Assembly: GCA_002011735.1 (NCBI GenBank)
Contig: MTOQ01000069.1
Location: 1-50,661 of the forward strand
Reading direction: 5' to 3'
DNA length: 50,661 nucleotides
Source of the DNA: Nitrospirae bacterium JdFR-81
Lineage (GTDB): Bacteria > Nitrospirota > Thermodesulfovibrionia > UBA6902
Position 1 is the first letter of the stretch, and every line of letters begins with the position of its first letter. Positions 1 through 50,661 of the stretch are shown one piece after another. A program made the translations under genes and the position numbers. The notes below the pieces were generated by a model. That model was not told the origin of the DNA, did no database searches, and saw only the letters and a list, made by a program, of their open reading frames with translations.

Positions 1-107
1 GAGGCTTCTTCTTTATCCCTGGGGACGAAGGGTCTGATATTCCTCCTCTTCCATGGTTTATTATTCTCACAGTGGATACTATGTCCTAACCGGAAAGAGG
101 TTAGGTA

Positions 108-137
108 TTGACATGGGGTTATAAATAATATTATGAT
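108..137 (+). promoter_or_regulatory. Sigma70-like promoter of the pyr operon (TTGACA, 18-nt spacer, TATGAT)
   Basis: TTGACA at 108-113 and TATGAT at 132-137, just upstream of the PyrR-site hairpin and attenuator. Confidence 0.65.
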
Positions 138-151
138 TAAGTTGCCTTTAA

Positions 152-171
152 ACTAGTCCTGAGAGGCTAGT
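152..171 (+). promoter_or_regulatory. PyrR RNA-binding loop (anti-antiterminator)
   Basis: AGTCCTGAGAGGCT (155-168) matches the known PyrR-binding consensus ARUCCNGNGAGGYU, flanked by ACTAG/CTAGT; lies directly upstream of pyrR. Confidence 0.85.
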
Positions 172-213
172 AAGGATAGCTTGGAATGCTCAATAATTCC
201 TCCAACCGGTTGC

Positions 214-244
214 CCTTCTTCCTCTCAGGGAGAAGGTTTTTTTT
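214..244 (+). terminator. pyr attenuator terminator hairpin
   Basis: CCTTCTTCC-TCTCA-GGGAGAAGG (9-bp stem with one T.G pair) followed by eight Ts, immediately before the pyrR ATG. Confidence 0.85.
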
Positions 245-778
245 ATGCCTGAAGAGATACTGAACAGCAAGGAGATCGAGAGGGCCTTAAAGAGGCTTAC
301 CCACGAGATTATCGAGAGGAACAAGGGGGTCAGGAATGTCTGTCTCATAGGTATTCAGCGTGGTGGTGTATTGCTTGCCAAGAGACTCGCGGCACTTATT
401 GAGTCCATAGAGAAGGAGAGGGTGGAGGTTGGCTCACTCGATATAGCACTTTACAGGGATGACATACATATCAAGGACGAACAGCCTGTGGTGAGGTCCA
501 CTGATATACCATTCCAGATAGAGGGCAAGACCGTTGTTTTGGTGGATGATGTGCTCTTTACAGGCAGAAGCATACGGGCCGCCATGGACGCATTAATAGA
601 CTATGGCAGACCTGCATATATACAGCTTGCTGTCCTTATAGACAGGGGACACAGAGAGCTTCCCATAAGGGCCGATTATGTGGGGAAGAATATACCCACC
701 GCGATCAATGATCAGGTTGAGGTCTATATTGATGAAAGAGACAGTAGGAAAGACAGGGTTGTGTTAATAAGGGGATAG
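245..778 (+). CDS. pyrR: Bifunctional pyr operon regulator / uracil phosphoribosyltransferase PyrR
   Basis: PRTase motif [21 protein letters not shown]; PyrR site upstream; followed by pyrB. Confidence 0.95.
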
Positions 779-789
779 CTTTGTCTGTC

Positions 790-1716
790 ATGCTCAGATC
801 AAAGGATCTTCTTGGGATCAGAGACCTTACACCAGAGGAGATAAAACTCATCATTGATACAGCATCGGGTTTTAAGGATGTCCTGAAAAGGGACATAAAG
901 AAGGTGCCTGCGTTGAGGGGTAAGACGGTCGTAAACCTCTTCTTTGAGCCGTCAACAAGGACAAGGACATCGTTTGAGCTTGCCGCAAAGAGGCTGAGCA
1001 CCGATGTAATAAACTTTTCTGTTCCTGCAAGCAGTGTGGTGAAGGGTGAGACCTTGAAGGACACTGCCCTGACCATAGAGGCACTGGGAGCAGACTTTGT
1101 TGTCGTAAGGCATTCATCAGCAGGTGTGCCACACTTCTTGAGCAGGATACTGAGGGCGTCTGTCATTAATGCAGGTGATGGGGCGAATGAGCATCCAACA
1201 CAGGCATTGCTTGATCTATTCACCATCAGGGCACATAAGAAGAGGATAAAGGGACTTATTGTTGTGATCATCGGTGATATAGCCCATAGCAGGGTCGCAC
1301 GTTCCAATATCTATGCACTCACAAAGATGGGTGCAAAGGTGAGGCTTGTTGCGCCCTCCACCCTCATCCCGCTCGAGGTGGAGAGGCTCGGTGTTGAGGT
1401 ATATAATTCGGTAGAGGATGGCATAAGGGGTGCTGATGTGGTGATGACCCTGAGGCTCCAGCTTGAAAGGCAGGTGAAGGGTTTTCTTCCATCACCTGAG
1501 GAGTACTTCAACCTCTATGGTTTAACGACAGAGAGGCTCCGCCTTGCAAAAAAGGACGCCATAGTGATGCATCCAGGCCCGATGAACAGGGGGGTGGAGA
1601 TAGAGACCGAGGTTGCCGATGGTCCGCAGTCGGTGATACTTGAGCAGGTGACAAACGGTCTTGCCATAAGGATGGCCGTGCTGTATCTCCTCTCCCGGAG
1701 AAGACGGACTCGCTGA
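790..1716 (+). CDS. pyrB: Aspartate carbamoyltransferase catalytic subunit
   Basis: [12 protein letters not shown] and [11 protein letters not shown] motifs. ATG at 790 preferred over the TTG at 781. Confidence 0.95.
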
Positions 1717-1735
1717 GGTGGAGTGGGAGTAACGA

Positions 1736-3010
1736 ATGAGCATACTTATCAGGAATGGATATGTCATCGACCCTTCACAGCAGATAAAGGGTCACAGGGA
1801 CATCCTTATAAAGGATAGAAGGATAGAGGGTATCTATCCAAGGGGTAAGGGCCCGAAGGCAAGGATGACGATAGACGCCTCCAAGTGTGTGGTCGTCCCT
1901 GGGTTCGTTGATATGCATACACACCTGAGAGAGCCCGGCTATGAATATAAGGAGACCATAGAGACAGGCACAAAGGCCGCTCTGAGGGGCGGTTTCACCT
2001 CTGTGTGTCCCATGCCAAATACAGACCCTGTAAATGATGACATCTCTGTTACCGAATACATGATCAGGGAGGCATCGAGGCTTGGATATGCCTCTGTCTA
2101 TCCCGTGGGTGCCATAACAAAGGGGCAGAGGGGGGAAGAGCTGACCGAGATGGAGATGCTTAAGGAGGCAGGCTGTGTGGCCTTCTCCGATGATGGGAGG
2201 CCTGTCATGAATAGCCTCATAATGCGTCGTGCCCTTGAATACTCCAAGATATTCGATCTCCCCATCATCTCACACTGTGAGGACATCAACCTCTCACAGG
2301 GAGGGGTAATGAATGAGGGGTATGTATCGACCATCCTTGGCCTCAGGGGCATACCAAAGGTCTCAGAGGAGATAATGGTTGCCAGGGACATCGCATTGTG
2401 CAAACTGACCGGTGGCAGACTCCATATCGCCCATGTCTCTACAGAGGACTCTGTCAGGCTCATAAGGGAGGCAAAGAGGATGGGATTGAATATAACGGCA
2501 GAGACATGCCCACATTACTTCACCCTGACCGATGAGTCACTCATGAATTATGATACAAATCTCAAGGTAAACCCACCCCTCAGGACATCAAGGGATGTAG
2601 AGGCCATCAAGGAAGGCCTGGCAGATGGGACGATAGATGTGATCGCAACAGACCATGCACCACACCACTATGATGACAAGAACAGAGAGTTCGACACAGC
2701 CGCCTTTGGCATATCCGGGCTTGAGACGGCCTTTGCCCTGAGCCTCAGGCTCGTTGATGAGGGTGTGCTTGATATGAATGGCCTTGTCTCCAAGATGTCG
2801 ATCAATCCTGCAAGAATACTGGGGATACAGAAGGGCACACTGAAGCCTGGTGCCCAGGCAGATATCATCATCTTTGACCCTGAGAGGGAATTCACAGTGG
2901 ATGTAGAGAGGTTTTATTCAAAGGGTAAGAACTCACCATTTAATGGGTGGCAGCTGAGGGGTGTAATAGTAAAGAGCATAGTGTCAGGAGAGGTCTATGA
3001 GTGGGAATAA
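1736..3010 (+). CDS. pyrC: Dihydroorotase
   Basis: PGFVDMHTHLREPGYEYKETIETG and IATDHAPH motifs. Confidence 0.95.
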   Translation: MSILIRNGYVIDPSQQIKGHRDILIKDRRIEGIYPRGKGPKARMTIDASKCVVVPGFVDMHTHLREPGYEYKETIETGTKAALRGGFTSVCPMPNTDPVNDDISVTEYMIREASRLGYASVYPVGAITKGQRGEELTEMEMLKEAGCVAFSDDGRPVMNSLIMRRALEYSKIFDLPIISHCEDINLSQGGVMNEGYVSTILGLRGIPKVSEEIMVARDIALCKLTGGRLHIAHVSTEDSVRLIREAKRMGLNITAETCPHYFTLTDESLMNYDTNLKVNPPLRTSRDVEAIKEGLADGTIDVIATDHAPHHYDDKNREFDTAAFGISGLETAFALSLRLVDEGVLDMNGLVSKMSINPARILGIQKGTLKPGAQADIIIFDPEREFTVDVERFYSKGKNSPFNGWQLRGVIVKSIVSGEVYEWE

Positions 3011-4121
3011 GAAGGCACTTCTGGTCCTGTCGGATGGAACGGTATTTGAGGGTGAGGCATTTGGTGCTGATGGAGAGGCCATTGGTGAGGTTGTCTTTAA
3101 CACATCGATAACGGGCTATCAGGAGATACTCACCGACCCTTCTTACAAAGGCCAGATCGTGGTTATGACCTATCCACAGATTGGCAATTACGGAGTGAAT
3201 CAGGAGGATGTGGAGTCAGGCATGCCCCATGTAGAGGGCTTTATCGTCAAGGAGTATATAGACTTTCCGAGCAACTGGCGTTCTGAGATGAGCCTGAGGG
3301 AGTATCTGATCAAGAACAATATACTCGGCCTGGAGGGGATAGATACAAGGGCGCTTACAAGCCACCTCAGAGACGGTGGTGTCCAGATGGGGATCATCTC
3401 AACCATAGACCCAGATCCGCACAGTCTCCTTGAGAAGGTAAGGGCCCATCCTGGTATCTCATCACTCGATCTTGTGAAAGAGGTGACCACAAAGAGGGAT
3501 TTTAAATGGAACGAGGGTATATGGAGGTGGAGGCCCAACCCCTCTGCCGGTCATCCATCACTCTCCATAGTGGTTTATGACTTCGGTGTTAAGAGGAATA
3601 TCCTGAGGCATCTCTTTGATGTAGGCTTTGATATCACGGTGGTGCCGGCTACAACACCTGCAGAGGCGGTGCTTGAGATGGACCCTGATGGTGTGCTCCT
3701 TAGTAACGGTCCAGGAGACCCGCAGACCATCGGTTATGTCATACCCACTATAAAACGATTGATAGGCAAGAAGCCAATCATCGGCATATGCCTCGGCCAC
3801 CAGCTCCTCGGGCTTGCACTTGGAGGGACCACCTACAAGCTCAAATTCGGCCATCATGGAGGTAACCACCCTGTTATGGATCTTGCCACCGAAAAGGTGG
3901 AGATTACATCACAGAACCATAACTACTGTGTGGATATGAAGAGCCTTAGAGGCCAGGCAATCCTCACACACAAAAACCTCTATGACGGGACAGAAGAGGG
4001 GATGAGGCATAAGGATCTGCCCATCATGTCAGTCCAGTATCATCCAGAGGCAGGACCAGGCCCCAATGATTCATCATACATATTCAGGAGATTCAGGGAG
4101 CTGATCTCTGGAAATGTCTGA
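2997..4121 (+). CDS. carA: Carbamoyl-phosphate synthase small subunit
   Basis: GICLGHQLLGLALGG amidotransferase motif and VQYHPEAGPGPND; 14-nt overlap with pyrC. Confidence 0.95.
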   Translation: MSGNKKALLVLSDGTVFEGEAFGADGEAIGEVVFNTSITGYQEILTDPSYKGQIVVMTYPQIGNYGVNQEDVESGMPHVEGFIVKEYIDFPSNWRSEMSLREYLIKNNILGLEGIDTRALTSHLRDGGVQMGIISTIDPDPHSLLEKVRAHPGISSLDLVKEVTTKRDFKWNEGIWRWRPNPSAGHPSLSIVVYDFGVKRNILRHLFDVGFDITVVPATTPAEAVLEMDPDGVLLSNGPGDPQTIGYVIPTIKRLIGKKPIIGICLGHQLLGLALGGTTYKLKFGHHGGNHPVMDLATEKVEITSQNHNYCVDMKSLRGQAILTHKNLYDGTEEGMRHKDLPIMSVQYHPEAGPGPNDSSYIFRRFRELISGNV

Positions 4122-4762
4122 TGGATAAGGACAGACCATATACACTGAATGTTGAGAAGGAGAGACTGATATTCATGACATTATCATACAGGGCTGAAAA
4201 GGAGAGCGTGCTTCATAAGGGCATATACAGCAGGGAACTTGCGTCCATGCTTTCCTCTGCAACAATCACCGGTATCCTCTACATATATATTGCATTCAAT
4301 TACAGCATGCATACCCTGTATTATCTCATTCTCCTCATCGTCTTCGTCCTCACCTTCATCGGCTTGAGGGAGTCCATCTTCAAGGAGAGGGCCCTCACCC
4401 TGATACTTGACAGAACCAGAAGGATGGCCACCATCATGTGGCCAAGGGTCCTGTGGAACAAGACAGAGACCATACCATTTGATCAGATAGAGTCGGTAGA
4501 GGTCGGCAGCAAGAGGATAGTCCCTGAGAATATCGACGGTATAGAGTTCGTTGAGAGGATATCCCGCCAGCATGGAAGTGCTGTGCCAGGCCTTGCCGAG
4601 GAGGCAGAATTCGTGACATTGAATCTGAGATTAAAGGACGGCTCAGAGAGGCTCATATACGCACAGAAGATAGGTGGAAGGATTGATGAGGAGCCTGATA
4701 TACCGCTCAGGGAGATAAGGGCATTCCTGCAAGAGGGGAACAACCTTGCCAAAGAGGACTGA
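4121..4762 (+). CDS. Uncharacterised two-TM protein with possible PH-like C-terminal domain, embedded between carA and carB
   Basis: Two adjacent hydrophobic helices (about aa 43-87) followed by a predicted beta-rich region; overlaps carA by 1 nt and carB by 17 nt. Confidence 0.75.
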
Positions 4763-7700
4763 CATAAGGAAGATATTGATAATCGGCTCTGGCCCCATCG
4801 TGATAGGTCAGGCATGCGAGTTCGACTATTCAGGCACACAGGCATGCAGGGCCCTGAAGTCCGAGGGATATGAGGTGATCCTTGTGAACTCAAATCCTGC
4901 CACTATAATGACAGATCCCGAGATGGCCCATTCCACCTATATAGAACCCCTCACCCCAGAGATACTGGAGATGATAATCAAGAAGGAGAGGCCCGATGCA
5001 TTGCTTCCAACCATGGGAGGACAGACAGCCCTCAACCTTGCTGTCGAACTCTCAGAGGCGGGTGTGCTCGAAAGATACAATGTCGAGCTTATAGGTGCCA
5101 AGTTAGAGGCCATCAAGAAGGCAGAGGACAGGGAGCTCTTTAAGGAGGCGATGGAGAGGATAGGGCTTGAGGTGCCAAAGAGTGCATATGTGAGCTCTAT
5201 CAAAGAGGGCCTCAGGGTCATTGAGGATATAAATTTTCCTGTCATAATAAGGCCGTCATTCACCCTTGGTGGCACAGGAGGGAGCGCTGCATACAATATC
5301 GAGGAATACAGGGAGAACCTGAAGAGGGCCCTTGAACTCAGCCCCATCCATCAGGCCCTTGTGGAGGAGTCGGTGATAGGGTGGAAGGAATACGAGCTTG
5401 AGGTAATGCGCGATTGTAAGGATAACGTTGTAATAATCTGTTCCATAGAAAACTTTGATCCAATGGGTGTCCATACCGGCGACTCTATCACAGTGGCACC
5501 TGTTCAGACCCTCACAGATAAGGAATACCAGAGGATGAGGGATGCGGCGATAGCGATCATACGGGAGATCGGGGTTGACACCGGTGGATCCAATATACAG
5601 TTTGCACTGAACCCTGACGATGGGAGGATGGTCGTCATCGAGATGAACCCAAGGGTATCAAGGAGCTCTGCCCTTGCATCAAAGGCCACGGGATTCCCGA
5701 TAGCGAAGATAGCTGCAAAGCTGGCGGTTGGGCTCAGGCTCGATGAGATACCCAACGACATAACAAGGGAGACACCTGCATCATTTGAACCAACCATCGA
5801 CTATGTGGTTGTGAAGTTTCCAAGATTCACCTTTGAGAAGTTCCCTGACGCCGATCCCACACTCACAACCCAGATGAAGTCTGTTGGAGAGGCGATGGCA
5901 ATAGGCAGGACATTCAAGGAGGCCCTGAGCAAGGCCATCAGGAGTATGGAGATAGACAGTTATGGATTTGAAGAGAAGACGGCGTCCCTTGAAGAGACAA
6001 GGATGAAATTGAAGACGCCCAACAGCGAAAGGGTCTGGTATATTGCCCATGCCTTCAGGCTCGGGATGGAGGTAGAGGAGATCTACGAACTCACACGGAT
6101 AGACCCGTGGTTCCTCAATAACATCAAAGAGGTTGTGGAGATGGAGGAGGAGATAAAAGGGCTGGATAAGAAGGGGTTGCTGTTTAATCCTCGAATATTT
6201 GAACCCCTCCTTCGCAGGGCAAAGGAATATGGTATATCCGACAGGCGGATAGCTGAACTGACAGGTCTGGATGAGGGCAAGATAAGAAGCATGAGAGGGG
6301 AGTACAGGATCGAACCTGTCTATAAGATCATTGACACATGTGCCGCGGAGTTCAAGGCATACACGCCATATCTATATTCCACCTATGAGAGGCCATTTTA
6401 TAAATTGACAGATAATGGCTCACCTGTTACTGCCTGTGAGGCAAACCCAACAGACTGCAGGAAGGTCATCATCCTTGGTAGTGGCCCCAACAGGATCGGC
6501 CAGGGTATAGAGTTTGACTATTGCTGTGTGCATGCGGTCTTTGCACTGAAGGAGCTTGGTTACGAGACGATAATGATCAACTGCAACCCCGAGACCGTGA
6601 GCACCGATTATGACACGGCAGACAGACTGTATTTTGAACCCCTTACACTTGAGGATGTCCTCTCTATAGTGAGGAAGGAGAAGCCAGAGGGTGTGATAGT
6701 CCAGTTTGGTGGGCAGACACCGTTGAAGCTTGCGGTCCCCCTTGAGAGGGAGGGGATAAGGATACTCGGCACATCTCCTGATTCCATAGACAGGGCGGAG
6801 GACAGGGAGAGGTTCAAGGAGCTCCTGCATAAACTGAACCTCAGACAGCCTGACAGTGGAACGGCCATGTCCTTTGATGAGGCGATCGTGGTTGCAAGGG
6901 AGATAGGGTTCCCCGTAATGGTGAGGCCCTCCTATGTCCTTGGTGGGAGGGCAATGGAGATCGTGTATGATGAGGAGAGCCTGAGGGAATACATGGAGAA
7001 GGCGGTAAAGGCCTCACCTGAACATCCGGTGCTGATAGATAAATACCTTGAGGATGCCATCGAGGTGGATGTTGATGCCATTGCAGACGGCAGGGATGTG
7101 ATAGTAGGAGGGATAATGGAACACATAGAGGAGGCAGGTATCCATTCAGGTGACTCTGCCTGCTCAATACCGCCCTATTCTCTTGCCGAGGATATCGTTG
7201 AGAGGATAAAGGATCAGACAAGGGCACTGGCCATGGAATTGAATGTAAAGGGTCTCATGAATGTGCAGTTTGCGGTCAAGGACGGTGATATCTATATACT
7301 CGAGGTGAACCCAAGGGCCTCAAGGACTGTCCCGTTTGTGAGCAAGGCGACAGGCATCCCCCTTGCAAAGATGGCCGCCAAGGTGATGGTGGGCCATTCC
7401 CTGAGGGAGCTTGGCCTCACATCAGAGGCAAAGATCCCTCACACAGCGGTCAAGGAGGCGGTCTTCCCCTTTGACAGGTTTGTCGGTGTAGACACCATCC
7501 TGGGGCCTGAGATGAAGTCGACCGGTGAGGTCATGGGTATTGATATGGATTTTGGCAGGGCCTATTCAAAGGCACAGAGTGCATCAAGAAACACCATCCC
7601 GCTCAGGGGCAGAGTATTTATAAGTGTCAAAGACAGGGACAAGCCCTCGCTCATCCCCATTGTAAGCAAGCTCATGGAGATGGGCTTCTCAATAATAGCC

Positions 7701-8030
7701 ACAAGGGGAACGGCCCGTTTTCTCAGAGAGCACGGCCTCACAGTAGAGGTGGTTAACAAGGTAGGAGAGGGTAGGCCTGATATAGTTGATTTTATAAAGA
7801 ACAATGAGATAGACTTTGTTATTAATACGGTGACAGGTTCAAAGGCCCAGAAGGATTCCTTCTCGATAAGGGATAGTGCCTTAAGGTATGGGGTGACATA
7901 TACAACCACCATCTCCGGTGCAAGGGCAACTGTAAACGCCATGGAGGTGATGCGGAAAGAGAGGATCAGCATCAAGTCCCTCCAGGAATATCACGGTGAT
8001 GGAAGGGCAGGGGCAATTAATAAAAAATGA
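4746..8030 (+). CDS. carB: Carbamoyl-phosphate synthase large subunit (TTG start)
   Basis: [29 protein letters not shown]; duplicated ATP-grasp halves; C-terminal MGS domain. Confidence 0.97.
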
Positions 8031-8111
8031 TAATCAAATAATTAAATTTTTTTATTGGACTATTAAACCTTGGTATATTAATATTTCTAACTGCATAATT
8101 CTGGCTCTTTC

Positions 8112-8141
8112 TTTATATGGTCTATAAAAAATCTTTAAAAA
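8112..8141 (+). promoter_or_regulatory. Palindromic element TTTATA-N5-TATAAA plus conserved 3' extension, copy A
   Basis: TTTATATGGTCTATAAAAAATCTTTAAAAA; near-identical to 17924-17954. Confidence 0.5.
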
Positions 8142-8156
8142 GGGAGGTGCCGAGCC

Positions 8157-9653
8157 TTGGATGAAGAAAGAAGAAACACAATGTGGGCATTTATAATAAC
8201 AGGTGCGCTTATCCTCATCAGTCTCCTGTACTATTCGGTAAATATCTACTATATCTACCTCATTGTCTATATCTGGTTTGGTTTTGCCTATGGGATGATG
8301 CTCCAGTATGGAAGGTTCTGTTTTGCATCTGCCTCAAGAGACCTCTTTGCGGCAGGTGTGCCACGAATGGCGGTAGGGATCATGATCGCCCTGATCTTCT
8401 TCAGCCTTGTCCAGGCATTCTTGGCCTCTGTAAACATGAGCACCTTTCATCCCGCACCCTTCGGCATCCATATGTTAATTGCTGGCACGATCTTTGGGAT
8501 AGGCATGGTCCTTGCTGGTGGTTGTGCCTCCGGGTCCCTTTATAAAATAGGTGAAGGCAACGGGACATCCATCCTCGCGGTAATATTTGGTCTCTCATTA
8601 GGACAGGCGATATTTGTTGACCTTGGAGGGGTATTTGATAAGCTTGTCCCACAATCGTGGGCTGAGTCTGCCCGTGCCAAGGCATGGATACCCTCATACA
8701 TAACCCAGAGTGGATGGTTTGACCAGTACCTTGTGGGCTATGTATGGAACAAACCACAATACACGATTGCCAAGCTTATATCAGGCGGCCATCCAAAGGC
8801 CATTCATTATTTCATAGGCAACTCTTTTATAAATGCGATCCTACCAGCGGTAATAATCCTCGTTCTGGTTTATATAAAATGGGCGAGGAAGGGATTTATC
8901 AAGAAGAGGCGGAAACAGAAGGGGACAATAGGCCTTGGTGATGAGCTTGCAGGTATATGGGCGATGATAACCGCATCAAAAAGGACAAGCCTCATGGGTG
9001 TGCTTATCGGCATCACCGCAGGCATTCATATCCTGGCGATAAAGGCCATGCAGGTAAAGTTCGGTGTCAATAATTTCGGCCAGTTATTGACACGGATGGG
9101 ACATGGCCTCGACTTTTCAGCGAGGGCAAAGCTATATGACCCGTCTTTTACTGCAACACTCTCAAACATAAAAAAGATCGTAGGTGATGTGACGGTTGGG
9201 AATACGGTATTTGATCCTGGCTACTGGTATATTACAAGTCAGGAGGCACAATTCGGGGCGTGGATACTTGAGAAGCTGGGCTGGAACATGCATGATAACA
9301 TGTTCTTTGGATATGTCAATGGTGTGCCTGAGCTGTGGCGTAACCCTGCCCTATGGATGTCCCTCGGCATCATCTTTGGTTCGATGGTCATGGCACGTCT
9401 ACAGAATGAGTTCAGGTTTAAATGGCCAAAGGGTGAGCTCTATGTGTGGGGCATACTGGGTGGACTGTTAATGGGGTTTGGGTCAAGACCCTCGCTCGGC
9501 TGTAATATCGGTGCGTTCTTTATAAGGGCCTCAGGCGGAGACCCCAATGGATGGGTATATGGTACGGGGATGGTGCTTGGGGCATTCATCGGGGTTAAAT
9601 TCTTCAACTGGTGGACAGAGAGAAAGATGGCGAAAGAGATGGAAGAGTTTTAG
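8157..9653 (+). CDS. YeeE/YedE-family (sulfur/thiosulfate) transporter
   Basis: Polytopic; GMVLAGGCASGSLYKIGEGN and GFGSRPSLGCNIGAFFIRASGGDPNGW motifs; adjacent TusA. Confidence 0.9.
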   Translation: MDEERRNTMWAFIITGALILISLLYYSVNIYYIYLIVYIWFGFAYGMMLQYGRFCFASASRDLFAAGVPRMAVGIMIALIFFSLVQAFLASVNMSTFHPAPFGIHMLIAGTIFGIGMVLAGGCASGSLYKIGEGNGTSILAVIFGLSLGQAIFVDLGGVFDKLVPQSWAESARAKAWIPSYITQSGWFDQYLVGYVWNKPQYTIAKLISGGHPKAIHYFIGNSFINAILPAVIILVLVYIKWARKGFIKKRRKQKGTIGLGDELAGIWAMITASKRTSLMGVLIGITAGIHILAIKAMQVKFGVNNFGQLLTRMGHGLDFSARAKLYDPSFTATLSNIKKIVGDVTVGNTVFDPGYWYITSQEAQFGAWILEKLGWNMHDNMFFGYVNGVPELWRNPALWMSLGIIFGSMVMARLQNEFRFKWPKGELYVWGILGGLLMGFGSRPSLGCNIGAFFIRASGGDPNGWVYGTGMVLGAFIGVKFFNWWTERKMAKEMEEF

Positions 9654-9734
9654 AGGCACAAGGACTTTAACACACTGGCTCTCTGACACACTTATTACAT
9701 ACAAATAAAATAAAAAAAAGGAGGGAGTTAAAGT

Positions 9735-9986
9735 ATGGCAGTAAAATTCGAGAAGACAGGAGATGGAACCTATATGCTTGATGTGTGTGGGTATGTATGT
9801 CCACACCCCCAGATCTACACAAAGAAGTCCCTTGAGAAGATGAAAGAGGGTGAAGTACTCGAGGTGATCTTTGACAACCCCTCATCCAAGGAGACGATAA
9901 TGCAGATGTGTGAACAGATGGGGCATGAGATCTTAGAGGAGAAGACAGAAGGCGGGAAAATGATGTTAAAGATCGAGAAGGGATAA
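9735..9986 (+). CDS. tusA: TusA-family sulfurtransferase
   Basis: LDVCGYVCPHPQIYTKKSLEKMKEGEVLEVIFDNPSSKE: CPxP TusA signature. Confidence 0.9.
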   Translation: MAVKFEKTGDGTYMLDVCGYVCPHPQIYTKKSLEKMKEGEVLEVIFDNPSSKETIMQMCEQMGHEILEEKTEGGKMMLKIEKG

Positions 9987-10004
9987 TATTAACAGGGAGG
10001 GCCT

Positions 10005-10328
10005 ATGAAGACAAGCTTATGGATCATAATTCTCATCTTGGTGGCGATCCTGAGTTTTTTGATCGGCTATGGTTTGGCTCCAAGGCAGATTAATATTGCA
10101 GGTGCACCTGCAGCGGTTACAGGCCATGCAGGAGGGTATGGTGCAGCAGCTGGTGGATATGGCGCCCCAGCAGGCGGTTACGGTGCTCCTGCCGGAGGAT
10201 ATGGAGCACCCACAGGAGGATATGGGGCACCAATGGGCGGATACGGAGCACCTGCTGGAGGTTATGGAGCGCCACCGGCTGGAGGTTATGGGGCACCAAT
10301 GGGTGGATACGGAGCCCCGTCTCACTAA
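10005..10328 (+). CDS. Small membrane-anchored protein with GGYGAPx tandem repeats
   Basis: N-terminal TM (WIIILILVAILSFLIGYGLA) followed by nine GGYGA-type units to the C-terminus; SD gggagg upstream. Confidence 0.75.
   Translation: MKTSLWIIILILVAILSFLIGYGLAPRQINIAGAPAAVTGHAGGYGAAAGGYGAPAGGYGAPAGGYGAPTGGYGAPMGGYGAPAGGYGAPPAGGYGAPMGGYGAPSH
10130..10320 (+). repeat. Tandem 21-nt coding repeat (GGYGAPx)
   Basis: About nine in-frame units, synonymously diverged; the block gg(a/t)tatggggcaccaatggg(c/t)ggatacggagc occurs twice. Confidence 0.8.
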
Positions 10329-10371
10329 ACAACAGGAGAATTAAATCCCATTAGACAGGCAGGTAAAGGCC

Positions 10372-10833
10372 ATGAAAAAGATATTGATCGCAGTTGATGA
10401 CACAAAGGGGACCAAAAGGGCTTTAGATTTCATCTGTAGGTTATGCTCCTGTATGCGCCCGGAATCGATAATACTCGTATATGTAGAGAAGTTTGAGGGC
10501 AGATCGCTGATAGACGAGATGCTTGGTGATGCCGAGCTATCAACCCTTAAAGAGGTGCTCGAGGGCACAGAATACAAACAGGCACTTGATGAGAAGGCAA
10601 ACAAGATATTAAATCACTACAAGAAGGCGATCGAGGAGAAGGGCGTCAGTGGTGTCAGGACAATGATAAGAGAGGGTCATCCTGCTGATGAGATATTGAA
10701 GGCAGCTGATGAAGAGAAGGTTGACATGATAGTGGTTGGTTCCAGAGGCAAAAGGGTTTCACACCTGTTTATGGGAAGTGTGAGCAGGGAGGTTGCAAAT
10801 AGGGCTGAGGTGCCTGTGCTGGTTGTGAAGTAA
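10372..10833 (+). CDS. Universal stress protein (UspA family)
   Basis: KILIAVDDTKGTKRALDF and VDMIVVGSRGKRVSHLFMGSVSREVANRAEVPVLVVK. Confidence 0.93.
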   Translation: MKKILIAVDDTKGTKRALDFICRLCSCMRPESIILVYVEKFEGRSLIDEMLGDAELSTLKEVLEGTEYKQALDEKANKILNHYKKAIEEKGVSGVRTMIREGHPADEILKAADEEKVDMIVVGSRGKRVSHLFMGSVSREVANRAEVPVLVVK

Positions 10834-10953
10834 ATAAATAGCATATATCTCTCATTCCAGTGAGTTGTTGATATCACAATACCAGAAGGGTTACAATCCT
10901 TTGGGGTAGCTCTTCTGGTATTTATATTTAGGGATATCCCAACAGGGTTGAAG

Positions 10954-12306
10954 ATGGATAGGGGCACAATAGTCATGGGGGCCGGGCTTGCAGGCCTGTC
11001 CTCTGCCTATCTCCTCTCAAGGTCAGGAAGGAATGTGGTGGTTATCGAGGCAGACCCTGCTGTCGGCGGGCTCTCAAAGACCATAGTATGGGGAGAGTTC
11101 AGGTTCGACCTTGGAGGCCACAGATTTCTTACAAAAAACAGGGAGGTTGAGGAGTTTGTAAAGGAGATACTGGACAGGGAATTCTTGATAGTCCACCGTA
11201 AGAGTAAGATATACATGTATAAGAGGTTCTTCGACTATCCCCTGAGGGTCTCGAATGCGATATTCGGACTCGGCCTTGCCACCACCATAAAGGCTATATC
11301 GGATTATACAAAGGAGAGGATCAAGGCCTTCTGCATACCGTCTGATGGCCTCTCGCTTGAAGATTGGGTAGTGAGCAACTTTGGCCGCACACTCTTTAAC
11401 ATATACTTCAAGGACTACAGTGAGAAGGTCTGGGGTATTGAATGCAGGAGGATAAGCCAGGAATGGGTTGCCCAGAGGATAAGGGGCCTGTCTCTTGGAA
11501 AGGCGATAAAGAATGCCATCTTCAGATTTACAGGTAAGGATATAGCAACCCTTGCAGATACATTCATATATCCACCAAATGGCATAGGCGAGATATCCGA
11601 GAGGCTTAGGGAGGCGATAGAGAGAAGAGACCGTATATTTACAGAGACAAGGATCGAGAGGCTACACCACAGAGACTCTGTTATAAGGTCTGTGACAACA
11701 AATAACTGTAATCATCGGGAGGATATCGAGGGGAGCCATTTCATCTCAAGCATCCCGCTTACTGAACTCGTGAGGATACTCGATCCTCCTCCACCAGATG
11801 AGATAATGGATGCTGTCTCAAGACTCAGATACAGAGACCTGGTTATAGTAACCATCATGATTAACAGGGAGAGGATAACTGACCTCACATGGTTATATCT
11901 ACCAGAGAAGGACATGCCCATCGGAAGGATCCATGAACCAAAGAACTGGAGCGAGAGGATGGCGCCCGAAGGGAAGACCCACCTTGTATGTGAATACTTC
12001 TGCTTCAAGGGTGACGAGATATGGAACAAAGACGATGAAGAGCTTGTATCAAATACAATCCTGCAGCTTGAGAGGATCAACCTTATAAACAGGAACGAGG
12101 TCGTTGATGCATGTGTATTGAGAATACCAAAGGCCTATCCCCTGTTCGAGGTAGGGTACAATGAACCCTATGAAAGGGTTATGGAATATCTAAGTAACTT
12201 CAAGAACCTCCATGTCATAGGCAGGGGAGGAAGGTTCAGGTATTACAATATGGATCATGCAATAGAGTCAGGCATTGAGGCAGCAAAAAAGGTAATGGAT
12301 AGTTGA
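10954..12306 (+). CDS. FAD-dependent amine oxidase / protoporphyrinogen-oxidase-like protein
   Basis: IVMGAGLAGLSSAYLLSRSGRNVVVIEADPAVGGLSKT dinucleotide-binding motif; C-terminal IGRGGRFRYYNMDHAIESGIEAAK. Confidence 0.85.
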   Translation: MDRGTIVMGAGLAGLSSAYLLSRSGRNVVVIEADPAVGGLSKTIVWGEFRFDLGGHRFLTKNREVEEFVKEILDREFLIVHRKSKIYMYKRFFDYPLRVSNAIFGLGLATTIKAISDYTKERIKAFCIPSDGLSLEDWVVSNFGRTLFNIYFKDYSEKVWGIECRRISQEWVAQRIRGLSLGKAIKNAIFRFTGKDIATLADTFIYPPNGIGEISERLREAIERRDRIFTETRIERLHHRDSVIRSVTTNNCNHREDIEGSHFISSIPLTELVRILDPPPPDEIMDAVSRLRYRDLVIVTIMINRERITDLTWLYLPEKDMPIGRIHEPKNWSERMAPEGKTHLVCEYFCFKGDEIWNKDDEELVSNTILQLERINLINRNEVVDACVLRIPKAYPLFEVGYNEPYERVMEYLSNFKNLHVIGRGGRFRYYNMDHAIESGIEAAKKVMDS

Positions 12307-12310
12307 TACA

Positions 12311-13741
12311 ATGAGATGTGTGCTTATAATACCCTCCTGGGTCCCTGAGGATATCTTCTCATCAAAGACCGCAGGTTCACAGATAAACTACTGGCAACCC
12401 CTTGGCACCCTTTATGTCGCAGCCTCTATGTTGAAGGCAGGGCATGAGGTGAGATTTATTAATGGTGCATTTATGAAACACGAAGAGATACTGAAGGAGG
12501 TCTCTGCGTTCAGGGCCGAATTTGCCGGAATATACTCGACCACGTTCGGATGGAAGAGGGCACTCAAAACCGCAGCGGATATAAAGAGGCTCAATAGGGA
12601 TATATTTATAACCGTTGGTGGCCCCTATCCCATCGCTATGCAGGAGAGATGCCTTGAGGACTCCAGGGATATAGACGCTGTGGTTACTGGAGAGGGAGAG
12701 ATAACCGTGGTGGAGATGCTCGACAGGCTGTCACATGGCAAGGGTCTTGATGGTGTCGAGGGCGTGGCCTTCAGAGAGGGTGACCGGATCATCAAAAACC
12801 CTCCTCGTCCACTCATAACAGACCTTGACTCCCTCCCCTTCCCTGCAAGGGAGCTCCTTGGTAATGCAGACGACTATATACCACCACCTGCTACATATCG
12901 CAGAAGGCCTGTTGCTGTCATCATCACATCAAGGGGGTGTAACCGTAGATGCATATTCTGTTTCCAGATCGACAGGACTCGAAAGAGTGGCATAAGGTTC
13001 AGGAGCATTGAGAATGTGATGGAAGAGATAGAGCTATGCCTCAGGCAGGGATATAGGGAGATAAAATTTATAGACGACACCCTTGCTGCTGATTATACCA
13101 GGGCGATGGCCCTTGCAAAAGAGATAAAGAGGAGGGGGCTTGACTTTACATGGTTTGCCTCAGCCTGTGTGAACCAGGTTGACAGGCCCCTTCTAAAGGC
13201 TTTCAAAGAGGCCGGTTGCTGGGCAATACTGCTTGGTGCAGAGAGCGGGGTCCAGAAGAACCTCAACACCATAAAAAAGGGCATAACCCTTGAACAGACA
13301 CGAAGGGCTGTAAAATGGGCAAAGGATGCGGGGCTGACAGTCTACACACCCTTCATCTTTGGCATCCCTGGTGAGACCTTTGAAGAGGCCCTCAAGACAA
13401 TAGAGTTTGCCATTGAGCTCGACCCTGATATAGCCAATTTCCATGCACTAACGCCATTTCCGGGAACAGAGCTATACGACAACATAGAGAAATACGGAAG
13501 CATGTCAGATGACTTTGAAGACTTTACATATCAGGGGGCTGCCTTCACCCCCTATACCATGAAGAGGGAAGAGATTGCCCTCTTAAGGCAGATAGCCTTC
13601 AGGAGATTTTACTCAAGGCCCTCCTATATCCTGAGGAGGGCCCTCAAACTGAGGAGCGTGAACGACCTGAAGGCCTCCCTCAAAGGCGCCAAGAGCCTCT
13701 TCTGGCTATGGGCAAAAAGGGGCCTGTTCCATAAAGCCTAA
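12311..13741 (+). CDS. B12-binding-domain radical SAM protein
   Basis: N-terminal Rossmann-like B12 domain; CNRRCIFC cluster motif; IPGET motif. Confidence 0.9.
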   Translation: MRCVLIIPSWVPEDIFSSKTAGSQINYWQPLGTLYVAASMLKAGHEVRFINGAFMKHEEILKEVSAFRAEFAGIYSTTFGWKRALKTAADIKRLNRDIFITVGGPYPIAMQERCLEDSRDIDAVVTGEGEITVVEMLDRLSHGKGLDGVEGVAFREGDRIIKNPPRPLITDLDSLPFPARELLGNADDYIPPPATYRRRPVAVIITSRGCNRRCIFCFQIDRTRKSGIRFRSIENVMEEIELCLRQGYREIKFIDDTLAADYTRAMALAKEIKRRGLDFTWFASACVNQVDRPLLKAFKEAGCWAILLGAESGVQKNLNTIKKGITLEQTRRAVKWAKDAGLTVYTPFIFGIPGETFEEALKTIEFAIELDPDIANFHALTPFPGTELYDNIEKYGSMSDDFEDFTYQGAAFTPYTMKREEIALLRQIAFRRFYSRPSYILRRALKLRSVNDLKASLKGAKSLFWLWAKRGLFHKA

Positions 13742-13743
13742 GG

Positions 13744-14757
13744 TTAATACAATAATAAACCCCATGGGGAGCCTGAGTAGGGACTTTCCGGAGTAAGGGT
13801 GAGCCTTATACTGCTCACCATCTTCATACTGTCGGTGTCAAAGACTGCAACGGATATATCCCCGTGGTTCGCAACATACAGCCTCTTCTTTTCGGGATCA
13901 ACCACTATGCCAAGGGGCTCCTTGCCTGACCTGATAGAGCCGATCTTTTTGTCCTTCTCTGTATCGATAATGGCTATCTCACCCTCTTCCCTCCTGGTAA
14001 CATATGCCCTGCTGGCCTTCTCATCAACTGTGATATACCATGCGGTCTTTCCAACCTTTATGTCCTTGATCTTCTCATCCTTTTCTGCATCGATAACCAT
14101 GACACTGCCCTTGCCGTGAATGGCCACATAGACCTTCTTCTTTCCCCTGTCCACCGCAACACCAAGGGGTGTATCGATGGTCTTAAGTGTCTTGATCACC
14201 TTCTGGGTCTGCAGGTCAACCACAGAGACCGTCCAATCCCCCGAATTGCTCACATAGAGCTTCCCATCCAGTATCTTCATGTCAAAAGGCCCTACACCAA
14301 CCTCTATCTTTCCCTTCAGTGTGCTGGTCTTGAGATCAATCACAGAGAGCGTCTTGTTCACATTCTTGCCCTCAACCACATTCTCCGTATCTGTTACATA
14401 TCCTGTCCCTGACGATGGATCGATGACCATAGACATGGGCCCCACGCCAACCTTTATATTCTTTATTAAAGAATGGCTCTGCATGTCTATTACAGAGACC
14501 GTACTGTCACCATAGTTTGAGTTGACAACATAAAGCCTTCCTGCTCCTTCATCAACCGCCATACCAGCAGGCCATGTGCCAACCCTGAATGTCATCACGA
14601 CCTCTGCCTCTGATGTATCTATTATGGAGACCGTCCCGTTACCAGCGTTTGTTACATAGAGGCGACTGCCCTTCCCTGGCATGGATATGCCGGCATAAAC
14701 AAACGAAAAGGTGGATAAGAGTATCGCAACCACCAAAATTAATATCCATCTCTTCAT
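13744..14757 (-). CDS. Secreted YVTN beta-propeller repeat protein
   Basis: Signal peptide MKRWILILVVAILLSTFSFVYA; repeated RLYVTNAGNGTVSIIDT / KLYVSNSGDWTVSVVDL blades. Start moved to 14757 (SD GGAGAAGG). Confidence 0.85.
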   Translation of the reverse strand: MKRWILILVVAILLSTFSFVYAGISMPGKGSRLYVTNAGNGTVSIIDTSEAEVVMTFRVGTWPAGMAVDEGAGRLYVVNSNYGDSTVSVIDMQSHSLIKNIKVGVGPMSMVIDPSSGTGYVTDTENVVEGKNVNKTLSVIDLKTSTLKGKIEVGVGPFDMKILDGKLYVSNSGDWTVSVVDLQTQKVIKTLKTIDTPLGVAVDRGKKKVYVAIHGKGSVMVIDAEKDEKIKDIKVGKTAWYITVDEKASRAYVTRREEGEIAIIDTEKDKKIGSIRSGKEPLGIVVDPEKKRLYVANHGDISVAVFDTDSMKMVSSIRLTLTPESPYSGSPWGLLLY

Positions 14758-14822
14758 AGCCTTCTCCTTTCCATTTTTTAGAGGTATAATATTCATAATC
14801 CTGTGATTTTTGTCAATACCGG

Positions 14823-15524
14823 GTGGCTGACCTTGAGGATATCATAGATTCCCTCCTGAGAATCGCAGATGACAGAAGGGTTTGTGCGGAACTGCCTCGA
14901 GTTAAGACCCTTGCAGACAACCTCAGGGAAGGGATGGAGGAAGGTGATCCAGAAGCCGCAGAGATGAGCCTCGTCAGGCTGTATACCTATCTCCACTCAG
15001 CAGGCTGCTACTATTCAGAAAGGGAGAGGGAGGTGCTCAGGAGGCGTAACAGCTATGGATGTTATCCTGGTGGTTTTGATCCGATTATAAAGGCAGGTCC
15101 ATACATAAGGGAAGGGACGGTTGTTGCAGACCTCGGCTCAGGAAACGGACTCCAGGGCCTCCTGCTTCAGAGGCTCTATCCACACTATAAGACCATCCAG
15201 GTAGAGATATCATCAGAGATGATACGGATAGGAAGGCTCTTTCAGAATGCCCTCGGTATTGAAAGGGACAGGGTGGAATGGATCAATGATGATATAATGA
15301 ACTTCTCCACTCGAGGGGTGGATTTCCTCTATATCTACCTGCCTGTCCGCCCCTCAGGCAGGGGGCTTGAGCTCTACAGGGCGATGGCAGATGAGCTGCT
15401 GGCCTGGGATAAGCCGATGTATATCTTCAGTATTGCCGATGCCATCCATGGATTTATAAAAGATGGTTTTGATGTCTTCTATTCAGATGGCCACCTCACC
15501 TGTATGGAGAGAAAGAGGCCCTGA
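14823..15524 (+). CDS. Putative class I SAM-dependent methyltransferase-like protein (GTG start)
   Basis: VVADLGSGNGLQGLLLQRLYP motif I-like; substrate unknown. Confidence 0.65.
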   Translation: MADLEDIIDSLLRIADDRRVCAELPRVKTLADNLREGMEEGDPEAAEMSLVRLYTYLHSAGCYYSEREREVLRRRNSYGCYPGGFDPIIKAGPYIREGTVVADLGSGNGLQGLLLQRLYPHYKTIQVEISSEMIRIGRLFQNALGIERDRVEWINDDIMNFSTRGVDFLYIYLPVRPSGRGLELYRAMADELLAWDKPMYIFSIADAIHGFIKDGFDVFYSDGHLTCMERKRP

Positions 15525-15902
15525 TCAGCTCGACTCTCCGTGTCTCTTCTTGTAGTCCTCAATCGCCTTGTGCAATGCATCGGCGCCAAGGTTTGAACAG
15601 TGCATCTTCTGCGGAGGAAGCCCATCAAGTGCATCAGCAACCGCCTCCTTTGTGATCTTCATGGCTTCATCTATGGTCTTGCCCTTTGCCATCTCTGTGA
15701 TCATGCTCGACACCGCAATGGCAGCACCACAGCCAAAGGTCTTGAATTTGGCATCAACGATCCTGCCGTCCTTCACCTTGATAAAGAGCTTCATCACATC
15801 GCCACAGACAGGGTTGCCCTCTGTCCCGACACCATCGGCATCAGGTATCTCGCCAACATTCCTTGGATTTGTGAAATGATCCATCAATTTCTTGCTGTAC
15901 AT
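15525..15902 (-). CDS. iscU: IscU-type Fe-S cluster scaffold
   Basis: NPVCGDVMKLFIKV, FKTFGCGAAIAVSSMITE, PPQKMHCSNLGADAL: all three ligand Cys and the Asp conserved. Confidence 0.95.
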   Translation of the reverse strand: MYSKKLMDHFTNPRNVGEIPDADGVGTEGNPVCGDVMKLFIKVKDGRIVDAKFKTFGCGAAIAVSSMITEMAKGKTIDEAMKITKEAVADALDGLPPQKMHCSNLGADALHKAIEDYKKRHGESS

Positions 15903-17083
15903 TCCTTGCCCTCCATATCATCCCATCCCCTTGCATAGGGTGAGATCTCCCTCAATCTCTCTATTACATCCTTGAAGGTCTGATTAAAGTAGTCTATGTC
16001 ATCATCGCTGGTCTCCTGGCCTATTGTAAAGACAACAGAGCCCTGTGCCACATGGTCGGGTATACCGATTGCATGGAGCACGGGTGAGGACTTCAGGGCC
16101 TTTGACGTGCATGCAGAACCACTTGCACAGTATATCCCCTTGTCTGCAAGGAGCAGAAGCATCGATTCTCCCTCTATATATTCAACCACAAAGCTTGCAT
16201 GTCCAGGCAGCCTCCTCTGGCGATCTCCAGTGAGATGGATCTTGTCTATATTATTAAGGGCAAAGTCTATCATCCTGTCCCTCAATGGCCTGACATGGTT
16301 CATCCTCTCTTCAAGTTCAATCTTGGCAAGCTCTGCGGCCTTGCCCATACCAACAATGGCAGGGACATTCTCGGTTCCTGCCCTCCTGCCACCCTCCTGG
16401 ATGCCTCCATAGATAAGGGGGATTATCCTTGTGCCTTCCCTTATATACAGTGCAGCCGCACCCTTTGGGCCATAAAAGAGATGGGCCGAGATCGTGAGCA
16501 GGTCAACACCGAGCTCGTTAACATCCACGGGGATACTCCCTACAGCAGCAACCGCATCTGTATGAAAGATTATGCCCCTTTCTTTCACTATCTTGGATAT
16601 CTCCTTTATGGGCTCGATAGTCCCTATCTCAGGATTTGCAAGCATTATCGAGACGAGGATGGTCTCATCCGTTATCGCCTTCCTGACATCCTCGGGATCG
16701 ATAATCCCGTATTTATCAGGATGGAGATAGGTAACCACAAAGTCAGACCTTTCAAGGAATCTGGTGGTATTAGTAACGGAGTGATGTTCTATCATGGAGG
16801 TTATTATGTGTCTGCCCTTCTTCTGATGTGCAAGGGCGATACCCTTTATGGCAAAGTTGTTTGATTCTGCACCACTTGATGTAAATATTATCTCGTTCGT
16901 CTTTGCCCCTATCAGGGATGCCACCTTTGCCCTCGCCTCCTCAATGGCCTCCCTTGCCTTCATCCCTGGCTCATATATACTCAGTGGGTTTGCAAAATGC
17001 TCCCTGAAATAGGGCATCATCGCCTCAAGGACATCAGGATGAAGCGGAGTGGTTGCGATATAATCCATATACACACTTCTCAT
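15884..17083 (-). CDS. IscS/NifS-fold protein lacking the PLP lysine (probable non-canonical desulfurase homologue)
   Basis: Full-length IscS similarity (YMDYIATTPLHPDVLEAM, SASGSACTSKAL loop), but ISAHLFYGPKG has Leu where IscS has the Schiff-base Lys. Confidence 0.93.
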   Translation of the reverse strand: MRSVYMDYIATTPLHPDVLEAMMPYFREHFANPLSIYEPGMKAREAIEEARAKVASLIGAKTNEIIFTSSGAESNNFAIKGIALAHQKKGRHIITSMIEHHSVTNTTRFLERSDFVVTYLHPDKYGIIDPEDVRKAITDETILVSIMLANPEIGTIEPIKEISKIVKERGIIFHTDAVAAVGSIPVDVNELGVDLLTISAHLFYGPKGAAALYIREGTRIIPLIYGGIQEGGRRAGTENVPAIVGMGKAAELAKIELEERMNHVRPLRDRMIDFALNNIDKIHLTGDRQRRLPGHASFVVEYIEGESMLLLLADKGIYCASGSACTSKALKSSPVLHAIGIPDHVAQGSVVFTIGQETSDDDIDYFNQTFKDVIERLREISPYARGWDDMEGKECTARN

Positions 17084-17086
17084 CTC

Positions 17087-17374
17087 TCACTCCTTTAGTT
17101 TTCTCACATAGAATTTATAATGATCGGTATCCTCATATACGCCCAGGAATTCATTGCCTGAGACCTCGCACCATGCAGGGATGTCCTCCAGTGCACCATC
17201 ATAATCAGTGAGTATGGCGAGGACCTGACCCTTTTTGATCTCCTTTATCTTCTCCTTTATGGTGAGCAGATGCATTGGACACATCATGTATATAATATCC
17301 GTGGTCGCATCTGCCTGTAGTGGCTTATCAAGAAACTTTATCCTGTTCTCCGTCCTTGTCTCGGATCCCTGCAT
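17087..17374 (-). CDS. TusA-like sulfur-carrier protein
   Basis: IIYMMCPMHLLTIKEKIKEIKKGQVLAILTDYDGALEDIPAWCEVSGNEFLG: SirA/TusA-like with CPMH. Confidence 0.8.
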   Translation of the reverse strand: MQGSETRTENRIKFLDKPLQADATTDIIYMMCPMHLLTIKEKIKEIKKGQVLAILTDYDGALEDIPAWCEVSGNEFLGVYEDTDHYKFYVRKLKE

Positions 17375-17375
17375 C

Positions 17376-17834
17376 TTACCTTGCCACCCTTGCCTCTGTC
17401 CCCTCCCTGTCCATATCAGCCGAGGCCGACAGGAGGTCCTGAAGGGTTATGCCCTCAAGGAACTCTTCTATCTTCTCACCGAGTGACTGCCATAGGAGTC
17501 TTGCCACACACTTCTTCACAAGGCTGCATCTGTGTCTGTCAGAGACCGGGGCAAGACAGTTGGTAAGGGCAACAGGCCCCTCAAGAACCCTGAGTATAAC
17601 ACCTATGGTGATCTCATCAGGCCTCTTGATAAGCACATATCCCCCACCAGGCCCCTTCTGACTCCTGATCAGCCCCGCCCTCCTCAGCCTGTTGAGGAGC
17701 TGCTCAAGGTATGGCACCGAGACCCCCTGTCTCCTCGCAATCTCCTTTATGCTCACAGGGCCCTTTTCATACTCACGGGCGATCTCGAACATCGCCCTCA
17801 CCCCGTACTCCCCTCTTGTGGATAGACTCAGCAT
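17376..17834 (-). CDS. Rrf2-family regulator, IscR-type with three conserved-region cysteines
   Basis: MLSLSTRGEYGVRAMFEIA winged-helix N-terminus; CLAPVSDRHRCSLVKKC. Confidence 0.92.
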   Translation of the reverse strand: MLSLSTRGEYGVRAMFEIAREYEKGPVSIKEIARRQGVSVPYLEQLLNRLRRAGLIRSQKGPGGGYVLIKRPDEITIGVILRVLEGPVALTNCLAPVSDRHRCSLVKKCVARLLWQSLGEKIEEFLEGITLQDLLSASADMDREGTEARVAR

Positions 17835-17840
17835 ATTAAA

Positions 17841-17869
17841 AGGATATAATAGTTTACTATTTTTGTCAA
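17841..17869 (-). promoter_or_regulatory. Candidate promoter of the rrf2-isc operon
   Basis: Minus strand TTGACA (17869-17864), 17-nt spacer, TATCCT (17846-17841); ATG at 17834. Confidence 0.5.
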
Positions 17870-17873
17870 GTAT
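17849..17873 (-). promoter_or_regulatory. IscR type-1-like operator
   Basis: Minus strand ATACTTGACAAAAATAGTAAACTAT matches 23 of 25 positions of ATASYYGACTRWWWYAGTCRRSTAT (consensus recalled). Confidence 0.75.
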
Positions 17874-17923
17874 TTTTCTTGCAATTTTATAGCACCATTG
17901 CGTTAATTGACTAATTAGGATTG

Positions 17924-17954
17924 TTTATAGAATCTATAAAAAATCCTTTAAAAA
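17924..17954 (+). promoter_or_regulatory. Palindromic element TTTATAGA-A-TCTATAAA plus extension, copy B
   Basis: Perfect 8-bp arms; extended match to 8112-8141. Confidence 0.55.
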
Positions 17955-18018
17955 CTTGACAAAAACGGGCATGGTCGATAACATTAATTAATAATATTAT
18001 TAGACTGGGAGGGCAGGC

Positions 18019-19461
18019 ATGAGTCGTGTAATGTTTGTGGCACATGTTGATAGAACCATGCTATTGAGCGGGGGGTTTGTCACATTCGGTCCCATGTGGC
18101 TCTCCGCGGTTCTCAAGCAACAGGGCCATGAATGCACCATAGCAGGGGTCAATTACAGGGAGGTCGAGAAGACCTTCAGGGAGTTCAAGCCTGACATCGT
18201 CGCCTATACAGCCTTCAGTGGTGGACATATCACCATGCTTGAGTGGAACAGGAAGCTCAAGCAGAAGTACAGGTTTTTCTCTGCATTTGGAGGCCCCCAT
18301 CCAACCTTCTCGCCTGAGATGATAGAGGAGGACGGTGTGGATGGTGTATGCAGGGGGGAGGGCTTTGAGGCACTGCCCGAGTTTGTCAATAAGTACGAAA
18401 AAGGAGAGGATATAACCAATATAAAGAACTGGTGGGTCAAGGTAGACGGGAAGATATATAAGAACCCCCAGCGCCCCCTGATCAAGAATCTTGATGTCCT
18501 CCCCTATCCTGACAGGAGTCTCTACGACAAATACAAGGATTACAGGCTCGCAAGGACCGCCACCGTGATGACCAGCCAGGGATGCCCGTTTAACTGTTCT
18601 TACTGCTTTAACCACCAGTTACACAAGATGAGGGTAAAGGGTGACCCGATCTTCAGGCAGAGGAGCGTTGATCACGTCATAGGGGAGCTGAAACAGCTGA
18701 AGAGAGACTACCCAAGGGTTGAGTACATAGTATTCAGGGACGAGATTATAGATATCAACAAAGAGTGGGTGAGGGAGTTCTCTGAAAAATACCCGAAGGA
18801 GATCGGTCTTCCCTTCTATTGCCTTATGAGGCCTGAGCTTATAAGGGAGGATGTGGTTGACCTCCTCAAGAAGGCAGGTATGTACTATGTGGGGATCGGG
18901 ATTGAATCAGGTAATGACTTCATAAGAAACAAGATACTGAGAAGGAACATGACCAAGGAACAGATCATAAACGGACTGAAGATCCTGAGGGACAGGAATG
19001 TGAAGTTCTCCATGTATAATATAATCGGAGCACCTGGCGAGACCCTCGAGACAGCAATGGAGACATGGGAACTGACGGTGAAGTGCAAACCCACATTCTG
19101 CGATGCCTTCCTCCTCACACCCTATCCCAAGACAGACATCTACAATTATTCTGTCGCAAATGGCTTCTTCAATCCGGATATAAAATATCCCGAGACATAT
19201 CACGACAGGCTGGTCATGAACCTGAAGAACAAGAGAGAACTCGAAAACTTCATGCACCTGCTTGGTGTTGCAGTGGAGTTTCCATTCATAATGCCCCTTG
19301 TAAAGAATGTATTGATAAAGCTACCCCTCAGACCGCTTTATAACAGGATAAGAAAATTCTGGAAGGGTTATGTCTACAGATACAGGATATACCCCTACAA
19401 GGTGAATGCAAGGGAGAGCATAAGGATAATCTATAACGAGATCTTCGTCTCAAAGGCATAA
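18019..19461 (+). CDS. B12-binding-domain radical SAM protein
   Basis: GCPFNCSYCFN cluster motif; N-terminal FGPMWLSAVLKQQGHECTIAG; IGAPGET. Confidence 0.92.
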   Translation: MSRVMFVAHVDRTMLLSGGFVTFGPMWLSAVLKQQGHECTIAGVNYREVEKTFREFKPDIVAYTAFSGGHITMLEWNRKLKQKYRFFSAFGGPHPTFSPEMIEEDGVDGVCRGEGFEALPEFVNKYEKGEDITNIKNWWVKVDGKIYKNPQRPLIKNLDVLPYPDRSLYDKYKDYRLARTATVMTSQGCPFNCSYCFNHQLHKMRVKGDPIFRQRSVDHVIGELKQLKRDYPRVEYIVFRDEIIDINKEWVREFSEKYPKEIGLPFYCLMRPELIREDVVDLLKKAGMYYVGIGIESGNDFIRNKILRRNMTKEQIINGLKILRDRNVKFSMYNIIGAPGETLETAMETWELTVKCKPTFCDAFLLTPYPKTDIYNYSVANGFFNPDIKYPETYHDRLVMNLKNKRELENFMHLLGVAVEFPFIMPLVKNVLIKLPLRPLYNRIRKFWKGYVYRYRIYPYKVNARESIRIIYNEIFVSKA

Positions 19462-19577
19462 CACCATCCTTACAATCAAGCCTGACACCACACCTTCCCT
19501 CCTTCCAGATGGGAGGAGGCGTGCCGTTTATTGACTGTTAGGCCACGAGTAATTATTATAAAAGTGTAGAGTCCCTT

Positions 19578-21161
19578 ATGAGGTGTTTGCTTATATCACT
19601 CCAGAGTAACGCCTATGTCACAGGCCTCAAGTATCTTGCGGCGAGCATCCTTGCCAATGGACACGATGCAAGGATCCTCCTCTTACCAGGCTATCTGGAG
19701 CCTGAGCTGAATCCTGAGATAGAGGGTTTTATCAGGGACTACGCCCCTGACCTGATCGGGATAAGCCTCATGTCCATTGAATTCTATCCTGCCAAGAATC
19801 TCACCATGCTCCTCCGCAGGAGGTTCTCCATTCCGATAATCTGGGGTGGTGTACATGTGGTAATAAGCCCTGATGAATGCCTCAAATACGCAGATTATAT
19901 CTGTTGTGGTGAGGGTGAAAGGCCGATCGTCTCCCTGCTTGATCATATAAATGAACACGGAAGGGACTCCATACCCCAGATCCCAGGAATATGGGTGAAT
20001 AGGGATGGGAGGTTGATAAAGAATTCATATGCACCACCGGTCATGGATCTGGACAGCCTTCCATTCCAAGAGTATCTGCCCGATTATTTTTATGGCCTCC
20101 ACAAGGGCAGGATTTATAACTTTGCAAAGAACCCCCGTCTGTTCCGCAGATACGCCCTTTATGGCGGCACATGCCACATGATGATAACCACAAGGGGCTG
20201 CCCTTTTAAGTGTGGTTACTGTGCCAACTCATATCTCATAAATGTGTATGGAAGAAAGGTGAGGGAGCGATCTGTTGATAACTGTATGAAAGAGCTCCTC
20301 CATGTCAGGAAAGACCCATATCTGCTTTATATCAATTTCGAAGATGACTGCTTTTTTGCCCACAGCAGGGAGTGGATAAGGGAGTTCTCCAGGGAATACA
20401 GGAGGCATATAAGACTCCCTTTTATAGTGAGGGCCATACCAACCATGCTTGATGAGGAGAAGCTATTCATGCTGAAGGAGGCAGGCCTCAGCATGGTGGT
20501 GATGGGTATCCAGAGTGGTAGCGACCGTGTCAACTTTGAGGTGTTTGACAGGAGGATCAGGTTCAACTCCGTCATGAGGGCGGCTGAACTCATATCGGAT
20601 GCAAAGGTGGCCGGTTTTTATGAGATGATAGTCGACAATCCCTATGAGTCAGAAGAAGACGAGATGCAGACCATAGAGTCAATGGCCAGGCTCAAGAGGC
20701 CCTATATAATCTCCCTGGCCCATCTAACATTCTTTCCAGGGACACCGCTTACAGAGAGGGCGATAAGGGACAATATAGCTGACCCAGAGGCCTACCTATA
20801 CAGATACATGGTCAAGATCGATATGACCTATAATAATAAGCTCCTCGGTATAGCCCCGTATATACCGAGGAGCCTTGTGAGGTATCTCAATAGGCCCGAA
20901 AGGCAAAGGCATGGCCTTCATAACACTCTTGTCAATATCCTCCATTTTGTCGTTAAGAGGAGCATCGAGCCTGCGGTCTTCTTGTTCATCATGAGCAGGT
21001 CACTCAATTACAACATCAGACTGACCATCAGGACGGTGCTGGGTAACTGGCGCTCTGCGCTCACCAAACTGATATCCAATTATCTTGGCAGGGGCGATAT
21101 GGAGTATGACCAGAAACTGGCCATGGCAAGGGAGAGGATGCCCGAGCTATTCAATAGATAG
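19578..21161 (+). CDS. B12-binding-domain radical SAM protein
   Basis: TTRGCPFKCGYCANSYL; IWGGVHVVISPDECL. Confidence 0.9.
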   Translation: MRCLLISLQSNAYVTGLKYLAASILANGHDARILLLPGYLEPELNPEIEGFIRDYAPDLIGISLMSIEFYPAKNLTMLLRRRFSIPIIWGGVHVVISPDECLKYADYICCGEGERPIVSLLDHINEHGRDSIPQIPGIWVNRDGRLIKNSYAPPVMDLDSLPFQEYLPDYFYGLHKGRIYNFAKNPRLFRRYALYGGTCHMMITTRGCPFKCGYCANSYLINVYGRKVRERSVDNCMKELLHVRKDPYLLYINFEDDCFFAHSREWIREFSREYRRHIRLPFIVRAIPTMLDEEKLFMLKEAGLSMVVMGIQSGSDRVNFEVFDRRIRFNSVMRAAELISDAKVAGFYEMIVDNPYESEEDEMQTIESMARLKRPYIISLAHLTFFPGTPLTERAIRDNIADPEAYLYRYMVKIDMTYNNKLLGIAPYIPRSLVRYLNRPERQRHGLHNTLVNILHFVVKRSIEPAVFLFIMSRSLNYNIRLTIRTVLGNWRSALTKLISNYLGRGDMEYDQKLAMARERMPELFNR

Positions 21162-21163
21162 TC

Positions 21164-22201
21164 TCATCTGCCCTCGTAAATCCCTTTGATCTTTTGATAA
21201 AAGTCCTCTGGCTCTGATCGTGGCATATACTCCTTCTTCTCCATGAGGAGCTGGTGGATGATATGGGCACACAGACCGGCGGTCTCACCCTCTTTCACAA
21301 ACAACAGGCTGTTCGGATAATATACGTATTCACCGGTGTATACAGGCCTCTTGACCGAGACCGTGAAGTCAGAAAAGAATGTCCTCCCTTCACAGCTCAG
21401 GGGTCTGAGGATGATGTCTGCCCTGCTGTGGGCCTCCATGGAGGAGAGTATATCATCACTCTCTATGAAGATGAGATCCTTGGAGACCTTCCTCGCCTTC
21501 TCCTCAAGGACATGCTGTAATTTAATAGAGGGCCTTTCTGATATGGATATGATTACACCTGTGCCGGTGTCAAGGGGGAGGCCAAGGAGGTTGTCGAGTA
21601 TATCAAAGATAAAGGATGGGTACTGGATATTCGAGAATGCGATAACCCGCTTCTTGTCCTGGAGCTTTGCCATGAGCTTTGATTTATGGCCCTTCATCTC
21701 CTCAGGTATACAGATGAAGGAGGGGATCATCACAAGATTGTGCCGGCGTTTGAATATGTCTGCAACCTCATAGGTGTCCCTGTCCTCACAGATTATCTTG
21801 TGTGCAAGGGCAAAGGATGTGAATAGTGTCTGTCTGCCACCAACAGGGCTGCGCATCTGGCCCATTATGGAGAACAGCTCTGAATGGATGGTTATTACGG
21901 TCCGTGCATTGAAGAGCCTCCCTATGAGTATAGAGGTCATGAGCTTCAATAATCCGAGACGGAGATAACCCTTTGTGGAGAAGTGTATGACATCCTTCCC
22001 CCATGCATGTCTCATGAGCTTCAGGACAAAGTCAATATACCCTCTTGAATGGATAAACTCCTTCTCAGCAGGAGGGGACTCAGAGATATTAATGGCCATG
22101 CACTCATTGCCGTCTGACTGGAGTCTCTTAAGAAGGGAGATATTGCAGACGCTCTCCTCCTCATAGGGTGGTGCAAAATTTCCTATCAGCAGTATCCTCA
22201 T
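21164..22201 (-). CDS. Possible GT4-like glycosyltransferase, divergent
   Basis: MRILLIGNFAPPYEEESVCNISLLKRLQSDGNECMAI and VIHFSTKG / VITIHSE resemble a GT-B N-terminal domain; weak C-terminal motif. Confidence 0.45.
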   Translation of the reverse strand: MRILLIGNFAPPYEEESVCNISLLKRLQSDGNECMAINISESPPAEKEFIHSRGYIDFVLKLMRHAWGKDVIHFSTKGYLRLGLLKLMTSILIGRLFNARTVITIHSELFSIMGQMRSPVGGRQTLFTSFALAHKIICEDRDTYEVADIFKRRHNLVMIPSFICIPEEMKGHKSKLMAKLQDKKRVIAFSNIQYPSFIFDILDNLLGLPLDTGTGVIISISERPSIKLQHVLEEKARKVSKDLIFIESDDILSSMEAHSRADIILRPLSCEGRTFFSDFTVSVKRPVYTGEYVYYPNSLLFVKEGETAGLCAHIIHQLLMEKKEYMPRSEPEDFYQKIKGIYEGR

Positions 22202-22202
22202 A

Positions 22203-23009
22203 TCAATCCACGGTTACACTCACACTGTCACCAATCTTTATATTGTATCTATCAGAGGCCCTGCCTTTATATGTGAAGAGCTCAAGATTACCAAAGCTAT
22301 TTATAAGGCACGATAGCCCCGCATCCCCTGCCTCCTCGTAATAACCAACAAACCTGACGGTCTGTCCTGTGTACCGGACCCTTAGCCTCTCTATCGAGAA
22401 CGGAGAGGACAGCCGCTCTATGTCATCCCTGGTGATATTCGTTATGGCATTACCGAATGTATCGATCAATATCACGTAACCCTTTATTGTCCTGTCGTCT
22501 TCAACCGCTGGCCTTATCGTCGGGATCTTAACATAGTCATTTACCTCTTCGCCAAACCTGGATACATCGATCCCCTTTGAGAGCCATGCCGCCACGGGTG
22601 AAAAGATATCCCTTCCATGGAATGTCGAGCCCTTTGAAGGTAAAAAGTGGTGTGTTGATGTAAGATGGATGACCTTCAGAAACTCTCTGGATGTCCCTTC
22701 AAAGATCGGTGTGAATATACCATTGTCAGGGCCTATGAAGTAATGATCCTCTGTCACCACCAGTATCGGCCTCCTGCCACTACCAACCCCTGGATCCACA
22801 ACCACCACATGGATCGTCTCCTTTGGAAAGTAACTATAACTCATGGATATCACGAGCGATGCCTCAAGGATGTTATGAGGGGTGATGTTATGAGAGATAT
22901 CAACTATATGGACATCCGGGTTTATATTCAGTATCACCCCCTTCATGATCCCCACAAATGGATCCTTCAGCCCAAAGTCTGTTGTCAGTGTTATCACCCG
23001 CCTTTGCAC
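22203..23009 (-). CDS. SAM hydroxide adenosyltransferase (DUF62 family)
   Basis: ITLTTDFGLKDPFVGIMKGVI, VVVVDPGVGSGRRPI and FIGPDNGIFTPIF motifs. Confidence 0.92.
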   Translation of the reverse strand: MQRRVITLTTDFGLKDPFVGIMKGVILNINPDVHIVDISHNITPHNILEASLVISMSYSYFPKETIHVVVVDPGVGSGRRPILVVTEDHYFIGPDNGIFTPIFEGTSREFLKVIHLTSTHHFLPSKGSTFHGRDIFSPVAAWLSKGIDVSRFGEEVNDYVKIPTIRPAVEDDRTIKGYVILIDTFGNAITNITRDDIERLSSPFSIERLRVRYTGQTVRFVGYYEEAGDAGLSCLINSFGNLELFTYKGRASDRYNIKIGDSVSVTVD

Positions 23010-23920
23010 CTCAGACCCCCTATGAGCTGGTTTATGTCCCTTATCCCCTCATCCTCCATAAACGACCTTATCCCCTCAAGGACATCCATTGTAGCCCGTG
23101 GATTAATAAAATTTCCAGTCCCCACAGCCACTGCACTTGCACCTGCCAAGATGAACTCAATGGCATCCTCGGCGCTCACTATGCCACCCATGCCTATTAT
23201 CGGTATATCGACGGTATTATAGCACTCCCACACCATCCGTAAGGCTATAGGCTTGATGGCAGGGCCTGACAGACCACCCGTGATGTTTGCAAGGCGGGGC
23301 CTCCTCTGCCTTATATCAACACTCATACCAGGGATTGTATTGATCAAGGATATTATATCAGTGCCTGAATCCTCTGCAACCTTCGCAAATCTGCCTATAT
23401 CACCCACATCAGGAGAGAGCTTTGTTATCAGGGGCAGGGGAACCCGTCTCTTGACTCTCTTTATCAGATCTGAAAGGAGCCTTGTGCTCTTTCCAAAGAC
23501 CATTCCACCCTTCTTCACATTCGGGCATGAGACATTCAGCTCTATCGCATCAACACCTGCTGAGGCCAGCCTCTCGGCAAGCTCTACATACTCATCGATC
23601 GATCGGCCAAGGATATTCACGATCACCTTTGTATCAAGGCCCTTCAGGAATGGTAATTCATCCCTGAGAAATGCGTCCAACCCTGCATTCTGCAGGCCAA
23701 TGGCATTGAGCATCCCGCAGGGGGTCTCACATATCCTTGGCGGAGGATTACCCTCCATCGGCCTTAGGGATATGCCCTTTGTTACTATTGCACCAAGGCT
23801 GTTCAGGTCGATATACTCTGAATATTCCCTCCCGCAGCCAAATGTCCCTGATGCGGTTATGACAGGGTTTTTCAAACTCAGTCCCCCAAGCCTGACTGAT
23901 AGATTCATCCCCTTCACCAC
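22994..23920 (-). CDS. pyrD: Dihydroorotate dehydrogenase B, catalytic subunit
   Basis: NPVITASGTFGCGREYSEY, ELNVSCPNVKKGG and GMGGIVSAEDAIEFILAGASAVAVGT. Track N-terminus over-extended; GTG at 23920 has SD GGAGG. Confidence 0.93.
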   Translation of the reverse strand: MVKGMNLSVRLGGLSLKNPVITASGTFGCGREYSEYIDLNSLGAIVTKGISLRPMEGNPPPRICETPCGMLNAIGLQNAGLDAFLRDELPFLKGLDTKVIVNILGRSIDEYVELAERLASAGVDAIELNVSCPNVKKGGMVFGKSTRLLSDLIKRVKRRVPLPLITKLSPDVGDIGRFAKVAEDSGTDIISLINTIPGMSVDIRQRRPRLANITGGLSGPAIKPIALRMVWECYNTVDIPIIGMGGIVSAEDAIEFILAGASAVAVGTGNFINPRATMDVLEGIRSFMEDEGIRDINQLIGGLRCKGG

Positions 23921-24690
23921 ACTATATCCTCCATTGAGAACACAGGCCCCTCCCTGCACACACGCCTGTAGCCATGCCTCGTCCTGACAGCACAACCAAG
24001 GCATGTGCCCACACCACATGCCATATTCTCCTCGAGCGATACATATCCTTTAAGCCCGAATTCTTCGGCAATAACCGATACCTCCCTCAACATTGGCCTT
24101 GGCCCACATGCATAGAGACGGTAATGCATCGGTTCTGATGAGCGATAAGACAGGAACTCCCTGAGGTGTCCTGTGACCATGCCCTTATAACCATGGCTTC
24201 CATCCTCTGTTGATATCATAACCCTGATACCCATGCGCTTCAACTCCCTTAAGTTCAACAGCTCCTTCTTGGTCCTTGCACCATAAAACAGGATGACCCT
24301 CCCTCCCCTGTTCGCCTCTGCAAATGAAAAGATGGAGGCAATCCCAAGGCCTCCAGCAACCAGGATCATCCCCCTGTCATCCCCCTCTGCCTGTGGGAAG
24401 CCATTGCCCAGTGGACCAAGGACATTGATCCTTTCCCCAGCACCCTTATCCCTTAACAGTGCCGTCCCCCTTCCAACAACCCTGTAAAGTATCTGGAGGT
24501 CTCCATCAAGCCATCGATAGACACTGAACGGCCTCTTCAGGAGTGGATCAAGGCCATCACCAACAGAGACCATAAGAAACTGGCCAGGCACTGGCCTCTT
24601 TATCCTTCTCAATGGATGGAGTGTGAGGAGATAGAGGCTGGATGCAATCCTTCTGTTGTCTTTTACGGTAGCCTGGAATATCCTACTCAA
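23914..24690 (-). CDS. pyrK: Dihydroorotate dehydrogenase B, electron transfer subunit
   Basis: KRPFSVYRW, YACGPRPMLREV and ENMACGVGTCLGCAVRT. Confidence 0.93.
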   Translation of the reverse strand: MSRIFQATVKDNRRIASSLYLLTLHPLRRIKRPVPGQFLMVSVGDGLDPLLKRPFSVYRWLDGDLQILYRVVGRGTALLRDKGAGERINVLGPLGNGFPQAEGDDRGMILVAGGLGIASIFSFAEANRGGRVILFYGARTKKELLNLRELKRMGIRVMISTEDGSHGYKGMVTGHLREFLSYRSSEPMHYRLYACGPRPMLREVSVIAEEFGLKGYVSLEENMACGVGTCLGCAVRTRHGYRRVCREGPVFSMEDIVW

Positions 24691-25156
24691 AGTTTATCTC
24701 TAATATCTCATACTCGATCGTCCCTGATGGTGCCTTAACGGTCACAATGTCACCAACGGACTTACCGATGAGTGACCTCGCAACAGGAGAATTTATGGAT
24801 ATCCTGCCTGCCTTTACATCTATCTCATCAGGCCCAACGATATGGAACACCTTCTCCTCAGAGGTCTCGGTATCCGAGACCTTCACCCTCGCACCAAAGG
24901 CAACGCTATCAAGCGAGAGCCTTGAAGGGTCTATGACCTGTGCCCTCGCTATCCTGTCCTGGATTTCCCGTATACGGGCCTCTATAAAGGCCTGTCTCTC
25001 CTTTGCCGCATGGTATTCCGCATTCTCGGAGAGGTCACCATGGGCCCTTGCCTCGGCAATGGCCTGCATCACCCGTGGCCTCTCCACCTTCAACAGTCTC
25101 TCAAGCTCCTCCTTAAGCCTTTTATACCCCTCGGGCGTGATCGGTATCCTTTGCAT
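24683..25156 (-). CDS. greA: Transcription elongation factor GreA
   Basis: ITPEGYKRLKEELERLLKVERPRVMQAIAEARAHGDLSENAEYHAAKE. Confidence 0.97.
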   Translation of the reverse strand: MQRIPITPEGYKRLKEELERLLKVERPRVMQAIAEARAHGDLSENAEYHAAKERQAFIEARIREIQDRIARAQVIDPSRLSLDSVAFGARVKVSDTETSEEKVFHIVGPDEIDVKAGRISINSPVARSLIGKSVGDIVTVKAPSGTIEYEILEINFE

Positions 25157-25280
25157 GAGGAAATTTTAACAATACACAGAGTTAATGTAAATACCCTGGG
25201 GCACCTTTTGTTATCGTGGGCATATAGGGAATCTTTGGAGCCTCTATAGTCCCTCTTTCTACCTATGAACAGGCTCCTCT

Positions 25281-26381
25281 TCAGCCCTTTAAAAGGTGCA
25301 GGTTGCCTATCCTCACGTTCTTCAGCCCCTGCTCGTGTGCTATCCTGAGACAGTTGTTGGCTGCCTGCTTTGTGATTAAGGGCATATCAGACATGTAGAA
25401 GTGTGGATAAAATGCAAGGAGACAGTAGGGTATCTCGGGGTTTATCTCGGCTATAAACCTTGCTATACCCCTTATCTCGTCCTCCTCAACATAACCAGGC
25501 ACAAGGAGGGTGCTTGCAACAAGCAAGGGGGGTGAGGGTCTCTGGCCGACCATCTCACCGACCATCCTGAAATTCTCAAGCGTCCTCCTGTTGGATACGC
25601 CTGTCAGGGCGATGTGTATATTCTCGTCCCATGCCTTGAGATCGAATTTTATACATCCACCTGTCTCAAGGGACAGACTGACCATCTCTTTGAGCAGCCC
25701 TTTATTCATAGAGCCATTTGTCTCCCAGCAAATCCTCAGCGTCCTTTTGCCATATCTATCGATCGCCATCCTTGATGCCCTGATCGCAAAGGGAAGCTGT
25801 GGAGACGGGTCACCACCAAAATAACATATACACGAAGTCCTCTCATCCACGGCAGAGACAAGTCCTTCGACCGTGCTTGTATGAGGCCCCAGTGTCTGTT
25901 CCCTGAAGTGCCAGTTCTGACAGTACAGGCAATTGAAAGAACAGGCATGAAAGAATACGGCAAGGTTCTTATAACCATATTCAGGACCTGGCCTGTTTGC
26001 ATACTCTGGATAGCCAGCACCACTCCCTCCTGCGCACACCCAGTCAGCCACACAGTTTGTTGGAAGGGGGTCATGATACCATGAGAGCTTCCCGACAGAG
26101 GACGAGACCCCCCTCAATCTACCACCCTCATTCCTCCTCAGGCCACAATACCCCACCCCCCCATCTGGTATCCTGCACTCATTGATGCATATGCTGCAAT
26201 GCAGACCATCAGGGTCTCGGGGTGGCTCCTCCGGCAGGGCATATGCCATTCTACTCTTTATATGCGACTTTCTTATTAAAGGGGCAGCCTCTTCGGGCCT
26301 CTCTTTTATACACCCCGCACATACCCCTATCTCCCTTGATATGGATCCAGAGAATCTATTACATAAACAGCACCTGCCCAC
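25281..26381 (-). CDS. Radical SAM protein, PflA-like / AmmeMemoRadiSam-like, with extra N-terminal Cys clusters (GTG start)
   Basis: CSFNCLYCQNWHF; upstream CCLCNRF...CAGC and CSICINECRI...GYCGLR. Confidence 0.82.
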   Translation of the reverse strand: MGRCCLCNRFSGSISREIGVCAGCIKERPEEAAPLIRKSHIKSRMAYALPEEPPRDPDGLHCSICINECRIPDGGVGYCGLRRNEGGRLRGVSSSVGKLSWYHDPLPTNCVADWVCAGGSGAGYPEYANRPGPEYGYKNLAVFFHACSFNCLYCQNWHFREQTLGPHTSTVEGLVSAVDERTSCICYFGGDPSPQLPFAIRASRMAIDRYGKRTLRICWETNGSMNKGLLKEMVSLSLETGGCIKFDLKAWDENIHIALTGVSNRRTLENFRMVGEMVGQRPSPPLLVASTLLVPGYVEEDEIRGIARFIAEINPEIPYCLLAFYPHFYMSDMPLITKQAANNCLRIAHEQGLKNVRIGNLHLLKG

Positions 26382-26388
26382 CTCTCGG

Positions 26389-26955
26389 TCACCCTCTGAG
26401 ATTAAATAGTAGAAATGATAGGCCTATCAGTATGAATATCACCCCTGAGAGCCTTGTTACCACCCTTTCATTGAGCCTGTCCTGGAGGAATCTTCCAAGG
26501 TAGATGGCCACAATGGAGAGGGACAACAGCGCCATCATGACACCCATCAGCACCATCACCGCATTGTATCTGGTTGCGAACAGGCCTGAGGCAATCTGCG
26601 TCTTGTCTCCCCACTCCGCAAGGAAGGTGAGTGTGAACCCTGAATAGAACGGGCCCCTGAATCGATGGGTAGTCCCCTCCTCTTCTACATCCCTTCCTTT
26701 AAGGAAAAATATCCCGAACAATATGAAGATGATACCTGAGGCCGTCTTTATTAAATCCTGGGGCGCAACATCCGTGATCCATCTTCCTGCAAGGATGGCG
26801 ACCCCGTCAGTCAGCAGAAAGGCGAGCATTACACCGAATAGCAGTGACAGATGGGTCCTGGTCCTTGAGGAGAGCAGTAGTATGGAGATCTGCGTCTTGT
26901 CACCCAGCTCTGCAAGGCCGATTGTGATAAAAGGGATCAGGATATCATCAAACAT
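26389..26955 (-). CDS. UPF0016 / TMEM165-GDT1 family membrane cation transporter
   Basis: Duplicated AELGDKTQI and AEWGDKTQI motifs in hydrophobic repeats. Confidence 0.93.
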   Translation of the reverse strand: MFDDILIPFITIGLAELGDKTQISILLLSSRTRTHLSLLFGVMLAFLLTDGVAILAGRWITDVAPQDLIKTASGIIFILFGIFFLKGRDVEEEGTTHRFRGPFYSGFTLTFLAEWGDKTQIASGLFATRYNAVMVLMGVMMALLSLSIVAIYLGRFLQDRLNERVVTRLSGVIFILIGLSFLLFNLRG

Positions 26956-27051
26956 GGTAAGCCTTTAAATCATGCGGCTCTTTTAAAGATTGTAACATAT
27001 AATATCACCTTGATTTCATGGCAAGAATGAAGGGTCTCCTGATGTCACCAG

Positions 27052-27098
27052 CCACCGGGGTTATAGACCGTTAAAGATACCCCTGGTGGATTGTAATC
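27052..27098 (-). other. Strong inverted repeats in the queF/UPF0016 intergenic region
   Basis: CCACCGGGGTTAT...ATACCCCTGGTGG and GGATTGTAATCC. Confidence 0.5.
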
Positions 27099-27132
27099 CG
27101 CTGAAAGGGGTCGAGAGGGATGCCCCTGCCTG

Positions 27133-27513
27133 TTATGTCTTGCCGGTCCTTCCTGTTGAGACCCTGACTATGGTCTTTACATTACCACGGGGGTTGAAGT
27201 CGCCTGTCACCTCAAGATGCCTGGGCTTGAGAAGCCTCTTGAGATCATCGAATATCTGGTTGGTCACGGATTCGTGTGAGATGTATTCCCCCCTGAATCT
27301 ATTCAGATAGAGCTTTAGAGACCTTAACTCCACGATGTACCTATCGGGTATGTAATTGATCCTTATGGTTGCAAAGTCAGGATATCCAGAACGTGGACAT
27401 AGACAGGTAAACTCAGGAAAGCTTATCTCTATTGTATAGTCCCTGTCAGGATAGGGATTCTCCCATCGCTCAAGTTTCGCCTTGGATATCGCCTCCTCTC
27501 CGTACCTCTTCAT
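27133..27513 (-). CDS. queF: NADPH-dependent 7-cyano-7-deazaguanine reductase
   Basis: [47 protein letters not shown]. Confidence 0.95.
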
Positions 27514-27741
27514 GGATTAATTATAACAAAATCATGGCATCTACTTTACGCCCCTTCAATGACATGATGGGTCTTTATGGAGTCTGCCCACCGTTCTTCT
27601 GTTATAATGGAGGTTGAGGGCTTTTAAATCTTGGGGCCATCTCCAGAGGGCTGATAAGATTATAAGGGTTTCGAGGGGCCAATCACTCGAACCCTTGAGT
27701 CCTCGGACACTTTAACTACTTATTATTATAGAGGTGGGGTT

Positions 27742-28392
27742 ATGGAGGATATAAGGCACTCAGAGACATGGAGGATCTTCAGGATACAGTCTGAGCTTAT
27801 CGAAGGGTTTGAGTCGCTCTATGGTCTTGGCCCTGCTGTGACCATCTTCGGGAGTTCAAGGATGGGGCCTGGCACCTATTATTACGAGAAGGCCTATGAG
27901 CTCGGCAGGAGGCTGTCTGATGAAGGCTTCGCTGTCATCACAGGTGGTGGCCCTGGAATCATGGAGGCTGCCAATAAGGGGGCGAAGGAGGGTAAGAGCA
28001 AGTCTGTGGGGCTGAACATCGAGATGCCCAGAGAACAGAAGGCAAACATGCATCAGGATATATCCCTCTCATTCAGGTATTTCTTTGTAAGGAAGTTGAT
28101 GTTTGTCAAGTATGCCATGGCATTCATCATCTTTCCAGGAGGCTTTGGCACACTTGATGAGACCTTTGAGGCCCTGACCCTCTCGCAGACAAAAAAGATA
28201 GCACCATTCCCGATCATACTCTTTGGTAGCGATTACTGGGATGGACTGGTGAGGTGGTTCAAAGAGACATTGATCCGTCATGGAACCATTGACCCAGATG
28301 ATCTCGAGCTCTTTACCATTGTGGATGATGTAGAGGATGTGTGTGATATAATCAGGGCATCGAGAGAGCCTGAGAGGCAGAACATGCCTTAA
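27742..28392 (+). CDS. LOG-family (lysine-decarboxylase-like) Rossmann protein
   Basis: VITGGGPGIMEAANKGAKEG and FPGGFGTLDETFEALTLSQT. Confidence 0.93.
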   Translation: MEDIRHSETWRIFRIQSELIEGFESLYGLGPAVTIFGSSRMGPGTYYYEKAYELGRRLSDEGFAVITGGGPGIMEAANKGAKEGKSKSVGLNIEMPREQKANMHQDISLSFRYFFVRKLMFVKYAMAFIIFPGGFGTLDETFEALTLSQTKKIAPFPIILFGSDYWDGLVRWFKETLIRHGTIDPDDLELFTIVDDVEDVCDIIRASREPERQNMP

Positions 28393-28433
28393 TGACTGTG
28401 GCATTTTCTTGTAGAAATGGTTTAAATTAAGGT

Positions 28434-28955
28434 ATGGCGGTACTTGAGATAAGGAAGTATCCTGACAGGATACTGAGGGAGAAGACATCACCTGTCAATG
28501 ATTTCGGACCATCCCTCCAGAGGCTGATAGATGATATGATCGAGACGATGTATGCAGCCCCTGGTGTTGGACTTGCTGCAAATCAGGTGGGGGTGCCAAA
28601 GCAGGTGATGGTCGTCGATGTAAGCACAAAACAGCAGGATGCCCCATTGATTGTCATCATAAACCCCCAGATAGTGCTTGCAGAGGGTGAGTCGGCCTCT
28701 GAGGAGGGCTGTCTCAGCCTGCCTGATTATACAACCGTTGTGAAGAGGGCAGAGAGGGTAAAGGTAAGGGGCCTCGACAGACATGGCAGGGAGATCGAGG
28801 TAGAGGGCGAGGGGCTCCTGGCAAGGGCGCTCCAGCATGAGATTGACCACCTCAATGGCAAGCTCCTTATTGACAGGATCAGCCGCCTGAAGAGGGAATG
28901 GTTTAAGAAGCGATACCTCAGGCAGACACAGCAAAGGGAAGTCGTCAAGTCCTGA
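28434..28955 (+). CDS. def: Peptide deformylase
   Basis: PGVGLAANQVGVPKQ, EEGCLSLP and LQHEIDHLNGKLLIDR. Confidence 0.97.
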   Translation: MAVLEIRKYPDRILREKTSPVNDFGPSLQRLIDDMIETMYAAPGVGLAANQVGVPKQVMVVDVSTKQQDAPLIVIINPQIVLAEGESASEEGCLSLPDYTTVVKRAERVKVRGLDRHGREIEVEGEGLLARALQHEIDHLNGKLLIDRISRLKREWFKKRYLRQTQQREVVKS

Positions 28956-29890
28956 TGAGACTCGTCTTCTTTGGCACACCTGATTTTGCCCTTCCTTCGC
29001 TCACTGCACTCATAGAGGCAGGATATAGTCTCGTGGCGGTTGTGACCCAGCCTGACAGACAGAAGGGCAGAGGAAGAAGGGTGTTACCCCCACCTGTAAA
29101 GGTGGAGGCACAGAGGCACGGGCTCCCTGTGCTACAGCCGTTAAAGGCGAGAGAGGAGGATTTTATAAGGGATCTCAGGAGGCTGGGGCCCGATCTGATC
29201 ATTGTGGTTGCCTATGGTCAGATACTTCCACCTGATATAATCCATATGCCCAGGATGGGCTGTATAAACCTCCATGCATCGCTGCTTCCAAAATACCGTG
29301 GTGCGGCTCCAATAAACTGGGCGATAATCAATGGAGAAAGGAAGACAGGGGTGACAACCATGCTCATGGATGAGGGTATGGATACAGGGCCTGTGCTTTT
29401 GCAGAAGGAGATAGAGATAGATAAGGAGGACACGGCCGGCACACTCTCAAAGAGGCTTGCCAGTGAAGGTGCGGAGTTGCTGATAACCACCATAGAGGGG
29501 CTTAAGAGGGGTGAGATAAGACCTGTCCCTCAGTCAGGCGAGACATCATATGCACCGCCACTCAAGAAGGCGGATGGTCTTATAGACTGGTCGATGCCTG
29601 CCACAAGGCTCCATAATTTTATCAGGGGAGTCACACCATGGCCTGGTGCATATACCTTCCTTGATACCCAGAGGCTAAAGATTATAAAGGCAGTGCCTGT
29701 GGATGGTGAGGGAAGGCCTGGATTCATAGAGAGGGTCAGCAAGGATGAACTCCTTATCGGGACGGGCAAGGGGTTGCTCTCTATAAAGGAGATACAGATA
29801 GAGGGCAGGGCTGTTATGGATATAAGGGCATTTCTGCAGGGGCACAGGCTTGAGCCTGGGATGGGCCTTGGTACAAAAAGGTCTGAATGA
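28955..29890 (+). CDS. fmt: Methionyl-tRNA formyltransferase
   Basis: MRLVFFGTPDFALPSLTAL and INLHASLLPKYRGAAPINWAIINGE. Confidence 0.97.
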   Translation: MRLVFFGTPDFALPSLTALIEAGYSLVAVVTQPDRQKGRGRRVLPPPVKVEAQRHGLPVLQPLKAREEDFIRDLRRLGPDLIIVVAYGQILPPDIIHMPRMGCINLHASLLPKYRGAAPINWAIINGERKTGVTTMLMDEGMDTGPVLLQKEIEIDKEDTAGTLSKRLASEGAELLITTIEGLKRGEIRPVPQSGETSYAPPLKKADGLIDWSMPATRLHNFIRGVTPWPGAYTFLDTQRLKIIKAVPVDGEGRPGFIERVSKDELLIGTGKGLLSIKEIQIEGRAVMDIRAFLQGHRLEPGMGLGTKRSE

Positions 29891-29932
29891 TGCATATTGA
29901 ATTGATTTCTCAGGATGTTTTAACCTAAAGTC

Positions 29933-30637
29933 ATGTTCAGGGGCTTCGTAAGGATAGTCCTTTACCTATTGGCCCTTGTTGTCATAAGCTCTCTTGTGAT
30001 CCTCCTTGGTAAAGAGGTGGTTGGATACAAGAAGACCGTTGAGGTCCCCCTGCTCGTTGGTAAGGACATCAGTGAGGTGAAGAGGATCCTCATGAGGAAA
30101 GGGCTTGAGCTGGAGATAGAGGATGAGGTCTATAATGCTGAGTTCCCGAAGGGCTCTATCGTGAGACAGGATATAGGGCCTGGCAAGAGGGTTGAAAAGG
30201 GCAGTGAGATAAGGGTTGTGGTGAGCAAGGGCGTTGAGGTCTTCTCCATGCCATCCTTTGAGGGTCAGATACTCGAAGAGGCAAAACTGACGATGTTAAA
30301 CCTGGGACTAAAGATAGGCAAGATTACATGGGTTCATTCTGATACGGTTGAGAAGGGCAGAATAATAGCACAGAGACCACTGCCGGGCAATGTGAGGGAG
30401 AACGAGGTTAATCTCCTTGTGAGCCTTGGTGGATACGATGTATCCTATAAGTGTCCATCTTTTGTTAACATGACCATTGATGATGCAAGGATGCTTGCAG
30501 ATGCACTCGGTATAAAGCTCTCAGAGCAGGGTGAAGGGACGAGGATAATATTCCAGAAACCAGAGGCAGGGACGATCATAAAAAGGGGTGATAGGGTAGA
30601 GGTAACCCTTGGTCGTGGCTGGGGTTTCTGGTTTTAA
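29933..30637 (+). CDS. Membrane-anchored stand-alone PASTA-domain protein
   Basis: N-terminal TM helix then three PASTA-like repeats (VPLLVGKDISEVKRILMRKGL..., MPSFEGQILEEAKLTMLNLGL..., CPSFVNMTIDDARMLADALGI...). Confidence 0.87.
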   Translation: MFRGFVRIVLYLLALVVISSLVILLGKEVVGYKKTVEVPLLVGKDISEVKRILMRKGLELEIEDEVYNAEFPKGSIVRQDIGPGKRVEKGSEIRVVVSKGVEVFSMPSFEGQILEEAKLTMLNLGLKIGKITWVHSDTVEKGRIIAQRPLPGNVRENEVNLLVSLGGYDVSYKCPSFVNMTIDDARMLADALGIKLSEQGEGTRIIFQKPEAGTIIKRGDRVEVTLGRGWGFWF

Positions 30638-30649
30638 TCAGGAGGTGAT

Positions 30650-31315
30650 ATGGTCAAGATAGCCCCATCTATTCTCTCGGCCGATTTCTCGAGGCTTGGC
30701 GAGGAGGTGAAGGCGGCTGAGTCTGCAGGTGCAGATCTCATCCATATCGATGTAATGGATGGGCACTTTGTGCCGAATATCACTGTTGGTCCCCTTGTGG
30801 TCAGTGCTGTAAGGCGTGTTACCTCCATACCACTCGATGTGCACCTGATGATAGAGGAGCCTGACAGATACGTGGATGCCTTTGTGCAGAGTGGTGCGGA
30901 CTATTTGACGGTGCACGCGGAGGCGTGCATCCATCTCCACAGGACCGTGCAGAACATAAGGGAGAGGGGTGTAAAGGCAGGGGTCTCGATCAACCCAGCG
31001 ACACCGTTGAACGCAATAGAGCCCATCCTACCATTCGTTGATATGGTGCTTGTGATGTCTGTAAACCCAGGCTTTGGTGGCCAGGAGTTTATCCCAGAGG
31101 TTGTGCAAAAGATAAGGAGATTGAGGGAGACGGTCATCGAGTGTGGCTACAACATAAGCATCGAGGTCGATGGGGGCATCAACCCTGACAATGCACGGGA
31201 GGTGGCCTCGGCAGGTGCGGATATACTTGTAATGGGCAATGCATTTTATGGTTCAGATGATTATCACGGTGTTATAAGGTCAGTAAGGGAGAGGTGCAGG
31301 GAGCTGGATGTCTGA
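30650..31315 (+). CDS. rpe: Ribulose-phosphate 3-epimerase
   Basis: IAPSILSADFSRLGEEV, HIDVMDGHFVPNIT and VNPGFGGQEFIP. Confidence 0.97.
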   Translation: MVKIAPSILSADFSRLGEEVKAAESAGADLIHIDVMDGHFVPNITVGPLVVSAVRRVTSIPLDVHLMIEEPDRYVDAFVQSGADYLTVHAEACIHLHRTVQNIRERGVKAGVSINPATPLNAIEPILPFVDMVLVMSVNPGFGGQEFIPEVVQKIRRLRETVIECGYNISIEVDGGINPDNAREVASAGADILVMGNAFYGSDDYHGVIRSVRERCRELDV

Positions 31316-32360
31316 CAGAAAGGGGACAGGGACAGCAGATGCCCTGTTTGAGAGGGCAGAGGGTAAGAGGTCATCAAGGAGATACGCCCAGGCCATTGAG
31401 CTATATAAAAAGGCCCTCAGGATTTACAAAAAGACTTCTGATATAGATGGTCTCCTCAACTGTTACCTCTCACTCGGAGACACCCTCAGGGCTGGAGGGG
31501 ATTTCAGGCGGGCAAGTAGATATTACACGGAGGCACTAAACCTCTCAGGGCTTGTGGAAGACAGGGTTGCCCTTGCTGACGCACATGCAGGGCTGGGGCT
31601 GAGCTTGAGGGCCCTTGGTGAGTGGAGGCAGGCACTCAGGCACATCAGACACGCCATGGGGCTTTATAGATCCATTGATGATAAAGAAGGTATAGGATTC
31701 TCGCTATGGGCAAAGGCAGGGACATACAGGATAAGGGGTGAGATAAAAAGGGCGATCACCCTGTTCCATGAGGCACTCTGTCTCTTCAGGAGACTGCGCA
31801 ATACCGTCGGGATCAGCTATTCATATTGTGGCCTTGGTGGCTGTTACAGGGTTGCAGGCCAGACAGATGAGTCAAAGAGATACTATAGCCGCGCCAACAG
31901 AAACTTCAAAAGGCTGGGTGATACCTTCGGTCTTGCCTATTCGTATTGTGGCCTTGGAAATGTGAGCAGGATGTACGGGGACTACACAGGGGCACTCTCT
32001 CAATTTAGGAAGGCCGAAAGGCTCTACAGGAGGATAGGCGACAGGGTGAGTTATGCATACACACTGTGGAGCGTTGCAACTACCTATAAAATGATGGGTG
32101 ATCTGAACAGGGCACGAAAGATATTCGAGATGGCTGATACCCTATTTAAAGAGACCCATGATCCCAGGGGGAGGATATACTGTATCCTTGGATACGGTGA
32201 GCTGGAGTACCTGGATCACATGAAGTCCAGGGCAAGGAGGTTATTCTTGAAGGCAGAGAGGCTTGCCGAGCGGTACGGCTTCAAGATCGAGATGGGTCAT
32301 GCAAGGAGGCTGATGAGGTGTCTTGAAAGGGACAGAGGCCTGCCAGCGAACCTGCCATAG
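31308..32360 (+). CDS. Tetratricopeptide repeat protein
   Basis: Consecutive TPR units (e.g. GLAYSYCGLGNVSRMYGDYTGALSQFRKAERLYRRIGD). Confidence 0.88.
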   Translation: MSDRKGTGTADALFERAEGKRSSRRYAQAIELYKKALRIYKKTSDIDGLLNCYLSLGDTLRAGGDFRRASRYYTEALNLSGLVEDRVALADAHAGLGLSLRALGEWRQALRHIRHAMGLYRSIDDKEGIGFSLWAKAGTYRIRGEIKRAITLFHEALCLFRRLRNTVGISYSYCGLGGCYRVAGQTDESKRYYSRANRNFKRLGDTFGLAYSYCGLGNVSRMYGDYTGALSQFRKAERLYRRIGDRVSYAYTLWSVATTYKMMGDLNRARKIFEMADTLFKETHDPRGRIYCILGYGELEYLDHMKSRARRLFLKAERLAERYGFKIEMGHARRLMRCLERDRGLPANLP

Positions 32361-32405
32361 CTTTATAAGGAGAGTCCTTGAAAATAAACAGACTATCTGT
32401 TAGTA

Positions 32406-32885
32406 TTGATTCATCCTGTAATGTGTCCCCAGGAGACGGTTAATGAAAAACAGGAGGTGATGGGCTCAAACACCCTTAACAGGGTGATAGCAAGGGGTAT
32501 TGACATCCTTATAGTGACAGCACTTCTTGAGCTGTTGTCCAAGACAGGCTACTTTGCCGGGTTATTATATATACTGATCGCAGATGGCCTCCTGAATGGC
32601 AGGAGCGTTGGGAAGTGGCTCATAGGGCTGAGGGTGATCGTTCTGGACACCCAGGCTTCCTGTACCTATAGGGAGTCTATATTCAGGAACCTCCCCTTTG
32701 CGATCGGATACATCATCTTCGGCCTGTTAAAGGGTATCCCCATCATAGGGTGGCTGTTTGCCATTGTGGTGCCAGTGGTTATCCTTGGTGTGGAGGCCCT
32801 TATAATGATAGGTAATGAAGAGGGCATGCGTTTTGGTGATCAGATAGCAAAGACAAAGGTAGTCATGGCAGAGAGGGGTGAGTAG
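32406..32885 (+). CDS. RDD-family membrane protein (exact start uncertain)
   Basis: LNRVIARGIDILIVTALLELL and DGLLNGRSVGKWLIGLRV. Confidence 0.8.
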   Translation: MIHPVMCPQETVNEKQEVMGSNTLNRVIARGIDILIVTALLELLSKTGYFAGLLYILIADGLLNGRSVGKWLIGLRVIVLDTQASCTYRESIFRNLPFAIGYIIFGLLKGIPIIGWLFAIVVPVVILGVEALIMIGNEEGMRFGDQIAKTKVVMAERGE

Positions 32886-33902
<1,017 letters not shown>

Positions 33903-33945
33903 TGGTTGTCCTATATTAAAACGCCCTCTGTTATGAACTTTATAA

Positions 33946-34740
33946 ATGCGCCAGAGGAATAGATTCTTCATCTTTATATCCGTTATTGCGCTCACCTTTG
34001 CCTTATTGACCTATCAAGGCATAGAGAGAGAGGAAGGGATATCCCTGCCATTCACACATCCGGTCTACCTGCTCTCCGGGATATATTCCCATATCACAGG
34101 GAAGGTAGAAGACTTCTTCGAAAGGTATGTCTTTATCATCGGCAAGGTGGATGAGAACAGGAGGTTGATCGAAAGGATAAGGGTCATTGAGCAGGAGCGA
34201 AACAGGTACATCGAGGCTGAGGCCGAAAACAGGAGGCTTCGGCGACTCCTTGCCCTGAAAACAAAGAACCCACATTTTGTTACAGCTGCTGAGGTCATCG
34301 CAAGGGACCCTGGTAACTGGTTTCATCTGCTGTGGATAGACAAAGGACTCAATGACGGGATCAAGAAGGATATGATCGCCGTCTCTCCTGATGGACTGGT
34401 TGGAAGGGTGAGGGACGTCCTTGATGAAAGGGCGAGTATAATGCTCATAACCGATGTAAACTCGGCTGTGGCTGTAAGGATCCAGCAGTCAAGGGTGGAT
34501 GGTATACTCGAGGGGAGGGGTGATCGTATGACCTTCCTGAAGTATATACCAAGGGATGTCGAGGTTGAACAGGGACAGAGGGTGATCACCTCAGGGCTTG
34601 ACGGCATATATCCAGAAGGGATACTCGTTGGCTATATCAACAGCATAAGAAAGGAGGGAGAAAGCTTCTTCCAGGAGATCACGGTCAGGCCTGCACAGGA
34701 CCTGAACAGGGTTGAGGAGATCGCTATACTCAGGAGATGA
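33946..34740 (+). CDS. mreC: Rod shape-determining protein MreC
   Basis: N-terminal TM and coiled coil; VIARDPGNWFHLLWIDKGLNDGIKKDMIAVSPDGLVGRV. Confidence 0.95.
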   Translation: MRQRNRFFIFISVIALTFALLTYQGIEREEGISLPFTHPVYLLSGIYSHITGKVEDFFERYVFIIGKVDENRRLIERIRVIEQERNRYIEAEAENRRLRRLLALKTKNPHFVTAAEVIARDPGNWFHLLWIDKGLNDGIKKDMIAVSPDGLVGRVRDVLDERASIMLITDVNSAVAVRIQQSRVDGILEGRGDRMTFLKYIPRDVEVEQGQRVITSGLDGIYPEGILVGYINSIRKEGESFFQEITVRPAQDLNRVEEIAILRR

Positions 34741-35195
34741 AGAGATTCTCTGTATATCTCGTCCTTGCATTATTTGCGCTGTCAATACAGGCCACATTCT
34801 TCCCACATATCAGACCCGACCTCATCCTTGTACTCGTGTGTTTCTATTCCTTAAGGGAGGGACAGATCAAGGGGATGGCCTATGGTGCCCTTACAGGGCT
34901 TCTGATGGATTCTGCAAGTGGCTTTATCATAGGGCCGAATATCCTCTCTAAATCGGTTGTTGGTTTCTACTTCAACCGTATCAGGCAGAAGTTCTTCCTC
35001 TGGAATGTGTTCTTAAATACACTGTTCATCTGTCTCTTTGCAATTATTGACATCATCCTGGTGAGGGTTATACTCGAGGTATTCTCCGGCCTCTCCTTTG
35101 CCATGAGGTCACCTGAGGTGAGCATCCTCTCGGTCATTTACACCACGGCAGGCAGTCTGATAATCTATCCTATCCTCAAGGAGAGGCAGAGTTGA
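34737..35195 (+). CDS. mreD: Rod shape-determining protein MreD
   Basis: Hydrophobic protein between mreC and mrdA; FFPHIRPDLILVLVCFYSLREGQIKGMAYGALTGLLMD. Confidence 0.9.
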   Translation: MKRFSVYLVLALFALSIQATFFPHIRPDLILVLVCFYSLREGQIKGMAYGALTGLLMDSASGFIIGPNILSKSVVGFYFNRIRQKFFLWNVFLNTLFICLFAIIDIILVRVILEVFSGLSFAMRSPEVSILSVIYTTAGSLIIYPILKERQS

Positions 35196-36976
35196 AAATG
35201 GAAGAAAGGGTCAGGGTCTTCTCATACATAATACTTGCGGTATTTGCACTCTTTATACTGAGGCTGTGGGATCTCCAGGTCGTTAAAGGGCGATGGTATA
35301 GAGAGATATCCGAGAGGAACAGGCTCAGGAGTATAGCGATACCTGCACAGAGGGGTATCATCTATGACAGGAATCACGTCCCCCTTGTTGACAATGAGCC
35401 ATCCTTTGATATTGCCATAATAAGGGAGGACTTCTCTGATGACCCTGAGAGGCTGTCCCTGCTTGCAGGCCTGCTTGATCTTTCACCTGAAGAGATAGAG
35501 AAGAGGCTCAAGGATGGCACGGGCAGTCCCCTGAGCCCTGTCAAGATCAAACAGGACGTCTCATTCAAAGAGGTTGCCATGATTGAGGCAAGGAGGATGG
35601 ATCTGCCAGGTCTCGTAGTAGAGGTTGTGCCAAGGAGGAATTATATATACGGCAGACTCGCAAGCCATGTGATCGGTTATCTCGGATACATGACACCCCG
35701 TCAGCTGAGAGACCCTGCGTATAATGATGTGCCTGTGACCGCCTTTGTCGGACATTATGGCATAGAGAAGACATACGACAGTCTATTGAGGGGCAAGGCA
35801 GGAAGGAGGATCGTTGAGGTCGATGCAACTGGCAGGGTTGTGCGGATAGTGGGGATACAGAGACCTGTTAAGGGAAGGGATATCACCCTGACCCTTGATA
35901 TAGATGTGCAGAGGGAGGCAGAGGAGGGTCTCAGAGGCAGGGCAGGTGCGGTTGTGGTGCTTGCGCCTGAGACAGGCGAGGTCCTCGCCATGGCATCTGC
36001 ACCTTCGTTTGATCCCAACCTCTTTGCAAGGGGTATCAGTTATAGAGACTGGAGGAGGCTCATTAATGACCCCAGGAGGCCCCTTCTCAACAGGGCGATC
36101 CAGGGTGTATACCCTCCTGGCTCCACATTCAAGATAATAGGCGCCCTTGCGGCACTTGAGGAGGGGGTCATAGACAGTGCAACCGAATTCACCTGTAGAG
36201 GTGCCATAGAGATGGGGGGAAGGAGTTTCAGGTGCTGGAAGGAGAAGGGGCACGGCAGGATCAGCCTTTACAGGGCCATCACGGAGTCATGTGATGTGTA
36301 TTTTTATGAGATTGGTAAGAGGCTCGGTATAGAGAGGATCGCTGAATATGCGAGGATGTTTGGTCTTGGTGAGCCAAGCGGGATCGAGCTTGATGGCGAG
36401 AGGAGGGGGATTGTGCCATCAATGGAGTGGAAGCTTAAAAACCTCCACGAGAGATGGTATGGAGGTGAAACCCTCAACACAGTGATAGGCCAGGGCTATC
36501 TGAGTGCCACACCCCTGCAGATGGCAAGGATGGTATCTGCGGTTATCAACGGAGGCAGACTCTACAGGGTGCACCTTTTAAGGGACAGACCCATTGAGCT
36601 TGAGAGGACGATAGAGATAGACCCTGGCAGTGAGTCCTTTCTAAAGAGGGCACTTATCGGTGTTGTTGAGGATTCTAATGGCACGGGCAGAAAGGCACAC
36701 TCAGGATGGGTGAGGATAGGAGGAAAGACAGGCACGGCCCAGGTGGTGAAGAAGGGACAGAGGGGTGTAAGATCAAAGAGGAACAGGGATCATGCGTGGT
36801 TTGTGGCATTTGCACCTGAGGATGAGCCCGAGGTTGCTGTATCTGTATTTGTTGAGCATGGTGGGCAGGGAGGCACAGCGGCTGCACCCATCGCAAGGGA
36901 TGTCATCGAGGCATACTTCAGGGCGGATGGCTCAGGGCTGAGGGCTGACAAGGAGGTTATGGAGAGGTCGTTATGA
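35192..36976 (+). CDS. mrdA: Penicillin-binding protein 2
   Basis: PPGSTFKI active-site serine motif, TESCDVYFYEIGKRLG and KTGTAQV. Confidence 0.96.
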   Translation: MKMEERVRVFSYIILAVFALFILRLWDLQVVKGRWYREISERNRLRSIAIPAQRGIIYDRNHVPLVDNEPSFDIAIIREDFSDDPERLSLLAGLLDLSPEEIEKRLKDGTGSPLSPVKIKQDVSFKEVAMIEARRMDLPGLVVEVVPRRNYIYGRLASHVIGYLGYMTPRQLRDPAYNDVPVTAFVGHYGIEKTYDSLLRGKAGRRIVEVDATGRVVRIVGIQRPVKGRDITLTLDIDVQREAEEGLRGRAGAVVVLAPETGEVLAMASAPSFDPNLFARGISYRDWRRLINDPRRPLLNRAIQGVYPPGSTFKIIGALAALEEGVIDSATEFTCRGAIEMGGRSFRCWKEKGHGRISLYRAITESCDVYFYEIGKRLGIERIAEYARMFGLGEPSGIELDGERRGIVPSMEWKLKNLHERWYGGETLNTVIGQGYLSATPLQMARMVSAVINGGRLYRVHLLRDRPIELERTIEIDPGSESFLKRALIGVVEDSNGTGRKAHSGWVRIGGKTGTAQVVKKGQRGVRSKRNRDHAWFVAFAPEDEPEVAVSVFVEHGGQGGTAAAPIARDVIEAYFRADGSGLRADKEVMERSL

Positions 36977-38094
36977 TAGACAGGAGACTGTTAAAGAATT
37001 TTGACTGGGGTATCCCCTTTGTCGCCCTGTTCATATCATTGATAGGTGTGGCCACGATCTATAGTGCCACAAGGCCGGTGTTCGACATCCCGCAGCAGGA
37101 CTTTTACCTGAGGCAACTATACTGGATAGCCATCGGCATGCTGGCCTTCATCTTTACAATAAGCATCGACTACAGACACCTGGTGAGGTTTGCATATATA
37201 TTATTCTTGATTGGCGTTATCCTCCTCTTTGCAGTGCTATTCATAGGTAAGAGGGGCATGGGTGCACAGAGGTGGATAGTGCTCGGTCCGTTCTCATTCC
37301 AACCATCTGAATTCTTCAAGATACTCTTTATTGTGGCACTATCACGATACCTGTCACGGATGGATCGCTCAAGACCGCTTGGCCTGCGGGAGATCATCAG
37401 GATGCTGACCCTCTTTGTGCTCATCCCTTTCATACTCATTATAAGACAGCCTGATCTTGGCACGGCTATTATCCTGCTACTCCTCTTTTCATGCATGGTT
37501 ATGATGGCAGGTGTCAGGAGGAGGATCGCCATAACCGGGATCATCATCGGCCTTGTCTCCCTGCCCTTTATTGGCAGTATCATGTGGGAGAATCTCAAGG
37601 ATTATCAGAGGCAGAGATTGATTGCCTTTGTTGAACCAGAGGCCGATCCTCATGGGGTCGGGTATCATATCAACCAGTCAAAGATCACCATAGGGTCAGG
37701 TGGGTTTACAGGCAAGGGCTATCTGAAGGGCACACAGGGCCCACTGAGGTTTCTGCCCGAGAGGCATACAGACTTTATATTTGCAATATTTGCCGAGGAA
37801 TGGGGCTTCAGTGGTTGTATCGTCCTCTTTCTCCTGTACCTGTTCCTTATAACAAAGGGCATTGACACGGTGAAGAAGGCAAGGGATGCCTCAGGCGCCT
37901 TTATCGTGTTAGGTGTGACCATTGCATTCTCGTTTTATTTCATCATCAATGTCGGTATGACCCTTGGGATGGTGCCTGTCGTGGGCATACCAATGCCCCT
38001 CTTCAGTTATGGTGGCACGGCGATGCTCTCAAACTTCATTGCACTCGGGATTATAGAGAATGTGAGGATGCGGAGGTCTTTTATGTATTATTGA
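36973..38094 (+). CDS. rodA: Rod shape-determining protein RodA (SEDS)
   Basis: Polytopic; KGYLKGTQGPLRFLPERHTDFIFAIFAEEWGF and GIPMPLFSYGGTAML. Confidence 0.96.
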   Translation: MIDRRLLKNFDWGIPFVALFISLIGVATIYSATRPVFDIPQQDFYLRQLYWIAIGMLAFIFTISIDYRHLVRFAYILFLIGVILLFAVLFIGKRGMGAQRWIVLGPFSFQPSEFFKILFIVALSRYLSRMDRSRPLGLREIIRMLTLFVLIPFILIIRQPDLGTAIILLLLFSCMVMMAGVRRRIAITGIIIGLVSLPFIGSIMWENLKDYQRQRLIAFVEPEADPHGVGYHINQSKITIGSGGFTGKGYLKGTQGPLRFLPERHTDFIFAIFAEEWGFSGCIVLFLLYLFLITKGIDTVKKARDASGAFIVLGVTIAFSFYFIINVGMTLGMVPVVGIPMPLFSYGGTAMLSNFIALGIIENVRMRRSFMYY

Positions 38095-39161
38095 TCAGAA
38101 CCACTTACATACCCAGCAACAAGGTCACCCACCTCAGAGGTGGTATACCCCATCTGCCCTGCTGCAAGGCTCTTCAGATGCCTTGATGTCACCTTTATGA
38201 TGGCCTCCTCTATCCCCTTGGCTGCCTCTTCTTCCCCAAGGTGCTCAAGCATTAATCCAGCCGCTGAGATGGCTGCAAGGGGGTTTATCATATTCTTGCC
38301 CTTATACTTCGGAGCTGAACCACCTATCGGCTCAAACATGGAGACCCCGTTTGGATTTATATTGCCTCCAGCAGCGATCCCCATGCCACCCTGTATCATT
38401 GCACCAAGGTCTGTGATGATGTCACCGAACATATTGTCAGTCACTATGACATCAAACCATTCCGGGTTCTTTACGAACCACATGGTTATGGCATCGACAT
38501 GGGCATAGTCTGTCTTTATATCAGGATACTCCTTTGCAACCTCATAGAATGTCCGCTCCCATAGATCAAAGGCGAAGGTGAGGACATTTGTCTTTCCACA
38601 GAGGGTCAGTTTCCTGTCCTTGTTACGTTTCTTTGTAAACTCAAAGGCGAAGCGGATGCACCTCTCAACACCCTTACGGGTATTTATCGACTCCTGTACA
38701 GCGATCTCATCCGGGGTCCCCTTCCTCAGAACCCCCCCTGCACCAGCATAAAGCCCCTCTGTGTTCTCTCTCACCACAACAAAGTCTATATCTTCAGGCC
38801 CCTTGTCTTTCAGTGGGCAATCAACACCTGGATATAGCTTAACAGGTCTTAGATTTATGTACTGATCTAACTCGAACCTGATCCTGAGCAGTATACCCTT
38901 TTCAAGGATGCCAGGTTTTACATCTGGATGTCCAATCGCACCAAGGTAGATTGCATCGAAGCCCTTCAACTCCTCCAGTGCGCTGTCAGGGAGTGTCTCG
39001 CCTGTCCTGAGATACCTGTCTCCTCCGAAATCAAAAAAAGTGGTGTTGAGCTTGAACCCATATCTCCCTGATACCGCATCAAGGACCTTAACCCCCTCGG
39101 CAACCACCTCAGGCCCTGTACCATCACCAGGGATAACCGCTATATTGTATGACCTGGACAA
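38088..39161 (-). CDS. leuB: 3-isopropylmalate/isocitrate dehydrogenase family protein, probable LeuB
   Basis: NIAVIPGDGTGPEVV, VRENTEGLYAG, DNMFGDIITDLGA and GSAPKYKGKNMINPLA. Start set at TTG 39161 because the track ORF runs back through a tRNA gene. Confidence 0.88.
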   Translation of the reverse strand: MSRSYNIAVIPGDGTGPEVVAEGVKVLDAVSGRYGFKLNTTFFDFGGDRYLRTGETLPDSALEELKGFDAIYLGAIGHPDVKPGILEKGILLRIRFELDQYINLRPVKLYPGVDCPLKDKGPEDIDFVVVRENTEGLYAGAGGVLRKGTPDEIAVQESINTRKGVERCIRFAFEFTKKRNKDRKLTLCGKTNVLTFAFDLWERTFYEVAKEYPDIKTDYAHVDAITMWFVKNPEWFDVIVTDNMFGDIITDLGAMIQGGMGIAAGGNINPNGVSMFEPIGGSAPKYKGKNMINPLAAISAAGLMLEHLGEEEAAKGIEEAIIKVTSRHLKSLAAGQMGYTTSEVGDLVAGYVSGSDQ

Positions 39162-39194
39162 TTCAACCCCCAAGATCCGTATTATTGAAAAAAA

Positions 39195-39270
39195 TGGCGG
39201 TCCCAACGGGACTCGAACCCGTGTCTTAGCCTTGAGAGGGCTACGTCCTAGGCCACTAGACGATGGGACC
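39195..39270 (-). tRNA. tRNA-Glu (anticodon CTC), CCA encoded
   Basis: Minus strand GGTCCCATCGTCTAGTGGCC...TAGCC-CTCTCAA-GGCTA...ACGGGTTCGAGTCCCGTTGGGACCGCCA; intact 7-bp acceptor stem. Confidence 0.95.
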
Positions 39271-39325
39271 GGAGACAGTAGTAATTTTAACAAATTAAGG
39301 ATAAAAATGTAAGGCTTATAGAAGG

Positions 39326-39721
39326 TCAATCAAGGATATCCAAGAGGCTCAGTGCAGGGTTTGTAAGGAGGCGGTCGACGATCAGGCCGAAGAAACTCTG
39401 GTCATCAGACTTATAATACCATCCAAGGTGAGTGAAGCAGTTTGAACAGAGGCTTATGCTCCAGCTGAAGCCCTCAAACCACGTATGATCCATAACGGGT
39501 ATGCCATGCACCATGCATCCACTGGCCGAAGAGAAACAACTGATCCTGTAGGTTACCCCCTCGGGATTGGTAAATTCGTGTATATATTCTCCATTTACAG
39601 TGATGTTGTGTGCAGGAAGGGTTATAATGTTCTTACAGGTCTTACACAGCACGGCCTGGCCTTCTTTAAGGCCAAACCTCTTCTCTACCTTTATCCTTGC
39701 CTTTCTGTCCTCCCCCTTCAT
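39326..39721 (-). CDS. Single-domain CULT (cereblon thalidomide-binding-type) protein
   Basis: LCKTCKN, FTNPEGVTYRI and DHTWFEGFSWSISLCSNCFTHLGWYY match the cereblon CULT layout: two CxxC zinc pairs and a three-Trp cage. Confidence 0.87.
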   Translation of the reverse strand: MKGEDRKARIKVEKRFGLKEGQAVLCKTCKNIITLPAHNITVNGEYIHEFTNPEGVTYRISCFSSASGCMVHGIPVMDHTWFEGFSWSISLCSNCFTHLGWYYKSDDQSFFGLIVDRLLTNPALSLLDILD

Positions 39722-39778
39722 TTCCGGGACATTTATATTTTAACAAAATGGCACAGAATTGTTGTATACTCAACTATT

Positions 39779-40669
39779 ATGGAGAAGATACCAGAGGGCT
39801 TCAGGGCAGGTTATGTCTCGATTATTGGCAAGACCAATGTGGGCAAGTCCACTCTGCTCAATCAGCTATTGAGATTCAAACTCTCCATAGTCACACCAAA
39901 GCCCCAGACCACCAGGAGGAGGGTCATAGGCATCCTGAATGGCGAGGGCTATCAGATAGTGTTCATAGATACGCCTGGTATAATCGAGCCAAAATATACA
40001 CTCCAGGAGGTCATGATGACCTATGTGAAGAGGGCCATGGATGACGCCGATGTTATACTCTATATGGTCGATGCCTCGATACCCCAGCAGATTGAAGAGG
40101 ACGTAAGGATGGGCCATACAAAGGATAAACCAGTGATACTCCTGCTTAACAAGATAGACCTCATAAAAAAAGAACTGCTCCTTGAGATGATAGATAGACA
40201 CAGGAAGGCATACCCATTTGACGCCATAATACCCATATCTGCACTCAAGAATGACGGACTGGACAGGGTGATTAAGGAGACGGTCAACCTGCTGCCTGAA
40301 GGCCCACCATACTATCCCTCTGATTACATAACACCTGAACAGGAGCGATTCTTTGTGGCAGAGATTATCAGGGAGAAGATCTTTCTCCGCTACGGTGAGG
40401 AGATCCCTTATTCAACGCATGTTGAGATCCAGGAATTCCGTGAGAGGGAAAGGGGTAAAAACTATATAAGTGCGGTGATATATGTGGAGAAGGACTCCCA
40501 GAAAGGGATCCTGATCGGCAAGGGTGGTCAGGCCCTGAGGCGTATAGGGATGGAGGCGAGACAGGAGATCGAGGGTTTTCTCGGCCGTCCGGTCTTTTTA
40601 GAGTTGTTTGTAAAGGTCAGTGAGGACTGGAGGAAGAGAAAGACAAGGCTGAGAGAGCTTGGTTATTAG
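39779..40669 (+). CDS. era: GTPase Era
   Basis: YVSIIGKTNVGKSTLLNQLL, FIDTPGI, LNKIDL and KH domain KGILIGKGGQALRRIGMEARQEIE. ATG at 39779; upstream extension rejected. Confidence 0.97.
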   Translation: MEKIPEGFRAGYVSIIGKTNVGKSTLLNQLLRFKLSIVTPKPQTTRRRVIGILNGEGYQIVFIDTPGIIEPKYTLQEVMMTYVKRAMDDADVILYMVDASIPQQIEEDVRMGHTKDKPVILLLNKIDLIKKELLLEMIDRHRKAYPFDAIIPISALKNDGLDRVIKETVNLLPEGPPYYPSDYITPEQERFFVAEIIREKIFLRYGEEIPYSTHVEIQEFRERERGKNYISAVIYVEKDSQKGILIGKGGQALRRIGMEARQEIEGFLGRPVFLELFVKVSEDWRKRKTRLRELGY

Positions 40670-40705
40670 CCCCTATGGGGCTTGTGGGAATTAAACTAAT
40701 TTATC

Positions 40706-40734
40706 TTGACATTGGTTCTATCTCCTCTTATAAT
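40706..40734 (+). promoter_or_regulatory. Consensus sigma70 promoter for ihfA-merR
   Basis: TTGACA (40706-40711), 17-nt spacer, TATAAT (40729-40734). Confidence 0.9.
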
Positions 40735-40759
40735 TTTAAAAAATTATGAGGTGAAGACC

Positions 40760-41038
40760 ATGACAAAGGCAGACATTGTCGACAGATTATGTGAGAGGGT
40801 CGGGCTTCCAAAGAATGAGGCAACAGAGATAGTGGAGTTGCTCTTTAGAACACTGAAGAATGTCCTCTCAGAAGGCGAGTCGGTGAAGATAACAGGCTTC
40901 GGGACCTTCCTTGTAAGGAAGAAGGGGACGAGAAAGGGCAGGAATCCCCAGACCGGCGAGGAGATTCAGATCAAGCAGAGGAGGGTCGTAACCTTCAAAC
41001 CGAGTCAACAGTTTAAGGCCCTTGTTGAAAAGGCATAA
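40760..41038 (+). CDS. ihfA: HU/IHF-family DNA-binding protein, IHF-alpha-like
   Basis: MTKADIVDRLCERVGLPKNEA...VKITGFGTFLVRKKGTRKGRNPQTGEEI. Confidence 0.93.
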   Translation: MTKADIVDRLCERVGLPKNEATEIVELLFRTLKNVLSEGESVKITGFGTFLVRKKGTRKGRNPQTGEEIQIKQRRVVTFKPSQQFKALVEKA

Positions 41039-41044
41039 TCCTTT

Positions 41045-41386
41045 ATGGTTCCTTCTCCTCAAAAACAGGTAATACCTGATAAGGTCTTTTACAAGATTGG
41101 AGAAGTCAGCGAGATCACAAAGATAGAGCCTTATGTATTGAGATACTGGGAGACAGAATTCTCCTTTCTCAGGCCTCGCAAGAACAAGGCAGGCCAGCGT
41201 ATATACTCAAGGAAAGACCTTGAACTTATAATCCAGATAAGGGATCTGCTTTATAAAGAGAGATACACCATTGAGGGTGTAAAGAAGAAGTTTAAGGAGC
41301 GATCCTTTAAGAAGAGTTCTGTCTCTATAGAGACGGTCCAGAATATAAAGAAGAGGCTCAAAGAGATACTCAAGATACTCAAGTAA
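41045..41386 (+). CDS. MerR-family transcriptional regulator
   Basis: FYKIGEVSEITKIEPYVLRYWETEFSFLRPRKNKAGQRIYSRKDLELI. Confidence 0.93.
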   Translation: MVPSPQKQVIPDKVFYKIGEVSEITKIEPYVLRYWETEFSFLRPRKNKAGQRIYSRKDLELIIQIRDLLYKERYTIEGVKKKFKERSFKKSSVSIETVQNIKKRLKEILKILK

Positions 41387-41392
41387 TCATAT

Positions 41393-41470
41393 CGGGGCGT
41401 GGCGCAGTCTGGTTAGCGCACTCGCTTGGGGTGCGAGAGGTCGGCCGTTCGAATCGGCTCGCCCCGACCA
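41393..41470 (+). tRNA. tRNA-Pro (anticodon GGG), CCA encoded
   Basis: CGGGGCGTGGCGCAGTCTGGTTAGCGC-ACTCGC-TTGGGGT-GCGAG...GGCCGTTCGAATCGGCTCGCCCCGACCA. Confidence 0.96.
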
Positions 41471-41540
41471 TCTCCCTGTCCATCGTGTATACACCACTCC
41501 CCATAGAGAGACTGCCTTTTAAGGTCTTTAGGGTTATGGT

Positions 41541-42974
41541 TCAGCCGAGGACGGAGGCCCTGACAAACTCAAGGAGCAGTGATGGATAGATACCAAGGAG
41601 TATCACCATAATGGTGGTGATGGTGAGGGCGATGCCCATCCCGCCTGACATGCTGAGCTCAACCCTCTCGCCTGGCTCCTTCATATACATATACATCACG
41701 ACCCTTAAATAGAAGAAGGCTGATACCACACTAAAGAGTACCGCCACGATAACAAGGGGGACGTATCCTGAGTATATCGCCTCCATGAACACGTAGAACT
41801 TGGCTATAAAGCCTGCTGTTGGGGGTATGCCGGTGAGTGAGAACATGAAGATAAGCATAAGGGCAGCAGCAACAGGATGCTCCTTTGAAAGACCCGCATA
41901 GTCCTCAAGATCCTCTCCAAGGAGGTCTTCTCGCCTCAACAGTATCACCACAGAGAATGCGCCTATGTTCATGAATGTATATATCATGAGGTAGTTCATC
42001 GTGCTAACAAGTCCCTCTGCTGTGCCTGTTATTATACCGAGGATGGCATAACCTGCATGGGCGATCGAGCTGTAGGCAAGCATCCTCTTTATGTTCCTCT
42101 GCGAGAGGGCGAGTATACTGCCTGTTGCCATCGTGAGGATGGCAAGAGGGACGAGGATGGCTGACCACTGTATGTCGAGCTCGGCAAATGCATCAAAGAA
42201 TACACGGCCGATTACCGCAAAACCTGCTGCCTTTGGCCCTACAGACATAAACGCCGTAACGGACGTCGGTGCACCCTCATAGACATCAGGCGCCCACATG
42301 TGGAAAGGCACAAGTGCAATCTTGAAACCAAAGGCGATGATGAAGAACACAAGCCCCAGGAGGGTGATGGGATTGTTAAGCAGGCCGAGCTCATGGAGGC
42401 CTGATGCTATCCCCTTCAGGTGTGTTGTGCCTGTAAGACCGTAGACAATGGCTATCCCGTAGAGGAGGAATGCAGAGGAGAATGCACCAAGAAAGAAATA
42501 CTTCATCGCTGCCTCTGCCGAACGCCTCTGCCTCCTGATTATCCCTGCAAGGACATAGGTAGAAAGGGCCATAAGCTCAAGGCCAAGATAAAGGACGATG
42601 AGGTCACCTGCACTCGCCATTATCATCATGCCTGATGTGGCAAAGAAGAGGAGACAGTAGTATTCACCATAGGAGGTCTGCTCGATCTTCATATATCTGA
42701 GGGAGATGAGGATGGTCAGGACGAGGTTTATATAGAAGATGAGCTTGAAGAAGTTTGAGTATCCATCAAAGAGGAACACATCCTGGAGCACACCACCGAG
42801 CCAGCCCATCTTAACAAGCCTGTAGTTGATATAGGCAGATATGCCAACACCAACAAGCCCTGTAAGGGCAATAACCTCCTTCCTCTTTACCATGAGGTCA
42901 AGGAGGAGGAGTATGAGTGCAAACAGTATAAAGACGATCTCAGGTGCAAGGAGTCTCAAATCCTGTAGATCCAT
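41541..42974 (-). CDS. nuoN: NADH-quinone oxidoreductase subunit N
   Basis: Complex I antiporter-like subunit; KIALVPFHMWAPDVYEGAPTSVTAFMSVGPKAAGF. Confidence 0.95.
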   Translation of the reverse strand: MDLQDLRLLAPEIVFILFALILLLLDLMVKRKEVIALTGLVGVGISAYINYRLVKMGWLGGVLQDVFLFDGYSNFFKLIFYINLVLTILISLRYMKIEQTSYGEYYCLLFFATSGMMIMASAGDLIVLYLGLELMALSTYVLAGIIRRQRRSAEAAMKYFFLGAFSSAFLLYGIAIVYGLTGTTHLKGIASGLHELGLLNNPITLLGLVFFIIAFGFKIALVPFHMWAPDVYEGAPTSVTAFMSVGPKAAGFAVIGRVFFDAFAELDIQWSAILVPLAILTMATGSILALSQRNIKRMLAYSSIAHAGYAILGIITGTAEGLVSTMNYLMIYTFMNIGAFSVVILLRREDLLGEDLEDYAGLSKEHPVAAALMLIFMFSLTGIPPTAGFIAKFYVFMEAIYSGYVPLVIVAVLFSVVSAFFYLRVVMYMYMKEPGERVELSMSGGMGIALTITTIMVILLGIYPSLLLEFVRASVLG

Positions 42975-44519
42975 CTATCTATAGCCTCCGATAAGATTTA
43001 TGTATTCTGCAAATGTGCCTGGTGTATCAGTGATATTCACCTGCCTTATCAGGTGCTCAACCGATGTGTGCATGTAATCAAGGAATGTGTTGGGATGGAT
43101 GCCTATCCAGAAGACAAAGAGTATCAATGGTAGCAGGGTGATGGCCTCCCTCTTGTTCAGATCGAGGATCTCGTGATTATCCCTCACAACGGTTGACTGA
43201 TGGGTGAAGAAGACCCTCTGATACAACCAGAGCATGTATCCTGCACCAAGGATTATGCCTATGGCTGCGAGCACGCCAAACTCCCTGTGCGAGGTGAAGG
43301 CACCGAGGATGATGAGGAATTCTCCTATAAACCCATTTGTCCCTGGTAGCCCTATTGAGGCAAGGGTGAAGATCATGAAGATGCCGGCATACCAGGGCAC
43401 AAGGGTTGCAAACCTGCCGTAATCGGCTATCATCCTCGAATGTGTCCGTTCATAGATGATGCCAACAAGCAGAAAGAGGGCACCTGTGACGATGCCATGA
43501 TTGAGCATCTGGAGTATGCCACCCTCAAGGCCCTGTGAATTGAGAGAGAATATGCCAAGGGTGACAAAGCCCATGTGGCTGACACTGGAATAGGCGATCA
43601 GTCTCTTCATATCCTTCTGGGCAAAACACACCAATGCACCATATATGATGGCGACAACAGAGAGTACCACGATGACAGGGGCAAAGAACCTTGTTGCATC
43701 GGGGAACATCGGGATGGAGAACCTGAGAAAGCCATATGCACCCATCTTTATCAGGACACCGGCGAGTATGACACTGCCTGCGGTTGGTGCCTCTGTGTGT
43801 GCATCAGGCAGCCAGGTATGCACGGGGAACATGGGGACCTTCACGGCAAAGGCGACAAAGAAGGCAAGGAAGAGCCAGCACTGCAGAAGAAATGGATACC
43901 TGATCCTGCTGAGTTCAAGGATATTCAGGGTCTCTCCACCCTTGAAGTAAAGCACCACGATACCAACAAGCATGAGCACACTTCCTGCCAGTGTGTAAAG
44001 GAAGAACTTGATCGCAGCATAGACCCTGTCCTTACCACCCCATACACCTATCAGTATGAACATCGGTATGAGCATGGCCTCCCAGAAGACGTAGAAGAGG
44101 AAGAAGTCAAGGGAGACAAAGACACCGAGCATGGCCGTCTCCATCAGGAGCATCGCGATATGGAACTCCCTGACCTTTGTGTCTATGGCCCTCCAGGAGA
44201 CAAGGACAGAGAGGATGCTGAGCAGTATCGTGAGGAAGATAAAGAGGATACTTATCCCGTCAATACCTACAAAGTAGTTGATTCCCCACGAGGGTAACCA
44301 CTCGTGCCTCTCAACGAACTGCATGAGGTGCGTGTCCTTATTGAAGTTACTCAATAGCGGGAAGGCCACAAGAAGGGTCAAGGTGGTGACAAGCAGGGTG
44401 ATCCACCTTATGGCCTCTTTGCCCCTGATAAAGAGGAGGAGGATCGCACCAAATAGGGGCAGGAAGACCGTTACTGTCAGTACAGGATAGCCCAGTTGAT
44501 TCATCAATGCATTATTCAT
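42975..44519 (-). CDS. nuoM: NADH-quinone oxidoreductase subunit M
   Basis: KVPMFPVHTWLPDAHTEAPTAGSVILAGVLIKMGAYG. Confidence 0.96.
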   Translation of the reverse strand: MNNALMNQLGYPVLTVTVFLPLFGAILLLFIRGKEAIRWITLLVTTLTLLVAFPLLSNFNKDTHLMQFVERHEWLPSWGINYFVGIDGISILFIFLTILLSILSVLVSWRAIDTKVREFHIAMLLMETAMLGVFVSLDFFLFYVFWEAMLIPMFILIGVWGGKDRVYAAIKFFLYTLAGSVLMLVGIVVLYFKGGETLNILELSRIRYPFLLQCWLFLAFFVAFAVKVPMFPVHTWLPDAHTEAPTAGSVILAGVLIKMGAYGFLRFSIPMFPDATRFFAPVIVVLSVVAIIYGALVCFAQKDMKRLIAYSSVSHMGFVTLGIFSLNSQGLEGGILQMLNHGIVTGALFLLVGIIYERTHSRMIADYGRFATLVPWYAGIFMIFTLASIGLPGTNGFIGEFLIILGAFTSHREFGVLAAIGIILGAGYMLWLYQRVFFTHQSTVVRDNHEILDLNKREAITLLPLILFVFWIGIHPNTFLDYMHTSVEHLIRQVNITDTPGTFAEYINLIGGYR

Positions 44520-44525
44520 CTATAG

Positions 44526-46442
44526 CTACCTCGAGAATATAACAGCCCATATGATAATGATCGCACCAAGCACCATGATAAGGCCATAGGAGGATAAGAG
44601 TCCTGTCTGTATCCTCCTGAATCTCTGGCTGAAGGAGCCTATAAGGTCAGGCACCCCGTTAACAACACCCTCTATAATCCTTCCATCAAAGAAGCCAAGG
44701 AAGACCTTCTCTGACGCCCTGAGGACAGGCCTCACAATGGTAACATGATAGAACTCATCAAACCAGTATTTGTTGTAGAGCATGGTATAAATGGGTCTCA
44801 AGGCAGAACCCATCCTCTCCGGCAGGTCGGTCTTCTTCACATACATTATGTATGCCATCAGGATACCAATTATGCTGACGATCACCGATAAGGTCATGAC
44901 CATTACCTCTGTGGAGTGCGCACCCTCTGCCTCCGGGCGTCCAAGCACAGGCGCAAGGAACTCGCCTATCCTGTCACCATGCTCCATGAATATGGACGGG
45001 ATACCCACCCATCCTGCCGCTATGGCACCAATGGCGAGCAGGATCAGTGGTATGGTCATGACAGGCGGTGATTCATGCACATGCCGTAGCTGTTCCTCAG
45101 AACCACGAAAATCGCCATGAAATGCGAGATAGATGAGCCTGAATGAATAGAAGGCGGTCATAAGTGCCGCTATGGTGCCGAGGACCCACAGGATCTTACC
45201 CGTCCCGCCACCAAGGAATGTCCTGTAGAGGATCTCGTCCTTGCTGAAGAAGCCTGCAAGACCAGGGATGCCCGATATACTCAGAGAGGCTATAACGAAC
45301 GTCCAGTAGGTTATGGGCATATATCTCTTGAGGCCACCCATCCTCTGGATGTTCATCTCATCATGGAGTGCGTGGATGACGCTACCCGAGCCAAGGAACA
45401 GTAATGCCTTAAAATAGGCATGAGTATAAAGGTGGAATATCCCAGCGGTGTATGCACCCACCCCAAGGGCAAGGAACATGTATCCGAGCTGGCTTACGGT
45501 TGAGTATGCTATAATCCTCTTTATGTCGTTCTGCACAAGCCCTATCGAGGCTGCAAATATGGCCGTCACGCCCCCGACCACTGCAACGGTGGTCATTGCG
45601 GTGTGGGAGAGGTTGAAAAGGGGGTTGCAGCGTGCAACCATGAAGACACCTGCTGTGACCATGGTGGCTGCATGGATCAATGCTGATACAGGAGTTGGGC
45701 CCTCCATTGCATCAGGTAGCCAGACATGGAGGGGTATCTGAGCAGATTTTCCAACAGCCCCGCAGAAGAGCAACAGACAGATGAGGGTTATGGTCTCCAC
45801 CTCAAGGCCGAAGATGCTCGTCTTCTGGCCAAGGATACTGCCTGCCTCTGAGAAGACCTTGAGGTATTCAAGACTGCCAAAGGTGAGGAAGATGAGGATT
45901 ATACCAAGACCAAAACCGAAGTCGCCAAACCTGTTTACTATAAACGCCTTCTTTCCGGCATTTGAGGCTGATGGCCTCTCATACCAGAAACCTATAAGCA
46001 GATAGGAGCACAGGCCCACGGCCTCCCAGCCGAAATAGAGGAGCAGGAAGTTATTGGACATAACCAGCACGAGCATGGAGAAGACAAAGAGGCTCAGATA
46101 GGCAAAGAACCTATAATACCCTCTATCACCGTGCATATAGCCCACTGAGTAGATGAATATCAGTGAGCTTATGGATGTCACCACTATAAGCATTATCGCT
46201 GTAAGCTGATCTATCAGGAATCCCACGGGCACGACGAAGGAGCCCGAGATCACCCATTCATAGAGGTTTACATTAATCACCCTCCCATCAAGCACATCCA
46301 TAAAGGCACCTACCGAGAGGATGAAGGAGCCTACCACCGCTGGTATGGAGACATAGTGCGCCCTGTCCCGTATGAAACGCCTGCCAAACAGGATATTTAT
46401 GAGAAACGCTATGAATGGAAGCAGTGGTATCAGGATCAGCAT
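44526..46442 (-). CDS. nuoL: NADH-quinone oxidoreductase subunit L
   Basis: KSAQIPLHVWLPDAMEGPTPVSALIHAATMVTAGVFMVAR. Confidence 0.97.
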   Translation of the reverse strand: MLILIPLLPFIAFLINILFGRRFIRDRAHYVSIPAVVGSFILSVGAFMDVLDGRVINVNLYEWVISGSFVVPVGFLIDQLTAIMLIVVTSISSLIFIYSVGYMHGDRGYYRFFAYLSLFVFSMLVLVMSNNFLLLYFGWEAVGLCSYLLIGFWYERPSASNAGKKAFIVNRFGDFGFGLGIILIFLTFGSLEYLKVFSEAGSILGQKTSIFGLEVETITLICLLLFCGAVGKSAQIPLHVWLPDAMEGPTPVSALIHAATMVTAGVFMVARCNPLFNLSHTAMTTVAVVGGVTAIFAASIGLVQNDIKRIIAYSTVSQLGYMFLALGVGAYTAGIFHLYTHAYFKALLFLGSGSVIHALHDEMNIQRMGGLKRYMPITYWTFVIASLSISGIPGLAGFFSKDEILYRTFLGGGTGKILWVLGTIAALMTAFYSFRLIYLAFHGDFRGSEEQLRHVHESPPVMTIPLILLAIGAIAAGWVGIPSIFMEHGDRIGEFLAPVLGRPEAEGAHSTEVMVMTLSVIVSIIGILMAYIMYVKKTDLPERMGSALRPIYTMLYNKYWFDEFYHVTIVRPVLRASEKVFLGFFDGRIIEGVVNGVPDLIGSFSQRFRRIQTGLLSSYGLIMVLGAIIIIWAVIFSR

Positions 46443-46446
46443 ATGA

Positions 46447-46749
46447 TCACCCCTTCAACAGATTGACCTCCTCAGCCGTAATAGACGGTTTGTGCCTGTA
46501 AAGGGCGATTATTATCGCAAGCCCTATCGCTGCCTCAGCAGCTGCAACGGTTATCACAAAGAAGACGAGGATCTGCCCTGTCATGGACTGTAGATAATGG
46601 CTGAATGCCGCAAGGCTTATATTGACAGAATTCAACATCAACTCTATGGACAGAAATATCATGATGAGGTTCCGTCTTATGATAAAACCTATCACGCCTA
46701 TGCCAAAGACCACCGTGCTGAGCAATATATACCAGCTTAACGGGACCAT
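46447..46749 (-). CDS. nuoK: NADH-quinone oxidoreductase subunit K
   Basis: RRNLIMIFLSIELMLNSVNISLAAFSHY and TVAAAEAAIGLAIIIALYR. Confidence 0.96.
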   Translation of the reverse strand: MVPLSWYILLSTVVFGIGVIGFIIRRNLIMIFLSIELMLNSVNISLAAFSHYLQSMTGQILVFFVITVAAAEAAIGLAIIIALYRHKPSITAEEVNLLKG

Positions 46750-46752
46750 GGT

Positions 46753-47274
46753 TCACTCCACCCCTTTCCTCTTCTTTGCCAGTACAACGGCTCCTATTAT
46801 CGCTACAAGCAGGATGAGCGATGCTATCTCAAATGGCAGTAGATGCCTTGTATACAGCACCCTGCCAATGGTCATTATATTACCCTCTGAGCGTATCCTC
46901 TCTATACTGAACTGCCCCAACGGCGGGAAGACATCTATCTCCCTCAGCACGATCACAGAGAGTAGTGTCAGAATAGCTGTGATAACGACTCCCGCAGGCC
47001 AGAGGCCAAGAAACCTCCTCTCCATCTCTACATCCTTGACATCCAGAAGCATGATCACAAACAGGAAAAGAACGAGTATGGCACCGGCATATATTATTAT
47101 CTGTATGGCAGCAAGGAATTCGGCATTCAGGAATAGATACAGGATCGCGATATGGACAAACAGAACGAGCATCCACAGGACCGCATGGACAGGGTTCCTC
47201 CTTGTTATGACCATCACCGAGAGCCCTGTGATGGCTATTGCAAGATACGCAAATATCAGTTGATGGGCCGTCAT
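46753..47274 (-). CDS. nuoJ: NADH-quinone oxidoreductase subunit J
   Basis: RRNPVHAVLWML..LNAEFLAAIQIIIYAGAILVLFLFVIMLLDV. Confidence 0.95.
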   Translation of the reverse strand: MTAHQLIFAYLAIAITGLSVMVITRRNPVHAVLWMLVLFVHIAILYLFLNAEFLAAIQIIIYAGAILVLFLFVIMLLDVKDVEMERRFLGLWPAGVVITAILTLLSVIVLREIDVFPPLGQFSIERIRSEGNIMTIGRVLYTRHLLPFEIASLILLVAIIGAVVLAKKRKGVE

Positions 47275-47789
47275 CCACCCCCCCTGAAGTCCCTCGATTT
47301 TGGAACCCAGAACCTCTCGAAATAATCCCTTCCCCTCTCAGGCCCCATATACCTGTCCCAGTTATCAAGCAACCGCTCCTTTGTGTAGCGGAACTCACCC
47401 TTGTCATAGCCGGCGTATTCAAAATGTGGTGTCAGGACTATGGCACCAAAGGGACAGGCCTCGACACATAGTGCACAGAAGACACATCTCAGGGTGTCTA
47501 TCTCGTATCTCTCCACCACCTTCCGGTGCCCCTCACCCTCTGTGGTGTAGATAGAGATGCATTTTGTGGGGCATATGGCTGAACAGAGCCCGCAACCAAC
47601 ACACTTCATCTTCCCCGTCTCGTACTTAGCAAGGGCATGTAATGCCCTTGCGCCTGGTGGTGGCTCGATCTTCACCTTATACGGATACTGTCTCGTGACG
47701 GCAGGAGAGAAGAAGTGTTTGAGTGTAAGGGCAAGACCCTTTATGATCTCTATAAAGAGTATCTTTTTGATAAGCTCTCTTGTCGTCAT
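47271..47789 (-). CDS. nuoI: NADH-quinone oxidoreductase subunit I (two 4Fe-4S)
   Basis: KCVGCGLCSAICPTKCI and CVFCALCVEACPFGAIVLT. Confidence 0.96.
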   Translation of the reverse strand: MTTRELIKKILFIEIIKGLALTLKHFFSPAVTRQYPYKVKIEPPPGARALHALAKYETGKMKCVGCGLCSAICPTKCISIYTTEGEGHRKVVERYEIDTLRCVFCALCVEACPFGAIVLTPHFEYAGYDKGEFRYTKERLLDNWDRYMGPERGRDYFERFWVPKSRDFRGGG

Positions 47790-47811
47790 GGCCTGATAAA
47801 GGATTGCAGGT

Positions 47812-48774
47812 TCATAACAGTTTTATCACCCCTGTTATAAATATATTCACCAGTGCAAGTGGTATAAACAGCTTCCATCCAAGGCTCATCAACTGATCAT
47901 ATCTGTACCTTGGGAGTGTCGCCCTTATCCAGAAATAGAAGAAGATAAAGGCATACACCTTCAGAATGAACCAGACGATACCAGGCACATGGGAGAATAT
48001 CCAGAAGTCAGGCCCGTGCCACCCGCCAAGGAAGCATATGCTTGCAAGGGCTGACATCACGAACATGCCCGTATATTCACCCATAAAGAACAACCCCCAG
48101 CGGATCCCGCTGTATTCTGTGAAATACCCCGCAACAAGCTCTGTCTCAGCCTCAGGAAGGTCAAAGGGCGCCCTGTTGGTCTCTGCGATGGCTGCCATGA
48201 GGAAGACGAAAAAGCCTATGAACTGTGAGACTATAAAGGGGCCTCCTGACTGTGCCTCCACGATGTCCGAGAGATTCGCACTGCCGGCAAGCATTATCAC
48301 ACCAACAAGGCTGAGACCCATTGCTATCTCATAGCTTATGACCTGTGCAGACGACCTCAGGCTTCCAAGGAACGAATACTTTGAATTCGACGCCCAACCT
48401 GCAAGGATGACGTTGTATGTGCCGATCGATGAGAGTGCGAGTATATAGAGGATGCCTATATTGATATCCGCTATTGAGAAGCCCCTCCAGAAGGGGATCA
48501 CGGCCACCGATCCAAGGGCAGCAACAACACCTATGACAGGTGCGATATAAAATATCGGCCTGTCTGCATTCGACGGGATGATATCCTCCTTAAAGAAGAG
48601 CTTTATCCCATCTGCAATGGGCTGGAGCAGTCCGTGTGGGCCCACATGCATGGGGCCAAGCCTTGCCTGCATGTGCCCTATCACCTTGCGCTCGAAGTAG
48701 ACCGCATAGGCAACATGCAGCATAACGATGTTCACGATGATAAAGACCTTTATGAATGTCCAGAGTATCTCCAT
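47812..48774 (-). CDS. nuoH: NADH-quinone oxidoreductase subunit H
   Basis: ERKVIGHMQARLGPMHVGPHGLLQPIADGIKLFFKEDIIP and AETNRAPFDLPEAETELVAGYFTEYSG. Confidence 0.97.
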   Translation of the reverse strand: MEILWTFIKVFIIVNIVMLHVAYAVYFERKVIGHMQARLGPMHVGPHGLLQPIADGIKLFFKEDIIPSNADRPIFYIAPVIGVVAALGSVAVIPFWRGFSIADINIGILYILALSSIGTYNVILAGWASNSKYSFLGSLRSSAQVISYEIAMGLSLVGVIMLAGSANLSDIVEAQSGGPFIVSQFIGFFVFLMAAIAETNRAPFDLPEAETELVAGYFTEYSGIRWGLFFMGEYTGMFVMSALASICFLGGWHGPDFWIFSHVPGIVWFILKVYAFIFFYFWIRATLPRYRYDQLMSLGWKLFIPLALVNIFITGVIKLL

Positions 48775-48775
48775 C

Positions 48776-49516
48776 CTACCACATCAACTCCTTGAGCAGT
48801 CTCCTTGAATTCTCGTCATGAGGATCAAGCTTCAGGGCCTTCTCAAGTGCCTCGATCGCCTTCTCTGTCATCCCTGCCTTGGCATATGAGAATCCAAGAT
48901 GGAAGTATGTATCCGCATCGTTTGGATTGATCTTGATCACCTCCTCAAAGGCCCTTATCGCCTCCTCCATCATGTTCTTCTTCGTGTATGCCCTTCCGAG
49001 GTGATAGTTTGCGATGGCGTATTTGGGGTCTCTCCTTACGACCTCCCTAAAATACCTTATCGCCTCGTCAAGGTTGCCCTTGTGATAATAGGATATGCCC
49101 GCAAAGTAGTATGCACTTATGTATTCCCTGTTGTGTTTGATCGCCTCTTTAAACGCATCTATCGCCTCGTCTATACGACAGAGCCGATAATAGGCAACAC
49201 CAAGGGCAAAATAGGCATCACACCACTCAGGGGCTGACTTTATTGCGTTCTTATAATACTCGATCGCATCCTCAACAAAGCCACCATCATACATGATCTT
49301 GCCCATATAGTAGTTGGCCTCAGGGTCTTCAGGGTCGATCTTCAGGGCCTCTCCCATCTCGATCACCGCACGACCCATATCCCCAGGCTGACCGCGCCTC
49401 CTGTAGAGCAGGGCAGAGGCTATAAGACTGTCAACAGAGAGCTTCAGACGGCTTCCGCACTCTCCACAGTATTTATTACCCTCTGGATTCTCTGTGCCAC
49501 ACTTCTTGCATATCAT
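48776..49516 (-). CDS. Zinc-ribbon + TPR protein inside the nuo operon
   Basis: N-terminal MICKKCGTENPEGNKYCGECGSRLK; five or six TPR units; 4-nt gap to nuoG and 1-nt gap to nuoH. Confidence 0.9.
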   Translation of the reverse strand: MICKKCGTENPEGNKYCGECGSRLKLSVDSLIASALLYRRRGQPGDMGRAVIEMGEALKIDPEDPEANYYMGKIMYDGGFVEDAIEYYKNAIKSAPEWCDAYFALGVAYYRLCRIDEAIDAFKEAIKHNREYISAYYFAGISYYHKGNLDEAIRYFREVVRRDPKYAIANYHLGRAYTKKNMMEEAIRAFEEVIKINPNDADTYFHLGFSYAKAGMTEKAIEALEKALKLDPHDENSRRLLKELMW

Positions 49517-49520
49517 GATA

Positions 49521-50661
49521 TCACCCCTTCTTTATATTCACCTCGCAACCCTCAACCCCTGGAGCCTTTGTCACAGGATCGAGGGTATAACCCATCAGGC
49601 TGAAGACGCCCTTGCCCTTAAAGTGATTGCTGAGGAAGACCACATTATTATCAATCGATTCGTCCACCTTCACCCTCACCCTCATCTCCCCAACATTGGT
49701 TGAGATTATAACATCATCGCCATCATTAATACCAAGGCCCTGCGCCTCTCCCTGACCAAGCCTCAACAATGGTGCAGGGCATATCCTGGTCAGGATCGGA
49801 GACCTCTGGGAGATCGTCCCTGAATGAAAGAGGGGCCTATCGACACAGAGATAGAGCCTACCATTATATCCCCTTCCATCAGGCCTTATATGCATCGCCT
49901 CTATCGACCGTCCCTTAAATGGCTCTCCTTTATAAGGCCAGAGCCTGTCTCCTGCCTTTATCTCATCATATGTGAGTCCTCTGTGCAGGGGTGAGACCCT
50001 GGCGATCTCATCCATGATATCGCCTGCACTTGAGTAAGCCATCCAGCAGCCCATCCTCCCTGAAACCCTGGAGAGTATCATCCAGTCATCCATGCCTGCT
50101 GGGTTATTCACCGCCTTTGGCAGATACTGTATCCTCCTTTCAAGGTTGGTATAGGTTCCCTCCTTCTCGGACCATCCGATGGCAGGGAGTACCACATCTG
50201 CAATCTCGGCGGTCTCTGTCATGAATATATCCTGGACCACAAGGAGGTCAAGGTTGCCCAGTGCATCCCTTATGGCCTTGCCATTCGGCAGATTAAATAC
50301 AGGGTTTTCACCCATTACATACAGGGCCTTTATCCTCCCTGCCCTTGCACCATCGATAATCTCCATGAGTGTCAGGCCCTTGCCATCAGGTATCTGAGCC
50401 CCCCATGCCTCCTCATACCATGCCTTGAACTCTGCAATGGGCCTGCCACCTGGAAGCATATCAGGGACACAGCCCATGTCTATGAGGCCCTGCTCATTCG
50501 GCCCCTCTGAAAGCAGATAGAGCCTTGCCCCAAGAAGGAGGGTGAGGCCTGCAATCAAAAAGAGTATGCTGTGCCCATCCGTCCTCTGGACAAGGTCCAT
50601 CCCGAGGATGATCGATGGATTGCTACAGTCCAAGAGCATATCCCTGAGTTCATCAAGGCCA
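49521..50661 (-). CDS. nuoG: NADH-quinone oxidoreductase subunit G, C-terminal molybdopterin-oxidoreductase part (truncated by window edge)
   Basis: KALYVMGENPVFNLPNG, VVQDIFMTETAEIADVVLPAIGWSEKEGTYTNLERRIQYL; frame stays open to the window end. Confidence 0.87.
   Translation of the reverse strand, partial: GLDELRDMLLDCSNPSIILGMDLVQRTDGHSILFLIAGLTLLLGARLYLLSEGPNEQGLIDMGCVPDMLPGGRPIAEFKAWYEEAWGAQIPDGKGLTLMEIIDGARAGRIKALYVMGENPVFNLPNGKAIRDALGNLDLLVVQDIFMTETAEIADVVLPAIGWSEKEGTYTNLERRIQYLPKAVNNPAGMDDWMILSRVSGRMGCWMAYSSAGDIMDEIARVSPLHRGLTYDEIKAGDRLWPYKGEPFKGRSIEAMHIRPDGRGYNGRLYLCVDRPLFHSGTISQRSPILTRICPAPLLRLGQGEAQGLGINDGDDVIISTNVGEMRVRVKVDESIDNNVVFLSNHFKGKGVFSLMGYTLDPVTKAPGVEGCEVNIKKG

Follow-up and report, generated by a model that had tools for sequence, protein, structure and literature searches.

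A predicted stand-alone CULT protein, related to the domain of human cereblon that binds thalidomide, in the genome of Nitrospirae bacterium JdFR-81

Bacterial CULT proteins are used in place of a major drug target, and at issue is which ligand their thalidomide pocket natively takes up. The bacterial single-domain family was described in 2015, mainly from delta-proteobacteria, with a few alpha and gamma members and one spirochete (PMC4287342). Its closest described representative for the present work is MsCI4 (MGR_0879) from Magnetospirillum gryphiswaldense (PDB 4V2Y, 7PS9), whose cage residues contact the imide ring (PMC8900816). Cyclic imides at protein C-termini are what this pocket reads in cereblon, and their formation is reportedly the work of PCMT1/PIMT (PMC11974815 and references therein). 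Yippee and Mis18 share a related beta-tent fold and a zinc site with the CULT domain (PMC4287342). Here we analyse a member encoded in a window of 50,661 nucleotides (contig MTOQ01000069.1, positions 1 to 50,661) which, together with its relatives, takes the family as described in 2015 into a further phylum. About 60 sequences are thereby supplied, in which the pocket is near-invariant and the rim variable.

The open reading frame runs from 39721 to 39326 on the minus strand, with an ATG start, 131 codons and an in-frame TAA upstream, and is present in a single copy in its genome (assembly of 2.05 Mb, 96% complete). When the protein was compared by phmmer with PDB sequences, it matched MsCI4 (E 7.2e-24, residues 24–123) and the thalidomide-binding domain of human cereblon (E 2.1e-11; animal cereblon domains overall, 1e-8 to 1e-11), values that chance would not give. 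Pfam offered Yippee-Mis18 (PF03226) at 24.3 bits, under the cut-off of 26.6, and a zinc ribbon that was likewise sub-threshold, and the NCBIfam scan gave no match, so that annotation pipelines could leave the protein as “hypothetical”. Neither database revealed a second domain, the CULT domain being the whole protein, and no hydrophobic leader was found. From these homologies, the window protein is almost certainly a CULT protein, intact and related to the domain by which human cereblon binds thalidomide, as the original prediction had proposed. It is a new, well-preserved member of the published single-domain family. An AlphaFold prediction made with six sequences only (the window's and those of five other loci) was uninformative (pLDDT 41), and the probable beta-tent fold is for this reason assigned through homology to crystal structures. 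Features of the locus are collected in Table 1.

Table 1. Coordinates, in the window, of the CULT gene, of its motifs and of its neighbours
Feature	Position	Strand	Source or remark
CULT gene, single domain, 131 aa	39326..39721	-	
Clade-specific N-terminal motif IKVEKRFGL, residues 10-18	39668..39694	-	alignment
First zinc pair C26-K-T-C29	39635..39646	-	
NPxG motif at hairpin tip, N52-P53-E54-G55	39557..39568	-	named in PMC4449219
Segment W81–W87 with the first and second tryptophans of the cage (MsCI4 W79, W85; human W380, W386)	39461..39481	-	
Second zinc pair C92-S-N-C95	39437..39448	-	
W101, third tryptophan of the cage, with Y103 at the cage base (MsCI4 W99, Y101)	39413..39421	-	
Intergenic region between the divergent CULT and era start codons (39721, 39779), 57 bp	39722..39778		
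era GTPase, divergent neighbour	39779..40669	+	NF000908
tRNA-Glu (CTC), shortly after the CULT gene, without conserved linkage to it	39195..39270	-	
3-isopropylmalate-dehydrogenase-like gene	38088..39164	-	homologue also adjoins the divergent CULT gene of L049

The window protein resembles MsCI4 in being a stand-alone CULT domain of similar length, alignable over 100 residues with an offset of two in the numbering. Both CxxC pairs, the histidine and the three cage tryptophans, said beforehand to be retained, were all found aligned with MsCI4 (Cys26, Cys29, Cys92, Cys95, His98, Trp81, Trp87, Trp101), as was the tyrosine at the cage base. The differences from MsCI4, which belongs to another phylum, are Glu54, Asp78, His79 and Phe85 in the window protein against Ala52, Glu76, Phe77 and Tyr83; the human counterparts are His353, Glu377, His378 and Tyr384, and Pro53 corresponds to MsCI4 Pro51. 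With human cereblon, the protein shares the cage tryptophans (Trp101 being the counterpart of Trp400), the CxxC pairs, the NPxG motif and the histidine at the position of His378. It differs by Tyr103 in place of human Phe402 and, being only 131 aa long and giving no LON match, has neither the LON domain nor the DDB1-binding region; moreover, the bacterium has no ubiquitin system through which such a protein could act. Taking the roles of the pocket residues from PMC8900816 and PMC4449219, Tyr103 should supply an extra hydrogen bond, as reported for MsCI4.

Conservation was scored over 62 sequences, namely 61 collected bacterial CULT proteins and MsCI4. The second and third cage tryptophans were present in 62/62 and the first in 61/62, while each of the four zinc cysteines was kept in 61 or 62 sequences. 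The Asn and Gly of NPxG were found in 100% of the sequences covering those positions. Rim position 54 was freely variable. At position 85 the most frequent residue was Phe (33/62), which means that conservation is not strict for Y384, a tyrosine of importance in human cereblon. Directly before the first CxxC, a motif IK[TSV]EK[KR]FG[LI] is common to 8 members of the window's order (the window protein and seven relatives); it is absent from the Syntrophaceae CULT proteins of the alignment and, being a property of the protein's own clade, further separates it from MsCI4. This order-specific IKxEKKFGL lead-in is possibly a partner-binding or lid peptide.

The gene is patchily distributed: CULT was found in 8/41 near relatives and in 14/396 genomes of the window's phylum, Nitrospirota. 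It was also detected in 11/155 genomes from the class of one Syntrophaceae genome, and in 39/395 genomes of the phylum of the latter, here called Desulfobacterota. The sets of viral contigs, plasmids and phages gave no CULT match, and carriage by such elements was dropped from consideration. Fusions were also discarded, the long open frames of some relatives (up to 416 aa) being judged by eye to reflect frame read-through and not a second domain. In the tree, the window protein falls within a clade of nine rows (support 95/86), made of seven from its own family, one from another family of the same order and one from a family designated f15. The remaining f15 proteins form a separate clade of their own, and transfer of CULT is therefore likely to have occurred to some extent. 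The CULT protein of locus L049 groups with MsCI4, on a long branch.

Neighbourhoods were surveyed for 55 CULT loci (427 ORFs), 29 of which had flanks of only 1.5 kb. The divergent neighbour in the window was correctly named era beforehand, since its product scores 363 bits with NF000908 (cut-off 237). Conservation of a CULT-era pair had been put forward as a check, and here the outcome was negative: the era gene found in the window does not recur at the other CULT loci with which it was compared. Its adjacency carries no information on CULT function. A universal partner was ruled out, as no family extended beyond a handful of loci, mostly of one lineage, and no conserved protease or adaptor was seen to adjoin CULT in the 55-locus survey. 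Neighbours were lineage-dependent, with MltA beside CULT at four loci from the family of the window, ftsY in f15, an hflK-hflC-CULT arrangement in one locus (L039), and an aspS-CULT-leuB-like order at L049. An aspartyl/asparaginyl-tRNA synthetase as partner was set aside, because it occurred at three loci and, by estimate rather than computation, chance is plausible given the many families compared. The proteasome was rejected too, being near-universal in relatives with or without CULT. The single-case neighbours (ppnP, see below, hflK-hflC, aspS and ftsY-PIMT) point in different ways, and none is relied on alone.

Two side observations concern the genes flanking CULT in the window. Full-length Era was found in the window's genome and in two other members of its order, and in 15 other genomes of the window's family (G001-G015) the search for Era returned only Der-like double-domain and other GTPase matches; most members of the family seem to lack Era. 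On the other flank, the mechanical ORF of the dehydrogenase-like gene (38088-39329) crosses the tRNA-Glu gene, whereas the true start comes only after the tRNA, at about 39164.

What might such a protein do? By analogy with MsCI4, it would be a soluble, cytosolic, zinc-stabilised stand-alone reader, in which the three tryptophans would form a cage that closes around an imide-like ring of five or six members. The backbone of residues 79 and 81, through hydrogen bonds, and the hydroxyl of Tyr103 would hold this ring in place. Our guess for the most likely role is that the rings recognised could be C-terminal cyclic imides (aspartimide or glutarimide) arising from damage to Asn or Gln, and that CULT might thereby mark or shield damaged proteins or peptides, using the pocket as human cereblon does. 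That the window protein reads cyclic imides in the cell is a tentative proposal, which we consider possible without counting it as probable. The statement that the Magnetospirillum protein is known and that the physiological ligands of the bacterial family are unsettled is consistent with the literature (PMC4287342, PMC4449219), and other readings of the locus have to be weighed. That it encodes a yippee- or Mis18-like zinc protein devoid of an imide pocket, and not a CULT protein, is hardly conceivable: Yippee-Mis18 was indeed the only offer of Pfam, but at a score under the cut-off, compared to E 7e-24 over 100 residues with MsCI4. The window protein groups with CULT by sequence, and relatives at 43–58% identity keep every cage residue.

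Turning to the ligand, the cage could bind a free pyrimidine, CULT being then a uracil or uridine sensor which reports on, or buffers, the pyrimidine state. Uridine and deoxyuridine, but neither thymidine nor cytidine, are bound by MsCI4 in the same mode as thalidomide, with affinities in the low-micromolar range; a biological context for uridine was sought by its authors without success (PMC4449219). At one locus, a same-strand gene that ends 13 bp before CULT is ppnP, encoding a pyrimidine/purine nucleoside phosphorylase (L046:6279-7044, genome G309), but no pyrimidine gene recurred among the 55 loci and none adjoins the window gene. We regard this explanation as unlikely. Alternatively, the cage may read some other target, such as a modified side chain, a different peptide end or a small-ring metabolite, with partners specific to each lineage. 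The lineage dependence of the neighbours, MltA in the window's own family included, would fit with this, as would the flexibility of the apo site, in which quite different ligands have been trapped (PMC4449219). A cage so extremely conserved in two phyla argues instead for a single common ligand, and we treat this alternative as an open contender that falls short of being probable.

As cereblon reads cyclic imides and PCMT1 reportedly makes them, PIMT genes were counted (TIGR00080, tallies taken by hand from tables) in the genomes surveyed for CULT. The mere presence of PIMT did not separate CULT from non-CULT genomes. Copy number did so in the window's phylum, where 10/14 CULT genomes had at least two PIMT genes, compared to 51/382 of the others, a comparison picked after a first table was seen and made on genomes that are not independent. 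A permutation of copy number stratified by family, extra near relatives included, had an expected value of 7.3, where 14 was observed (p = 1.5e-4). No association of copy number with CULT was found in Desulfobacterota (19/39 versus 152/356, p = 0.50).

A tree of 98 PIMTs resolved two clades, A and B (support 100/99). In the 41-genome set, clade-B PIMT was present in 7/8 CULT genomes and in 11/33 others (p = 0.013; p = 0.001 when stratified over two families). Export-type hydrophobic leaders were seen in 16/16 clade-B proteins examined and in 0/14 of clade A. CULT itself has none, so that CULT and clade-B PIMT would not meet. The positive association in the window's own phylum is thus kept as a lead rather than a result, given the negative copy-number result in Desulfobacterota and the export leaders, which weaken it. 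An ftsY-CULT-PIMT-B operon in a single genome (L045/L129, genome G192) is compact, the start of CULT overlapping the stop of ftsY, with 4 nt between the CULT stop and the PIMT start; this one case suggests a specific test. A wider scheme can be drawn, in which a CULT reader and PIMTs, cytosolic for clade A and exported for clade B, would together survey damaged ends for cyclic imides, as an older counterpart of the mammalian PCMT1-cereblon link. We judge this scheme improbable as it stands.

Finally, as regards clade-B PIMTs in themselves, their loci (L129, L132, L134, L137 and others) have accB/accC/thiE-like neighbours in the window's family. These proteins are presumably periplasmic, where a SAM-dependent methyltransferase is odd in itself.
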